This document shows positions 1-64,000 of a stretch of 64,000 nt of DNA, piece after piece (positions within the stretch are counted from its first letter, which is position 1; each line of letters starts with the position of its first letter). The notes under the pieces were generated by a model, which had not been told where the DNA came from, did no database searches, and was given only the letters and a program-made list of their open reading frames with translations. This DNA is from Thermotoga sp. SG1. GTDB lineage: Bacteria > Thermotogota > Thermotogae > Thermotogales > Thermotogaceae. The stretch spans positions 297,004 to 361,003 of the forward strand of contig NZ_LNDD01000001.1 in assembly GCF_002865985.1 (NCBI RefSeq). The letters run 5' to 3'. The position numbers were made by a program, and so were the translations under genes.

Positions 1-839
1 TGGGAGGAGGATGGGCAAACTTCCTTCCTGAAAGCCTCGGCGGTAAAAGATCGGACGGTCTCAACCTCATCGAGATAGCAAAGGAAAAGGGCTACGTCTA
101 CGTGACAAAGAAAGAAGAGCTGATGAAACTTCCAGAGAACACTGAAAAGGTCCTGGCACTTTTTGCGCCGAGCCATCTTGATCCGGCAAGCAGTAGAGAA
201 GAGCAGCCCATGCTCTACGAAATGGTGAAGAAGGCCCTGGAAATACTCTCAAGTGATGAAGAGCCCTTCTTCCTCATGGTGGAAGGTTCTCAGATCGATT
301 GGGAAGGTCATGACAACGACATCTACGGTGTCTGGAAGGAAGTCGTGGAGTTCGACAGAGCGGTTCAGGTGGCTCTTGACTTTGCCCTCAAAAGAGGAGA
401 CACCCTCGTGATCGTGACAGCGGATCACGAAACAGGGGGACTTGCACTTTCTTCGGGTGACTACAGGGTCGATGTGGACAGAATCAGAAAATTTTCAAAG
501 ACCACCGACTGGATCCTGGCGAACTACTCTCTGAAAGATAGCGGAAGTTTCAAAAAGGCCATCGAAAAATACTTCGGTCTGACGCTGTCCGACTCGGATC
601 TCGACAGAATCACCTCTTCAAACAATCCCAAAGTAGAACTCGGAAGGGTCTTGAGTGAAAAGGTGAACGTTGGCTGGACCACCACATCACACTCCGGTGT
701 TCCGGTCCCCATCTATGTATTCGGCCCTGGTGCGGAGAACTTCACAGGATTTCTGGACAACACCGATATCCCGAAGATCATAATGAAACTCGCTGGATAC
801 TCCCTTCAGTATCCACTCGTGAAAGAACCTGCGAAATAA
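1..839 (+). CDS. phoA: Alkaline phosphatase, C-terminal part (5' end outside window)
   Basis: The reading frame is open from base 3, with no start inside the window, so the gene begins upstream. It hydrolyses phosphate monoesters and is normally exported. The visible part carries the metal-site motifs of the alkaline phosphatase superfamily: FFLMVEGSQIDWEGHDND supplies the Glu/Asp/His ligands, TADHETGGL the Asp-His pair, and TSHSGVPVPIYVFGPGAENF the last His. GGGWANFLPES at the very start is also typical of the family. The gene runs into a hairpin shared with the convergent pheA. The signal peptide and the catalytic serine would lie outside the window and cannot be checked. Confidence 0.93.
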   Translation, partial: GGGWANFLPESLGGKRSDGLNLIEIAKEKGYVYVTKKEELMKLPENTEKVLALFAPSHLDPASSREEQPMLYEMVKKALEILSSDEEPFFLMVEGSQIDWEGHDNDIYGVWKEVVEFDRAVQVALDFALKRGDTLVIVTADHETGGLALSSGDYRVDVDRIRKFSKTTDWILANYSLKDSGSFKKAIEKYFGLTLSDSDLDRITSSNNPKVELGRVLSEKVNVGWTTTSHSGVPVPIYVFGPGAENFTGFLDNTDIPKIIMKLAGYSLQYPLVKEPAK

Positions 840-840
840 A

Positions 841-863
841 ATGAGGGGCCCTGTGCCCCTCAT
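841..863. terminator. Bidirectional terminator between phoA and pheA
   Basis: A 9-bp perfect stem (ATGAGGGGC / GCCCCTCAT) with a 5-nt loop lies between the two convergent genes. TTTG follows on the plus strand and a T-rich tail follows on the minus strand. It overlaps the last codon and stop of pheA. Confidence 0.85.
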
Positions 864-2518
864 TTGAACACGTCCAGTTCCTCGATCTCATCGAACACCC
901 CGATTATCTTGTAGAACGCTGTTACCTTTTCAAGATCTTTCAGGTCCTCCTTGCCAAGAGGCGCCTCCACTTCCACGAAGAACACGTAATCTCCAAGAAA
1001 TGTCCTGGCCGGTCTTGATTCCAGTTTTCTCAGGTTCATTCCCTTGTTTGCAAAGACATCCAAAACCGCTTTCAAAGCCCCGGGTCTGTCTTGAACACCG
1101 AAGAACAAAGATGTGTACTTTCCCTCCATCTTACCAGTTTTTCGCCTTATGATGTAAAACCTCGTGATGTTCTTTTCTTTTAAATCCTGGATACTCTTTC
1201 TCAGAATGAACAGACCGTACATTCTGGCCGCATTTTCTGACATGATGGCGGCGGATTCATCGTCGAGTAGATTCACCGCGTCGCTCGTTGAGGTAGTGTA
1301 ACGGATCTCTGCGTGGGGCAGATAAGCGTTGATAAAACCAAGGGATTGGGAGATCGCCTGGGGATGAGAGTAAATCCTTTTGATCTCTTTCAGATCGAGC
1401 CTTCTTTTTGCGACAAGACAGTGATGAACTTCCAGTTTTGCCTCGCCGAATACCTCCACTTCGTGGTTCAGCAGGGCATCCAGCACAGGAATCACCGTTC
1501 CGTGGGTGGAGTTCTCTATTGGAACGATTCCATAATCTGCCTCTCCTTTTTCCACCATCTTTATGATCTCATCCGTTGAGGCACAGTACTTTATCGGTAT
1601 CCTCGAGCCGATCAGTTTCAAAGCCATCTCATCGCTGAAACTTCCCATAGGACCGAGGACAGCTACTGTCTTTGAAATACCGAGTAGTCTGTATTCTTCT
1701 TCTTTTGCAAGCTTCATAATCTCCTCAAATACACGTCTTACACGCACGGGGTTCAGACTGGTTCTGTCCAGAATCTCTTTCACTTTTTGCTCTTCAACCT
1801 CTCTGATGTCCACGGGAGAATCTGTCTTTTTCTTCTCCTCAGCGATTCTTTTTGCAACTTTCATTCTTTCATCGATCAAACCCAGTGTTACAAAATCTAT
1901 CAGCCTGATCTTGTGCCTCATCTCGTTCAAACTTGCAGGAGATCTGAGGAGTTTTGAAAACTCACCTATCAACTCGCTGTGTTCGACGGGAAGGTCGTTG
2001 TCTTTCAACCGAGGGATGGCTTTTTCTGCCAGAGCCAGAAAGTTACCAGTTTCTTCCTCCCAGTTCAGAAGGTGAGAAGCATACCCCATAAGAAAAGGAT
2101 CTTTCAGTGTGCGGGCAAGGAAAAGAAGAACAGAATACTTCTCCAAAATCTCTTCGTATTCGCTCCAGGAAACGTCCTTCAGGATAACACCAAGATCCTT
2201 CAGAAAGTCCAGAAACGTAGTGATGCGTTCATCTACGCTCTTTTCGAGGACGTAAAACTCTGAGAATGCAAACTCCTTGTAAAAAACAGGGAAGATGCTG
2301 ACAAATGGAACAGACCTTTCCCTATAGAACGCCACAGACTTATCTTTGAATGGATAAAGGTCCACAATGGCTTTTCCGGAAAGATCCACATCTGGAAGAT
2401 TCTCAGATACTACTAGGTCAGCGTCAAGAATCGAATCCGTGAGTTCCCAAGTATTGCCCGCTAGTTCTTTTCTCACAGCATCTGTCAGGGCCCCTTTTCC
2501 GCTTACGTACACCTTCAA
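860..2518 (-). CDS. pheA: PheA: chorismate mutase / prephenate dehydratase with N-terminal TyrA-like remnant
   Basis: This makes phenylpyruvate from chorismate by way of prephenate (phenylalanine pathway). Domains in order, about 552 residues: an unusual N-terminal region of about 195 residues; an AroQ-type helical chorismate mutase (about 200-280, containing KIRLIDFVTLGLIDERMKVA); prephenate dehydratase (about 285-465, starting AVLGPMGSFSDEMA, with the NITRF motif holding the catalytic Thr); and a C-terminal ACT domain (about 468-550, GVQDRPGALK and ESRPARTFLGDY) that usually binds phenylalanine for feedback control. The N-terminal region looks like a shrunken prephenate dehydrogenase (see findings). 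A TTG at 2527 directly abuts GGAGG (2528-2532), so the TTG at 2518, nine bases away, is the better start. Confidence 0.93.
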   Translation of the reverse strand: MKVYVSGKGALTDAVRKELAGNTWELTDSILDADLVVSENLPDVDLSGKAIVDLYPFKDKSVAFYRERSVPFVSIFPVFYKEFAFSEFYVLEKSVDERITTFLDFLKDLGVILKDVSWSEYEEILEKYSVLLFLARTLKDPFLMGYASHLLNWEEETGNFLALAEKAIPRLKDNDLPVEHSELIGEFSKLLRSPASLNEMRHKIRLIDFVTLGLIDERMKVAKRIAEEKKKTDSPVDIREVEEQKVKEILDRTSLNPVRVRRVFEEIMKLAKEEEYRLLGISKTVAVLGPMGSFSDEMALKLIGSRIPIKYCASTDEIIKMVEKGEADYGIVPIENSTHGTVIPVLDALLNHEVEVFGEAKLEVHHCLVAKRRLDLKEIKRIYSHPQAISQSLGFINAYLPHAEIRYTTSTSDAVNLLDDESAAIMSENAARMYGLFILRKSIQDLKEKNITRFYIIRRKTGKMEGKYTSLFFGVQDRPGALKAVLDVFANKGMNLRKLESRPARTFLGDYVFFVEVEAPLGKEDLKDLEKVTAFYKIIGVFDEIEELDVFK

Positions 2519-2533
2519 CTCTCTCAACCTCCG

Positions 2534-2562
2534 TTAAAAATTCTGTTCTTCGGAATTTTTAA
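2534..2562. repeat. Inverted repeat in the pheA leader
   Basis: TTAAAAATTC and GAATTTTTAA form a perfect 10-bp inverted repeat with a 9-nt spacer, just upstream of the pheA ribosome site at 2528-2532. It could be an RNA hairpin that affects translation or an operator. There is no leader peptide and no room for a T-box. Role unknown. Confidence 0.45.
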
Positions 2563-2656
2563 GCATTACCCTGTTTTACTACGTCTTCGTTATATATATT
2601 AATCCTCACGAGAAAAATCATTAACACGCCGCATAAAGTTGCAAAGAGGAGCATGG

Positions 2657-2662
2657 TATAAT
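2657..2662 (+). promoter_or_regulatory. -10 element (TATAAT) for the HprK/PEPCK-like gene
   Basis: A perfect TATAAT lies 35 bases before the GTG at 2698, inside the phoA-pheA-free gap. No good -35 is seen at the usual distance (TTGCAA at 2639 is too close). A start near 2669 leaves a leader of about 30 nt and rules out the upstream TTG at 2668. Confidence 0.5.
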
Positions 2663-2697
2663 TTGGCTTGAAAACTATTCTACAGAGGGGTGATAAC

Positions 2698-4569
2698 GTG
2701 AAAACAACCGTTCTGGACAGATTCGTGTTTTCCGACGAAGTCAAGGATATCGTAGAGAGCGCTTCAGAGATAATAATACCAGAAAGCAGAAAAGAAATTC
2801 TTGAACTTGCAACGGACAATAAAGACGTTTTTGAAGTGGGATACGACGTTCCAGGAAAAGGCTTCGTAGTGGAAGCAACCGTTACACGTTGCAGAAATGG
2901 CCTGGTGGTGAATTATCCTGAACCATACATGAGAAGAAGAGATCCAGAGGCCCTCGTGGTGGGGGACGATAAAGAAACAGACAAGCCAAGGTTCAAGGAC
3001 AGATTCGGAAAGGACTTCGAACCCATTCGGCAGGAAACCTTCGACTGGTTGAAAAAACAGGACTTGATCCTTCTGCCCTTTATGGCTGGAGGATACGATT
3101 ATGGCTATCCGGCCGTTCTGATAGCCCCGAAGAACGCTGGATTTTTTGTAGGAGGACTGGCAGATCTTCAGTTCTTCGTTCCAGCAAGCAAAATCCCGGA
3201 GAATTTCAAGCCGAGGCTGTACATGTTCCTGGCACCCCCCTTCAGACACACCCATTTCGATGGAAAACAGGTGGTGGTCCATTACAGGCACAATTCCCAT
3301 TACGAGATATTCTCTTACAATCTCTATCCGGGGCCAAGCGCAAAGAAAGGAGTCTATGGATTTTTACTCTACATAGGTGAAAAAGAAAAATGGGTCACCG
3401 CACACGCTTCTGCGGTGAAGGTGATCACCCCATACGAAAACGAACTCGTCATCATGCACGAGGGAGCAAGCGGTGGTGGAAAAAGCGAGATACTCGAAGA
3501 AATCCACAGAGAACCTGACGGCAGGATAAAACTCGCGGAAAATCTGATAACGGGAGAGAAGTTCTACATAGAACTCAAAGAAACCTGCGCACTCCAGCCG
3601 GTGGCCGACGACATGTTCATGTGTCATCCGAAACTCCAAACGGGGAAAAAACTTGTAGCGAAAGATGCGGAAGCTGGATGGTTCATAAGGGTGGACCACA
3701 TAACAGAGTACGGAAGTGCTCCAGACCTGGAAAGGCTGACGATACATCCACCTGAACCTTTGATTTTTCTCAACATTCATGCCGTTCCAGATTCAACCGC
3801 TCTGATCTGGGAACACATCGAAGATGAACCGGGGAAACCCTGTCCGAACCCGCGCGTCATTATCCCAAAGAGATTCATGAAAAACGCCATCTCCGATCCC
3901 GTAGAAGTGGATGTGAGAAGTTTCGGTGTGAGAACACCTCCGTGTACGAAAGAAAAGCCAACGTACGGGATCATCGGCCTTATGCAAGTACTACCCCCTG
4001 CCATAGCATGGCTCTGGAGACTGGTGGCACCAAGAGGGTTCGCCAACCCGAGTATAGTTAGTACGAAGGGAATGACAAGCGAAGGTGTGGGATCTTTCTG
4101 GCCGTTCTCTTCCGGGAAAATGGTGAGGCTCGCCAACATTCTTCTTGAACAGATCATAGACACACCCGGAACCAGATACATCCTCGTTCCAAACCAGCAC
4201 ATAGGAGTCTACAAGGTCGGATTCATGCCGGAATGGATCGCAAGGGAGTACCTCTCAAGAAGAGGAGGAGTGAAATTCAAACCGAACCAGCTCGTGCCGT
4301 CAAAATGCGCTCTGCTTGGATTTTCTCTCAAGGAAATGAAGATCGAAGGAATAACGATCCCCAAAGAACTTCTACAACCACATCTGCAACCGGAACTGGG
4401 AGAGGAAGCCTACGAAAAAGGAGCACAGCAACTCAGAGACTTCTTCAAGAGAGAACTCAAAAAATTCCTCACAGAGGATTTGAACCCGGTCGGAAGAGAG
4501 ATCATCCAGTGCTGCCTCGACGATGGGTCCCTTGAGGATTATCTGAAGATCATTCCCATGAACTTTTAA
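2698..4569 (+). CDS. HprK/PEPCK-superfamily P-loop protein (DUF4914-like)
   Basis: Protein of 623 residues of unknown function. Residues 256-263 form a P-loop, GASGGGKS, followed by E, and about 40 residues on comes PVADDMF. The pair SGxGKSE plus VADD is the nucleotide/metal-binding signature of HPr kinase and is close to the P-loop of ATP-type PEP carboxykinase. The rest, including SEGVGSFWPFSSGKM and ILVPNQHIGVYKVGFMPEW near the C-terminus, resembles neither enzyme in detail; I assign it to DUF4914 from memory. The GTG at 2698 is chosen because AGAGGGGTGAT precedes it. The gene ends in a shared terminator. It may be a kinase or a GTP/ATP-dependent carboxykinase-like enzyme, but no substrate can be read from the sequence. 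Confidence 0.7.
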   Translation: MKTTVLDRFVFSDEVKDIVESASEIIIPESRKEILELATDNKDVFEVGYDVPGKGFVVEATVTRCRNGLVVNYPEPYMRRRDPEALVVGDDKETDKPRFKDRFGKDFEPIRQETFDWLKKQDLILLPFMAGGYDYGYPAVLIAPKNAGFFVGGLADLQFFVPASKIPENFKPRLYMFLAPPFRHTHFDGKQVVVHYRHNSHYEIFSYNLYPGPSAKKGVYGFLLYIGEKEKWVTAHASAVKVITPYENELVIMHEGASGGGKSEILEEIHREPDGRIKLAENLITGEKFYIELKETCALQPVADDMFMCHPKLQTGKKLVAKDAEAGWFIRVDHITEYGSAPDLERLTIHPPEPLIFLNIHAVPDSTALIWEHIEDEPGKPCPNPRVIIPKRFMKNAISDPVEVDVRSFGVRTPPCTKEKPTYGIIGLMQVLPPAIAWLWRLVAPRGFANPSIVSTKGMTSEGVGSFWPFSSGKMVRLANILLEQIIDTPGTRYILVPNQHIGVYKVGFMPEWIAREYLSRRGGVKFKPNQLVPSKCALLGFSLKEMKIEGITIPKELLQPHLQPELGEEAYEKGAQQLRDFFKRELKKFLTEDLNPVGREIIQCCLDDGSLEDYLKIIPMNF

Positions 4570-4590
4570 AGCGGGGGACAACCCCGCTTT
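4568..4590. terminator. Bidirectional terminator
   Basis: AAAGCGGGG and CCCCGCTTT form a 9-bp perfect stem with loop GACAA, followed by TT on the plus strand and TTT-AAAAG on the minus strand. It sits between the convergent DUF4914-like and LUD genes and overlaps the TAA of the former. Confidence 0.88.
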
Positions 4591-4591
4591 T

Positions 4592-5239
4592 TCAAAGTCC
4601 AAGGTCTTCAAGTGTCAAGATCACCTTGAACCTTCCAGGCTGCCTCACACCGGATTCCACCACCAGGAAATAATCGCATATTCTCTGGGGAGAAGAACAG
4701 TCAGCGCAGAATCCTGTCTTGGTACATGGGGTTTCCAAGTTCAAACGCTTTGAATTCATCGGAGAAATGTACCTCAACCTCTCTCTTGCTTCTCCGACAT
4801 TTTTTACCACTTTGTTCACGCTTGCAACCACAACTACATTCCTGGGACCGTAGACAACCGCTGCCACTCTGTTCCCGTTTCCGTCGAGAAAGACCAGTTT
4901 TCCATCCTCCGTTATAGCATTTGCGCTGGTGAAGTAGTAATCGGCCCAGAAACTCTTTCTGTATATTTCCTCCACTTCCTCTCTGGTTTTGGCGGAATAC
5001 CTGTCAAGGAAGTTGTATTTTCCGCTGCGCAGAAGATCGAGAACACCAGTATCAGCCAGTGTGAGAGAACCACCAACCGCCACGGTTGCGCCTTCCGGAA
5101 CGATTTCTTTTACCTTCTCAACGACCTCTTCCCTGTCTTTCACCACCCAGACTTCATGTTTCTTTTTTCTTAAATTGTTAGCCAAATACTCAGCAATCCT
5201 CTCTTTCTTCCAAAGCCACAGATCTTCTCTCAAACTCAC
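4592..5239 (-). CDS. LUD-domain protein (LutC/YkgG-like)
   Basis: A 215-residue single-domain LUD (DUF162) protein. The fold is NagB/RpiA-like and relatives take part in lactate oxidation complexes. Visible features are the glycine/serine loop AVGGSLTLADTG, FTSANAITEDGKLVFLDGNG and NRVAAVVYGPRNVVVVAS. A C-terminal cysteine group, TPCTKTGFCADCSSPQRIC, could bind a metal. The GTG at 5239 is chosen because AAGGAGGTG (5247-5255) lies at ideal distance; the open frame runs 43 codons further but has no ribosome site there. The gene stands alone next to oriC, without the LutA/LutB partners, so its substrate is unknown. Confidence 0.85.
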   Translation of the reverse strand: MSLREDLWLWKKERIAEYLANNLRKKKHEVWVVKDREEVVEKVKEIVPEGATVAVGGSLTLADTGVLDLLRSGKYNFLDRYSAKTREEVEEIYRKSFWADYYFTSANAITEDGKLVFLDGNGNRVAAVVYGPRNVVVVASVNKVVKNVGEARERLRYISPMNSKRLNLETPCTKTGFCADCSSPQRICDYFLVVESGVRQPGRFKVILTLEDLGL

Positions 5240-5618
5240 AGTGAAACACCTCCTTAAGTACAAATTTTTGAGATTTAGATACAAAAATATCTTATCTGAA
5301 ACTAAAATGGTAGGTTTGGTGGTAGGTTTCTGAACACTACTTATAGTATCCATGAGCAGAAAACGCACAACATGAAGTAGAAAAACTACTGAAGAATCGT
5401 TCTTTGCTTCTTTTTTTCACAAACAACCTACCACTTCTCTCTGAAATCATCTTCCAAAGCCAATTTAAAGGTGGTAGGTTTCTGTATGCTTCATCAAAAG
5501 AGTACTTTAGTTCTCACAAACAATTTTACTGCAAAACCTTCGTTTTTTGAAATCCTCTTCAGAAAAGATTTTCAGAAAACCTACCACCTGAAACCCTCTT
5601 CAGAAGCGACTTATAGAA

Positions 5619-5666
5619 TAACTTACCACTAACCTACCACTAACCTACCACCCGGGTGGTAAGTTG
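5619..5666. repeat. Phased DnaA-box cluster (three direct, one inverted)
   Basis: Three forward boxes step by exactly 11 bp (TAACTTACCACT, TAACCTACCACT, TAACCTACCACC), about one helical turn, so bound DnaA would lie on one DNA face. They are followed by one reverse box across a short GC palindrome. This is the densest part of the origin. Confidence 0.85.
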
Positions 5667-5718
5667 CAGACTTTATTCTTTCTCACACCAAAAAACGGAT
5701 AGAAATTTTCAACTCGAG

Positions 5719-5730
5719 AAACCTACCACT
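5719..5730 (+). promoter_or_regulatory. DnaA box next to the unwinding element
   Basis: AAACCTACCACT matches 11/12 to the consensus. It points toward the CTA-triplet run that starts 15 bp later, the same relative direction as the box and trio in the B. subtilis origin. Confidence 0.8.
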
Positions 5731-5745
5731 TTATGGTCTGTTATA

Positions 5746-5763
5746 TTACTACTACTACTACTA
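5746..5763 (+). other. DnaA-trio / DNA unwinding element
   Basis: Six consecutive triplets, one TTA then five CTA, read on the plus strand. The complementary strand is 3'-AAT then five 3'-GAT, which fits the DnaA-trio consensus known from bacterial origins where DnaA grips single-stranded DNA. The stretch 5731-5775 is AT-rich, as expected of the melting site. Confidence 0.75.
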
Positions 5764-5767
5764 AGAG

Positions 5768-5773
5768 TATAAT
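5768..5773 (+). promoter_or_regulatory. -10 element for the yceD-rpmF operon
   Basis: A perfect TATAAT starts five bases after the last CTA triplet. A start near 5780 would give a very short leader with AGGTGAG (5781-5787) almost at the 5' end. The -35 would lie inside the trio and is not recognisable, so origin melting and this promoter share DNA. Confidence 0.5.
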
Positions 5774-5791
5774 AGTCATGAGGTGAGAAGA

Positions 5792-6340
5792 ATGGACTGG
5801 AAAGTTGAACTTGCAGAAATCGAAAAGAAGAAACGATTTTTTCTGGAAGGTGAGTACAAGAGTGAAGGAATAGAACTGGATGTGGCTTTTTGCAGGTTCC
5901 TGGAGCCGGTTAAGGTGAAGATGGTTGTTGCAAAGACCAAAGATGGATTCACCGTTGGTGGATACGTTCACACAGCGATAGAGCATCCGTGTGTCAGATG
6001 TCTGGAATCAACGCGCGTGGAGATAAAAGGTGTAATAGAGGCACTCTATCTTCCAGAGAGTATGCGAAAAAATGTAAAAGAAGAGAAACTTGAATCTTTG
6101 AAGAATATCATATACTATCATGAAACGGAATTCGACCTTTCAGAAAGAATCGTTGAAGCGATAGTGGTGAGTGTACCCGAAAAGGTTCTGTGCAAACCTG
6201 ATTGTAAAGGATTGTGCCCGTATTGCGGAACCAATTTGAACGAAGAACCAGATCACAAGTGTGATAAAATTCCTGTGGTTGACAGTCGGTTCGAGATCCT
6301 TGCTAAACTGAAGGACAACCTTGAGAACAGGGAGGTATAA
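5792..6340 (+). CDS. yceD: YceD-family protein (DUF177) upstream of rpmF
   Basis: A 182-residue protein of the DUF177/YceD family, which almost always sits just before the L32 gene and is linked to 23S rRNA/ribosome assembly. Cysteines lie in HPCVRCLE, and a C-terminal zinc-type motif CKPDCKGLCPYCGTNLN is clear. The ATG at 5792 is preferred over the GTG at 5783 because AGGTGAG lies at 5781-5787. The next gene starts four bases after the stop. It is the first gene to the right of oriC. Confidence 0.9.
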   Translation: MDWKVELAEIEKKKRFFLEGEYKSEGIELDVAFCRFLEPVKVKMVVAKTKDGFTVGGYVHTAIEHPCVRCLESTRVEIKGVIEALYLPESMRKNVKEEKLESLKNIIYYHETEFDLSERIVEAIVVSVPEKVLCKPDCKGLCPYCGTNLNEEPDHKCDKIPVVDSRFEILAKLKDNLENREV

Positions 6341-6344
6341 AAGC

Positions 6345-6527
6345 ATGGCAGTTCCGAAACAAAAAAGATCCCGATCAAGAACGCATCACAAAAGAGCAAA
6401 GATCTACAGAGCAATCAGTGTTCCACTAGAAAAGTGTCCGAACTGCGGTGAGTACAAGATGCCACACAGAGTCTGTCTACACTGTGGTTACTACAAAGGA
6501 AAACAGGTTCTCGAGATAGCGGAGTGA
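6345..6527 (+). CDS. rpmF: 50S ribosomal protein bL32
   Basis: A 60-residue ribosomal protein with the standard MAVPKQKRSRSRTHHKRA start and a four-cysteine zinc ribbon (CPNCGEY, then CLHCGYYKG). The ATG at 6345 is preceded by GGAGG inside the end of yceD. It lies in the operon yceD-rpmF-plsX, a common bacterial arrangement that joins ribosome and phospholipid synthesis. Confidence 0.97.
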   Translation: MAVPKQKRSRSRTHHKRAKIYRAISVPLEKCPNCGEYKMPHRVCLHCGYYKGKQVLEIAE

Positions 6528-6531
6528 TGCG

Positions 6532-7515
6532 GTGAAGATAGCAGTCGATGCAATGGGTGGTGACAGAGCGCCCGATGAAATTTTGAAGGGCGCTCTTTTG
6601 GCTTTAAAAGAAATAGAAAGTGAAATTGTCCTTGTAGGACCCAGAGAGATAGTTGAAAAAACAGGCCTTCCGTTTGTCGAAACAACAGAGACCGTGAACA
6701 TGGATGATCCACCACTTGAGGTTTTGAGGAAAAAGAACTCGTCCATGCACGTCGGTTTGAAACTGGTTGCCGAAGGCAAGGTGGATGCATTCGTGAGTGC
6801 CGGAGCAACTGGGCCCCTTTTTCTCGGTGCCACTTCCATCGTGGGGAAGATAAAAGGAGTGGAAAGACCAGCCCTTGGCGTGGCAGTTCCTTCTCTCAAA
6901 GGCTTCACAGTCTTGATCGATGCAGGAGCGAACGCGAAGGTCAGACCAGAACACCTTCTGGACTTTTCGTTCATGGGAATCGCTTACGCAAGAGTGCTGG
7001 GTGTGGAGTCACCACGAGTGGGGCTTTTGAACATCGGCTCGGAGGAAAACAAAGGGCACGAAGATCTGAAGAAGGCCTTCTCCCTTCTGAAAGAACATCT
7101 TGGAGATAACTTTTACGGAAACGTGGAAGGACACGATATAAACCTCGGAACGGTTCATGTGGTGGTGACAGATGGGTTCTCCGGAAACGTTGCTCTGAAG
7201 ACCATGGAAGGAACGGCAAAGCTGATCACCTCAGTGATGAAAGAATCTATAAAGGAAGGTGGGCTTTTTTCTTTGATTGGAGCATTTCTCATGAAAAAGA
7301 GCTTTGATCGAATGAGAGAGAGACTCGATCCAAGAACTTACGGGGGAACCTTCATACTCGGTATAAGGGGTATCGTTGTGAAGGCTCATGGCTCTTCGGA
7401 TGCGAAGGCTATAAGACATGCCATCAGGGTGGCTGAAAGAGGAATCATGATGAACCTCGTTCGTGAAATTGAAAGGGGGATACCACATGTGCGGAATAGT
7501 GGGGATGGTCGGTGA
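6532..7515 (+). CDS. plsX: Phosphate acyltransferase PlsX
   Basis: A 327-residue enzyme that makes acyl-phosphate from acyl-ACP, the first step toward phosphatidic acid in the PlsX/PlsY route. Family motifs: KIAVDAMGGDRAPDEILKGA at the N-terminus, AFVSAGATGPLFLGA, LLNIGSEENKG, VVVTDGFSGNVALKTMEG. It starts with GTG four bases after the rpmF stop. Its last 29 bases overlap the start of glmS in another frame. Confidence 0.96.
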   Translation: MKIAVDAMGGDRAPDEILKGALLALKEIESEIVLVGPREIVEKTGLPFVETTETVNMDDPPLEVLRKKNSSMHVGLKLVAEGKVDAFVSAGATGPLFLGATSIVGKIKGVERPALGVAVPSLKGFTVLIDAGANAKVRPEHLLDFSFMGIAYARVLGVESPRVGLLNIGSEENKGHEDLKKAFSLLKEHLGDNFYGNVEGHDINLGTVHVVVTDGFSGNVALKTMEGTAKLITSVMKESIKEGGLFSLIGAFLMKKSFDRMRERLDPRTYGGTFILGIRGIVVKAHGSSDAKAIRHAIRVAERGIMMNLVREIERGIPHVRNSGDGR

Positions 7516-9310
7516 GAACTTGAAACTTGAAGATCTTATCTCCTCCCTTCAGAAACTCGAATATAGAGGTTATGATTCGGCAGGGATTGCTTACCTGCAG
7601 AAAGATCATTTCGATGTATACAAAAGAAGGGGAAAAATAGACGTTTTGAAAAACGGCCTGAAGCAGAAACTGAAGGATAGTTTTCTTGTTGGAATCGCTC
7701 ACACCAGGTGGGCAACGCATGGAGAACCCAACGATGTGAATGCCCATCCTCACATGGACTGTAGAAAAGAAATCGCCGTTGTTCATAACGGAATAATAGA
7801 GAACTACAGGGAGTTGAAGGAGTTTCTGGAACAGAAAGGTCACGCTTTCTCTTCTGAAACTGATACGGAAGTGATCGCTCATCTCATAGAAGAGGAGTTC
7901 GAGGGGGATCTACTGGAGGCTGTTTTGAAAGCGGTCAGAAAGTTGAAGGGAGCCTACGCCATAGCGGTCGTTCACAGGAGTATTCCGGATACAATCGTTG
8001 CCGCACGAAAAGGCAGTCCTCTTGTTGTTGGAGCAGGCGAAGGAGTTGGTATCCTCGCTTCGGACGTGACACCTCTTTTGAGGTTCACGAAGGATGTGGT
8101 CTTTCTGGAAGATGGTGACGTTATGGTCCTGAGAAAAGACGGGTTTGAAATCTACAACATGGACGGGGTGAAACAGAACAGGCGAGTCTACCATGTTGAT
8201 TGGGATGAAAAATCCGCAGAAAAAGGCGGTTACAAACACTTCATGTACAAGGAGATCATGGAAGATCCACAGGCTCTTGTGAACGCCCTTGTTGGCAGGA
8301 TAAAGAACGATCGACCGTTCTTTGAGGAACTCGAGCACTACGAGGAATTCTTCAAAAACATAGACAGAATCCGTGTTGTATCGTGTGGAACAAGTTATTA
8401 CGCAGGACTCGTTTTCAAGTATTTTGTGGAAAATAATACAGATATAGACGTCGATGTGGAGGTTTCATCTGAGTTCAGATACAAGAGGCCACACGTGAAA
8501 GAAGGAGACGTTTTACTGGCGATTTCCCAGTCTGGTGAGACTGCGGATACTCTTGAGTCTGTTCGACTCGCAAAAAAGCACGGTGCAAAGATAGTCTCCA
8601 TAGTGAACGTGGTGGGATCCACACTCGACAGAGAATCCGATGTGACACTCTTCATGAACGCGGGGCCAGAGATAGGAGTTGCCGCCACGAAAACCTACGT
8701 GGCCGAGCTTGCGGTACTGTACCTTCTCGGTTTGAAAATAATGGAGATAAACGGATACTGGAATAAAGAGACGGATGAGATTCTGGACAGGCTCGTTCGA
8801 ATGCCAGAACTTCTCGAAAATGTTCTCAGGAAGGATCCGCAGATAAGGGAACTTTCCGAAAAGTACAAAGATTTCAAGCATTTCATGTACATTGGAAGAG
8901 GGTACGGCTATCCAACGGCGCTCGAAGGAGCTTTGAAACTCAAAGAGATCACGTACATTCACGCCACTGCATACCAGGCTGGTGAGCTCAAACACGGTCC
9001 CATAGCGCTCCTTGATCCAGAGTTTCCTGTTTTTGCTGTGATGCCGGATGACTCCCTGTTCTTCAAAACCAAAAGCAATGTTATAGAGTCAAAATCCAGG
9101 AATGCAAAGGTGATAGTTCTGGGAACAGAGGGGAACAAAAGCCTCGAAGAGATCACGAGTGATATCATACACGTTCCTCCAACGCACGAAAGCCTCTACC
9201 CACTGATGATGGCACCTGTGATACAGTTGTTTGCTTATCACATAGCCGACATGAAAGGACTCGATCCTGACAAGCCGAGAAACCTAGCGAAGAGTGTGAC
9301 CGTTGAGTGA
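7487..9310 (+). CDS. glmS: Glutamine--fructose-6-phosphate aminotransferase
   Basis: The 607-codon enzyme makes glucosamine-6-phosphate, the entry to peptidoglycan precursors. The N-terminal Ntn glutaminase domain starts MCGIVGMVG, so Cys2 becomes the nucleophile after Met removal; TRWATHGEPNDVNAHPH and VVHNGIIENYRELK are standard. Two SIS domains follow (SCGTSYYAGLVFKYF, ISQSGETADTLES, later GRGYGYPTALEGALKLKEI) and the protein ends in DPDKPRNLAKSVTVE, the usual sugar-isomerase tail. No glmS ribozyme is seen upstream; the gene overlaps plsX. Confidence 0.97.
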   Translation: MCGIVGMVGENLKLEDLISSLQKLEYRGYDSAGIAYLQKDHFDVYKRRGKIDVLKNGLKQKLKDSFLVGIAHTRWATHGEPNDVNAHPHMDCRKEIAVVHNGIIENYRELKEFLEQKGHAFSSETDTEVIAHLIEEEFEGDLLEAVLKAVRKLKGAYAIAVVHRSIPDTIVAARKGSPLVVGAGEGVGILASDVTPLLRFTKDVVFLEDGDVMVLRKDGFEIYNMDGVKQNRRVYHVDWDEKSAEKGGYKHFMYKEIMEDPQALVNALVGRIKNDRPFFEELEHYEEFFKNIDRIRVVSCGTSYYAGLVFKYFVENNTDIDVDVEVSSEFRYKRPHVKEGDVLLAISQSGETADTLESVRLAKKHGAKIVSIVNVVGSTLDRESDVTLFMNAGPEIGVAATKTYVAELAVLYLLGLKIMEINGYWNKETDEILDRLVRMPELLENVLRKDPQIRELSEKYKDFKHFMYIGRGYGYPTALEGALKLKEITYIHATAYQAGELKHGPIALLDPEFPVFAVMPDDSLFFKTKSNVIESKSRNAKVIVLGTEGNKSLEEITSDIIHVPPTHESLYPLMMAPVIQLFAYHIADMKGLDPDKPRNLAKSVTVE

Positions 9311-9329
9311 TTTCTGGAGGTGAGAATCG

Positions 9330-9662
9330 GTGATTGAAATTCTTCGAAAACTCATCGAAAAGATTTCTGAAAAGGGTGGAGAAAATCCTGTGGTTCTTGA
9401 CATGAGGAAAACACCCGTTCCAACAGAATACTTCGTGATAGTCACTGCAAACTCCTACACTCATATGAAGGCCCTGAGAGATGAGTTGGTCGACCTGATA
9501 AAGGAGATGTCACTTCCTCTGATTTACTACGACAGAGGTGAGCAATACGAGTGGTTGATCATAGATGCTGGAAGCGTGGTAATACACATATTCACCGAAA
9601 AGGGAAGGGATTTCTACGATCTGGAAGGTCTGTGGATAGACGCGGACAGAATAGAAATCTGA
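9330..9662 (+). CDS. rsfS: Ribosomal silencing factor RsfS
   Basis: A 110-residue Iojap-family protein that binds uL14 on the 50S subunit and blocks subunit joining. It shows [38 protein letters not shown] and [10 protein letters not shown], the classic signature. It starts with GTG behind GGAGGTGAG. It lies between glmS and clpX in one transcription unit. Confidence 0.95.
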
Positions 9663-9675
9663 GGAGGATGAGAGG

Positions 9676-12097
<2,422 letters not shown>

Positions 12098-12136
12098 GTT
12101 TTTCACCTCCTCTGATTGCTTTTTTCGATAAAAAAA

Positions 12137-12213
12137 TGGTCGGGGCGACTGGACTTGAACCAGCGACCTCCTGCTCCCAAGGCAGGCGCGCTAGCCACCT
12201 GCGCTACGCCCCG
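12137..12213 (-). tRNA. tRNA-Pro (anticodon UGG)
   Basis: On the minus strand a full cloverleaf folds: acceptor CGGGGCG/CGCCCCG, D-arm GCGC...GCGC, anticodon stem CCTGC/GCAGG with loop CTTGGGA (anticodon TGG), T-arm GCTGG-TTCAAGT-CCAGT, then A and an encoded CCA. Length is 77 nt with CCA. A run of seven T follows at once. Confidence 0.97.
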
Positions 12214-12223
12214 AACCAATTAA

Positions 12224-12252
12224 ATGATACCATCTAGTTCACTTCAGTTCAA
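12224..12252 (-). promoter_or_regulatory. Promoter of tRNA-Pro
   Basis: On the minus strand TTGAAC (12252-12247), a 17-nt spacer and TATCAT (12229-12224) form a near-consensus sigma-70-type promoter ending 10 bp before the tRNA. The -35 overlaps the stop codon of the SPW-repeat gene. Confidence 0.75.
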
Positions 12253-12578
12253 CTGGTCTGTTCCTTTCTCTTCCTGAGATAGAACGAAAGAACTAGATCC
12301 AGAACGCCGAAGATGATGCCGTTTGCGATAGCAGCTCCTCTAGATCCGGTTATACCGGGTATGAAAGCGGAGATGATGAGCCAGATTCCTGTTAACAAAA
12401 CGACCCACGCCGGTACTCTGGAGTCCTTCAGGCTGGTCAGCCCTGTGATCAGAAAGATGATACCCACTATCAGGAAGTTCGCTAGGTTTGCTCCCTTGGA
12501 TCCCGAAATTCCAGGTATCAGGGCTGAGACGATCAACCAGATGGAAAAGATGAAGGTGATCCATCCCTTCACGGTCAT
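12249..12578 (-). CDS. Four-helix membrane protein with duplicated SPW-like repeat
   Basis: A 109-residue protein made of two similar halves: WLIVSALIPGISGSKGANLA in the first and WLIISAFIPGITGSRGAAIA in the second. Each half has two hydrophobic helices. This is the pattern of the SPW-repeat family, small membrane proteins without a known function. Start ATG lies behind GGGAGGTGATC. It is probably a single gene with its own promoter upstream in 12579-12716. Confidence 0.8.
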   Translation of the reverse strand: MTVKGWITFIFSIWLIVSALIPGISGSKGANLANFLIVGIIFLITGLTSLKDSRVPAWVVLLTGIWLIISAFIPGITGSRGAAIANGIIFGVLDLVLSFYLRKRKEQTS

Positions 12579-12716
12579 GAATGATCACCTCCCAGTTTGA
12601 TATTCTAACACCGTTGTTTTGTCCTATAGATTAAAATTTTGTGAACATCAAAAGAATCCCACTGCAAAAAACGATGTTGTATCATATTGTATAAGAGTGC
12701 TCAATGGAGGGATTTG

Positions 12717-14072
12717 ATGAAAACGGTTCTCATAGTCGATGACAGTAAATTCTGGAGACTTGTGGTTTCCGACATTGTGAGAAAGATTGAAAAGGATGCG
12801 AAGGTTGTGCTGGCGGAGAACGGAACGGAGGGGCTTCAAAAAGCATTGAGAAACAGGCCAGATTATTTCATTATCGACTACAACATGCCTGACTTTTCTG
12901 GAATCTATCTCTCCGTTGTTCTGAGAGAATTCGAGATGTTCAAAAATTCCGGAATAGCAATTCTTACGGGTTCTTCCGATACGGTGAACCAGTTCTGGGC
13001 TGAAAGAAGTGGTGCCAACGTCTTCATCGACAAGGGAAAAAAGGAGGAGATCGAAGATAGTTTGAGAGCTTTCCTGGAGAAACCCTTCAGATCGAACAAA
13101 AGCTGCGAACTGGAAGAGTTTGGAAACGTTTTTCAGATAGTTGAGAACAGGTTGAAGAGAGAAATGCTGGAAAAAGAGATTTTATCGTATCTGAGATTCA
13201 CCAGGGACGAAAGGTACGTCGTCTCCTTACTGGGAATTCTATTCAGATACTTTTCTGGATTCGGTGCGTTCAGAGTTCTTCTTCTTTCAACGAGTGAAGG
13301 AAGAGTTTATTCTCTTGGGAAGCCTGTGAAAAAGGAACTCTTGAGGGATTATCTCCTTTCCAGGATGGAAAGGCCAACTTCCCCTTCCTTCTGGTCGTTT
13401 CATGGGGTGTTCAGTGAGGAAGGGAAACCCTCTGAGCACAGCTTTCATTTTGTCGTGAAAGATGAGAATACAGAACTTGGTGTTCTTCTCTTTGAAGACG
13501 TGGAAAATCAGTATCTTTTAAACATTGCCCTGAAAAATTCGGCTTCCAGCCTGAGCGTCTTGTTCAGAAATCTGAACGACTTTAGAGACTACATGGTCGC
13601 TTCGGAGACTGACTCTCTCACCCAATTGCTGAACAAGAGAGCGATCATGAAATTTCTCGAAGAGACACTCAGAAGAAGAGAAAGAGTGGCTGTTGCCATG
13701 CTGGATATCGATGATTTCAAAAGAATAAACGACACCTTTGGCCATCCCGTCGGTGATGAGGTACTGAAGGTTATCAGTAAGGCAATGAGAGAAATTGTTT
13801 CAAATGGCAAAGTTGGAAGATACGGTGGAGAAGAGTTCATGATTGTATTTGAAACTGGTGATCGTGATCTGGTTGAAGATACAATGAACAGGATCATGGA
13901 AAGTGTCCGAAACTTCGACTGGAGGAGGATTTTCAAAGTAGAAAGAAAAGTTACACTGAGTGGTGGAGTGGCCTTTTCTGATGAGAACTCGTCTCCTGCT
14001 GAATTGGTGGAAGAAGCTGACAAAAAGCTTTATGAAGCCAAACGTTCCGGGAAAAATCGCTTCGTGATATAA
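12717..14072 (+). CDS. Response regulator with GGDEF domain (diguanylate cyclase)
   Basis: A 451-residue signalling protein. Residues 1-120 are a receiver domain (VLIVDDSKFW, phospho-acceptor Asp54 in IIDYNMPDFSG, conserved Lys in FIDKGKK). Residues about 140-285 are a GAF-like region. Residues about 300-451 are a GGDEF domain with GRYGGEEF (370-374) and VTLSGGVAFS, so it should make cyclic di-GMP. The RxxD product-inhibition site normally five residues before GGEEF is absent (VSNG instead). The ATG at 12717 follows GGAGG by six bases. No histidine kinase is adjacent. The stop overlaps the -10 of the trp operon. Confidence 0.9.
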   Translation: MKTVLIVDDSKFWRLVVSDIVRKIEKDAKVVLAENGTEGLQKALRNRPDYFIIDYNMPDFSGIYLSVVLREFEMFKNSGIAILTGSSDTVNQFWAERSGANVFIDKGKKEEIEDSLRAFLEKPFRSNKSCELEEFGNVFQIVENRLKREMLEKEILSYLRFTRDERYVVSLLGILFRYFSGFGAFRVLLLSTSEGRVYSLGKPVKKELLRDYLLSRMERPTSPSFWSFHGVFSEEGKPSEHSFHFVVKDENTELGVLLFEDVENQYLLNIALKNSASSLSVLFRNLNDFRDYMVASETDSLTQLLNKRAIMKFLEETLRRRERVAVAMLDIDDFKRINDTFGHPVGDEVLKVISKAMREIVSNGKVGRYGGEEFMIVFETGDRDLVEDTMNRIMESVRNFDWRRIFKVERKVTLSGGVAFSDENSSPAELVEEADKKLYEAKRSGKNRFVI

Positions 14073-14073
14073 T
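14068..14073 (+). promoter_or_regulatory. Probable -10 of the trp operon
   Basis: TATAAT overlaps the TAA stop of the upstream regulator gene, 28 bases before trpE. TTCCGG at 14045 is the only candidate -35 (17-bp spacer, poor match). No leader peptide or attenuator fits in the 28 bases. Confidence 0.5.
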
Positions 14074-14100
14074 AACTGAAAAACACAGAGGGTGAGTAGC

Positions 14101-15474
14101 ATGCACGTGCTCAAACTTGTGTCGGATCTTGAAACACCCGTTTCGACTTTCATGAAAGTATCTGCAAACGAGGATTTTGCCTTTCTTCTGGAGAGTGCGG
14201 AACTCGGTTCTGCCTTCGGCAGGCACTCCTTCATAGGCATTGGAAGAAGAGATGAACTGGTGTTCGAAAAGGGAATTTTGAGGTCTTCAGGTCAGCAATT
14301 TGAATACGCTTCCTCTCCCCTGAAATCGATCAAAGACTGGCTTGAAATTTACAGATACGAGATCAAACACGACGAACTTCCTTCTTTCAGAGGAGGAGCA
14401 GTTGGTTTTGTCAGCTACGATTACATCTCTCACATAGAGAAAATTAAAGTCAAGGAGTCGATCTTTCCCACTTTCTACTTTGTAATACCTGAACATCTCA
14501 TAATCTTCGACCATTTGAAAAACAACGTCTTCATAATCAGTGAAAACCCAGAGGATCTTGCAGCCAAGATTCTGAAACCCCTTGAAAGTCGTCCGGAAAA
14601 GAACATCTTTGTGACGGAACCGGAGTCGAATTTCGAGAGAGAACGGTTCTACAGAGCCGTCGAGAAGGCCAAGAGATACATTGTAGAGGGTGATATATTC
14701 CAGGTGGTTCTTTCCCAGTGCTTCACCTTCAAGACGACTCTGGATTCGTTCTACATATACAGAGCCCTGAGAATGATAAATCCTTCTCCTTACATGTTCT
14801 ACCTAAAGTTTGGAGACATCGTTGTTCTGGGGTCATCTCCAGAGACCATGGCGAAGGTGGAAGGAAATAAAGCCACAGTGAAACCAATTGCAGGAACCAG
14901 GCCACGTGGAAGAACCGTCGAAGAGGACATGAGGCTGGAAGAAGAACTCCTGAACGACGAAAAGGAAATAGCAGAACACGTGATGCTCGTCGATCTTGGA
15001 AGAAACGACCTTGGCAAAGTTTGCAAGGAAGGAACAGTTCGTGTTGAGAAAAAGATGATAATAGAAAGGTACTCTCACGTTATGCACATAGTTTCGCAGG
15101 TGAGTGGAGAAGTGAAAGAGGACAAAGACGCTGTCGATGTTTTTGAAGCCACCTTTCCCGCTGGCACCGTTTCCGGTGCTCCAAAGGTGCGAGCCATGGA
15201 AATCATAGAAGAGCTAGAACCGACTCCAAGGGGGCCGTACGCAGGCGCGGTTGGGTACTTTTCCTTCCCAGACGAAAACGGAAAGATGAACATGGATTCC
15301 GCTATCACCATTCGGTCCTTTTTCTTCAAAGGAAAACAAGGGTGGCTTCAGGCAGGTGCTGGGATCGTTTACGACTCCGTCCCAGAGCGTGAGTACCAGG
15401 AAACCCTGAACAAACTGAGGGCACTTTTCAGGAGTCTGGAGATCGCCCAGAGGATCCAGGGGGGATTGCCTTGA
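14101..15474 (+). CDS. trpE: Anthranilate synthase component I
   Basis: A 457-residue enzyme that converts chorismate to anthranilate with TrpG. The N-terminal LLESAELGS matches the LLES element that binds tryptophan for feedback inhibition. Catalytic-core motifs include [46 protein letters not shown] and [18 protein letters not shown]. The ATG at 14101 has AGAGGGTGAG upstream. The stop overlaps the TTG start of trpGD (TTGA). Confidence 0.96.
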
Positions 15475-17105
15475 AAAGGGTGATAGTCATCGATAATTAC
15501 GACTCTTTCGTCTACAACATCGTGCAGTATATAGGAGAAGTGGAGCCCGAATGCAGGATAGAGGTCTTCAGAAACGATGAGATAACGATCGATGAGATAG
15601 AGAAAAAGAACCCAAGTCATATCGTCATCTCTCCCGGTCCCGGAAGACCGGAAGATGCAGGTATTTCTGTTGAAGTTGTGAAGCACTTCAGCGGGAAAGT
15701 TCCCATACTCGGTGTATGCCTTGGGCATCAGGTGATAGGATACGCTTTCGGTGGAAAGATCATCCATGCCAGAAGAATTCTTCATGGAAAGACATCCAGG
15801 ATTCTGCACAACGGCAGAGATATCTTCCAGGGTCTTAAGAATCCCATAGTTGCCACGCGGTATCATTCACTCGTCGTAGAGGAGAACTCTCTTCCTGATG
15901 ATCTTGAAGTTACGGCCAGAAGCGACGACGGAGAGATCATGGGACTGAGACACAGAGAGCATCCAACGTTTGGAGTCCAGTTTCACCCGGAATCTGTTCT
16001 GACGGAAGAAGGGAAGAAGATCATAAAGAACTTTTTGAACCTGGGTGAGAAGAAGGAGCAAGTGGGAACGAGCGCTCTGGACATCGTCTCGGCCATCAGA
16101 AAACTTGTGGAGTTTCAGGATCTTTCTTTCGAAGAGAGTCGCCTTGTGATGGAGCATATCATGTCGGGAAAGGCAACGGACGCACAGATAGCGGGGTTCC
16201 TCGTAGCTTTGAGGATGAAAGGAGAAACCGGGGATGAACTCGGTGGCATGGCAGTGGTCATGCAAGAAAAGGCCGTTCATGTTAAGGCGCCCTCTCCTCT
16301 CACCGTTGATACCTGTGGAACCGGTGGGGATGGATTTGGAACCTTCAACATATCGACTGCGACAGCGTTCGTGGTGGCTTCTGCCGGAATACCCGTTGCA
16401 AAGCACGGTAACAGATCGGTTTCCAGCAAGGTGGGAAGTGCCGACGTACTGGAAGCGGGAGGATATAGACTCGAAAAGACACCAGATGAGATGGAAAAAG
16501 AACTCAGGGAGATAGGTTTTTCTTTCCTCTTTGCTCCTCTTCTTCATCCAGCCATGAAGCATGTGATGCCGGCAAGAAGACAGCTCAAAATCAGAACGGC
16601 TTTCAATCTCCTTGGCCCCATCACGAATCCCGCTCGTGTGAAACACCAGATAGTTGGTGTTTTTGACTTTTCTTTCGCGCACAAACTGGCGCAGGCCCTA
16701 CAAAGACTTGGTACAGAGCGTTCTGCGATCGTTTCTGGAGGCTTCACCGATGAACTCACCACGTGTGGTGAAAACGAGGCTCTTTTGGTTACACGGGAGG
16801 AGATCATACCTTTGATCGTAGATCCAGAGGAACTTGATTTGAAAAAAGGAGATCCAGAAGAACTGAAAGGTCCTTCTGACCCCAAGGAAGCTTATCGCTT
16901 GATGGAGAGTGTTCTGAAGGGAGAGGCCAGCAGAACGCAGGTGGAAACCGTTGCGCTGAACGCGGGGGTGCTGTTCTGGCTTGTTGGGGAGAGTGATACG
17001 ATCAGAGACGGTGTGGAAAAAGCTCTGGATTTGATCACCTCAGGGCAGGCTTACAGAAAGCTGGAGGAGGTAATGGACTATCAGAAAACTCTGGGAAATA
17101 GTTGA
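15471..17105 (+). CDS. trpGD: TrpGD fusion: anthranilate synthase glutaminase + phosphoribosyltransferase
   Basis: A 544-residue bifunctional protein. Residues 1-190 are the class-I glutamine amidotransferase ([11 protein letters not shown], nucleophile Cys in [19 protein letters not shown]). From about 205 on it is anthranilate phosphoribosyltransferase ([47 protein letters not shown]). It supplies ammonia to TrpE and then makes phosphoribosyl-anthranilate. It starts with TTG in a four-base overlap with trpE. The 3' end overlaps the conserved start of trpC. Confidence 0.96.
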
Positions 17106-17835
17106 AAAAAAGAAAGAGGATATTTTGAACATGGAGGAAAAGATCTCTCCGCAGAGGAAAAACCACAGCTTCGTGAAGGCCCTTTCTGGAAGAGAAAGGG
17201 TGAAGATCATAGCAGAGTTCAAGAAGGCATCCCCCTCTGCGGGAGATATAAATGCCGATGCTTCTCTGGAAGAGTACATAAAGATATACGACGAACTGGC
17301 CGACGCGATAAGTATTCTCACGGAGAAACACTTCTTCAAAGGGGACGTCGAGTTTGTGAGAGTTGCCAGGAAACTTTCAGAAAAACCGATACTGGCAAAG
17401 GATTTTTACCTTGATCCTGTACAGGTGAAACTGGCTTCCAGCACTGGGGCGGATGCCGTTCTCATCATCGCTCGCATACTGACGGAAGATCAGATAAAGA
17501 ACATCTACGAGACAGCAGAAGAACTGGGAATGGACAGTCTTGTGGAAGTCCACTCCAGAGAAGATCTTGAGAAGGTCTTCTCTGTGATCAGGCCAAAGAT
17601 CGTGGGGATCAACACGAGGGATCTAGATACCTTCGAGATAAAGAAAGACGTACTCTGGGATCTTTTGCCACTCATACCGGATGACGTGGTGGTAGTTGCA
17701 GAAAGTGGCATAAAAGATCCTGTGGAGCTGAAAGACTTGAAAGGTAAGGTGAACGCCGTTCTCGTCGGAACATCCATCATGAAGGCGAAGAATCCGAGAA
17801 GATTCCTCGAAGAGATGAGAGCATGGTCAGAGTGA
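17080..17835 (+). CDS. trpC: Indole-3-glycerol phosphate synthase (apparent AUC start)
   Basis: A (beta/alpha)8 enzyme that closes the indole ring. Motifs: [72 protein letters not shown]. The first ordinary start codon in frame is TTG 17125, but the frame upstream still encodes [15 protein letters not shown], the helix that begins thermotogal TrpC. A TAA at 17071 bounds this extension and no ATG/GTG/TTG lies in it. ATC at 17080 stands where other Thermotoga have Met1, nine bases behind GGAGGAGG (17063-17070). I therefore place the start there, giving 251 residues, with 17125 as fallback. Confidence 0.9.
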
Positions 17836-18440
17836 AGATCTGCGGAATTACGAATCTTGAGGATGCCCTGTTTTCTGTGGAAAGTGGTGCCGATGCGGTA
17901 GGATTCGTGTTCTATCCAAAGAGCAAGCGTTATGTTTCTCCCGAAAAGGCTCGTGAAATTTCTCTCAATCTGCCTCCCTTCGTGTTCCGAGTTGGGGTCT
18001 TTGTGAACGAATCATTTGAAAGTGTTCTGGACATTGCTTTTCATGCAGGGTTGAACGCTGTTCAGCTCCATGGTGATGAAAGTGTTGAGTTCTGCGAAAA
18101 GCTCAACGAAAAGATCATGGTGATAAAGGCCGTGGGAATCTCGGAAGAGCAGGATGTCAAGCGAGCGCTTGAGTACAGGAAATTTCCCGTTCTTCTTGAC
18201 ACCAAAGTTTCAGGCTACGGGGGTAGCGGGAAGGTTTTCAACTGGTCAGTTGTTTTGCCGTACAGAGACCAATTTCGCTATCTCGTACTTTCCGGGGGAT
18301 TGAACCCCAGGAACGTGGAGAGGGCAATCGAGATGGTGAAACCGTTCGCTGTCGATGTATCTTCCGGCGTGGAAATTTCTCCGGGGAAGAAGGATCACAA
18401 TCTGGTCAGAGAATTCATAAAAAAGGCAAAGGGGCTGTGA
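17823..18440 (+). CDS. trpF: Phosphoribosylanthranilate isomerase
   Basis: A 205-residue (beta/alpha)8 enzyme that isomerises phosphoribosyl-anthranilate to CdRP. Catalytic Cys in [39 protein letters not shown], general-acid Asp in [32 protein letters not shown]. It overlaps trpC by 13 bp and is followed by trpB after four bases. Unlike in enteric bacteria, trpC and trpF are separate genes. Confidence 0.96.
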
Positions 18441-18443
18441 GAG

Positions 18444-19613
18444 ATGAAAGGTTACTTCGGTCCTTACGGTGGTCAGTACGTTCCGGAGATACTCATGCCA
18501 GCTCTCGAAGAGCTCGAGGAAGCGTACGAAAGCATCACAAAGGATGAGTCCTTCTGGGAGGAGTTCAACCGTCTTTTGATGGACTACGCGGGCCGCCCCA
18601 CCCCACTTTATTTTGCAGAGAGGTTGAGCGAGAAATACGGTGCGAAGATCTACCTGAAACGGGAGGATCTTCTCCACACCGGTGCCCATAAGATAAACAA
18701 CGCACTCGGTCAGGTACTTCTTGCAAAAAAGATGGGGAAAACGAGGATAATAGCGGAAACTGGAGCGGGCCAGCACGGTGTGGCAACGGCCACCGCTGCC
18801 GCACTCTTTGGCATGGAGTGTGTCATCTACATGGGGGAGGAAGACACGATCAGACAAAAACCTAACGTTGAAAGAATGAAACTCCTCGGTGCGAAGGTGG
18901 TTCCTGTAAAAAGCGGCAGCAGGACCTTGAAGGATGCCATAAACGAAGCCCTCAGGGACTGGATAACGAACCTTCAGACCACGTACTACGTCATCGGATC
19001 CGTGGTGGGACCACATCCCTACCCGATCATAGTGAGAAATTTTCAAAAGGTGATAGGTGAAGAGACGAAAAGGCAGATCCTCGAAAAAGAAGGGAAACTT
19101 CCGGATTACATCGTTGCTTGCGTTGGAGGAGGAAGCAACGCTGCTGGGATATTCTATCCGTTCATAGACAGTGGGGTGAAACTGATAGGAGTGGAGGCAG
19201 GTGGTGAGGGTCTCAGCACGGGAAAACACGCCGCTTCCCTTCTGAAGGGAAGGTTGGGGTACCTTCACGGAAGCAAGACACTTGTTCTTCAAGATGAATG
19301 GGGTCAGGTTCAGATAACACACTCTGTATCGGCTGGTCTGGATTATTCCGGGGTCGGTCCTGAACATGCCTACTGGAAGGAGACCGGAAAAGTCTTCTAC
19401 GATGCTGTGACCGATGAAGAAGCGCTGGATGCCTTCCTTGAACTTTCCAGACTCGAAGGGATCATTCCCGCTCTCGAGAGTTCCCATGCCCTTGCCTATC
19501 TGAGAAAGATAGACATCGGGGGCAAAACCGTCATCGTGAACCTTTCCGGGCGCGGTGACAAGGATCTGGAGTCCGTTCTCAACCATCCGTACATCAGGGA
19601 GAGGATAGGATGA
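18444..19613 (+). CDS. trpB: Tryptophan synthase beta chain
   Basis: The 389-residue PLP enzyme condenses indole with serine. Key parts: PLP lysine in [13 protein letters not shown], glycine loop in [14 protein letters not shown], phosphate loop in [12 protein letters not shown], and LSGRGDKD at the C-terminus. It has the TrpB1 length and pairs with the trpA that overlaps it by four bases. Confidence 0.97.
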
Positions 19614-20332
19614 AGGGATTCATCGCATACATTCCAGCCGGATTTCCCGATCTTGAAACCACCAGAAAAGTTCTGCTCGCTCTCAACGATCTCAAAATAA
19701 CAGGGGTGGAGGTGGGTGTTCCCTTCTCCGATCCGGTTGCCGATGGGCCGGTCATTCAACTGGCCCACAGTGTGGCCCTCAAAAACGGTGTTACCATGAA
19801 GAAGATTCTGGAGATGCTCCGAGAGATCTCCGTCGATTACGAACTCTATCTGATGAGTTACCTCAACCCGATAGTGAACTATCCTGAGGGAAAAGAAGAG
19901 CTCCTCGACGAGTTGAAAAAGCTCGGTGTGAGAGGACTCATCATTCCGGATCTTCCTTTAAGAGAAGTGAGAAACGTCGAGATATCCTTTCCCATCGTTC
20001 CTTTCGTGGCACCGAACACCAGAGATGAAGACCTCGAAGCGATAAACACGATTCGCGCACCCTTCGTTTACTACATCTCCAGATACGGTGTCACAGGAGA
20101 AAGGGAAGACCTTCCCTTTGCGGAACACATAAAGAAGGTGAAGAAGAAAATAGCACTTCCGCTTTTTGTGGGATTTGGAATATCAAAACACGAGCAGGTG
20201 AGAAAAGTGTGGGAGATAGCCGACGGAGTGATCGTTGGAAGCGCCCTTGTAAGGATCATGGAAGAAAGCAAAAAGGAAGAGATACCACAGAGAGTGGTTG
20301 CCAGAGTGAAAGAACTCATTGGAGAAGAATGA
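19610..20332 (+). CDS. trpA: Tryptophan synthase alpha chain
   Basis: A 240-residue TIM-barrel that splits indole-glycerol phosphate. The N-terminus is short ([16 protein letters not shown]), lacking the first helix of enteric TrpA, as in other thermophiles. Catalytic Glu in [16 protein letters not shown] and Asp in IIPDLPL are present; [12 protein letters not shown] and GVIVGSALV form the phosphate site. Last gene of the trp operon, ended by a strong terminator. Confidence 0.96.
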
Positions 20333-20354
20333 CCCCGCGGCCGCGGGGTTTTTT
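20333..20354. terminator. Terminator of the trp operon
   Basis: CCCCGCGG followed by CCGCGGGG forms a 16-bp perfect palindrome (6-bp stem, GGCC loop) and is followed by six T. It starts right after the trpA stop and touches the end of the convergent radical SAM gene. Confidence 0.93.
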
Positions 20355-21288
20355 AAACGTACTGATACCCTTCTTCTAACTTCTTCCGGTTCATCAGATG
20401 TCTTTGAACGTACTGGCCGCAGTTGCTACCTATTTTGTTTTCCTCCAGTTCACCGATGCTCAATATCACTTCAAACCCCGCATTTCTGAGTCTGCTCACA
20501 AATTCCTGGTGTTTTATGAGTGCACCCTTTTCGATGTCGACGTCAGACCTGAGGTTGTTTTCCCTTGAACGGTAGGTGGGGTTTACCGGAGTGATCTTCA
20601 CGAGGAACTTTTCGGGATCGAAAAGGTCAACGATAACATCGGGATCCAGTGAATAGTTTTGGGCTACGGCAAAGTTCAGTGTGATCTTTCTGTCTCCTTC
20701 TTTCACAAACGTCTTGCCGTATTCTGATATTTCTCTGAGAGACCATTTCTTCACGGGCATGATGCGGTCTCTTTCTTCTTCGTTCGTCGAGTGAATGGAG
20801 AACTGAAGCTGAAACCTTCCCCTGTAGTGTTTTTCTTTTATCTTCAAAAGTTTTTCGAAGAAACTGTCTGTGCCGTGGGGTGCTATTGTGGAGATCGATG
20901 GCAAAAGACCGAAAGCGTTGTATCTTTTTGGAAGATCCTCCAGTACATCGAGTACGGCATCGTTCAGGGCAGGTTCTCCCATTCTGGCAAACTGTATCTT
21001 GAACTTCTCCACCGGGACCTTTCTGTCCGGGTATCTGCTTTCCACAAGAAAGTCTATCTGTTCGAGAATCTCCTCTGAGGAGAGTTTCCCTCTGTAGAAT
21101 CCACCTGCATCGCACATGAGACATCCGACAGGACACCCGGCCAGAGTGGAAACGATGAGTACCCACTTTTTCTCGCGTGGGACAGGAGGCTGGATGGATT
21201 CCACAAATTCCACGAGGTTTCCCTTTGAAGTCTCTCCAAGGTAAACGTAGGCAACTTCTTCCTTTCCTATCCTTCTGATGATTCTCAC
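20353..21288 (-). CDS. RlmN/Cfr-like radical SAM protein lacking one methyl-transfer cysteine
   Basis: A 311-residue radical SAM protein with cluster cysteines 52, 56 and 59 (GCPVGCLMCDAGG). The C-terminal GSNCGQYV places Cys290 where RlmN/Cfr carry the methyl-accepting Cys (CGQL). The second essential cysteine, seven residues before the cluster in RlmN (CVSSQVGC), is Ile45 here (IVSTLAGC). The N-terminal RNA-binding extension of RlmN is also short. It is therefore a paralog that is probably not a canonical rRNA methylase. It starts with GTG in a GTGA overlap with the upstream MBL gene and is last in a six-gene leftward operon. Confidence 0.8.
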   Translation of the reverse strand: MRIIRRIGKEEVAYVYLGETSKGNLVEFVESIQPPVPREKKWVLIVSTLAGCPVGCLMCDAGGFYRGKLSSEEILEQIDFLVESRYPDRKVPVEKFKIQFARMGEPALNDAVLDVLEDLPKRYNAFGLLPSISTIAPHGTDSFFEKLLKIKEKHYRGRFQLQFSIHSTNEEERDRIMPVKKWSLREISEYGKTFVKEGDRKITLNFAVAQNYSLDPDVIVDLFDPEKFLVKITPVNPTYRSRENNLRSDVDIEKGALIKHQEFVSRLRNAGFEVILSIGELEENKIGSNCGQYVQRHLMNRKKLEEGYQYV

Positions 21289-21866
21289 TTCACGTTCCTC
21301 CCCAAAAATGGATTTCTTCTCAAAAGATCCTTCACGGTGGTCGTTTCACCGTGACCCGGACACACGATCCACTCCTGTGGAAGGTTCCTGAAGAACTCTT
21401 CTATCCGGCTCAGGGTAAACCTCATCTCCTCTTCGGATCCACCAAGGTCTATCCGCCCTATCGTATCCGAAAAGACGGTGTCACCTGTGAACACCACACC
21501 ATCGAATATGATGAAGCGAGATCCCTTCGTGTGTCCTGGTACTTTTAAAGTCTTGAAACTGGAATCTATGTCCTTCCAGTCGAGTTCCACTACCACGGGA
21601 TGATCCATGAAACTCAGTGAAAGATTTTCCTCAGGATTCGTCAGCATGTGGGCATCCTCAGGTGAGATGAAGAGTTCCTTCACCTGAAGTTCCGGTATCC
21701 CCGATATGTGATCACAGTGGCCGTGGGTGACGAGAACAACGACGGGATCTGTTACAAACTGTGAAATACCCTCTCCTGGATCCACCACGTAGAGTGTTCC
21801 GTTCATCTCGAAAACGTAGGTGTTTACATCAAAAGGAGACGACGTAACGTACCTTCTGAAGTTCAT
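21285..21866 (-). CDS. Metallo-beta-lactamase-fold hydrolase (glyoxalase II-like)
   Basis: A 193-residue single-domain protein with the zinc-site motifs VTHGHCDHISG, VPGHTKGS, FTGDTVF and CPGHGETT. These are typical of small glyoxalase II-like thioester hydrolases; the substrate is unknown. It overlaps both neighbours by four bases, so it is translationally coupled to the flavin oxidoreductase and the RlmN-like gene. Confidence 0.87.
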   Translation of the reverse strand: MNFRRYVTSSPFDVNTYVFEMNGTLYVVDPGEGISQFVTDPVVVLVTHGHCDHISGIPELQVKELFISPEDAHMLTNPEENLSLSFMDHPVVVELDWKDIDSSFKTLKVPGHTKGSRFIIFDGVVFTGDTVFSDTIGRIDLGGSEEEMRFTLSRIEEFFRNLPQEWIVCPGHGETTTVKDLLRRNPFLGRNVK

Positions 21867-22657
21867 ATTCTTCCCTCTCTTTTCAAGATTTCCATCGCCG
21901 TTTCTATAGCGTTTCCCATGGCAATGGACGCTTGCCTGAAACCTCCTCTTGCGTCCCCAACGATGAAGGTTTTATCATCCTTTTCCACAAAGGAAACGTT
22001 TGGAACACGCCCTATGCAGATGAGAAGGGCATCGAACAAGAATTCCCCTTTCTCTGTGATCAATTTTAACCGATCTCCTTCAGTCTTTACACCAAAAACA
22101 GGGCAATTCTCATGATATGAAAATCTTCTAAAATCCCTTGTCCTTTTCACTAGAAGAGGAAGTGCCCTGATTCTGGATCCCCGGTTGAACAGATGAACCT
22201 CCTTACCCTCTTCCAGAGCCTTCAGTGCACCATCGAAGGCAGCGTCTCCTGCACCATATACGGCGAGTTTTTCGAATTCAGGAAGCTTTGAAAACTCGTA
22301 AGCCACTTTATCGGACACTTCAAAATCTGGGATTCTTTTTGGAACGGTCCCGCTTGCCACAACAACGTAATCGAACAGAAAAGATCCCTTTTTCGTGATG
22401 ACCCTTCGATTCGAGACCTTTATCACTTCCTCTTTCAGAAAAACTGCACCGGACTCCCTCAGTCTGCTCTCTAAGATTTCGCAGATCTTTTCTCCAGGGG
22501 CTGGGGGGAATATCGGAAAATTTTCGACGAGGTAAGCGTTTCTCAGAAGCCCTCCCACTCTGTTTTTTTCAAAGACGACGACTTCAACGTCGTATCTTCT
22601 CAAAAAAACGGCAGCGGCTACTCCGGCCGGTCCTGCTCCAACGATTCCAACGCGCAC
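21863..22657 (-). CDS. FAD-dependent pyridine nucleotide-disulfide-type oxidoreductase
   Basis: A 264-residue flavoprotein with a dinucleotide-binding start VGIVGAGPAGVAAAVFLRRY, an NADPH-type second motif AVYGAGDAAFDGALKALEEG, and the C-terminal FAD motif TFIVGDARGG. It resembles thioredoxin reductase in size, but no CxxC redox pair is visible, so it may act as a ferredoxin/NADP reductase-type or unknown oxidoreductase. The GTG at 22657 follows GGAGGA by six bases. It overlaps the upstream hydrolase by 40 bp. Confidence 0.82.
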   Translation of the reverse strand: MRVGIVGAGPAGVAAAVFLRRYDVEVVVFEKNRVGGLLRNAYLVENFPIFPPAPGEKICEILESRLRESGAVFLKEEVIKVSNRRVITKKGSFLFDYVVVASGTVPKRIPDFEVSDKVAYEFSKLPEFEKLAVYGAGDAAFDGALKALEEGKEVHLFNRGSRIRALPLLVKRTRDFRRFSYHENCPVFGVKTEGDRLKLITEKGEFLFDALLICIGRVPNVSFVEKDDKTFIVGDARGGFRQASIAMGNAIETAMEILKREGRI

Positions 22658-23208
22658 AGTATCTCCTCCGTTTTTGCAATGTACGCTACACCGTGGGCGA
22701 GGTTTTTGAGTGAAGAGAAGTGATACCACTCGTTCTTGTCCCAGAGGGCGTCTTCCACCATTATCACTTCGAAGTTCCTCACGAAAGCACTTCGGGCTGT
22801 TGTCTCACAACAAAGGTGCGTCATCACGCCTGTTATAACAACCTGTCGAACATCGAGTGATCTGAGTTCTTCTTCAAGATTCGTAGAGTAGAAAGCATCG
22901 TAGGTATTCTTTTCGAAAATCATCACGTCCGAGAAGACAGGAACGGCCCACTTTCGTCCCACCTCGTTTCCCCACCATCTTTTCATCATGGGAGAGGCTC
23001 CCACGTGTACGGTTGCAAAGATGGGATAGTTGTTTTTTTCGAATCCTTCCTTCAACTTTCTGATGTTTTCGACCGCAAACTCCACTCCCCAAAGGTACGC
23101 TGGGGAGTCGGGGGAGGTGAAATAATTCTGAAGGTCTATTATGAGAAGGGCGGGGCGGTTCAGGTAAAACCTTTTTCTCTCACGTTCAGGGAAATAGAAC
23201 ATACTCAC
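22618..23208 (-). CDS. Isochorismatase-like cysteine hydrolase
   Basis: A 196-residue member of the isochorismatase/nicotinamidase superfamily. The Asp-Lys-Cys triad is visible: LLIIDLQNYF, FEKNTYDAFYST and ITGVMTHLCCETTARSAF. The cis-peptide region GVMTH precedes the nucleophile. Its substrate is not evident; it lacks the metal motif of nicotinamidase. ATGA overlap with the upstream flagellin-like gene. Confidence 0.85.
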   Translation of the reverse strand: MSMFYFPERERKRFYLNRPALLIIDLQNYFTSPDSPAYLWGVEFAVENIRKLKEGFEKNNYPIFATVHVGASPMMKRWWGNEVGRKWAVPVFSDVMIFEKNTYDAFYSTNLEEELRSLDVRQVVITGVMTHLCCETTARSAFVRNFEVIMVEDALWDKNEWYHFSSLKNLAHGVAYIAKTEEILCALESLEQDRPE

Positions 23209-23963
23209 ATCAGAAGGTTCAGTACGTTTCTGCTGTTTTCCATTCTGTGGAGAAGGCCTGTTATCGTCACCTGTCTCAGCAGTTCGTCTTTGATCTGTTC
23301 CATCATGGTCTCTTCGACCGCTGGTTCGAATGTGCCCTCTGATCTGAACAGTTCCAAGTATGCATTCAGCACGTTTCTGGCGGAAGCTTCCAGTCTGTTC
23401 ATCCAGGCACCGATGTTTCCTCTTGTCTGAGAAACCTCTTCCAGAACCTGAACGATGGTTCTCAGAGCCTGCTGAGAGTCCCTTGAAATGTCTGTTTCGA
23501 AAAGCTTTGACAGCATTTCTCTAAGATCTGGTATGTTCATCGTGATGTTCTGTCCCTCGTTTGGACCTGTCTGTACCACAAGGTTTTCTCCTTCAAAGAT
23601 CCTTCTGTTGTTGTACGTGGTCTGCTGGATCGTTCTTCTTACACCCTGAAGTATCCTGCTGTATTCCTCCTGAAGGAGAGATCTTTCGTTCTCTGTGAGG
23701 GTTGGGCTGGATGCCTGAACAGCGAGTTCCCTGGCTCTCTGAATGGCTACCGTGATGCTTTCAAGCCCGGCGTCTGCTGTGTTGAGAAGTCCTATACCAC
23801 TGTAGATCTGCGAAAGGGTCGATCTGTATCCTTCAATCTGATTTCTCAGCCTCTGCTGGATAGAAAGTTCCGAGACAGAGTTGAACCGGTAAACGGTTCT
23901 GTTCGTTCTTTCAGGGTACAACTGTTCTATGTATCTCACCAAACTGACATTGTCGATCCTCAT
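23205..23963 (-). CDS. Short flagellin-like protein
   Basis: A 252-residue protein with the flagellin D0/D1 pattern: GLLNTADAGLESITVAIQRA and RELAVQASSPTLTENERSLL match the N-terminal helices, NNRRIFEG the turn, and TRGNIGAWMNRLEASARNVL plus a hydrophobic VLNLLM end match the C-terminal helix. The hypervariable centre is almost absent. The usual LSSGLRIN segment is replaced by VYRFNSVSEL. It may be a minor filament or cap-junction protein, or an unrelated re-use of the fold. The ATG at 23963 lies behind AGAGGGGATC. The neighbours are metabolic, not flagellar. Confidence 0.75.
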   Translation of the reverse strand: MRIDNVSLVRYIEQLYPERTNRTVYRFNSVSELSIQQRLRNQIEGYRSTLSQIYSGIGLLNTADAGLESITVAIQRARELAVQASSPTLTENERSLLQEEYSRILQGVRRTIQQTTYNNRRIFEGENLVVQTGPNEGQNITMNIPDLREMLSKLFETDISRDSQQALRTIVQVLEEVSQTRGNIGAWMNRLEASARNVLNAYLELFRSEGTFEPAVEETMMEQIKDELLRQVTITGLLHRMENSRNVLNLLM

Positions 23964-24011
23964 GAAGATCCCCTCTTTCCTTTTTAATTCTTGCACGATC
24001 GTTACTCTTTT

Positions 24012-25166
24012 TCAACCTGCTGTTCTTTTGAATCTGAAAAGAAGAGCAAAGGCCATCAGTTGAGAGAAGAAAGAAACAAGGATCAGATAAAGGCGATTGG
24101 TATCGTAAAGGATCCCCAGAATCCAGGATCCCAGAAACCAGAACACTCCATACACCGTGAAGAACATTCCGTAGGCAAAACCACGCTTTTCCTGTGGAAC
24201 TATCTTCGCAACGACTGCCCTCATGATCGATTCCTGAGCACCCATGCCTATGCCCCACAGAGCCGTTCCTGCAAAGATGAGAGGGAAGTATCCGGAGAAC
24301 GAAAGTATCGGAAAGAAGGCAGAAAGAAGCACAGGATAAAGGAGTGCTGAAAAACCCCTTTTGTCGAAGAGATACCCGAAAACGAGTGCACTCACGGCAT
24401 CGACCGCCATCGCAAGGGAATACACGGCAGGAACGAGAAAATCTTTTGCGATTTCAAAGTTCTTCATGTGGTACGCGATCAGAGGAAAATCGGCAAATCC
24501 AAACGCTATCATCGAAACAACCAGCAGGTAGAACCAGTATGTACGTCCCAGGTTTTGATCGGTGAACCTGTCTTTCTTCACCTTTTCGGTCCGGGCAGAG
24601 GGAAACACAATGCGTGCCGTGAGGAGAAGTGCGAGCGCGACAAGGGCGGGTATGAAGAGTACGAAGAAACAAAATCTGTAACCTTTACCAAAGGCAAGGG
24701 CAAAGGTGATCGAAAGTGGACCCAGGATGGCTCCCACCTGATCCAGCGCTTCGTGTATTCCAAAACTCTTGCCTGTTCCTATCTCCTCCGCTGCAAAGGA
24801 AAGGAGCGTGTCTCTTGCGGGTGTTCTCAATGCCTTTCCAAATCTTTCCATTAGAATCAAAGCGAGTGCCACCTGCCAGTTTCCTGCAAAGGCAAGCATG
24901 GGAACGGCCAGAAGGTTCATAACGTAGCCGAGAATGGTGAAGAGCCAGTACTTCCTGGTAACATCGCTCAAAACACCAGATACAAGCCGAAAGGCGTATC
25001 CTATCAGTTCTCCCAATCCCACTGCGAAACCCAGCACTGCAGCGCTCGCTCCGAGGGTTTTCATGAACGGCCCCACGATGCTTCTTGCTCCTTCGTACGT
25101 TATATCCGCAAAGAGACTGACCAGCCCAAGGAGTACAATGAACAGAAAGGCCTGTTTTTTCGACAT
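24012..25166 (-). CDS. Major facilitator superfamily transporter
   Basis: A 384-residue protein with about twelve hydrophobic segments. It shows the loop 2-3 region RLVSGVLSDVTRKYW and the family-typical LILMERFGKALRTPARDTLL, as in the MFS group that includes YfkF-like and drug/sugar exporters. The ATG at 25166 is set by GGAGGGA upstream on the minus strand; the longer open frame before it is not protein-like. It is the first gene of the leftward operon. Substrate unknown. Confidence 0.85.
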   Translation of the reverse strand: MSKKQAFLFIVLLGLVSLFADITYEGARSIVGPFMKTLGASAAVLGFAVGLGELIGYAFRLVSGVLSDVTRKYWLFTILGYVMNLLAVPMLAFAGNWQVALALILMERFGKALRTPARDTLLSFAAEEIGTGKSFGIHEALDQVGAILGPLSITFALAFGKGYRFCFFVLFIPALVALALLLTARIVFPSARTEKVKKDRFTDQNLGRTYWFYLLVVSMIAFGFADFPLIAYHMKNFEIAKDFLVPAVYSLAMAVDAVSALVFGYLFDKRGFSALLYPVLLSAFFPILSFSGYFPLIFAGTALWGIGMGAQESIMRAVVAKIVPQEKRGFAYGMFFTVYGVFWFLGSWILGILYDTNRLYLILVSFFSQLMAFALLFRFKRTAG

Positions 25167-25193
25167 ACAGTTCCCTCCATGTAGCAGCGTTCG

Positions 25194-25206
25194 ATTATAG
25201 TATAAT
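25194..25206. promoter_or_regulatory. Divergent promoter pair (back-to-back TATAAT)
   Basis: The sequence ATTATAGTATAAT gives TATAAT on the minus strand (25199-25194, for the MFS operon) and on the plus strand (25201-25206, for the peptidase gene), separated by one base. The -35 elements are weak on both sides. RNA polymerase could occupy only one direction at a time. Confidence 0.5.
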
Positions 25207-25223
25207 GGAGTGGAGGGGAAAAG

Positions 25224-26285
25224 ATGAAATGGATGGAAATCTATGAAAAGCTCGTTAACACGGATACTGGTCCCGATCTTTCCATGGAAGAAAAACTGAA
25301 CAGAACATCGTTTCTGGCGGAAATTCTGGAGAAACTCGGATTCAGGGTAGAGAGAAGAAAAGCCGCTCATGTTGCCTTCCTTGGAGAGCCCCCCTACGTA
25401 ACCCTCATAGGTCACCTCGATACGGTGTTTCCCGAAGGAGAATCGAAGAAAAGACCTTTCAGTGTGGATGGAAGCATCGCAAGAGGTCCCGGTGTCTGTG
25501 ATATGAAAGGGGGAGTAGTGGTCCTTCTTGAAGCCCTCGAGAGGTTTCTGAAGGAAGACAAAGCGAATCTCTGTGTTGTGCTGAACGTGGATGAAGAACT
25601 TGGATCTCCCGTAAGCAGGGACACTTTTGAAGAAGTTGCTGCGATGAGTTCTCACTGTCTTTCCTTTGAACCGGGAAGAGAAAACGGAGAACTCATCTCC
25701 TCCAGAAAAGGAATCATCTCTCTCTGGCTGTTTGCACACGGAAAGAAGGGACACGCCTCAAGACCAGACGAGGGTGTGAACGCCATAACGGAGATTGCTT
25801 TCAAGGTACTGGAACTTTCTTCTTTGAACGGGAGGTTTCCCAATTTGACGATAAATCCCACCATTGTTAGAGGAGGCACCGAAAGCAACGTTACACCAGA
25901 TAAGGCGGAAGTTTATTTCGACATCAGGTACTACGAGGACAAAGAATTCGAGTTTTTGAAGAAAACCCTGGAGAAAATCTCCACCGTGCACCCTGAGGCA
26001 ACAATCTCCTACAGGATAAAGATCAGAAGATCCCCCATGAAAGAAGATCCGGTTTTTGTCAGTACGGTGAAAGAAGCGGCCGAAGAGATCGGGATAAAGC
26101 CTGTTTTCGTGAGGGCCACAGGTGGGGGAGATGTGGCGTTCTTCTCACAGAGAGGGGTTCCTTCTGTGGATGGACTCGGAATACCGGGAGGAAGAATGCA
26201 CTCTGAGGAAGAATACGCAAGAATCGACTTTTTTGAAGAGAGGGTGAACCTTGTCGTTCATCTTCTGAAAAAGATCCGGAGGTGA
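25224..26285 (+). CDS. M20-family metallopeptidase (ArgE/DapE/carboxypeptidase G2-like)
   Basis: A 353-residue zinc hydrolase. Metal ligands and general base follow the M20 order: VTLIGHLDTVFPEG, RGPGVCDMKGGVVV, LNVDEELGS, the Glu in LSFEPGREN and the last His in GGRMHSEEEY. The dimerisation domain inserts between about residues 165 and 275 (GKKGHASRPDEGVNAI). It is closest in pattern to glutamate carboxypeptidases. A second gene follows four bases later. Confidence 0.87.
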   Translation: MKWMEIYEKLVNTDTGPDLSMEEKLNRTSFLAEILEKLGFRVERRKAAHVAFLGEPPYVTLIGHLDTVFPEGESKKRPFSVDGSIARGPGVCDMKGGVVVLLEALERFLKEDKANLCVVLNVDEELGSPVSRDTFEEVAAMSSHCLSFEPGRENGELISSRKGIISLWLFAHGKKGHASRPDEGVNAITEIAFKVLELSSLNGRFPNLTINPTIVRGGTESNVTPDKAEVYFDIRYYEDKEFEFLKKTLEKISTVHPEATISYRIKIRRSPMKEDPVFVSTVKEAAEEIGIKPVFVRATGGGDVAFFSQRGVPSVDGLGIPGGRMHSEEEYARIDFFEERVNLVVHLLKKIRR

Positions 26286-26289
26286 AAAA

Positions 26290-27678
26290 ATGTTTGTAGA
26301 TACAACTCTTCGGGATGGTCATCAATCACTCATTGCTACGAGGATGAAAACAGAGGATATGTTGCCTGCCCTCGAGGCTTTCGACAGGATGAACTTTCAC
26401 TCCATGGAAGTCTGGGGCGGTGCGACCTTCGACGTTGCGGTCAGGTTCTTGAACGAGGATCCCTGGGAGAGATTGAAGAAAATAAGAGAAGGATTGAAAA
26501 ACACCAGAATCCAGATGCTTCTGAGAGGACAGAACCTTGTTGGCTACAGACACTACGCAGACGATGTGGTGGAACTCTTCATAAAGAAGGTGGCAGAATA
26601 CGGCCTTGATATCATCAGAATCTTCGATGCTCTGAACGACGAAAGAAACCTCCAAAAAGCGATAGAAGAGTCGAAAAAACACGGTCTTCACGTTCAGGGA
26701 GCGATCAGTTACACTGTAAGCCCCGTTCACACCCTCGAGTACTACCTTGAATTTGCAAGAAAACTTGTGGACATGGGTGTGGATTCCATTTGCATAAAGG
26801 ACATGGCAGGCCTTCTCACGCCAAAGAGGGCTTACGAACTTGTAAAGGCACTGAAAGAGAAGTTCTCCGTTCCTGTGGAGGTTCACTCCCACTGTACAAC
26901 CGGCTTCGCACCTCTTGCGTACCAGGCGGCCTTTGAGGCGGGTGCGGATTTCTTCGACACGGCCATCTCTCCTTTCTCCATGGGAACGTCTCAGCCTGCT
27001 TTTGAATCCATGTACTACGCCTTCAAAGGAAACGGAAAAGAAGATTTCGACAGGGAGGCTCTGAAATTTCTGGTGGAACACTTCACCAAAGTGAGGGCCA
27101 GGTACGTCGAGTACGACGTGGGAATGAAGTATCCTGACTCCAGGATCATATTCTCCCAGATTCCAGGAGGGATGTACTCCAACCTTCTGAAGCAGTTGAA
27201 AGAACAGAGAATGGAGCATCTTCTGGATAAGGTGCTGGAGGAAGTTCCTCGGGTTCAGAAGGACCTGGGATATCCCCCACTTGTCACACCGACGAGTCAA
27301 ATCGTTGGTGTTCAGGCCTTTTTGAACGTCGTCTACGGAAGATACGAGAGGATAACCAACGAGACAAAAAACTACGTGAAAGGGCTCTACGGAAGACCCC
27401 CTGCACCGATAGACCCGGAACTGGTGAAAAAGATTCTTGGTGACGAAAAACCCATAGACTGCAGGCCCGCTGATCTGCTGGAGCCCGAACTGGAAAAGGC
27501 AAGGGAAGAACTTGGCGTCCTTGTAGAGACGGACGAAGATCTTCTCGTAGCCGTCATTCTTGGAGAGGTTGGAAAAAAATTTCTGAGGAAAAGATACGAG
27601 GAAAAGATAGGTGTGGATTTCAACTATCTGGAGTCTCTCTCTGATTTCACAGACGACATGCCCGTGTACCCGATCTGA
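26290..27678 (+). CDS. Oxaloacetate decarboxylase alpha / pyruvate carboxylase B carboxyltransferase subunit
   Basis: A 462-residue carboxyltransferase with a DRE-TIM barrel: VDTTLRDGHQSLIATRMKTE, GGATFDVAVRFLNEDPW, IRIFDALNDERN, ICIKDMAGLLTP with the carbamylated-type Lys, and HSHCTTG with the metal His pair. The C-terminal conserved region is present, but the biotinyl domain with MKM that ends many OadA/PycB proteins is missing, so the biotin carrier must be encoded elsewhere. Ends in a 55-bp tail-to-tail overlap with the histidine kinase. Confidence 0.88.
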   Translation: MFVDTTLRDGHQSLIATRMKTEDMLPALEAFDRMNFHSMEVWGGATFDVAVRFLNEDPWERLKKIREGLKNTRIQMLLRGQNLVGYRHYADDVVELFIKKVAEYGLDIIRIFDALNDERNLQKAIEESKKHGLHVQGAISYTVSPVHTLEYYLEFARKLVDMGVDSICIKDMAGLLTPKRAYELVKALKEKFSVPVEVHSHCTTGFAPLAYQAAFEAGADFFDTAISPFSMGTSQPAFESMYYAFKGNGKEDFDREALKFLVEHFTKVRARYVEYDVGMKYPDSRIIFSQIPGGMYSNLLKQLKEQRMEHLLDKVLEEVPRVQKDLGYPPLVTPTSQIVGVQAFLNVVYGRYERITNETKNYVKGLYGRPPAPIDPELVKKILGDEKPIDCRPADLLEPELEKAREELGVLVETDEDLLVAVILGEVGKKFLRKRYEEKIGVDFNYLESLSDFTDDMPVYPI

Positions 27679-28481
27679 ACTTCGAAGACGTTGTTTTCTC
27701 CTTCTCTTCTGTAGACGATCTTGAAGCCGTGCATTTCGAAGAACTGTCTTGAGAGGTACAGGCCCATGCCTGTGCCCTTGCTTTTCTTTTTCTTTTCGAA
27801 CAGATTCGCACGAACCTCATAGGGTATCTCTGGTCCGGGGCTTTTTATAATCACCCTGTCCTTTCTCACGTGGATACGGACCGGTCCTGTGGAATATTTC
27901 ACGGCGTTCTCTATCACGTTGTAGAAGGCTCTGAAGAGCTTTGTGGGATCTGCCTGGATCGTTGTTTCTTCTTCGTATTCTAGAAAGACCCTTTCTGGAA
28001 ATCTTTCCGCAACGTCGTTTACAAGTTCCACCAGGTTCACCGGTTCTTTTCTCAGTCTTTCGATACCGGCCTCGAGTTTTGCGAACTCGTAGAATTCCTC
28101 CACGATCCTTTGAAGGCTCTCGTCCTTGACTTCGTTCCACAATAGCGATTTTACATCGTGAACAAAGCCGGTTACAACATCTTTCAACCTTTCGGTTTCT
28201 TTTTCCTGGATGACAGTGTTCTGAACGAGTGTGTTGATTTCCTCCGAGAGTTTTGTGATCTCGTCGTTCAGGAAGTCATCGAACGTTTGCTTTCTGGAAA
28301 TGGATTCTCTGAGTTTCAGGAGGCGTTTGCTCACAAGAACCTGCGTGGCAACACTCACCAGAAGTGCAGAGAAAAAAGAAAAGATGGCAACGTCTATGAA
28401 GTTCACTTTGGAACCCCAGAAGATACTAAGAAGAGTGGTGTTCACAAGAAACGTGATGAGAAACGTGCGCAGAGCGATCAT
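27624..28481 (-). CDS. Sensor histidine kinase
   Basis: A 285-residue kinase with two N-terminal membrane helices (about 5-21 and 28-50) and almost no loop between them, so it probably senses a membrane or intracellular signal. The phosphorylated His is 108 in FVHDVKSLL. The ATPase domain has YNVIENAVKYST (N box) and GTGMGLYLSRQFF (G2 box). It overlaps the response regulator start in ATGA and runs 55 bp into the convergent carboxyltransferase gene. The C-terminal tail is charged. Confidence 0.9.
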   Translation of the reverse strand: MIALRTFLITFLVNTTLLSIFWGSKVNFIDVAIFSFFSALLVSVATQVLVSKRLLKLRESISRKQTFDDFLNDEITKLSEEINTLVQNTVIQEKETERLKDVVTGFVHDVKSLLWNEVKDESLQRIVEEFYEFAKLEAGIERLRKEPVNLVELVNDVAERFPERVFLEYEEETTIQADPTKLFRAFYNVIENAVKYSTGPVRIHVRKDRVIIKSPGPEIPYEVRANLFEKKKKSKGTGMGLYLSRQFFEMHGFKIVYRREGENNVFEVQIGYTGMSSVKSERDSR

Positions 28482-29137
28482 CTTCCTCCCCCCACAAAGG
28501 TGTATCCTATTCCCCAGACCGTTTTTATGTACCTGGGCCTGTTCGGGTCGTCTTCTATGGCTTTTCTGATCCTCTTTATTACCGTGTCGACAGCCCTTGG
28601 TGAGACAGGCTCTTCCCAGAACGTTTCCAGGAGTTTTTCCCTTGTCACAACCTTTCCTGCATTTTCCACCAGAAAAAGAAGAACCTCGAACTCTCTTTTG
28701 GGAAGATGAATCCTCTTTCCTTTCAGATAAACGGTTGCACCGGTTGCATCCACCTTCAGTTCACCGAAGTCATAGAGGTTCTTCTTTTGCCTCTCCAGGA
28801 ATCTTTTCACTCTCGCAAGGAGGATATCCGGGTTAAAGGGCTTTGTTACGTAGTCGTCCGCTCCCGCTTCGAAACCCTTCAGAACATTCTCGTCGTCCGA
28901 AAGCAGTGTGAGGAGTATCACCCAGGTTTCAGGGTGTTTCTCTTTTATCATCCGACAGAGTTCGTATCCGCTGTAATCGGGCAGTTTCACGTCGAGGACC
29001 ACAACGTGGAAAATTTCCTCACCGTCGAGGAAGTCCTCTCCGGTGAGAAAGGTCTCCACGTGCCCCAGTTCTGAAAGCTTTTCCCTGAGGATCTCCAGAA
29101 TTTTTTCATCGTCATCGACAACGGCAATTTTCCACAT
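28478..29137 (-). CDS. OmpR-family response regulator
   Basis: A 219-residue regulator. The receiver domain has VVDDDEK, phospho-acceptor Asp in VVLDVKLPDYSG, LLTLLSDDEN and KPFNPDILLARV. The C-terminal winged helix carries LPKREFEVLLFLVENAGKVV and IKTVWGIGYTFVG. The ATG at 29137 shares one base with the stop of the ABC permease (TGATG), so the two-component pair is translated from the metal-transporter operon, which suggests related control. Confidence 0.93.
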   Translation of the reverse strand: MWKIAVVDDDEKILEILREKLSELGHVETFLTGEDFLDGEEIFHVVVLDVKLPDYSGYELCRMIKEKHPETWVILLTLLSDDENVLKGFEAGADDYVTKPFNPDILLARVKRFLERQKKNLYDFGELKVDATGATVYLKGKRIHLPKREFEVLLFLVENAGKVVTREKLLETFWEEPVSPRAVDTVIKRIRKAIEDDPNRPRYIKTVWGIGYTFVGGGR

Positions 29138-29934
29138 CAAGAAAATTTTAACATTGGAATGAAGGAAACGAAAGCAACTATCACAATGACGGGACCGGGT
29201 GGTAGGTTGAGGATGTAGGCGGCAAGAAAACCAGAAAAGAAGGTGAGTACATTGAACACAATGGATATCACAACCAGCGATTTGAAAGATTTTCCAAACG
29301 TTCTGGCAACCAGTCCGGGAAGTATCAAAAGGGCCCCCGTGAGAATAACACCTACCACCTTGACGGTTACAACCACGGTGATCGCTATGAAAGAGGTGAT
29401 CAGAAGACGCACAAAGCCTGTTTTGATACCATAGAACTGGGCCATTTTCTCATCCACGATGAAATACTTGATCTCCCATCTAAACAGCAATATCAAAACC
29501 GTGTTTATCACCAGAATGAGAGATGTCAACATCACATCTGAACGGTTCACAAGCAGAACATCTCCGAACAGAAATCCCATCACATCCGTTTGGTATCTTC
29601 CCGAAACGGAAAACAGCACAACCCCGATGGCCATGAAGAGCGGAAGAAGGATACCTATGGCGCTGCTTTCGTGAAGTTTTGAACGGGAAAAAAGAGTCAC
29701 GGCCAGAGCAAAAACCAGCGCTGTGGCGAAAGAGATCAGTCTGGGATCACCACCGAGGAGGGCAGAGAGTGCAAGACCGGCAAAGACCGCGTGCGCCGTC
29801 CCATCCCCTATGAACTCCATTCTCTTGAACACCACAAAGGGAGAAACGATGCCAGCCAGAATGGCGGTGAGTACACCACCGATGAAAGCCGTTCTCAGAA
29901 ATTCGTACTGGACGAGATCATGGAAGAAGTTCAA
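29137..29934 (-). CDS. znuB: Metal ABC transporter permease (ZnuB/MntB-like)
   Basis: A 265-residue permease of the ABC-3 family, with about eight membrane segments. It shows VFKRMEFIGDGTAHAVFAGL near the N-terminus and VKVVGVILTGALLILPGLVA, the family signature. It forms an importer with the ATPase and binding protein upstream. Zinc is more likely than manganese because of the Fur-family Zur-like regulator. Confidence 0.9.
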   Translation of the reverse strand: MNFFHDLVQYEFLRTAFIGGVLTAILAGIVSPFVVFKRMEFIGDGTAHAVFAGLALSALLGGDPRLISFATALVFALAVTLFSRSKLHESSAIGILLPLFMAIGVVLFSVSGRYQTDVMGFLFGDVLLVNRSDVMLTSLILVINTVLILLFRWEIKYFIVDEKMAQFYGIKTGFVRLLITSFIAITVVVTVKVVGVILTGALLILPGLVARTFGKSFKSLVVISIVFNVLTFFSGFLAAYILNLPPGPVIVIVAFVSFIPMLKFS

Positions 29935-30653
29935 TTTTTTCCCTCCCTGTGAAATATCTCGTAGTGTTTTGGTCCTCTGATCCAGATGTCAAAATCTGTA
30001 AAGATCTTCTTCAAATCATCCGGGCTGATGGTTTCCGTTGGGCCGTGACAATGAAGAGTTCTGTTGAGACACATGACCGTGGTGCATTCTCTGAAGACCA
30101 TACCGATATCGTGGCTGACCATCACAACCGTGATGTTCCTTTCCTTCCTCAATCTGTTCAAAAGTTCGTAGAACGCAGCTTTCCCCATTTCGTCCACACC
30201 GGCTTCTGGTTCGTCGAGCACGAGGATGTCCGGTTCGGACAGCAGGGCCCTTGCAAGGGACAATCTCTGGAACTCCCCCCCAGAGAGATTTCTTATGAGA
30301 TCGTTTTCTTTGTGGGAGATTCCAACGTTGATCAGGGTGGATCTCACCTTTTCCCAGTCGATTCTTTTTGACCTTCCGTACATTCCCATGGCGGCAAACT
30401 CTCTCACAGTCATGGGAAAATCCCTTTGAACCTCTTGAGTCTGTGGAAGGTATCCTATCCTTCCTCTTATCACAACCTTTCCTTCGTAGCCTCTTATTTC
30501 CCCTACCAGGATTTTCACCAGGGTGGTCTTTCCTGCACCGTTTGGGCCGATTATTCCAACGAATTCCCCTTTTTCGACGGAAAATGTTATGTTCTTCAGT
30601 ATCTCAAAATTCCTGACTCTGTAGGTGAGGCCTTTCACTTCTATGATCTTCAT
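29931..30653 (-). CDS. znuC: Metal ABC transporter ATPase (ZnuC-like)
   Basis: A 240-residue ATPase: Walker A GIIGPNGAGKTTLVKIL, Q-loop YLPQTQEV, signature NLSGGEFQRLSLARAL, Walker B DILVLDEPEAGVD, switch His in VMVSHDIGM. It overlaps both neighbours by four bases. Confidence 0.92.
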   Translation of the reverse strand: MKIIEVKGLTYRVRNFEILKNITFSVEKGEFVGIIGPNGAGKTTLVKILVGEIRGYEGKVVIRGRIGYLPQTQEVQRDFPMTVREFAAMGMYGRSKRIDWEKVRSTLINVGISHKENDLIRNLSGGEFQRLSLARALLSEPDILVLDEPEAGVDEMGKAAFYELLNRLRKERNITVVMVSHDIGMVFRECTTVMCLNRTLHCHGPTETISPDDLKKIFTDFDIWIRGPKHYEIFHREGKN

Positions 30654-31453
30654 CTCAGTGCCTCCTCGATCGTTTTCAGGTTCTTCTTCAAAAGTTCCGA
30701 GATGGTCCTCTCTCCACCTGTTCCGAGAGGATCCAGTACGGAGCTATTCATCTTCAGTTCCTTTTCAAGGGATGTCAGCATCTCGCTTGGTTGCTGGGGT
30801 TCCCTAAACAGCGCCACTATTTGACTTTTCTTTTCGAGGATCTCTCTGATCGTGGAGAAACTCGTTGAGTGTTCGTGCCCACTGGAAAGAGAAAGAAGTT
30901 TCAGGCCGAGCTCTTCGAACAGATACAGAAAACTTGGATGCGACATGACTACGATCTTTCCTCTGTGCGGGAAGAGTATTCTGAAAGACTCCATGATCAC
31001 CTCGTTCAATTCTTCGATGAGTTGCTTTGTGTTTCGCTCTATTTCCTGCCATTTTTTTGGAAATCTTTCAGAAAACACCTGACACAGACCCGGAACGATG
31101 TGGTATTTGAGGAAGAAGGGATTGAGCCATACATGAGGGTTCTCACCCTCCAGGAGTATCTTGGGGATGAAGTCTGAAACGTACACGGTCTTTTCACTGT
31201 ATCTTTTCAGATAAGGTTCAAGGCCCATTCCGTTCGCCACTATCAGGTCTGCCTCTTCCAGCATTCTGGCGTCGGTTGGTTTCAGCGAGAAAAGATGTGG
31301 ATTCGCGTTCGGTGGAACAAGAAGAACCACACTGGAACTATCTCCCAGGATCTGAGAGACAAGCAAGTAGTACGGATTTATCGTGACCACAACCTTTCCA
31401 GAAAAAGCGATCAAACCGAGCGTGAGTATCAGAACGAAGAACAATCTTTTCAT
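30650..31453 (-). CDS. znuA: Metal ABC transporter substrate-binding protein (ZnuA-like)
   Basis: A 267-residue cluster-A1 binding protein with a signal peptide (about residues 1-19). Metal-ligand positions: PPNANPHLFSLKPTD, GENPHVWLNPF, VVMSHPSFLYLFEELGL and the Asp in SSVLDPLGTGGE. The usual His-rich loop of ZnuA is short. The ATG at 31453 follows GGAGGTGATCCTC; the fur stop lies in that spacer. Confidence 0.88.
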   Translation of the reverse strand: MKRLFFVLILTLGLIAFSGKVVVTINPYYLLVSQILGDSSSVVLLVPPNANPHLFSLKPTDARMLEEADLIVANGMGLEPYLKRYSEKTVYVSDFIPKILLEGENPHVWLNPFFLKYHIVPGLCQVFSERFPKKWQEIERNTKQLIEELNEVIMESFRILFPHRGKIVVMSHPSFLYLFEELGLKLLSLSSGHEHSTSFSTIREILEKKSQIVALFREPQQPSEMLTSLEKELKMNSSVLDPLGTGGERTISELLKKNLKTIEEALR

Positions 31454-31458
31454 GAGGA

Positions 31459-31815
31459 TCACCTCCTGCAGTTTTCACAGACACCGTATATCAAGAACAG
31501 GTGACTTTCCTCTGAAAAACGGTACTTTTTCTGGAGTGCGTCGATGAGTTCTCTGGCACATTCTTTGAACGGAAAGAGCTTTCCACATCTTTCACACACC
31601 ATGAAGTGGTAGTGGTTGTCTCTTCTGAAAAAGTACCTCACACCTCTGCTCACACTGAAAGATCCGACGAGCTTTCTTTCCTCCAGGAATTTCAACGCCC
31701 TGTAGACTGTGGAAAGGTTCACCCCAGCCTTCTTGTAAATCTCTTCCGCTGTGAGGGGAATTTTCGACTCTTCGACGATCTTCAGGATTTTCTTTCTGTT
31801 CTCTGTCATTCTCAT
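31459..31815 (-). CDS. zur: Fur-family metalloregulator (probably Zur)
   Basis: A 118-residue Fur-type repressor. The winged helix is about residues 1-75 (VNLSTVYRALKFLEERKLV recognition region) followed by the metal part HYHFMVCERCGKLFPF and CENC, giving the two CxxC pairs of the structural zinc site. It heads the operon fur-znuA-znuC-znuB-RR-HK. The ATG at 31815 follows AGGTGAG. A perfect palindrome lies just upstream, so it probably represses its own operon. Zinc is inferred from the transporter. Confidence 0.88.
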   Translation of the reverse strand: MRMTENRKKILKIVEESKIPLTAEEIYKKAGVNLSTVYRALKFLEERKLVGSFSVSRGVRYFFRRDNHYHFMVCERCGKLFPFKECARELIDALQKKYRFSEESHLFLIYGVCENCRR

Positions 31816-31824
31816 GCTCTCACC

Positions 31825-31845
31825 TGCAAATGCAAAGCATTTGCA
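31825..31845. promoter_or_regulatory. Fur-family (Zur-like) operator
   Basis: TGCAAATGC-AAA-GCATTTGCA is a perfect 9-3-9 palindrome ten bases before the fur ATG. It would cover the transcription start and the ribosome site edge. Its size and odd-centred symmetry fit Fur-family boxes. Confidence 0.8.
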
Positions 31846-31940
31846 AGTATTATTGTACCACTGGGATCTTCTTTTTGTCTGTAAAAACAATATTTCTAAA
31901 AAGTCAGAACCGACGTTCTAAAATATGCAATCAGTCGGTT

Positions 31941-31969
31941 TTGAACGCTATGCCGAATTATGGTATAAT
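31941..31969 (+). promoter_or_regulatory. Strong promoter of the aminomutase-like gene
   Basis: TTGAAC (31941-31946), 17-bp spacer, TATAAT (31964-31969). The start would be near 31976, giving a leader of about 105 nt, long for this genome. Confidence 0.8.
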
Positions 31970-32000
31970 GAATACGAAAAACAACATATCCTCATTCTCC

Positions 32001-32022
32001 TCGAAGAATTCTTCGATTTTTT
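32001..32022 (+). terminator. Terminator-like hairpin in the leader
   Basis: TCGAAG-AATT-CTTCGA followed by six T, about 25 nt after the predicted start and about 60 nt before the gene. It could end transcripts early (attenuation) or produce a short RNA of about 45 nt. Confidence 0.6.
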
Positions 32023-32080
32023 AAGTGCACTGATTTTTAATATCTAACTTTGTTAAAACAAATTCGGGAGGTGATCCAGT

Positions 32081-33178
32081 TTGAAGGTCAGATACTATAC
32101 GAGCGTGACGCAGGTAGAACAACTGAGTTCTGAAGAGAAAGAAAGACTGAAGAGAGTGGAAGAGAAATTCAGATTCAGGGCGAATTCCTACTATCTTGGC
32201 CTCATCAACTGGTCGGATCCGGATGATCCGATCAGAAAGATCATCATACCTGAAGAGGATGAACTCGATGAATGGGGATCACTGGACGCATCCGGTGAAA
32301 GGTCTTACACGGTTGCCAAGGGGCTTCAGCACAAGTATCCAGACACGGCCCTTTTTCTCGTAAACGATGTGTGTGGAGGATTCTGCAGATTCTGTTTCAG
32401 AAAGAGGCTTTTCATAAACGTTGGAGCCGAGGTGATACGGGACATCACGCCCCAGCTCAATTACATCCGCTCACATAAAGAGATAACAAACGTTTTGCTC
32501 ACGGGTGGTGATCCTCTACTTCTGTCCACGGAGAAACTGGAGAAGATCATCGGTTCTCTGAGAGAGATTGATCATGTTCAGATAATAAGAATCGGAAGCA
32601 AGATCCCGGCGTTCAATCCCTACAGGATAATCGATGACCCTGAACTTTTGAAAATGATCAGAAAGTACAGCACGAAGGAGAAGAAAATATATGTGATGAC
32701 GCAGTTCAACCATCCAAGGGAGCTGACAGAAGAGGCAGTAGAAGCGGTGAATCTTTTGAAAGATGCAGGAGCTGTTCTCTGCAACCAGACACCTCTTCTG
32801 AGAGGGATAAACGACTCACCGGAAACCCTGGGAGAGCTACTTGACAGGCTATCTTTTGTTGGAGTGACACCTTACTATGTGTTTCAAAACAGGCCGGTCT
32901 CTGGAAACAAAAAGTTTGCTGTGCCAATCGAGGAAGGGTACGAGATCTTCACAAAAGCTATTTCAAACCTCTCTGGTGTTGCCAAGAGGGTAAGGTACGT
33001 CATGTCTCACAGAACGGGCAAAATAGAGATAGCGGCTCTGACGAAGAATTTCATCGTTTTCAAGTATCATAGGGCGCACGACGAAGAAAACAGAAGAAAG
33101 GTGATGGTCTACAGAAGAAACCCGAACGCTTTCTGGTTCGACGATTACACAGAATTGATAGAAGAGTACACGGTTTGA
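32081..33178 (+). CDS. KamA-family radical SAM protein (lysine 2,3-aminomutase-like, altered substrate site)
   Basis: A 365-residue radical SAM/PLP protein. The cluster cysteines are 98, 102 and 105 (VCGGFCRFCFRKR); LLTGGDPLLLST, IIRIGSKIPAFNP and QTPLLRGINDS are typical of the family. Lys314 in YVMSHRTGK aligns with the PLP lysine of lysine 2,3-aminomutase. The Asp that holds the lysine side chain (QCD in the clostridial enzyme) is Arg271 (FQNR), and the DAPGGGGK loop that carries the second Asp is missing. The C-terminal oligomerisation part is short. Its substrate is therefore probably not lysine. TTG start behind GGGAGGTGATCC. Confidence 0.82.
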   Translation: MKVRYYTSVTQVEQLSSEEKERLKRVEEKFRFRANSYYLGLINWSDPDDPIRKIIIPEEDELDEWGSLDASGERSYTVAKGLQHKYPDTALFLVNDVCGGFCRFCFRKRLFINVGAEVIRDITPQLNYIRSHKEITNVLLTGGDPLLLSTEKLEKIIGSLREIDHVQIIRIGSKIPAFNPYRIIDDPELLKMIRKYSTKEKKIYVMTQFNHPRELTEEAVEAVNLLKDAGAVLCNQTPLLRGINDSPETLGELLDRLSFVGVTPYYVFQNRPVSGNKKFAVPIEEGYEIFTKAISNLSGVAKRVRYVMSHRTGKIEIAALTKNFIVFKYHRAHDEENRRKVMVYRRNPNAFWFDDYTELIEEYTV

Positions 33179-33213
33179 AGAGCTCCCCTTGCGGGGTGCT
33201 TCTTTTTTCTTCC
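33179..33213 (+). terminator. Terminator of the aminomutase-like gene
   Basis: AGCTCCCC-TTGC-GGGGTGCT forms an imperfect stem (one T-T mismatch) followed by TCTTTTTT. It starts three bases after the stop and also forms the broken 3' end of the nitroreductase remnant on the other strand. Confidence 0.75.
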
Positions 33214-33518
33214 AAGGCAAGAAGAAGGTATCCAACGACAAGCCAGACTGACTCTCTCGAGTATGGTGCTCTCTTTTCTGAGAAGACAAGTAGAAGGTAA
33301 GGTGCTTCTTCCAGAAAATCTTCCCCTCACGTTTTCATAGAAAGCCTTTTCAGATCTTTCGCAGACTCTTCTGATCTGTCCTTTCAGTTTTTCGTCTTCC
33401 ACGATGAGGAACCTCCAAGGCTGGGCGTTCATGCCAGAAGGTGCCTCTCTTCAAGAGGAGGCTTTTCTTTTTCGAACTTTCGAACGGTCTTTCTCCTTTT
33501 TGCAAGATCGTACAGCAT
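33183..33518 (-). pseudogene. Decayed nitroreductase gene
   Basis: Three pieces of a nitroreductase-family FMN protein lie in order but in different frames. Piece 1 starts at ATG 33518 behind GGAGG: MLYDLAKRRKTVRKFEKEKP. Piece 2: EAPSGMNAQPWRFLIVEDEK, running to about FYENVRG. Piece 3: DFLEEAPYLLLVFSEKRAPY, then ESVWLVVGYLLLALEE. Codons between the pieces are missing, the frame shifts twice, and the C-terminal third is absent. The good ribosome site and the two-base gap to the acetamidase stop show it once belonged to that operon. Confidence 0.82.
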
Positions 33519-33520
33519 TT

Positions 33521-34378
33521 TCAAACCTCCGAGAAGACGTACTTTGGGATACGTGCCTTCACGGTTTTACTGGGGTTCACCAGCTGGGAAATCTCGATGT
33601 CCACACAGAGGCTCGCGATCATGTAGGCATCTTTGAACGGTATGGTCTTTCTTCTTTGAATGAACCACACTGCTTCTCTTGTTACTTCCTTCAAGGCTTC
33701 CTCGATGTCTGGTAGCGAAACAACGATGTAGTAGGAATCTTTTGTTTCCACCATGGGCCATTTGATTTCTTCTCTGGCGATATCTACCTCCACGACCACT
33801 TTCGCAGAGACTTCACACGCAGAAACACAAACCTCACCATCTGCCATCGTTGCGTGAACATCTCCGAGGGCAAACAGTGCACCCTCGTGGTAAACGGGAA
33901 GATAGACTGTGGATCCTTCTGTGATCTCTCTTGTATCCATGTTTCCTCCATGTCTGTGGGCGGTCCCTGTGGGATATTCTCCCTCGGGCGGGGCGACACC
34001 GATCACACCGATCATTGGATGAAGGGGTATTCTGATGTGATCGAAGAGGACTGCCCACCTTTCTATCTCCAGTTCTTTCGAGTGAAATCCTTCTATCTCA
34101 TCCCCAAGAACACCAAACCCTTTCCCGGTCACGATCACACCCTTCTTTGGAAGTTCGATCCTCTTGATCCGGACGACCAGTGTGTCACCAGGTTTTGCTC
34201 CATTGACGTAGACAGGTCCTGTGGCAGGATTCACCTTTGAAAAATCGATCTTTTCGTAGTTTCCCCCAAGGGCATCGATCGTTTCGAAGATCACTTGCTC
34301 ACCTGGGTACACTTCCTCTGCTGGCGTCATGTAACTCGAAAAAGAATACACGTGTCTTTGAGACGGAACGATTTTCAT
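33521..34378 (-). CDS. Acetamidase/formamidase
   Basis: A 285-residue FmdA/AmdA-type amidase that frees ammonia from short amides. Typical segments: [71 protein letters not shown]. The start ATG follows GGAGATG. It lies 12 bases downstream of the ribonucleotide reductase gene and could be cotranscribed with it. Confidence 0.9.
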
Positions 34379-34390
34379 GCTTTCATCTCC

Positions 34391-36874
34391 TTACTCACAC
34401 TTCGACCATCCACAGTTTTTGCAACTCACACATCCTTCCTGCTTTATTAGAGAATTCTTCGAAAGACACACGGGACAGTAAACGTTTCCCTCGTCGTCAA
34501 CGTAGTATCCGTTTTGCCATTTCAGGTTGTTTGCCACGATGAATTTTTCTCTTTCTACCGGCTCTTCTTCAGTTTCTGACTCCTCTTTACCCGTTCTGAG
34601 CCAGAGCCTTGCGAAGTCATCGAGAGCCTTCTTTATCTCTTCGGCAAGTCCCCGGCAGTAGTCCCCCTTCACCTTCGAGAGTTGTTCTATGATTTCGTCC
34701 ATGGAAACACCCGCTCTAAGCGCTATGGAGGAGAGTCTTCCGATCGCTTCGGCCATTTCGGTGCCATTTGAGATGAATATCTCCACGGCTTCACCGGTGT
34801 CGTCGAAGGATATCGTTATGTAGGTGGTCCCGTCCGGTCTTTTGTACTTTCTCGTGACGCTTCTGAGAGTGTCCTTTCTTGGTCTTGGATGGAGTTTCAT
34901 CTTCTCGTCAACGACGAAGAACTGTACCTTCGGTGCCTCAGGTGTTTTAAGGGCCTTCGTGAGTACCTGTGTTTGAAGGGATCCATCTCTGTAGATGGTG
35001 ATGCCTCTGACGTTCGTTCTGAGTGCTTCGAGATATACGTTGAGAACGTCGTCCACCGTTGCGCTCTGTGGCATGTTGATCGTTTTGGAGATGTTGTTGT
35101 CTACGTATCTCTGGAACGCATCCTGCATGAGAAGATGATCGATGGGATCTATGTCGAGTGCAACCACAAAGACTCTTTTTATTTTCTCTGGAACGTTGGG
35201 AATGTCCTTCAAACTTCCCTTCTCTATGAGTTCATTCTCAATTTTTCTGAGGATCTCCGGATCCAGTTTTTCCCTGAGCACCTGATTCACGTAGAGAAGG
35301 GGTTCTTTTGTTCCATCTTCCTTCGTCATGTATCTGGTGTAAGCGAGAAGGAAGTTCGGTTCCAGTCCGGAGGAGGTGTCGGCTATGTTCGAAATCGATC
35401 CCGTCGGAGCGATGGTCAAGAGTGCCACGTTTCTTCTGTACTCTCTGGTCATCTTCATGACTTCTCTTATCTCATCGTCATAGTTGCTGGTTCCCATGGC
35501 GAAGGGCACAAATCCTTCTTCTGTTCTGTATCTGGAGATTTCAAGCAATGGGAAATTCCCTTTCTCTTTTCCGAGTTCATAAGAGACCCTGTGGGCGTGA
35601 AGCGCTATGAAAGCCATGAGGTTGGAAGCAAAGTCGCGTGCTTCCTGTGAGTCATAGGGGAGTTCCAGTTTGTAGAGAAGATCCGCAAACCCCATTATTC
35701 CAAGACCGAGTCTTCTGCTTTCCTTGACAGCCTTTGTGATCTTGTCTATCGGAAACACGTTCACGTCGATGACGTCATCGAGAAAGCGAACAGCTATTTG
35801 AACGAGTTCCTGAAGGGCTTCCAGATCGACAAAACCGTTGTTGTAGAACTTTGCAACGTCGATCGAACCCAGGTTACACGCTTCGTAATCGGAGAGTCCA
35901 ATCTCTCCACAGGGATTGGTGGAGTTGATCTTCCTGTGTGGGTAAAGGGGATAGTACCTGTTCATCTCGCCGAGGAAGGCAAGTCCAGGATCGCCACTCC
36001 TCCAGGCGTTGCTGGCGATCTTTCTGAAGAGTTCTCTTATCTTCACTCTCTTTCTGATGGTGCTTCTTGGATGGGAGAGTTCCAGCTCACCATCTTCTTC
36101 GTAAAGTTTAAGTATTTCCTTTTTGTCCATCGGGATACCAACGGAAAGGTTGAAGAAGTTCAGCACCGCCTCGCCCGTGTTCTCTCTCTTTGCGTCTATG
36201 AATTCTTCTATATCAGGGTGGTCTATGTTCAGAATACCCATCAGGGCCCCACGCCTTCTGTACCCCTGTTTCACAACGGAGATGGCAGAGTTGAAAACGT
36301 GCATGAAAGAGACAGGACCTGATGCCTTTCCGTGTGTGCCCGCAACGAAGCTTCCTTTTGGCCTCAGTTCGGAGAAATTACTTCCTACACCGCCCCCCAC
36401 TTTTGTGATGAGTGCGTACTCTTTCACCGCTTCAAAGATCTCTTCTATGCTGTCACCAACAGGTACAACGAAACAGGCAGAGAGCATGTGAAGATGGTTT
36501 CGAGTTCTGTAGATCTCCTCGTAATCTTCTAGGGTCATCTGGTCGATGGGTTTCCAGAGAAGTTCGTACCTCACACCGAGTCCCGCGTTGAAGAGTGTGG
36601 GGCTGTTGGGAAGGAACAGTCTCGCTTTCAAAATTTTGAAAAAGGTATCCTCCCATTCCTTTATCCTGTCGAGTTTTTCACCTTTTTTGTAAGACGGGTT
36701 CAAAAGTTCGGCGGTTGCCACCACCCTTGCCACCCTTCTTGCCACGTCTTCCCACCTGGTTTCCAGGTATTTTCCATCCAAATCTCTCATGAAGTATCGA
36801 TCTTTGAGAATCGTTTGCGCATTCCTGGAAGGTTCAACATCGATCCACTTTTCGATCAGACTGGACAGTTTCAT
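34391..36874 (-). CDS. nrdJ: Class II (B12-dependent) ribonucleoside reductase
   Basis: An 827-residue enzyme that reduces ribonucleotides with adenosylcobalamin. Core motifs: LPNSPTLFNAGLG, ACFVVPVGDSIEE, GGVGSNFSELRP, the thiyl-radical Cys in NPCGEIGLSDYEACNLGS, and APTGSISNIADTSSGLEP. The C-terminus ends in a zinc-ribbon pattern, CPVCLSKN...CVSCKNCGWSKC, which also holds the swinging dithiol. The ATG at 36874 follows GGAGGGGTATC. A repeat pair flanks its promoter. Confidence 0.95.
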   Translation of the reverse strand: MKLSSLIEKWIDVEPSRNAQTILKDRYFMRDLDGKYLETRWEDVARRVARVVATAELLNPSYKKGEKLDRIKEWEDTFFKILKARLFLPNSPTLFNAGLGVRYELLWKPIDQMTLEDYEEIYRTRNHLHMLSACFVVPVGDSIEEIFEAVKEYALITKVGGGVGSNFSELRPKGSFVAGTHGKASGPVSFMHVFNSAISVVKQGYRRRGALMGILNIDHPDIEEFIDAKRENTGEAVLNFFNLSVGIPMDKKEILKLYEEDGELELSHPRSTIRKRVKIRELFRKIASNAWRSGDPGLAFLGEMNRYYPLYPHRKINSTNPCGEIGLSDYEACNLGSIDVAKFYNNGFVDLEALQELVQIAVRFLDDVIDVNVFPIDKITKAVKESRRLGLGIMGFADLLYKLELPYDSQEARDFASNLMAFIALHAHRVSYELGKEKGNFPLLEISRYRTEEGFVPFAMGTSNYDDEIREVMKMTREYRRNVALLTIAPTGSISNIADTSSGLEPNFLLAYTRYMTKEDGTKEPLLYVNQVLREKLDPEILRKIENELIEKGSLKDIPNVPEKIKRVFVVALDIDPIDHLLMQDAFQRYVDNNISKTINMPQSATVDDVLNVYLEALRTNVRGITIYRDGSLQTQVLTKALKTPEAPKVQFFVVDEKMKLHPRPRKDTLRSVTRKYKRPDGTTYITISFDDTGEAVEIFISNGTEMAEAIGRLSSIALRAGVSMDEIIEQLSKVKGDYCRGLAEEIKKALDDFARLWLRTGKEESETEEEPVEREKFIVANNLKWQNGYYVDDEGNVYCPVCLSKNSLIKQEGCVSCKNCGWSKCE

Positions 36875-36894
36875 GATACCCCTCCTGGTTTTTA

Positions 36895-36975
36895 ACAACA
36901 TATTGTGTATTCTTTCACAGAAATTCAACATGTGGTGGGATTTCCCGAAAAATTATACTCCATTTTTCTGTGAAA
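36895..36975. promoter_or_regulatory. nrdJ control region: -10, paired TTTC...GAAA repeats and NrdR-like box
   Basis: On the minus strand TATAAT lies at 36957-36952. TTTCACAGAAA (36913-36923) and its reverse complement TTTCTGTGAAA (36965-36975) flank it with centres 52 bp apart, about five helical turns. ACAACATATTGTGT (36895-36908) resembles an NrdR box but is single and imperfect. The repeats are seen directly; their use as operators is inference. Confidence 0.5.
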
Positions 36976-37038
36976 ACACCGAAACAATCCTGGGAAATTT
37001 CTAAAGATTTTCCGTGGTATCCTTGAGGGGGTGAGAAG

Positions 37039-37770
37039 TTGAGAGTGAGAGAAATAGAGGTAAAAAGCGCTTTGACTTTTTCTGAGGCCAAAAGACGGTA
37101 CACTCTCAGCCCTTACGTGGGCTGTACCAACTCCTGTGTGTACTGCTACGCCAGAGACTACGCACGACGTTACAGGGAGATGAAGTGGGAATCGGAGGTC
37201 GTAGTGAAGAAGAACATAGCAGAGGTTCTGAGAAAAGATATCATCAGAAAAAAGCCAGGATACGTCTTCATGAGCACCATGTGTGATCCATATCAGCCCA
37301 TCGAAGAAAAGTACAGGCTCACCCAGAAATGTCTTGAAGTTTTTCTGGAGTTTCCCCTTCTGGAGATCGAATTGATGATTCTCACAAAATCCACCCTCGT
37401 TCTGAGGGATCTGGACCTGTTCAAAAAGATGAAGAAACTCACAGTTGGACTCACCGTCACAACCGATGACGATGAAATTCGAAGGATCTTTGAACCCAAC
37501 GCGGCTTCCATAGAGGAAAGAATCGAAGTTCTGAAAACCTTGAAGGAAAACGATGTGCGAACCAGTGTTTTCATCAGTCCCATGCTTCCGATGGACCCGG
37601 AAAAACTATCGAAGATGCTGAAACCATACGTAGATTTCGTCTTCATAGATGACATGCACTACAGGTGGCGCGTAAAAGAGTTCTACGAAAGACTGGGACT
37701 CTCCTGGGCCCTTGAGGATGAGTTTTTCGAGAAAACCAGAAGGAGATTGCTCGAACTTTTTCAAAAATGA
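37039..37770 (+). CDS. SplB-like radical SAM protein
   Basis: A 243-residue radical SAM protein with cluster motif SPYVGCTNSCVYCYARDYAR and segments YVFMSTMCDPYQPIEEKYRL and GLTVTTDDDEIRRIFEPNAA, as in the Rv2578c/SplB-related family. It is much shorter than true spore photoproduct lyase and lacks its C-terminal thiol region, so DNA repair cannot be assumed. TTG start behind GGGGGTGAGAAG. Single gene with its own terminator. Confidence 0.82.
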   Translation: MRVREIEVKSALTFSEAKRRYTLSPYVGCTNSCVYCYARDYARRYREMKWESEVVVKKNIAEVLRKDIIRKKPGYVFMSTMCDPYQPIEEKYRLTQKCLEVFLEFPLLEIELMILTKSTLVLRDLDLFKKMKKLTVGLTVTTDDDEIRRIFEPNAASIEERIEVLKTLKENDVRTSVFISPMLPMDPEKLSKMLKPYVDFVFIDDMHYRWRVKEFYERLGLSWALEDEFFEKTRRRLLELFQK

Positions 37771-37789
37771 AAGGGGCGATTCGTCCCTT
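37771..37789. terminator. Bidirectional terminator
   Basis: AAGGGGCG-ATT-CGTCCCTT forms an 8-bp stem (one G-T pair) between the convergent radical SAM and xylB genes; the minus-strand side is followed by TTTCATTTTTG. Confidence 0.7.
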
Positions 37790-39266
37790 ATGCTCTGAAC
37801 ATCTCTTTGAGTGAGGTGTAGAGTTTTTTGAACTTCCCGTGCAGTTTTTCGTAAACTTCTGTGTTCTCGGAAACAGGATCTGTGTAACTCTTCACATTGA
37901 ACCACTCTTTTGAGATCTTCGCAGGGTCTTCTTCCGTTGCACCGGAAACGGCCAAAATGGCGGCTCCGTAAGAAGCCCCCTCATCCACAACAGGTTTTTG
38001 TATTCTAAGCCCAGTCATATCCGCAAGCATTCTGTTCCACACTTTGCTCTTCGATCCACCACCGGTGATCCTCACGTTTTTGAGTTCCACTCCAAGTTCT
38101 TTCAGTATATCGAAGGAATCCTTGATACCGAAGGCAACCCCCTCAAAAATCGCCCTCACCATGTCCCATTTGGTGTTGTAGGAGGAGATTCCGAAGAAGA
38201 CACCCCTAGCGAAAGGATCACGGTGTGGTGTTCTTTCACCGTTCAGATAAGGAAGGAAGACGATTCCGTTTGAACCGATCGGTACTTTCTCCACCTCATC
38301 GTTGATCGTATCGTAGTCTTCGCTCAAGAACTTCTCTTTGAACCACTCCAGCGAATACGTAGCAGAGAGCATCACACCCATGTGGTACCTCGTATTTGGA
38401 ACGGTGTGGGCGAAGAAATGAACCCTGCCCTTTGGATCCGGTTCTTTTCCTTTCGTGGGAGCCAGAACGGTACCGGAGGTACCCAAACTCACCATAACGT
38501 CTCCAGGTTCCACAACGGCTATTCCAAGGGCGGCACAGGCGTTGTCTGCACCTCCTCCTATCACGAGGGTGTCTTCGGAAAGATCAAGGGACCTTGCTAC
38601 ATCAGGTTTCATTCTTCCAACCACACCGTTCGATGGAATTATCTCCGGAAGTATGTGTTCTGGTATTTTGAGTTCCCTCAGAACGTCTTCGTTCCATCCC
38701 ATCTCAGAGACACTGTACATCACCGTTCCAGAAGCATCGGAGTGCTCTGTTTTCACAGCACCCGTGAGCATGTAGTTTATGAAGTCTTTGGGAAGCATGA
38801 TCTTTGCGATCTTTTCGTAGATCTCTGGTTCGCGTTTTCGAATCCACAGTATCTTGGGAAGTGTGAAACCTGGAAGAATGGGATTTCCGACCAGCTTGAG
38901 AACGTTCTCTTCTCCTCCGAGTATCTGTGTGGCTTCTTCACATTCTTCGTATGTTCTCTGATCGCACCAGAGGATAGCGTTTCTCAAAACCTTTCCATTT
39001 TCGTCTATCGCCACAAGACTGTGCATCTGTCCACTGGTGGAGATCGCTCTTATTCTCCCTCCGATTTCCTCTGATCTTCCGGAAAGTTTCTTCAGTATCT
39101 TCCTGACGGCCTCCCACCAGGAAAGAGGGTCCTGTTCCGCCCAGGCGGGTTGAGGAGTGATCATTGAGAGTCTTTCGCTTGCCGCAAACAATATCTCTCC
39201 CTTTTCGTTCACAAGGATTCCTTTCACACCGGTCGTTCCCACATCGAGCCCCACGTACAGATCCAT
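37788..39266 (-). CDS. xylB: Xylulokinase
   Basis: A 492-residue FGGY kinase that phosphorylates D-xylulose. [20 protein letters not shown] starts the ATP site; ATSGQMHSLVAID, ILWCDQRT, the catalytic Asp region IGGGADNACAALG and VRITGGGSKSKVWNRMLADM are all present. The ATG at 39266 shares one base with the stop of the ABC ATPase gene. Last gene of the sugar operon, so imported xylose or a related sugar would end in the pentose phosphate pathway; no xylose isomerase is in this window. Confidence 0.93.
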   Translation of the reverse strand: MDLYVGLDVGTTGVKGILVNEKGEILFAASERLSMITPQPAWAEQDPLSWWEAVRKILKKLSGRSEEIGGRIRAISTSGQMHSLVAIDENGKVLRNAILWCDQRTYEECEEATQILGGEENVLKLVGNPILPGFTLPKILWIRKREPEIYEKIAKIMLPKDFINYMLTGAVKTEHSDASGTVMYSVSEMGWNEDVLRELKIPEHILPEIIPSNGVVGRMKPDVARSLDLSEDTLVIGGGADNACAALGIAVVEPGDVMVSLGTSGTVLAPTKGKEPDPKGRVHFFAHTVPNTRYHMGVMLSATYSLEWFKEKFLSEDYDTINDEVEKVPIGSNGIVFLPYLNGERTPHRDPFARGVFFGISSYNTKWDMVRAIFEGVAFGIKDSFDILKELGVELKNVRITGGGSKSKVWNRMLADMTGLRIQKPVVDEGASYGAAILAVSGATEEDPAKISKEWFNVKSYTDPVSENTEVYEKLHGKFKKLYTSLKEMFRA

Positions 39267-40795
39267 CACGCAACCCTCCCATTCTGTCTTCTCTGACCGG
39301 ATGCATAGTACATGATTTCTTCCTGTGTGACTTTTTTCTCTCTGTTGTCTAAAACGGCGGTGATCTCACCCTCCCACATGACAACTATTCTGTCGCTGAG
39401 ATTCAAAATCTCTGGAAGCTCTGAAGAGATCATGATCACGGCTTTTCCTTGGGCGGCCAGTTCTCTGATCATCCTATGTATCTCCGCCTTTGCCCCGACG
39501 TCTATTCCACGGGTAGGTTCATCGAAGATCAGAATGTCGGCGTTCGTGGCAAGCCACTTAGCGAGAACCACCTTCTGCTGGTTCCCGCCAGAGAGATTCT
39601 CGGTGATCTGGTATATGGATGGTGTTTTTATGGAAAGCCTCTCCACGTACTCTTCGGCCATTTTATCTTCTCTCTTTTCATCGAGCACAAGACCCCATTT
39701 GCTGATGCTCTTCAGCGATGGAAGAACGATGTTGTCCTTTACCGTCATTCTCAGCACGAGCCCCTGGAGTTTTCTATCTTCCGGTATGAGTCCTATCCCC
39801 AGTTTTATGGCATCCTCTGGACTTTCTATTTCAACCTCTTTTCCGTTCACATATATCTTCCCGGATTCTTTCCTGTTCACACCGAATATCAGAAGCATCG
39901 TTTCTGTTCGTCCGGCTCCGACAAGACCCGCAAATCCCAGAACTTCCCCTCTTCTCACTTCGAAGGAGACGTTTTTCACCTTGTCTTTCCATTTCAGATT
40001 TTCGACCTTGAGGGCAACTTCCCCGGGCTCTGTTTCTATCCCGTGAGGGAAGAACTCCACTTCCCTTCCCACCATGAGTCTTATAATCGTGTCCACGTCG
40101 AACTCGCCTTTTCTCAGTTCACCCACTCTCTTTCCATCTCTCATCACAACGATCCTGTCGCTGATTCTTGTGACCTCGTCTAATCTGTGTGAGACGAAGA
40201 CCACGGAGATACCCCTTTTCTTAAGCATCTCTATGATCTCGAAGAGCCTTTCTGCTTCCTCCACAGTGAGAGACGAGGTGGGCTCGTCCATGAAAATGAT
40301 ACGGGGTTCCTTCACCAGTGCCTTACATATCTCCACCATCTGCCTCTGTGCGGTGGTCAGTTCTTTTACCGGGGCATCCGGAGGAAACTTCGCACCTATG
40401 AGATCGAGCAGTTCTTTTGACTTTTCGTACATGAAATCTTCATCCACCTTGCTTGAAAGGTTTCTTTTTTGACCTCTCACCGCCTCGTAGGCGAGAAATA
40501 TGTTCTCGGCAACCGTCATGTTGTCACACAGGTTCAGTTCCTGATGGATGACACTGATTCCTTTTTTGAACGCATCAACTGGAGAGTGAAATTCCACCCT
40601 TTCACCGTTGATCAGTATCTCACCGGAATCGGGTTTCAGGACACCTGTGAGGATCTTTATCAAAGTTGATTTCCCTGCACCGTTTTCACCGATGAGAGAA
40701 ACTATTTCATTTTCATGAACCTCGAAATCAACGTTGTCGACCGCCAGAACTCCTGGAAATCTTTTCACCACACCCTTTGCTTTCAGGATCTCCAA
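39266..40795 (-). CDS. Sugar ABC transporter ATPase (RbsA/XylG type, two domains)
   Basis: A 509-residue tandem ATPase. First domain: [44 protein letters not shown]. Second domain: [19 protein letters not shown], a degenerate Walker A, then [19 protein letters not shown] and [11 protein letters not shown]. This uneven pair is normal for RbsA-type proteins. It lies downstream of a strong intercistronic hairpin that follows the binding-protein gene. Confidence 0.94.
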
Positions 40796-40814
40796 CTTTC
40801 ATCACCTCGTGAAA

Positions 40815-40834
40815 GGGAGGGGAACTCCCCTCCC
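40815..40834 (-). ncRNA. Intercistronic GC hairpin after the sugar-binding-protein gene
   Basis: GGGAGGGG and CCCCTCCC form a perfect 8-bp stem with a 4-nt loop in the 45-bp gap between binding protein and ATPase. On the transcribed strand only TTTCA follows, so termination would be partial. It would protect the binding-protein mRNA 3' end and lower ATPase expression. The same layout occurs at 53478-53497. Confidence 0.7.
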
Positions 40835-40840
40835 GTGTCC

Positions 40841-41812
40841 TCAGAATTTTATCGGGATTCCGAGTTCTTCCATCTTCTTCAGGTATTCATCGAGATTCTC
40901 CGGTGTAACGACATCGACACCCGTGTCGATGACGTAGTCCACTTTTCCATCGACGGTGGCCTTGGGAAGCATCATCAGAGTGTTTTGAACACCTATCTTG
41001 TTCATCAGATAGAGCACCGTGACGGAGAGGTAGCCCATCATGTAGGGTCTCTGTCCCATCGTTGCCTGGATAACGCCTTCCTTCACGTACTGAAGAATGT
41101 CCGGGGTTGTGTCGAAACACACTATCTTCACTTTTCCAACCTTTCCAGCGTTCTTCACCACGAGTGCCTGACTGGGCCCGTTGTAGGCGTAAACACCAAA
41201 GAAGGCATCAAGATCCGGGTGAGCGTTCAGGGCTGCCTCTGCGAGCGCTACCGCCTTTGCTCCATCTTCTTCATCGTTGAGTATGTCGACTATCTCTATA
41301 TCCGAATCTGCGATGGCATCTTTGAATCCCTGGATCCTCTGAAGTGAGTTCATCGCCGTGAGAGAACCCGTTCCGATGACAACCTTTCCTTTTCCACCGA
41401 GGAGTTCTTTCATGATGAGTCCAGCGGTGTATCCTGCCTGGTAATTATCCGTTCCAATGTAAACGTACCTTCCACTGTCCGGAGAATCCGTGTCCAGCGT
41501 TATCACCGGTATTCCCATCTCGAGAGCCTTTTTGATCGTGGGAATGACTGCCGTTGGATCAGACGGTGCGATGGCGATTCCATCAACTCCTTCGGCTATG
41601 AACGACTCGAGCATCTGAAGCTGGGCGTTGATATCTTCCTTTTGTGGAACGAAGAACTTCGTGTCCACTCCGAGAGCCCTTCCCGCAGCCTTGACCCCCT
41701 GTTCAACCTGGGACCAGTAAGGATGGACGGATTTTCCGATGACACCGATGGTGAGAGCAAGAGATAAACCTGTGATCAGCACAACCGAAAGAAACACCAG
41801 AAGTTTTCTCAT
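40841..41812 (-). CDS. Sugar ABC transporter substrate-binding protein
   Basis: A 323-residue periplasmic-binding-protein of the RbsB/XylF class with a signal peptide (MRKLLVFLSVVLITGLSLA). Typical parts: TIGVIGKSVHPYWSQVEQGV, GVDGIAIAPSDPTAVIP, IPVITLDTDSPDS, YIGTDNYQAGYTAG. Context (xylulokinase, ROK regulator) points to xylose or a related monosaccharide. Confidence 0.92.
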   Translation of the reverse strand: MRKLLVFLSVVLITGLSLALTIGVIGKSVHPYWSQVEQGVKAAGRALGVDTKFFVPQKEDINAQLQMLESFIAEGVDGIAIAPSDPTAVIPTIKKALEMGIPVITLDTDSPDSGRYVYIGTDNYQAGYTAGLIMKELLGGKGKVVIGTGSLTAMNSLQRIQGFKDAIADSDIEIVDILNDEEDGAKAVALAEAALNAHPDLDAFFGVYAYNGPSQALVVKNAGKVGKVKIVCFDTTPDILQYVKEGVIQATMGQRPYMMGYLSVTVLYLMNKIGVQNTLMMLPKATVDGKVDYVIDTGVDVVTPENLDEYLKKMEELGIPIKF

Positions 41813-41837
41813 AAGAACACCCCCTCTTCAGAGTGAT

Positions 41838-42536
41838 TCACTCCACGTACACCCACATCTTTCCTCTGTAGCTTGGGTCTTCAGGATTCACTCCTTTTCG
41901 TCTGAAAAGTTCTTCCAGCGTGACGAACTCGTAACCTCGTTTTCTGAGTTCTGGAATGAGCATCCTGAGAACCTCGACGATGGGATGTGGTTCTGGCTGT
42001 ACGTCGTGAAGAAGAATTATTGCTCCATCTTTGACACCATTTAGTATGTTGTTCACGATCTTTCCTGGATCTCTATCGCAACCTGCCCAGTCGAAGCCGA
42101 GAACACCACCAATGAAAGGCATGTCTATCACTTCGAACATGACATCACTCACGGCCAGATTCGGTGGCCTGAAAAATCGAGGCTTTTTCCCTGTGTATTT
42201 GAGAATCAACTCGTTTGTGCGATCGATATATTCTCTGATCGTTTCTTGGCCCTTGCTGTCCAGGGGCTCATAGTTCCACGAATGATTCTCCACTTCACAT
42301 CCCATAGATACCATTCTCTCGAGGATCGCCTTTGTGTTTTCGTTCAATCTTTGTCCTACTACAAAGAATGTGGCCACAACGTTGAGCTCTTCCAGAGTAT
42401 CAAGAACTTTCGATGTGAGTTTCGTATCCGGACCATCGTCGAAGGTCAGGGCTACCAGTTTTTTCCCTTCGTTTTCATCGGCGAACATCAAACTCGCTGT
42501 GATCAGAAGAAAAACGAAAAGTGTTCGAACGTTCAC
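41838..42536 (-). CDS. Exported polysaccharide-deacetylase (CE4)-like protein with altered zinc triad
   Basis: A 232-residue secreted protein (signal peptide to about residue 20) with the NodB fold: ALTFDDGPDTKLTSKVLDTL with Asp33-Asp34, GCEVENHSWNYEPL, RFFRPPNLAVS, ILLHDVQPEPH. In CE4 enzymes the zinc is held by the second Asp and two His of the HSxxH motif; here the second His is Tyr89 (HSWNY). It sits between the permease and binding-protein genes with ATGA coupling to the permease, so it may act on acetylated xylo-oligosaccharides or may have lost catalysis. Confidence 0.82.
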   Translation of the reverse strand: MNVRTLFVFLLITASLMFADENEGKKLVALTFDDGPDTKLTSKVLDTLEELNVVATFFVVGQRLNENTKAILERMVSMGCEVENHSWNYEPLDSKGQETIREYIDRTNELILKYTGKKPRFFRPPNLAVSDVMFEVIDMPFIGGVLGFDWAGCDRDPGKIVNNILNGVKDGAIILLHDVQPEPHPIVEVLRMLIPELRKRGYEFVTLEELFRRKGVNPEDPSYRGKMWVYVE

Positions 42537-43486
42537 TTGCTCGAAAGCCTCCTTCTTAGGATATCAAGTGTCACCGCCACAACGATGACGATACCAATGA
42601 CCACGTTGTGCCAGTATGTCGAAACGTTGAGAAGAACGAGAGCGTTCCACAGAAGACTGATGATACTGGCACCTATGATGGCTCCAAGGACGCTTCCTTC
42701 TCCCCCCGTGAGACTCGTTCCCCCGATCACGGTGGAGGCTATGGCGTAGAGTTCGTACATGTTTCCAACACCCGGTTGTCCCTGCGAGAGACGGGCCGCC
42801 ACGATGATTCCCACCAGACCGGCGAGGAAACCAGAGACCATGAAGGCGATCATTCTCACCCTGTCCACGTTGACACCGGAAAATCGCGCCGCGATTTCGT
42901 TGCCCCCTGAGGCCCTCAGATGTTTTCCATAGACCGTTTTCCTGAGGAAGAAATCTGCAACAAGAGCCACCACAAGAAGAATCCACACCGGAATGGGTAT
43001 CTTCAGAACTTCACCCTGTCCGATCTTTAAAAAAGAAGAGGGAAGGCCTATGATCGGCCATCCCCTCGTGATCACGGCAGCCATACCGCGAGCGATCGTC
43101 AGAGTGCCGAGTGTGATGATGAAGGCAGGAACTTTGAGCTTCGTTACGAACAGACCGTGCCATGCACCAACTCCTATAGAAAAGAACAGAATGAGAATCA
43201 GAGATAACCACACAGGAACTCCATGTGTCATGAGCCATGCGACCATGACCCCAGTGAGTGCCACCATGGAACCAGGGGACAGATCGATGGCTCCTCCACC
43301 GGAGATGATCACAAAGGTCTCACCGATTGCCAGAAGGCCGAATATGGCGATCTGTCTTCCAAGGGCCTGAAGGTTGAACGTTGTCAAAAAGCGAGGATTC
43401 AGAACAGCCGTGAAGGCAGCAAGACTGATGAGGGCAACAAGAGGTCCAAGTTCCCTGAAGGCCTTTTGTCTGAACTTCGATGCCAA
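42533..43486 (-). CDS. Sugar ABC transporter permease (RbsC/XylH type)
   Basis: A 317-residue permease with about eight to ten membrane segments. FGLLAIGETFVIISGGGAID, LSPGSMVALTGVM, VTKLKVPAFIITLGTLTIAR and ISGGxIDLS-like order are family features, and GGTSLTGGEGSVLGAIIGA is the ATPase-contact EAA-like region. It forms the channel with the ATPase and binding protein of the same operon. Confidence 0.92.
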   Translation of the reverse strand: MASKFRQKAFRELGPLVALISLAAFTAVLNPRFLTTFNLQALGRQIAIFGLLAIGETFVIISGGGAIDLSPGSMVALTGVMVAWLMTHGVPVWLSLILILFFSIGVGAWHGLFVTKLKVPAFIITLGTLTIARGMAAVITRGWPIIGLPSSFLKIGQGEVLKIPIPVWILLVVALVADFFLRKTVYGKHLRASGGNEIAARFSGVNVDRVRMIAFMVSGFLAGLVGIIVAARLSQGQPGVGNMYELYAIASTVIGGTSLTGGEGSVLGAIIGASIISLLWNALVLLNVSTYWHNVVIGIVIVVAVTLDILRRRLSSK

Positions 43487-43498
43487 GTTATTCCCCCC

Positions 43499-44662
43499 TC
43501 AGTAACACCTTCTGAATATCTCCTCCATGTCCTTTGCCGTCAGATTCCCGGGTGTTACAACGACAACTCCATTCAATATTCTGTAGCCGGTTTCTGCCAT
43601 CTTCGGTATGTCCTCTTCTTTCACACCAAGTTCACTCAGTCTTTTGTTCAGTCCGAACATCTCTTGGAAGTCTCTGAGTTTTTTGATGGCGAGTTTTCCG
43701 GCTTTCCTGTCGTCTGTTTCGTACACCCCGAACACTTCTCTTCCGATGATGGCGAGTCTTTCATAGACGTGGTCGAATATGTACTCGAACAGATAGGGTC
43801 CCGTGATGCACAGTCCAAGACCGTGTGTGATCTCCGGGTAAAATCCACTGAGACCGTGTTCAAGCGCGTGGTTTGCAATGACACCGGTCAGTGTTTCCGT
43901 GATCCCTGCTTCGGTGCTTGCCCAGGCAAGGTTCGTCCTGGCTTCCATGTCCTCTCCGTTTTCGTAGGCGACAGGAAGATACGTCACGATTCTCTTCATG
44001 GCATCCAAAGAGAGAACGTCTGAGTAAGGATTTGCGTTTATGTTCAAAAATGCCTCTATGGCGTGGTAGAACGCATCCATCGAAGTGTAAGCGGTCTGAT
44101 CTTTGGGAAGGGTCTTCATCACCTCAGGATCCACCAGGGAAAGAACGGGGAAGGTGTTTCTGTATCCGATACCCACTTTCTCTTTTGTTTCAGGATTTGT
44201 GATCACGGCGAATGGGTCGGCTTCCGTTCCCGTTCCGTGGGTGGTCGGAATGGCAACGACGGGGATGGACTTTTCGGGAATCTTTCCCCCTCCCACGGGA
44301 ACGTAGTCCCAGAATTTTCCTTCGTTTGGAGCGGTGATGGAGATCGCCTTTGCACTGTCTATAGGGCTTCCACCACCAAGTCCCACAATGAAATCTATCT
44401 TTTCTTTTCTCACGATCTCTGCGGCCTCATCCACATGATCCGATATCGGGTTGGGAACGATCTTGTCAAAGACGATGCTTTCAACCCCTGCTTTTTTGAG
44501 AAGATCCTGAACTCTCTGGAGAAGACCCGTTTTTTTCGTGCTGGACCTTCCAGTGACGATCAGCGCTTTCTTTCCCAGTGTCTTTGCCCTCTCTTCCAGT
44601 TCATCTACTGCTCCCGCTCTGAAGATTATTTCTGTTGGAAGATAACATGATATCTTGAACAT
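43499..44662 (-). CDS. Iron-containing alcohol dehydrogenase
   Basis: A 387-residue group III dehydrogenase. NAD site: FIVGLGGGSPIDSAKAISI and IPTTHGTGTEADPFAVI. Metal ligands: MDAFYHAIEAFLNINANPYS, ANHALEHGLSG, ITHGLGLCI. Substrate unknown; its place in the sugar operon suggests reduction or oxidation of a sugar-derived alcohol or aldehyde. It follows the ROK regulator after 13 bases. Confidence 0.92.
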   Translation of the reverse strand: MFKISCYLPTEIIFRAGAVDELEERAKTLGKKALIVTGRSSTKKTGLLQRVQDLLKKAGVESIVFDKIVPNPISDHVDEAAEIVRKEKIDFIVGLGGGSPIDSAKAISITAPNEGKFWDYVPVGGGKIPEKSIPVVAIPTTHGTGTEADPFAVITNPETKEKVGIGYRNTFPVLSLVDPEVMKTLPKDQTAYTSMDAFYHAIEAFLNINANPYSDVLSLDAMKRIVTYLPVAYENGEDMEARTNLAWASTEAGITETLTGVIANHALEHGLSGFYPEITHGLGLCITGPYLFEYIFDHVYERLAIIGREVFGVYETDDRKAGKLAIKKLRDFQEMFGLNKRLSELGVKEEDIPKMAETGYRILNGVVVVTPGNLTAKDMEEIFRRCY

Positions 44663-44675
44663 ACGTTCACCTCCT

Positions 44676-45812
44676 TCATTTCACTTTCTCTATGATGTCT
44701 TCCACGGCCAGCACAGCCGCACCAACGAGGTTCGAGCTGATGTTCCTGAAAGCGGTGGGTCTTATTTTCAAATTCCTCACCGCCGCTTTCAGGGCTCTCT
44801 GGCGGACAAAATCCTCTATGATACTGAAGAAACTGTCTCCAAGATCCACAACTTCCCCTCCCAGGATCACCAGTTCCGGGTTCAGGATGTTCACCAGGTT
44901 TACGATGCCGACCGCTATGTTCTCGGCGAATCTCATCAAAACTCTCTTTGCGTCGTTTTTCTGCTTGAGTGCCTGAAACTTCTCTATCGAGTTCTTTCCT
45001 TCGAGTTCTTTTCCGTACTGTTCAATTGCCCAGTTTATGGAAGAGACCAGTTCCCAGCATCCCCAGTTTGAGCAGTGACACTGTCTATCGGAGTACATGT
45101 TCACGGTCATGTGTCCCGCTTCTCCCGCCGTGAAGGAAGGGCCCCTGAAGATCTTTCCATCGACCATCAAACCCGTTCCGACACCTTCTCTGATGATTAT
45201 GAACACGGCTTCTTCGACGTTTCTCAGATCCTCGGAGTGGTACTTCTCGGCGAGCATGGAAAGGTTCGCTTCGTTGTCTGCAAGGACGGGAACATCAACT
45301 TCCAGAAGATCCTCTATATTCACGTTCTCCCAACCGAGATTTGGAGCAAGAAGGATCTTTTTCTCTTCCAGATCCACCATTCCCGGAACGGAGAAAGAAA
45401 TCCTCGTGATACTGTGTTCGCGCGAGATACGCTCGTATATTTCTCTTGCTGTTTTGAAGAACTCTTCTGGATTTTTCGGAGTGTTGAACGTACCGCGCAA
45501 TTCCACTTCTCCATCGAAAAATCCAATGCCGTAGGTGGTGATGTTCACACCTATATCGAAGACAAGACTCAAAAAAGCCTCCTTCTTCAAATCAAGAAGT
45601 ACCCTTCTTCTTCCAGGAGAATTTTTTCCCATGGTTCCAATCTCTCTTATGTAGCCTTCGTCTATGAGTTCTTTGGTCAGTCTTGTCACACTGCTTGGGG
45701 TGAGCCCCGTGATCTCTGAGATGTCGGATCTGGAGAGGGGATGATTTTCGTGTACCACCTTTAGGATGGTTTTTTTGTTGAGAATTTTTATTCTCGGAGA
45801 GTTGTATTTCAA
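44676..45812 (-). CDS. xylR: ROK-family transcriptional regulator (XylR-like)
   Basis: A 378-residue repressor with an N-terminal winged helix (about 15-70: HPLSRSDISEITGLTPSSVT) and a ROK domain with VLADNEANLSMLAEKY, REGVGTGLMVDGKIFRGPSF, GEAGHMTVN and the zinc motif CHCSNWGCWE. The TTG at 45812 is chosen because GGGAGGT lies at the right distance upstream; the frame continues but has no ribosome site. It heads the sugar operon and is probably autoregulated through the inverted repeat at 45854-45876. Confidence 0.9.
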   Translation of the reverse strand: MKYNSPRIKILNKKTILKVVHENHPLSRSDISEITGLTPSSVTRLTKELIDEGYIREIGTMGKNSPGRRRVLLDLKKEAFLSLVFDIGVNITTYGIGFFDGEVELRGTFNTPKNPEEFFKTAREIYERISREHSITRISFSVPGMVDLEEKKILLAPNLGWENVNIEDLLEVDVPVLADNEANLSMLAEKYHSEDLRNVEEAVFIIIREGVGTGLMVDGKIFRGPSFTAGEAGHMTVNMYSDRQCHCSNWGCWELVSSINWAIEQYGKELEGKNSIEKFQALKQKNDAKRVLMRFAENIAVGIVNLVNILNPELVILGGEVVDLGDSFFSIIEDFVRQRALKAAVRNLKIRPTAFRNISSNLVGAAVLAVEDIIEKVK

Positions 45813-45842
45813 GTTCGATACCTCCCTGCACGAAGATTTCAA

Positions 45843-45876
45843 ATTATATTCACATTAATTATATGCAGGAATTAAT
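45843..45876 (-). promoter_or_regulatory. Promoter and operator of the sugar operon
   Basis: TATAAT on the minus strand at 45848-45843, with TTCCTG as a weak -35 (17-bp spacer). ATTAATT (45854-45860) and AATTAAT (45870-45876) form an inverted repeat with a 9-bp spacer that covers the -35 and spacer. This is a fitting place for ROK-repressor binding. Confidence 0.65.
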
Positions 45877-45922
45877 TTAAAATCAAGGTCGAATATCCGT
45901 GATGGTGAATTCTTATAGCCGT

Positions 45923-46885
45923 TTACCGGCGATTATCAGAATTTAGCCACAGAAATCTCAATTTTTTTGTGATTTCCTTGATACCCCTGGCGGTGACTCT
46001 CTCTTTTTCTTCGGACTGGTACCATCCTTCGGTGAATCCAAAACTTTCTGCGAGTTCCAGAATTTTTTCATACTCTTCCTGTTGAACCTTTCTGTTTATC
46101 TCGGGAAATTTTCTGGCATTGAAATGAGGAAGGTACTGACTCATGATAGAGACGGGAATGCGCGTGGAAAGAGAAGAAAGGAAAGAAAAGATTTCCGAGT
46201 AATTCACAACGTTTCCAGGAAGGACGAGAACCCTGACGATGAGGCCCTTCATCTTCTCTTCGTTGAAAGGGCCTACCTGCCTGAACATTTCGATCGTTGC
46301 TTTTTGAACCACCGACCAGTAATCCGGTGTTTTTGAGTACTTCAAGGATGCTTCGTCGCTTGAGTACCTTATATCGGAAAGATAGATGTCCACGATGCCT
46401 TCCAGAAGTTTGAGTACCTCTGGATCTTCATATCCGCTGGTGTTGTAGACCACGGGAAGTTCCAATCCTTCTTCTATAGCAATCTTCATGGCAGACACTA
46501 TGAACGGCAGGTGTGGCGTGGGAGTGACAAGGTTCAGCGTTTTTGCACCGTGCCTTTGAAGGACAAGAAAGATCTCTGCAAGGTCTTCCACTTCGATCTC
46601 TGTTCCGATGTCGTTCTGACTGAATCCCATGTTCTGGCAGTACACGCATTTCATGTTGCACCCACTGAAGAACACCGTGCCAGCACCCGTCTTTCCAGAG
46701 ATGGGAGGCTCTTCCCCGAAATGAAGGACGGCGTTCGAGAGTTTTGGGAAAGCGTTGAGCCCGCAAAAACCGGCTTTCCTGTATCTGTCAACTCCACATT
46801 TTCTGGGACAGAGCTGGCATTTTTTCAGATTCTCCCAGAGAATGTTTTCAATCTTCTCGATCCTCTTCAACTTCTCCCGGTACAT
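45923..46885 (-). CDS. PflA-like radical SAM protein
   Basis: A 320-residue radical SAM protein of the pyruvate-formate-lyase-activase-like group (PflX type). N-terminal cysteine motif CQLCPRKCGVDRYRKAGFCG probably binds a metal or extra cluster; the SAM cluster is GTVFFSGCNMKCVYCQNMGF; LHFGEEPPISG lies between. No glycyl-radical enzyme is adjacent, so the target is unknown. The ATG at 46885 lies inside the end of murA (37-bp overlap) behind GGAGCAGAG. Confidence 0.83.
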   Translation of the reverse strand: MYREKLKRIEKIENILWENLKKCQLCPRKCGVDRYRKAGFCGLNAFPKLSNAVLHFGEEPPISGKTGAGTVFFSGCNMKCVYCQNMGFSQNDIGTEIEVEDLAEIFLVLQRHGAKTLNLVTPTPHLPFIVSAMKIAIEEGLELPVVYNTSGYEDPEVLKLLEGIVDIYLSDIRYSSDEASLKYSKTPDYWSVVQKATIEMFRQVGPFNEEKMKGLIVRVLVLPGNVVNYSEIFSFLSSLSTRIPVSIMSQYLPHFNARKFPEINRKVQQEEYEKILELAESFGFTEGWYQSEEKERVTARGIKEITKKLRFLWLNSDNRR

Positions 46886-48131
46886 ATTCGATCTCTGCTC
46901 CCAATTTTTTGAATTTCTCCACAACGTTTTCGTAACCCCTGAATATGTGTTCCACGTTGTTTATCTCTGTGGAACCTTCTGCGATGATACCTGCTATGAG
47001 AAGGGCGGCTGTTGCTCTCAGATCTGTTCCCTCAACTGGAGCACCGCTGAGTTTCTCCACACCTCTCACTATGGCGACGTTCCCGGATACCTCTATGTCC
47101 GCTCCCATTCTTTTCAGTTCATCAACGTGCAGAAACCTTGTTTTGAACACGTTCTCGGTGATAACTGAGACTCCTTTTGCCACAGAAAGGTACACCATCA
47201 TCTGGGGCTGAAGATCGGTGGGAAAGCCTGGATAAGGATTGGTCGTGATATCTACCGGTTCTGGCCTTTCTCTCATCTTTATTTCTATGGAATTCTGGAA
47301 GATCTTCAAAGTAACACCTGTTTGCTCGATTTTTTCAAGAAAGTTCGTGAGATGTTCTGGTTTCAAGTTTTTTATCAATCCTTTTCCTTTGCTTGCAGCG
47401 ATGGCAACTAAATATGTCCCCGCTTCTATTCTGTCTGGAATGATCCTGTACTGGGTTCCTCTCATCTTTTTGGCTCCAAATATTTCTATACGACTGGTCC
47501 CTGCTCCTTTCACATTGCCTCCCATTGCGTTGAGAAAATTTTGAAGATCAACGATCTCCGGTTCCATTGCAGCGTTTTCTATGACAACGTGTGCTCCATT
47601 CAAAAGAGATGCGGTTGTCATTAGGTGCTCTGTTGCTCCAACGCTTGGAAACGGGAGTGTGATCGTAACGTCTTCCACCTTTTTTTCGAGGACAGCTTCG
47701 ACGAAACCGTGCTCCATTTTTATGGAGAAACCGAGTTTTTTGAGACCTTCCAGATGGAAGTCAACAGGTCTTACACCGATGGAGCATCCACCGGGTAAAG
47801 CTACTCGTGCTCTTCCTGTTCTTGCAGCTATTGGTCCAAGAACGTTGAAGGACGCTCGCATTTTTCTGACAAGCTCATAAGGTACTTCCTGAGATATATC
47901 CCTGGCCCTTTTTATGGTGAAATTATTGCCGTTGAATGTGGCTTCAAAACCTATTGAAGTCAAGATATCTTTCATGACAAAAACGTCTTGAAGCCTTGGA
48001 ACGTTCTCTAAAACGATTTCTTCATCACACAAAATGGACGCCGCCATTATGGGTAAAGCGGCATTTTTGGATCCAGATATTTCCACTTCACCTTCGAGGA
48101 TTGTTTCTCCCTGGACTAGGAATTTGCCCAA
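46848..48131 (-). CDS. murA: UDP-N-acetylglucosamine 1-carboxyvinyltransferase
   Basis: A 427-residue enzyme that starts peptidoglycan synthesis by joining PEP to UDP-GlcNAc. EVEISGSKNAALPIMAASIL opens the fold, and the fosfomycin-reactive nucleophile is present in LPGGCSIGVRPVDFHLEGLK. DLRATAALLIAGIIAEG and FRGYENVVEKFKKLGAEI close it. TTG start directly after the stop of the degenerate GGDEF gene, with AGGCGGTG as ribosome site. Confidence 0.96.
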   Translation of the reverse strand: MGKFLVQGETILEGEVEISGSKNAALPIMAASILCDEEIVLENVPRLQDVFVMKDILTSIGFEATFNGNNFTIKRARDISQEVPYELVRKMRASFNVLGPIAARTGRARVALPGGCSIGVRPVDFHLEGLKKLGFSIKMEHGFVEAVLEKKVEDVTITLPFPSVGATEHLMTTASLLNGAHVVIENAAMEPEIVDLQNFLNAMGGNVKGAGTSRIEIFGAKKMRGTQYRIIPDRIEAGTYLVAIAASKGKGLIKNLKPEHLTNFLEKIEQTGVTLKIFQNSIEIKMRERPEPVDITTNPYPGFPTDLQPQMMVYLSVAKGVSVITENVFKTRFLHVDELKRMGADIEVSGNVAIVRGVEKLSGAPVEGTDLRATAALLIAGIIAEGSTEINNVEHIFRGYENVVEKFKKLGAEIEYVPGEVEEDRED

Positions 48132-48701
48132 TTACGACACCGCCTTTTCAAGTTCAGAGAGCGTTTTTTCCAGATCCATGAAGTCTTCTGGGTAACTCTT
48201 AAAAGCGATTTTGTACTCTACTGGTATATCTTTTATGGAGTTTTCTATTCTTTCTGCTATCTTCGTTGCCACACTCTTTGACACATCGACAACGAAGAGT
48301 GCGAAGATATCCTCCGAGTACCTTCCAACGCTGTCGAGCGGCACTCTCACACACTCTTTCAGAACTTTCCCCACCTTCATGAGTGTGCTCTCTTTTTCTG
48401 TGTCAGAAGGTTTCACTTTCACAAAGAAGATCGTGTACGGTGTGTTCTCTTCGAACGATCTCTGGTGCTGATAAGAAAGAAGTCTCAGGAAGTGATCCTT
48501 TGAATAGACCCTTGTCAGAGGATCGATCATCTTCTTGGTTCCGAGTTTCTCGAAGAAGTCATCGAAAACCTGAAACTGTTTCTTCAACACCTCGTTGTAC
48601 TCCTCGATTAGTGATTCCAGTTCTTTTTCTCTTTCTTGACACTGCCTGAGTTTTTTTTCAAGTTCTTCGATCCTCTTTAGAAGTTCTGTATTGTCACTCA
48701 C
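48132..48701 (-). CDS. Degenerate GGDEF-domain protein with coiled coil
   Basis: A 189-residue protein. Residues about 1-55 are a coiled coil rich in Glu/Lys (LLKRIEELEKKLRQCQEREK). The rest follows the GGDEF fold: KMIDPLTRVYSKDHFLRLL at the start and VGRYSEDIFALFV where RYGGDEF should be. The catalytic GGDEF is SEDIF and the metal-binding region is lost, so no cyclic di-GMP synthesis is expected. The GTG at 48701 follows GGGGGTG. It is translationally linked to murA, an unusual pairing. Confidence 0.8.
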   Translation of the reverse strand: MSDNTELLKRIEELEKKLRQCQEREKELESLIEEYNEVLKKQFQVFDDFFEKLGTKKMIDPLTRVYSKDHFLRLLSYQHQRSFEENTPYTIFFVKVKPSDTEKESTLMKVGKVLKECVRVPLDSVGRYSEDIFALFVVDVSKSVATKIAERIENSIKDIPVEYKIAFKSYPEDFMDLEKTLSELEKAVS

Positions 48702-48733
48702 ACTGAACACCCCCAACTGACTTCTTCAGAGAT

Positions 48734-48739
48734 ATTATA
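48734..48739 (-). promoter_or_regulatory. -10 element for the GGDEF-like/murA operon
   Basis: TATAAT on the minus strand 33 bases before the GTG at 48701. The -35 is not clear. Confidence 0.45.
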
Positions 48740-48790
48740 TACTGTACTTAGCGATATTCTATCATGGAAGGCCGGCAAAGAGGTGAGAGA

Positions 48791-49966
48791 GTGGTGGTCG
48801 ATTACAGAGACCTGGAAAACTTTACAACGTGCCCAAGGAAGTTCTATCTGAGCAGAGGGCAAGAGCCTTTTTACTCTAGCACGTTTGAGGACCTTCTGTT
48901 TGTAGGATTTTCTCTGGAAAATCCCGTTGTCGAAGCTGAGTTTGAAGGCATGAAACTGATCGCAAGGCCCGATCTGGTCGTGAAGGAGCAGGGTGGGTGG
49001 AGAATCGTTCTGAAAAAGCGAGCAAAAAAGTTCAAAGAAAAATATGCTCTGGAAGCTGCTTATCATGCTTTCGTGTTCACAAAAGCCGGTCTTGTTGTCA
49101 GTGGGGTGGAGATTCTATCGGATAGTTTCTCACGGAGGATGGAGAACTGGAGAAATCTGATGCCCGTCGTTGAAAATATCTTACTGGAGATGAGGGAAAC
49201 CTCGGAAGATCCCGACCCAAAAGTTGGAAGACACTGTAGGTACTGTGATTTTCTGGAAGATTGTGAGAAAAAGTTGCTGGAAAGAAAAAGCCTGTTGCTT
49301 GTGAACGGTATCGGTGAGGAGACAAGAAAGATTCTTTATGATATGGGAATAGAGACCATTGAAGATCTTTCAAACGCCGATCAGAGAACTATGGAAAAGG
49401 TCTTTGGAAAAGAGAAAGGAAGAAGATTTATACTGGCAGCACGTGCCTTCCTTGAAGATCGGGTTATAGTGATCGAACCGCCTGAAAGATTGCCGGAGGG
49501 AATAGTGGTGGATATAGAGTACTATCCAGCCGAGGAAAGGGATTTTCTGTATGGATTTTTGATAGATGATGAATACAGATATTTTCTGTTTGAGGAGGAG
49601 AAGGACAAACTGGTCGAGTTTTTGAACTCTCTTGACAGCAGTTCAAGGTTCTACCACTACCATGGTCCAGAGAAGCGGAAAATCCTGAGAATGGTTAATA
49701 GATTCACCTTTCTCGATGTCTTCTCCATTCTGAAGCGTCATTTTGTCTTTCCCGTCATGTCATACTCTCTCAAGAGAATAGCCAGATATCTCGGTTATGA
49801 GTGGAGAACTCCTTTGAACGGTTATGAAATAATCTCTCTATACGAAACCTGGCGGAAGACAAAGGATGCGGAAATACTCAAGCAAATGCTCCTCTACAAC
49901 GAGGACGATGTGAGAGCAACGAAAAAAGTTCTGGACTTCATGAGGTCTCACTCCTCTTTTTCATAA
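48791..49966 (+). CDS. TM0106-family RecB-like nuclease with degenerate PD-(D/E)XK site
   Basis: A 391-residue protein of the TM0106 (TIGR03491) family. N-terminal RecB/Cas4-like domain with four cysteines in the iron-sulfur arrangement (TTCPRKFYL; CRYCDFLEDC). ARPDLVV supplies the first Asp (61), but the D/E-x-K pair reads LKK (Leu74, Lys76) and the usual Gln is Glu88. A helix-hairpin-helix follows (166-196, LVNGIGEETRKILYDMGIET), then an RNase H-like exonuclease domain with VVDIEYYP (Asp241, Glu243), FLDVFSIL (Asp309) and YNEDDVRAT (Asp372/373). The GTG at 48791 is preferred because AGAGGTGA lies at 48779. 3' end overlaps the ABC permease by 19 bp. Confidence 0.85.
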   Translation: MVVDYRDLENFTTCPRKFYLSRGQEPFYSSTFEDLLFVGFSLENPVVEAEFEGMKLIARPDLVVKEQGGWRIVLKKRAKKFKEKYALEAAYHAFVFTKAGLVVSGVEILSDSFSRRMENWRNLMPVVENILLEMRETSEDPDPKVGRHCRYCDFLEDCEKKLLERKSLLLVNGIGEETRKILYDMGIETIEDLSNADQRTMEKVFGKEKGRRFILAARAFLEDRVIVIEPPERLPEGIVVDIEYYPAEERDFLYGFLIDDEYRYFLFEEEKDKLVEFLNSLDSSSRFYHYHGPEKRKILRMVNRFTFLDVFSILKRHFVFPVMSYSLKRIARYLGYEWRTPLNGYEIISLYETWRKTKDAEILKQMLLYNEDDVRATKKVLDFMRSHSSFS

Positions 49967-50907
49967 GGAACACCATCGGCGGCGGGTGGTCTTGTTCTTC
50001 CGATCAGTCCCGCTACAACCACGAGGGTGACAACGAATGGAAAGAGGTTGAAAAGGGGTTTTACAGTTGCCGGCACGTTGAGCAAAGGACTGCTTTGAAG
50101 CTGATTGGCAAGGGCCTCGGACATACCGAAGAGAAGGCATGCCCACATGGCACCGACGGGATTCCAGTTACCGAGTATCATGGCGGCCAGGGCGATGAAC
50201 CCTCTTCCACCTGTCATAAGTTCTCTGAAGTTTCCCACTTCGCCTATGGAGAGGAAAGCACCCCCCATGGAAGCCAAGGCGCCACTCATGAGCACACCAA
50301 AGTACCTGATCTTGAAGACGTCAACGCCGAGAGTGTCTGCCGCTTCCGGATTTTCTCCGACCGCCCTCATTCTCAAACCAAGGGGCGTTTTGTATATCAA
50401 AAACCATGCAAAGGCAACCAGAGCAAAAGCAAGAAGGACGATGGGACTGATCGTGCCTATCGCCTCTCTGAGAAATGGTATTTTCGAAACTCCAGGAATG
50501 CTTATTTCATTGATTCTGCCAACGTAAGGTGTTTGACCGGGCTGGCCAAAGATTGGTTCCATGAGGAAGCCCGTCAATCCCTGTGCCACGAGGATGAGTG
50601 CCGTTGCGCTCACTATCTGGTTCCCTCTCCACTTAATACTGGCCCAGGCGTGGAACCAGGAAAAACCAACACCGATTGGAATGGATAGCAAGAACCCCAG
50701 CCAGACATTACCAGTGTAATAAGTGATGACCACAGAAGAGAAAGCCCCCAGCAGCATGATACCTTCCAGGGCGATGTTCACGACTCCGGTGATTTCACTG
50801 AACACTCCTCCAAGTGAAGCAAAAAGAAGGGGTGTTGAGGCGGTGAGTGTGAGTTTGTAGAAGAGAGGGTTTGTGAATATATTCCAGAGAACTTCCAGGA
50901 TTTTCAT
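49948..50907 (-). CDS. BMP-type ABC transporter permease 2 (YufQ-like)
   Basis: A 319-residue permease of the branched-chain/BMP family with about eight to nine membrane segments. GVFSEITGVVNIALEGIMLL is the family-typical start of the conserved region and MGGAFLSIGEVGNFRELMTGGRG the ATPase contact. It pairs with the second permease upstream (ATGA overlap) in a nucleoside-type importer. Confidence 0.9.
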   Translation of the reverse strand: MKILEVLWNIFTNPLFYKLTLTASTPLLFASLGGVFSEITGVVNIALEGIMLLGAFSSVVITYYTGNVWLGFLLSIPIGVGFSWFHAWASIKWRGNQIVSATALILVAQGLTGFLMEPIFGQPGQTPYVGRINEISIPGVSKIPFLREAIGTISPIVLLAFALVAFAWFLIYKTPLGLRMRAVGENPEAADTLGVDVFKIRYFGVLMSGALASMGGAFLSIGEVGNFRELMTGGRGFIALAAMILGNWNPVGAMWACLLFGMSEALANQLQSSPLLNVPATVKPLFNLFPFVVTLVVVAGLIGRTRPPAADGVPYEKEE

Positions 50908-51938
50908 CTTCTCACCTTCCTGGCTCTGAAGAGAGTTTTGACGATTCTATCGGCGGCGACAAGGAATATCACAATTCCCTGTATGATCGTTACGATGTGT
51001 TTTGGAACGCCCACAAACTGCATGTTGCTGGAACCCGTCCTGAGTGAAGCGATGAGGAAAGAGGCGAAAATGATTCCTATCGGATGATTCTGGCCGATCA
51101 GAGCGATCGATATACCGTCGAAACCCTTTCCTCCCGAGAGGGTTCCGAGGAATCTATGGTGGAGCCCCATTACCTCCAATGCTCCTGCAAGTCCGGCCAA
51201 CGCACCGCTTATCGCCATGGACATAACGATATTCTTCGAAATGCTTATTCCACCGTATTCAGCGGCGTATGGGTTGAATCCGGTCGCTTTCACTTCGTAA
51301 CCGGTCCTGGTTTTTTCAAGGACGATGTATATGACAACGGCTGTGATGATCGAAATCACAATGCCCGATGTCATCTCGAGTGCTCCAACAGTGACAATGG
51401 GAGGAAGTTTTGCGGAAGGAGCGATCTCCGGGCTTTTCGGTGTACCGGAACCGACAGCCAGTGGTCCGGTGATGAGATAAGAAGAGATGTAAGTGGCAAT
51501 CCAGTTCAACATTATGGTGGTGACGACTTCATGTGCACCCGTCTTTGCTTTCAGATACCCCGCTATGGACGCCCACACCGCTCCGCCCAGCATCCCAGCG
51601 ATCATCGTCAGTGGAATAGCGAGCGATGGTGGAACACCCCTCATGTTCATTCCAACCACCGTAGCAAGGATGGCACCCATTATCATCTGACCTTCTGCCC
51701 CTATGTTGAAGATGCCTGCTCTGAAGCCGAATCCAACTGCAAGTCCAGTCAGTATCAGCGGAGTGGTCTTTATGATCGTGTCTGCAAGGGCCTGAAGATC
51801 TCCAAAAGCCCCCTCGATCATAGCTTTGTAGGCTATCACAGGATTTTGTCCTATTAGAACGATCACAACGGCCGCAATCAGAAGAGCTATGACAACCGAG
51901 AAAAACGGGACAAGAAACGCCCAGATTCTTCCTTTCAT
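50904..51938 (-). CDS. BMP-type ABC transporter permease 1 (YufP-like)
   Basis: A 344-residue permease with a similar fold. GLAVGFGFRAGIFNIGAEGQ and LAGLAGALEVMGLHHRFLGT are diagnostic of YufP/NupP-type permeases. It overlaps both neighbours by four bases, as usual in this operon. Confidence 0.91.
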   Translation of the reverse strand: MKGRIWAFLVPFFSVVIALLIAAVVIVLIGQNPVIAYKAMIEGAFGDLQALADTIIKTTPLILTGLAVGFGFRAGIFNIGAEGQMIMGAILATVVGMNMRGVPPSLAIPLTMIAGMLGGAVWASIAGYLKAKTGAHEVVTTIMLNWIATYISSYLITGPLAVGSGTPKSPEIAPSAKLPPIVTVGALEMTSGIVISIITAVVIYIVLEKTRTGYEVKATGFNPYAAEYGGISISKNIVMSMAISGALAGLAGALEVMGLHHRFLGTLSGGKGFDGISIALIGQNHPIGIIFASFLIASLRTGSSNMQFVGVPKHIVTIIQGIVIFLVAADRIVKTLFRARKVRR

Positions 51939-53458
51939 TTTCTGATCTCCTCCAGTCTGTGCCCCGCCATCATCAAACCAACTTCTTCTCTGGTCGTTTC
52001 CTCCGGTCTTACCTCACCCATTATCTGACCTTCGTACATCACAAGGATTCGATCACTCAGGGAAAAGATCTCATCCAGTTCCATGGAGATGAGAAGGATT
52101 CCAACACCCCTGTCTCGCATGGATACGAGTGTTTTATGAATGAACTCTATAGCTCCCACATCGAGTCCCCGTGTCGGTTGAGCCACTACAAGGAGTTCTG
52201 GTGAGAAACTCAGTTCACGGGCAACTATTATCTTTTGCTGATTGCCTCCTGAAAAGCTTCCGGCGAGAAGTTCGATGTTCCTTGGCCTTATATCGAATTC
52301 CTCGAAGAGTTTCCTGGAAAAAGACTTTATCTCCCTGAAGTTGAGAAAACCGTTCTTCACAAAGGGTTCTATCATGTGCCTTCCGAGGATGGTGTTGAAG
52401 TAGGCGGGAAAGTCAACTATGAGGCCTCTTTTCAAACGATCTTCGGGAACATGATAGATACCAAGGTTCCTCAGACGTTTTGGATCGTACCCTGTTATTT
52501 CTTTTCCTTTGAAAAGCACCTTCCCCTTTTCCACTTTCCTCAAACCGGTGATCGCTTCTACCAGTTCAGACTGTCCGTTGCCAGCAACACCCGCTATGCC
52601 CACTATCTCTCCTTTTTTCACCTCGAGCGAGATACCTTTCACCGCATCAAGACCCCGGTTATCCTTGACCCACAGATCCTTCACTTCAAGGAGGGTCTCT
52701 CCAGGCTTTTTCGGTTCTTTCTCAACGGTCAGAACCACATCCCTTCCCACCATGAGTCTTGCTATTTCCTGGGGGGTAGTCTGAGAGGTGATGAGATTTC
52801 CAGTTACCTTCCCCTGTCTCATCACGGTGATTCTGTCAGAGATGGCCATGACTTCGTTCAATTTATGTGAGATGAAGATGATCGTTTTTCCATTTTTCTT
52901 CAACCTTCTCAGGATGTCGAACAGTTCTTCTGTTTCCTGTGGCGTCAGGACCGCTGTCGGTTCGTCGAGAATGAGGATGTCTGCTCCTCTGTAAAGGGTT
53001 TTTATGATCTCCACCCTCTGTTGCAGGCCAACGGGCATGTCTTCTATCTTCATGTCAACATCCACCATGAGACCGTACTCTTCTGAAAGTTTCTTCACTT
53101 CGTTCCTTGCCTTTTTCCTGTCCAGAATCAATCCTTTTTTTGGTTCCATGCCGATTATCACGTTTTCGTAGGCAGTCAGGTTCTCCACCAGCATGAAATG
53201 CTGATGCACCATGCCTATTCCGTGCTTTATGGCATCTGCGGGTCCGGAGAACTCCACCTTCGTCCCGTTTATGTATATTTCCCCTTCGTCAGGTCTCAAA
53301 AGACCGTAGAGTTGTTTCATCAGCGTGGTCTTTCCCGCACCGTTTTCACCCACGATGGCGTGTATCTCTCCCTTTTCCACGAAGAGATCAACGTGGTCGT
53401 TCGCCAAAACTCCGGGAAATCTTTTGACGATACCTTTCATCACAACCGCGTATTCCAC
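51935..53458 (-). CDS. BMP-type ABC transporter ATPase (YufO-like, two domains)
   Basis: A 507-residue tandem ATPase. First half: VGENGAGKTTLMKQLYGLL, VGLQQRVEIIKTLYRGA, LILDEPTAVLT. Second half: GVAGNGQSELVEAITGL as the altered Walker A, FSGGNQQKIIVARELSFSP, VVAQPTRGLD. The double ATPase is the standard form for nucleoside-type BMP importers. It is separated from the binding-protein gene by a GC hairpin. Confidence 0.93.
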   Translation of the reverse strand: MEYAVVMKGIVKRFPGVLANDHVDLFVEKGEIHAIVGENGAGKTTLMKQLYGLLRPDEGEIYINGTKVEFSGPADAIKHGIGMVHQHFMLVENLTAYENVIIGMEPKKGLILDRKKARNEVKKLSEEYGLMVDVDMKIEDMPVGLQQRVEIIKTLYRGADILILDEPTAVLTPQETEELFDILRRLKKNGKTIIFISHKLNEVMAISDRITVMRQGKVTGNLITSQTTPQEIARLMVGRDVVLTVEKEPKKPGETLLEVKDLWVKDNRGLDAVKGISLEVKKGEIVGIAGVAGNGQSELVEAITGLRKVEKGKVLFKGKEITGYDPKRLRNLGIYHVPEDRLKRGLIVDFPAYFNTILGRHMIEPFVKNGFLNFREIKSFSRKLFEEFDIRPRNIELLAGSFSGGNQQKIIVARELSFSPELLVVAQPTRGLDVGAIEFIHKTLVSMRDRGVGILLISMELDEIFSLSDRILVMYEGQIMGEVRPEETTREEVGLMMAGHRLEEIRK

Positions 53459-53477
53459 CGAATCACCCCTGGGAAAC

Positions 53478-53497
53478 GGAGGGGGAACACCCCCTCC
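53478..53497 (-). ncRNA. Intercistronic GC hairpin after the BMP gene
   Basis: GGAGGGGG and CCCCCTCC form a perfect 8-bp stem with a 4-nt loop directly after the binding-protein stop and before the ATPase gene. Same geometry as the hairpin in the sugar operon. A likely RNA 3'-end stabiliser or partial terminator that raises binding protein over ATPase. Confidence 0.7.
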
Positions 53498-54577
53498 TCA
53501 GAACGGGAATTCTATCTTCGGTACCTCGAACGCGTCGAGTTCCTCCTGTGTTTCAGGAACCTTGAGCGTACCTTCTTTCATAAGTTTTTCGAGGTACAGA
53601 AGCTCCGCTATGACTCTGTTTGGAACGATCCCTTTCGTGTACTTCATCGGGCTTATTCCAACCGCATCCTCAGAGATTCCAAGGACCTTGTGCCCACCTT
53701 CGAACGTTCCTTCGTATGCCCAGACAACACCGTAGTAAGCAGCAACATCGACCCTCTTCATCGCACTTGCAAGAACGGCACCGGGGGCCACGTAATCCTG
53801 ATCCATATCAACACCTATGGCAAAGAAGCCTTTTTTGTTCTCCATGTAGTAATCTATCAGATCGACAAGATCGCTGGATCCTGCAAGAGCAGAGAATTTC
53901 TCTCTAGCAGCTTCTATAACACCGTTCCCACAAGCACCGGAGGCATGAAACACGATGTCGGCACCCTCTGCGAACTGTGACATGGCGAGGTCCTTACCCT
54001 TCTTGGGATCTTCGAAGTCCTGTGTGTAACCTCTCAGTATCTTCAAGTTTTTCCTGTGGAGGACAGAGTATGTCTTTATTCCTGCTTCGTACCCGTACCT
54101 GAACCTTTCCACAGGTGGGATGGGGATGCCTCCAACGAAACCAACTGTTCCCGTCTGTGTCATTGCGGCTGCAACGTATCCAACGAGGAAAGCGGCTTCC
54201 TGTTCCTTGAACGTGAAGGTGATCACGTTGGGAAGAACCTGCCCTTCTGGTGGTGTGATGTCGATCCCCACGAAGTACGTGTCCGGATACTGCTTTGCAA
54301 CCTTGAAGAGGGCATCCGTCATCATGAAACCCACCGCGAAGACCAGGTCTGCTTCTTCTGCTGCTTTGCTGAGGTTTGGAACGTAGTCCGATTGTTCGTA
54401 AGACTGTATCACCTTTGCTTCGATTCCCAGTTCATCCGCTGCCTTCTTTATACCCGCCCAGGTTCCATCGTTGAAAGACTTGTCACCGAGACCACCAACG
54501 TCCGTCACCATGACAACTTTGAACCCAAACAGTGCGATAGCAAATACCAGAAAAGCCACCATGAAAACCTTCCTCAT
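53498..54577 (-). CDS. BMP-family basic membrane (substrate-binding) protein
   Basis: A 359-residue binding protein with a signal peptide (MRKVFMVAFLVFAIALFG) but no lipobox cysteine, so it should be free in the periplasm/toga space. VTDVGGLGDKSFNDGTWAGI is the family signature; VGFVGGIPIPPVERFRYGYE and FHASGACGNGVIEAAREK line the ligand cleft. BMP proteins bind nucleosides or related compounds such as riboflavin; the ligand here is not certain. Start ATG overlaps the stop of the upstream membrane protein. Confidence 0.91.
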   Translation of the reverse strand: MRKVFMVAFLVFAIALFGFKVVMVTDVGGLGDKSFNDGTWAGIKKAADELGIEAKVIQSYEQSDYVPNLSKAAEEADLVFAVGFMMTDALFKVAKQYPDTYFVGIDITPPEGQVLPNVITFTFKEQEAAFLVGYVAAAMTQTGTVGFVGGIPIPPVERFRYGYEAGIKTYSVLHRKNLKILRGYTQDFEDPKKGKDLAMSQFAEGADIVFHASGACGNGVIEAAREKFSALAGSSDLVDLIDYYMENKKGFFAIGVDMDQDYVAPGAVLASAMKRVDVAAYYGVVWAYEGTFEGGHKVLGISEDAVGISPMKYTKGIVPNRVIAELLYLEKLMKEGTLKVPETQEELDAFEVPKIEFPF

Positions 54578-56433
54578 GGTTTCACCCTCCTTTTAACAAG
54601 ATTTCTGTAAAGTATGATTGCAGAAAAAGCGATCAAAAGTATCTCCATGTGGAAAGTGTGTGCGGCAGAGGTTTCAAAGGATATCGGAAAGATTCCGCTT
54701 TCCACGAACACTTCCAGGTGTTTCCAGTTGATCGCAGTTGAGAGAGCAGCAAACAGAGTTGCTCCAGCCGGTATCAGAACATACTTTCCTCCCAGAAGTG
54801 CGGAAAAGAACAGAAGGAAGAACCAGAAGATTTCCTTCAACCCGGAGATCGTCTGATGGGGTTTCAGTGAAGGGTATTTCTTCTCTCCGGTGAAAGAAAA
54901 AGTTACGTCGGTTATCAGTGAATACCTGTCCAAGGAGGCTTTCAGATCCTCTTCAAGATCCTCAACGAACCTGTTTGAGGTGTACGTCGAGATTTTCTTC
55001 ACCAGATGCTCCAGGCTTTCAAGCGCATTTCTGTAGCGCCTGTATCTGGACTTTTCCTCTGAGAGGTAGTCTTCCAGGCTGGTGTTCATCTCTCTTGCGA
55101 TTTCCAGTCGTCTTTCGAAATTCGAGGTGGAGAAGAACTGAGATTGTTCGTCGATCAGAAGAAAGATGCCGTTCGGGGTTGGCTCGAATTCCTTTAAAGC
55201 ACCTTCTTTTAAAAACTTTTCTGGAACAAGACTCAGGTGTTCCACAAGCTGCTTTGTGTGCTCTTTGCTTGCGAGTGACAATGCGGACATTTCCCTGAGT
55301 ATTTCCTTCACCCTGGAGTTATTGCTTTCAAAGACTTCTGATTTCAACTGATCGTAGTAGGGAGAGTTTTCAAACTCTCTGTCCATTCCAAGTTCACGAA
55401 CAGAGATGTAAGACGGCACAAACAGGAGTATCAGGAAAGCGGCGGTGAGCAAGGTGTATCCGTACTTTCTCTTTCTGATGAGCAGAAGATTGAAAAAGAT
55501 GAAAGCAAAAATTAGAATGCTTGAAAAGATAATGTTTTCGATCGTGTTCAAATGAACCGTATTTGAACCCCATACAAACAGAATCTCGGAGGAGAGGATC
55601 AGCTGAAGGATCAGTCGATACTTCCTTCTGAAGGCAACCAGGAGGAAACTGTAAAGAAGGTATCTGAGCCACAGAAGACGAACCTTTTTTGGGGTGGTTT
55701 TTTCAAAGAGGTCTGCGATGTTGTTTTGAATGATGGAAATCTTGTTTTCTACCTCTTTCCACAGAAGGCTGGCATTTCTGTTCACGTTCCTTCTGTACTC
55801 AGATTGGTCTTTTGAACTGAGAACAGCATCAATTGCGATTTTTACCTTCTCTTCGAAATCTTCTGGCAGGAGTGTGAGGACGTCCTGTGGAACACTTTGA
55901 TTTACCTCAAAGGAAAATCCCAAGTTTTTGATTTCAAGGTTGAATTCGACGGGGGGAGGAGTGCTCGTGCCACCTGTGTAGTAGGAGAGGATCCATCTCA
56001 GCAGGTTCAGAGCGTTTGAGCGAACGTACATCTTGTACTCTCCGAAAAAGGAGTTGAACGATGGTGAGTTCTTCAAAGTACTTCTGGAAGGTTCAGACCC
56101 GGACATTTCAGACTGAAGGAAAGCAAGGAAAAGAGCGTTTGCCAGTTTTTTCTCCCAGCTTTCTTCCTTCCAGTTTTGGTACATCACGAAAAGGTAATCT
56201 CCTGCCGTCTTTGCAAACTCTGTCTTCTCTACACTACCAGCAAGAAGTCTTCGAAAGAACCTGTATTTTTGAAGCTGGGAAAGATTTTCATGGACGAACT
56301 CCACGAACGGATCCCGATAGGAACCGCTTCTGTACTCATCCAGCATCTGTTTGTACATCGAAACAACTTTCTCCACGTCGAGAGAAAAAGCAAGGAGAGG
56401 AATGATAGTCAGAATCAGAACGATCTTTTTCAT
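54574..56433 (-). CDS. Unknown 619-residue membrane protein, first gene of the BMP transporter operon
   Basis: I do not recognise a family. It has a signal peptide (residues 1-17), an exported alpha-helical region to about 250, four hydrophobic helices (about 253-270, 274-291, 300-320, 325-345), a soluble helical region (350-525) with a coiled-coil stretch near 450-490, and three more helices (534-550, 552-568, 595-611). The ATG at 56433 is the first start after the minus-strand promoter, with GAGAGG upstream; the longer open frame before it overlaps ligA and is not real. ATGA overlap with the BMP gene shows co-translation, so it may assist transport or sense its ligand. Confidence 0.7.
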   Translation of the reverse strand: MKKIVLILTIIPLLAFSLDVEKVVSMYKQMLDEYRSGSYRDPFVEFVHENLSQLQKYRFFRRLLAGSVEKTEFAKTAGDYLFVMYQNWKEESWEKKLANALFLAFLQSEMSGSEPSRSTLKNSPSFNSFFGEYKMYVRSNALNLLRWILSYYTGGTSTPPPVEFNLEIKNLGFSFEVNQSVPQDVLTLLPEDFEEKVKIAIDAVLSSKDQSEYRRNVNRNASLLWKEVENKISIIQNNIADLFEKTTPKKVRLLWLRYLLYSFLLVAFRRKYRLILQLILSSEILFVWGSNTVHLNTIENIIFSSILIFAFIFFNLLLIRKRKYGYTLLTAAFLILLFVPSYISVRELGMDREFENSPYYDQLKSEVFESNNSRVKEILREMSALSLASKEHTKQLVEHLSLVPEKFLKEGALKEFEPTPNGIFLLIDEQSQFFSTSNFERRLEIAREMNTSLEDYLSEEKSRYRRYRNALESLEHLVKKISTYTSNRFVEDLEEDLKASLDRYSLITDVTFSFTGEKKYPSLKPHQTISGLKEIFWFFLLFFSALLGGKYVLIPAGATLFAALSTAINWKHLEVFVESGIFPISFETSAAHTFHMEILLIAFSAIILYRNLVKRRVKP

Positions 56434-56454
56434 CCTCTCAACTCCCCAATCGGG

Positions 56455-60622
<4,168 letters not shown>

Positions 60623-60623
60623 A

Positions 60624-61226
60624 GTGGGAATATTCGGTGGAGCCTTCGATCCTGTGCACGTCGGTCATATTATTGTGTGTCTGTACACTCTGGAGATCCT
60701 GGAACTGGACAGGCTGGTCGTGGTTCCCGCTTACAATCCTCCTCACAAGAAAACGTCCATTCCTTTTGAAAAGAGGTTCGAATGGCTGAAGAAAGTCTTC
60801 GGTGGCATCGAAAATATAGAAGTGAGCGATTATGAAAGGCAGCGGGGAGGTGTTTCGTACTCGATCTTCACCATAGAACATTTTTCCAGTCTGTACAAGA
60901 CCAAACCATTCTTCATCGTCGGAGAGGACGCTCTATCTTATTTCGAGAAGTGGTACAGGTACCGTGATATCCTCGAAAAGGCGAACCTGGTTGTTTATCC
61001 GCGTTACTGTGGAAAGCCTTATCATGAACATGCCAGAAAAATACTGGGTGATCTGAACAGGATCATCTTTCTGGATATGCCCATAATTCAGATCTCCTCC
61101 ACTGAGATCCGAAAAAGGGCTCTTGCCGGAAAGACTCTGAAAGGATTTGTCCCGGAAGAAATCAGGGAAGAGGTGGAAGCCTTCTATGGTCAAAGTGGGA
61201 CTTGCACCGATGGCAGGGTACACTGA
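60624..61226 (+). CDS. nadD: Nicotinate-nucleotide adenylyltransferase
   Basis: A 200-residue nucleotidyltransferase of NAD synthesis. VGIFGGAFDPVHVGHIIVCL holds the GxFDPxHxGH motif, VVVPAYNPPHKK the substrate strand, and MPIIQISSTEIRKRALAGK the ISSTxIR motif. The GTG at 60624, right after the obg stop and behind GGGAG, gives the usual N-terminus; longer starts inside obg do not add homology. Confidence 0.94.
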   Translation: MGIFGGAFDPVHVGHIIVCLYTLEILELDRLVVVPAYNPPHKKTSIPFEKRFEWLKKVFGGIENIEVSDYERQRGGVSYSIFTIEHFSSLYKTKPFFIVGEDALSYFEKWYRYRDILEKANLVVYPRYCGKPYHEHARKILGDLNRIIFLDMPIIQISSTEIRKRALAGKTLKGFVPEEIREEVEAFYGQSGTCTDGRVH

Positions 61227-62103
61227 CAGAGCCTTCCGTACGGTGTGTTTTAAGTGGGGAGCAGATTTTGCGTTCTCTGAGATGGTGAGTGCAAAAGGTT
61301 TTTTTATGGATTCGGGGAAAACGAGGGAACTTCTTCCCTCTCCAAAAGAAAAGAACGTGGCCGTTCAGATATTTGGAAATGATCCCGAGGAGCTTTCCAG
61401 AGCGGCCAGGATACTTTCTGATAAATACCCGTGGATAGACCTGAACGCAGGATGTCCTGTGAGAAAAGTGGTTAAAAAAGGAGCAGGAGGAGGTCTTTTA
61501 AAAGATCTGGATTTTTTCAGGTTGGTTGTGAGAGAAGTTAGAAAGCATGTGAAAGGAAAATTCACAGTTAAAACACGCCTGGGCTGGGATGAAAACCAGA
61601 TCTTGAAGATCTACCAGATCCTTGTGGATGAAGGTGTTGACGAAGTGTTCATTCACGCAAGAACGGTTGTTCAGGCTTTCACTGGAAAAGCCGACTGGAA
61701 GAGTCTTTCTGTTCTGGACAAAAAAGTTCCCACCTTCGTGAGTGGGGACATATTCTCTCCGGAGGACGCCAAACGGGCCCTCGAAGAAAGTGGTTGTCAT
61801 GGAGTTCTCGTTGCCCGCGGTGCAATTGGAAGGCCTTGGCTGTTCAAACAGATAAAAGAGTTCTTGGAGCATGGAAGGTATTCTGAGCCCTCTGTAGACG
61901 ATATTTTAAGGTCTTTTGAGATGCATCTGAACCTTTTGGTGGAGGATAAGGGAGAAGAAAAAGCCGTAAAAGAGATGAGAAAATTCATGGTGGGATACAC
62001 GAGAAATCTGAAGGGATCAAGAAGATTCAGGGATGAGATAATGAAAATAAAAAATCTTCAAACTTTGAAAGAGATGTTTTATAATTTTCTCAAGGAGGTG
62101 TGA
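61186..62103 (+). CDS. dus: tRNA-dihydrouridine synthase
   Basis: A 305-residue FMN enzyme that reduces uridines in the tRNA D-loop. KVGLAPMAGYTDRAFRTVCF starts the FMN barrel; catalytic Cys in LNAGCPVRKVVKKGAGGGLL; KTRLGWDE; HARTVVQAFTGKADW; VARGAIGRPWLFKQI phosphate site. DusB-like in length. The ATG at 61186 lies 41 bases inside nadD, behind AGAGGTGG. Confidence 0.94.
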   Translation: MVKVGLAPMAGYTDRAFRTVCFKWGADFAFSEMVSAKGFFMDSGKTRELLPSPKEKNVAVQIFGNDPEELSRAARILSDKYPWIDLNAGCPVRKVVKKGAGGGLLKDLDFFRLVVREVRKHVKGKFTVKTRLGWDENQILKIYQILVDEGVDEVFIHARTVVQAFTGKADWKSLSVLDKKVPTFVSGDIFSPEDAKRALEESGCHGVLVARGAIGRPWLFKQIKEFLEHGRYSEPSVDDILRSFEMHLNLLVEDKGEEKAVKEMRKFMVGYTRNLKGSRRFRDEIMKIKNLQTLKEMFYNFLKEV

Positions 62104-62105
62104 AC

Positions 62106-62576
62106 ATGTTTTCGGCAAAGGAACTATTAAACATTGCTGTAAGGGTAGAAAAAGATGGAGAAGAGTTCTACAGGAAACTAGCAGAACGTTTCGAAAAACC
62201 AGATATAAAGGAGTTCTTCTCTTACATGGCTCGTCAGGAGGCAGAGCATGCCCGAACGTTTGAGAGCATAGGAGAAGAGCTGGGGGTAGACGAAGAAACG
62301 TACCTGAATCTCGAAGACGCAGAGGAGTACCTGAAAAGCTTTGTGGAGGGAAGGTTCTTCCCTGATACTGTCACGATGGAGAAATATTTGAAAGAAAAAT
62401 CTGTGGAAGAGGCGATCGATTTTTCCATATCCGTGGAAAAAGAGACTATAATCTTTTACTACGAAATCCTTGAGCTTCTGAGAAATGAGAGGGCAAAGGA
62501 TCTTGTCAGGAGCATAATAAATCAGGAAAAGCAACACGTGGTGAAACTTTTGAGGATAAAGGGGATGATCTCTTAG
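62106..62576 (+). CDS. Ferritin-like diiron protein (rubrerythrin domain only)
   Basis: A 156-residue four-helix protein. Diiron ligands fit rubrerythrin: Glu in VEKDGEEFYRKLA, the E..H pair in MARQEAEHARTFES, Glu in SVEKETIIFYYEI and the E..H pair in NQEKQHVVKLL. The C-terminal rubredoxin iron site is missing, so it cannot be a complete rubrerythrin; peroxide scavenging or iron handling are likely. ATG start behind GGAGGTGTGAAC, two bases after the dus stop. Confidence 0.85.
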   Translation: MFSAKELLNIAVRVEKDGEEFYRKLAERFEKPDIKEFFSYMARQEAEHARTFESIGEELGVDEETYLNLEDAEEYLKSFVEGRFFPDTVTMEKYLKEKSVEEAIDFSISVEKETIIFYYEILELLRNERAKDLVRSIINQEKQHVVKLLRIKGMIS

Positions 62577-62577
62577 G

Positions 62578-63777
62578 ATGCCTTTTTACAAGTACGTGGC
62601 CGTGGAGGGGAGCGGGAAGAAAGTAACGGGGGTTATAGAAGCGGAAAACAAGTTGAAGGCAATCTCACTTCTCGCTGAAAGAGGTTTGATGGTCGTTCGC
62701 GTTGAAGAACGTAAAGGTCCAAAAAAGAGCACTCCATTCTTTCAGATCTCCATCAGTGAAATCGCCACCTTCTGTCGTCAGCTTTCCATAATGATATCGG
62801 CCGGTATAAGGATAAAAGAGGCACTGAACATACTCGCTCGTCAGGAAGTCTTCTCGAAACGATTCAGAAAGATCATATTGGAGATAGCCATCAACGTGGA
62901 AACCGGTGACACTCTGGCCGATGCCTTCCGAAAGGTGGGTGTCTTCGACAACGTGTTGATCAGTATGTTGGAGGCAGGAGAAGAGGGAGGCGTGCTGGAC
63001 AGAACCCTGAGGAGGGCAGCGGATTTCTATGAGAGTGTAAAAAGACTTCAGGACGAAGTAAAATCCGCAATGGCCTATCCTCTTTTTGTCCTTTTCTTTG
63101 CCGTTGTGATCGTTCTTGTGATCAGTTTCTACATTCTTCCCAATCTTGTTCGAGCCTTTGGAACCTCTATTCCTTTATCACCCACGATTCAATCCCTTTT
63201 GAAGGTGAACGAATTTCTCAGTAAAAACTGGCCGTGGTTTTCTGTCGTTGTGGCTGGTGCTGTCTTTGGACTCTTCGTTCTCATGAAATCAAGGTACGGA
63301 ACTTACATAAAAGAGTACCTTTCTTTCCTGTTTCCTCCAGTCAGAAAGCTCAGACAAAATATGGGACTTGAACGTTTTGCCAGGACTCTCGGAATCCTTG
63401 TTAGCAGTGGTGTGAGAATAACAGACGCGATCAAGATGGCGGCTCAGGCTTCCAATTCACCTTCTATCGTTGGAAAAAGTGAGGAAATGGTACAGAAAGT
63501 GTCGGAAGGAAAGACATTGAGAGATACCTTTGCAGAGAGTGGTGTTTTCCCTCAGCTCATCTATGAGATGATAGGAACAGGTGAGGAAACGGGAAAGGTT
63601 GACGAAGTGATGGAAAGGGTGGCAGATTTCTACGAGGACATCGTGCGAAACAGTGTGAAACAACTGGTTTCACTGGTGGAGCCACTTTTGATAGCTGGAG
63701 TTGGCGGATTCGTGGCTTTTCTTGCGTATTCTATCTACACCACTGTCTTTCAACTTCAAAGGAGTATCGGAGGATGA
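62578..63777 (+). CDS. pilC: Type II secretion / type IV pilus inner-membrane protein (GspF/PilC)
   Basis: A 399-residue platform protein. Two similar cytoplasmic T2SSF domains (about 60-180 with CRQLSIMISAGIRIKEALNI and 265-385 with FARTLGILVSSGVRITDAIK), each followed by hydrophobic helices (AYPLFVLFFAVVIVLVISFY; WFSVVVAGAVFGLFVLM; VEPLLIAGVGGFVAFLAY). N-terminal start FYKYVAVEGSGKKVTGVIEA is standard. Starts one base after the ferritin-like stop and is followed by a pilin-like gene. Confidence 0.93.
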   Translation: MPFYKYVAVEGSGKKVTGVIEAENKLKAISLLAERGLMVVRVEERKGPKKSTPFFQISISEIATFCRQLSIMISAGIRIKEALNILARQEVFSKRFRKIILEIAINVETGDTLADAFRKVGVFDNVLISMLEAGEEGGVLDRTLRRAADFYESVKRLQDEVKSAMAYPLFVLFFAVVIVLVISFYILPNLVRAFGTSIPLSPTIQSLLKVNEFLSKNWPWFSVVVAGAVFGLFVLMKSRYGTYIKEYLSFLFPPVRKLRQNMGLERFARTLGILVSSGVRITDAIKMAAQASNSPSIVGKSEEMVQKVSEGKTLRDTFAESGVFPQLIYEMIGTGEETGKVDEVMERVADFYEDIVRNSVKQLVSLVEPLLIAGVGGFVAFLAYSIYTTVFQLQRSIGG

Positions 63778-64000
63778 GTACAGTTGAAATCCTCGTGGTC
63801 CTTGCTCTTTCACTTATGATAATGTGCTTTTTCATCCCCATTCTTTGGAAAGAATCAGAAGAGGATGTTCAATCGATCGTTGTCAAGATAAAGGCCATGA
63901 AATCTCTAGAATTAGTCTCTAAAAATGGTATTCTAACAATAGTAGACACTGGAAGAATAACTGTTTACGATCCACATGAAAACAAAACGACGGTCTATCG
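63774..64000 (+). CDS. Pilin-like protein, N-terminal part (3' end outside window)
   Basis: A new frame starts with ATG overlapping the pilC stop (ATGA), with AAAGGAG nine bases before. The first residues are MSTVEILVVLALSLMIMCFF, like a mature type IV pilin or pseudopilin helix with Glu at position 5 of the cleaved form (here residue 5), but with no leader peptide and no Gly before the hydrophobic part. About 75 residues are visible before the window ends. It could be a minor pseudopilin or an unrelated single-pass protein. Confidence 0.6.
   Translation, partial: MSTVEILVVLALSLMIMCFFIPILWKESEEDVQSIVVKIKAMKSLELVSKNGILTIVDTGRITVYDPHENKTTVY

Follow-up and report, generated by a model that had tools for sequence, protein, structure and literature searches.

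In Thermotoga sp. SG1, the intergenic region between a LUD-domain gene and yceD is very probably the chromosomal replication origin (oriC) of this Thermotoga species, of the type described as tma-oriC. By its place, its box sequence and the number and layout of its boxes, the locus is orthologous to tma-oriC of T. maritima. As an origin it extends a well-studied type by one member; what is gained comes from comparing relatives. In seven of seven Thermotoga genomes, the ten DnaA boxes are nearly frozen in number, order, direction and spacing while the spacers between them turn over, which is new here.

The origin region of Thermotoga sp. SG1

Positions are those of the window, i.e., the whole stretch of 64,000 nucleotides that was analyzed. 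The region contains the following features:

5240–5782, no strand: intergenic oriC region between the LUD-domain gene and yceD
5307–5315, minus strand: DnaA box 10, ACCTACCAT
5319–5327, minus strand: DnaA box 9, ACCTACCAC; 12 bp from box 10
5426–5434, plus strand: DnaA box 8; unchanged in the seven Thermotoga genomes
5471–5479, minus strand: DnaA box 7; unchanged in the seven Thermotoga genomes, each of which has 45 bp to box 8 and 108 bp to box 6
5579–5587, plus strand: DnaA box 6
5621–5629, plus strand: DnaA box 5, ACTTACCAC; first member of a triplet phased at 11 bp
5632–5640, plus strand: DnaA box 4; phased triplet
5643–5651, plus strand: DnaA box 3; phased triplet
5656–5664, minus strand: DnaA box 2, ACTTACCAC; inverted, with a 4-bp gap to box 3
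5721–5729, plus strand: DnaA box 1; adjoins the unwinding element, unchanged in the seven Thermotoga genomes
5749–5763, minus strand: eTrio, five TAG repeats (five times CTA on the plus strand); module of the DNA unwinding element bound by DnaA as single-stranded DNA, its role taken from T. maritima (Lu 2023, PMC10316083)
5768–5773, plus strand: TATAAT, a −10-like element ahead of yceD; adjoins the TAG run, present in seven of seven Thermotoga genomes

The gap has a length of 543 bp (5240–5782) if the LUD-domain gene on the minus strand starts at the GTG at 5237–5239 (start taken as 5239), ahead of which a ribosome-site-like cacctcc is found, and if the start of yceD is assumed at 5783. The list of open reading frames has the start of the LUD frame at 5368, with which the frame would cross DnaA boxes 9 and 10.

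Boxes were defined as matches with at most one mismatch to the 9-mer ACCTACCAC, with which the T. maritima group has replaced the older 12-mer word AAACCTACCACC (Lu 2023, PMC10316083). The first-pass annotation had listed ten near-copies of the box, three of them perfect, and all these sites are present: with up to two mismatches, the 12-mer has nine sites in 5306–5730, perfect at 5318, 5470 and 5577, and the tenth site (5619–5630, TAACTTACCACT) has three mismatches to the 12-mer and one to the 9-mer. Likewise confirmed were the abutting pair at 5306–5329 and the 11-bp phased triplet (cores at 5621, 5632 and 5643) followed by a reverse copy (core 5656–5664), and the recognition of the box as the T. 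maritima DnaA site agrees with Lu 2023 (PMC10316083). The division into two clusters about 290 bp apart is only loosely true and a poor parse, as boxes 6–8 fall between the two and box 1 outside them. The unwinding element with its TAG repeats had been overlooked.

The ten 9-mer sites with up to one mismatch in 5233–5783 compare with a mean of 0.10 and a maximum of 2 in 1000 single-base shuffles. Eleven further sites of this kind occur in the window, where no other 460-bp stretch holds more than two; the 12-mer with up to two mismatches has 15 sites in the whole window versus 3.99 expected. Genome-wide, 21 sites of the 12-mer with at most one mismatch were counted versus 13 for a reversed-pattern control, and all three perfect 12-mers of the genome are inside the oriC gap. 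Given this genome-wide count and the lack of a dense stretch elsewhere, single near-copies are ordinary, but the cluster is not. Two near-boxes at 29198–29209 and 29348–29359 (12-mer with one mismatch, 150 bp apart) fall within a permease-like reading frame (29137–29934), which we take to be of the ABC type, and were set aside as probably due to chance.

The region aligns to genome G091, and G091 and G093 contain the published T. maritima oligo TMA28. In T. maritima, tma-oriC also has ten such boxes (Lu 2023, PMC10316083). By comparison with G091, it shares with our locus the place upstream of yceD, the ten boxes with their order and spacing, the inverted box 2 with its 4-bp gap, and TAG repeats whose first TAC is separated from box 1 by 17 bp. 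It differs in having three TAG repeats instead of five, and its GC-rich stretch, earlier annotated DnaA-trio (AAATAATA) and TTATT are missing in Thermotoga sp. SG1. The minimal origin of T. maritima in vitro comprises 149 bp, i.e., boxes 1–5 and an AT-rich unwinding element, and unwinds without boxes 6–10; DnaA on boxes 1–5 interacts head-to-tail across the inverted box 2 and captures the TAG repeats, and both unwinding and single-strand binding require the three repeats of this element, the eTrio (Lu 2023, PMC10316083). Direct boxes 2 bp apart and an inverted pair 4 bp apart are the published in vitro optima (Lu 2023, PMC10316083), and exactly these gaps are found in Thermotoga sp. SG1. Regarding assignment to the tma-oriC type, boxes 1–5 have the published order (box 2 inverted, 3–5 direct), at least three TAG repeats adjoin box 1, and the cognate DnaA has V176, K209 and R251, the residues of single-strand capture and ATP contact in Lu 2023 (PMC10316083). 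Each Thermotoga genome encodes one DnaA (PF08299), and these residues are kept in seven of seven. The known core is boxes 1–5 plus the unwinding element, at about 5619–5775; the earlier suggestion of separate core and regulatory arrays was half right, the core not being the phased cluster alone.

The basal unwinding system of Bacillus subtilis (DnaA box, short spacer, DnaA-trios; PMC8287927) similarly has a box followed by TAG trinucleotides. However, the core of box 1 in Thermotoga sp. SG1 is 19 bp away from the first CTA/TAG unit and 17 bp from the first TAC, versus a limit of 16 bp between box and trios in the search program of PMC8287927, and no GC-rich spacer is present. The T. maritima model also has the strand bound via the distant boxes 3–5 and not by a filament that begins at the adjacent box. 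At two loci of other genomes (L124 and L126, in G072 and G074), five TAC/TAG repeats are located only a few bases past the last box, nearer to the B. subtilis arrangement than to that of Thermotoga.

Cumulative GC skew was calculated from 17 stretches spanning C1:102001–438000 (336 of 1840 kb, 18% of the genome). A minimum at 5.3–5.8 kb of the window had been predicted, and the lowest value of these 336 kb is indeed found at C1:302764, window position 5761 (−6824), but a nearly equal second dip lies 49 kb away at C1:351600, window position 54597 (−6778, within 46 units of the minimum). In bins of 20 kb, 10/10 before the origin are negative and 5/7 after it positive. In the complete chromosome G092 (origin at 539 kb, 20 samples, terminus taken as opposite the origin), the expected sign, negative before the origin and positive after it, was seen in seven of ten samples per presumed arm; the three contrary samples are at 1500, 1630 and 30 kb on one arm and at 570, 750 and 1020 kb on the other. 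The minimum is shallow, and the skew agrees with an origin at this place but would not prove it by itself. Nevertheless, the identification as oriC, already made in the first-pass annotation, holds despite the second dip because it is carried by the orthology to tma-oriC.

Two other explanations of the cluster were weighed. The replication origin of many bacteria adjoins dnaA, and in Thermotoga sp. SG1 dnaA is found on another contig (C4), away from this locus. The cluster could accordingly be seen as a DnaA-binding reservoir, with the true origin elsewhere, e.g., near dnaA, and the near-equal second skew dip would fit; yet the lowest skew is at the cluster, a TAG unwinding element is present, and the orthologous locus unwinds in vitro (PMC10316083), which leaves this explanation very improbable. 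Still far less credit, practically none, is due to a chance cluster of CACC/TACC-rich words: single near-copies such as those at 29198 and 29348 do occur elsewhere, and 21 sites compare with 13 control sites genome-wide, but ten sites stand against 0.1 expected, with no shuffle exceeding two, and the conservation of the cluster in seven of seven Thermotoga genomes refutes such an origin of the boxes.

Conservation within Thermotoga

From box 10 to box 1, the ten boxes have the same order of directions (−−+−++++−+) in seven of seven Thermotoga genomes, with spacings of 12, 104–107, 45, 108, 42/43, 11, 11, 13 and 65 bp; this layout leaves aside an additional near-box in G092 and another in G096. 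On a tree built from the spacers, 9 changes were counted in the 90 columns of the ten boxes and 224 in the 202 spacer columns of the seven fixed intervals. These seven intervals, which were chosen after seeing the data, have no length change across the seven genomes; taking all nine intervals, two vary, with at least four length changes, at least three of them in interval 9–8. As a control for insertions and deletions, 336 kb of C1 were compared with 337 kb of G091. From 75 gaps, 47 were dropped due to an open frame across the gap and 6 had no anchors, so that 22 were aligned (21 controls and the origin). The 18 of 21 controls below 90% identity yielded 31 gap events per 930 substitutions, i.e., 0.033 per substitution; one of these 18 (C1:303344–303534, presumably the rpmF region) is probably coding. 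About 7.5 length changes would be expected in the seven intervals versus none observed (P about 0.001, with the uncertainty of the control included). For Thermotoga sp. SG1 versus G091 alone, the region has 2 gap events with 147 substitutions versus about 5 expected, a weak difference. A constant distance of 65 bp separates box 1 from box 2, which fits the published need for helical phase between these boxes in T. maritima in vitro (Lu 2023, PMC10316083); binding of HU in this interval of T. maritima is cited in the same paper.

TAG runs are found in all seven Thermotoga genomes, with 3, 3, 3, 4, 4, 4 and 5 repeats, and the distance from the box 1 core to the first TAC is 17 bp in five genomes and 19 bp in two. 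TTATT and AAATAATA, on the other hand, are absent in Thermotoga sp. SG1, G092, G095 and G096 and present in G091, G093 and G094, and the GGGG of the GC-rich stretch is found only in G091 and G093 among the seven. Since TTATT and the DnaA-trio AAATAATA merely aid unwinding in vitro (Lu 2023, PMC10316083), they are supportive modules and do not define the tma-oriC type. The patchy occurrence of TTATT, AAATAATA and the GC-rich stretch, compared to TAG runs in all seven genomes, fits the published ranking of the modules.

The TATAAT at 5768–5773 is a putative promoter element of yceD, for which a −35 element was not identified. It follows the TAC run at 6 bp here and at 12 bp in G091, G093 and G094. 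Transcription of yceD and the genes downstream of it probably starts from a promoter that overlaps the unwinding element, and this overlap could couple transcription to origin melting.

Candidate origins beyond the genus

A triplet of boxes phased at 11–12 bp was searched for in 103 genomes of the phylum and detected in 26, including seven of seven Thermotoga genomes, G090 and 10 of the 11 of family f2; the reversed control was detected in 6. A box-to-TAG pattern matched in 46 of the 103, but its control also matches in many genomes, and therefore only matches inside box clusters were used. The candidate origin of f2 is not upstream of yceD: in G064, it adjoins an ACT/CBS-domain gene and glnA, and in G059 a MinD-like gene and a frame resembling, by eye, the same ACT/CBS gene. 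At the other 22 of 30 yceD loci from whole genomes and at L003–L005, at most two boxes of the ACCTACCAC word were found in the 700 bp upstream (688 bp for L032, 250 bp for L037). In the own-family genera g2, g3 and g5, in g12–g14 and in families outside the order, the three patterns gave no clear origin and only scattered single matches. When skew was followed over 120 kb around each candidate origin, the minimum was within a few bp in G064 and 3.3 kb off in G068 (family f3), while G059 gave no fit.

With the equivalence of f2 and f3 boxes to those of Thermotoga assigned by us, the layouts can be compared relative to box 1. Boxes are located at −66, −78, −89, −100, −144, −255, −299 and −332 in G065 and at −65, −78, −89, −100, −142, −250, −295, −402 and −414 in Thermotoga sp. 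SG1. The intervals 6–7 and 7–8 measure 108 and 45 bp in Thermotoga, 109 and 44 bp in G058–G061, and 111 and 44 bp in G065. Chance tests, performed post hoc, gave 0.018 for three of four outer G065 boxes within 5 bp and 0.003–0.004 for the 108/45 spacing pair. In G063, interval 7–8 is 44 bp, but box 6 was not found. The layout fits more poorly in the other f2 genomes G056, G057, G064 and G066: with the strict word, some outer boxes or intervals are missing in G056, G064 and G066, few boxes being found at all in G056 and G066, and G057 has phased boxes without TAG pairing. TAG pairing is also absent in three (G073, G075, G076) of the ten f3 stretches.

Box 2 is inverted in Thermotoga and G090, but direct at the same place in f2 genus g9 (G063, G064, G065). 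A T. maritima construct with direct box 2 (R2, gap to box 3 of 2 bp) unwound like wild type in vitro (PMC10316083). The g9 genomes resemble R2 in the direct box 2, with a gap to box 3 of 3 bp versus 2 bp, which supports the published in vitro result that the direction of box 2 does not matter.

Outer boxes, i.e., those beyond −200 from box 1, are mostly directed against the inner ones: 3/4 in each Thermotoga genome, 4/5 in G090, 5/7 in G067 and 4/5 in G068. With the strict word, the numbers are 3/3 in G058, G059, G060, G063 and G065, 3/4 in G061, 2/3 in G064, 2/2 in G056 and 1/1 in G066; a looser box rule adds one outer site in inner direction in G058 and in G059. In the candidate origins L021 (G090) and L130 (G067), four outer boxes form an array phased at 11 bp, which in G090 faces the three inner boxes phased at 11 bp.

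Possible role of the outer boxes

By comparison of relatives, boxes 6–10 appear to be under selection. No discussion of them was found in the parts of Lu 2023 (PMC10316083) covered here, whose main text lacks the phrase “boxes 6”, or in an open-licence library of papers. It is possible, though we consider it rather unlikely, that the origin consists of boxes 1–5 and the unwinding element only, and that boxes 6–10 are a DnaA-responsive control site unrelated to initiation, i.e., at the promoter of the LUD gene or for DnaA titration. Boxes 9 and 10 are indeed less than 90 bp from the start of this gene, and the 149-bp origin unwinds in vitro without the outer boxes (PMC10316083). On the other hand, the 6–7 and 7–8 intervals recur in G058–G061 and G065, and the candidate origins of G059 and G064 have neighbors other than a LUD gene. 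Since these intervals recur beside other genes, boxes 6–8 seem to travel with the origin, an argument which does not cover boxes 9 and 10.

The most likely role of boxes 6–10, to which we nevertheless give only about an even chance, would be a second DnaA assembly needed for full function in the cell, as their conservation suggests. They may well form a second DnaA arm. The origin of E. coli has been described as two arms facing each other, with left and right boxes oppositely directed (as told in Lu 2023, PMC10316083). Similarly, the inner boxes of Thermotoga point mostly in one direction and the outer boxes mostly in the other; the differences are the box sequence, the inverted box 2 and box 8, which is directed against the other outer boxes. 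From its layout, the outer half may be the match of the second arm of E. coli.

For initiation at the locus, orthology would suggest that ATP-DnaA binds boxes 1–5 and assembles head-to-tail into a filament that covers the phased triplet and the inverted box 2. The 65 bp from box 2 to box 1 would form a loop, so that the filament reaches the AT-rich element adjoining box 1. Capture of the melted strand with its TAG repeats would then make helicase loading possible. The outer boxes 6–10 would carry the second DnaA assembly, mostly opposed to the first, which might serve the second helicase or timing.

In the conservation of spacing, parts of the outer half equal the inner half, and the 149-bp minimal origin may therefore fall short of the full origin in the cell. 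Whether the outer DnaA array is conserved order-wide as part of the in-cell initiation machine, in a layout older than the exact box sequence, the direction of box 2 and the chromosomal position, we consider evenly balanced. If true, this array would have been overlooked since the minimal origin in vitro omits boxes 6–10. The relatives suggest that the cell also needs the far half of the origin to some degree, although the minimal version used in the laboratory lacks it.
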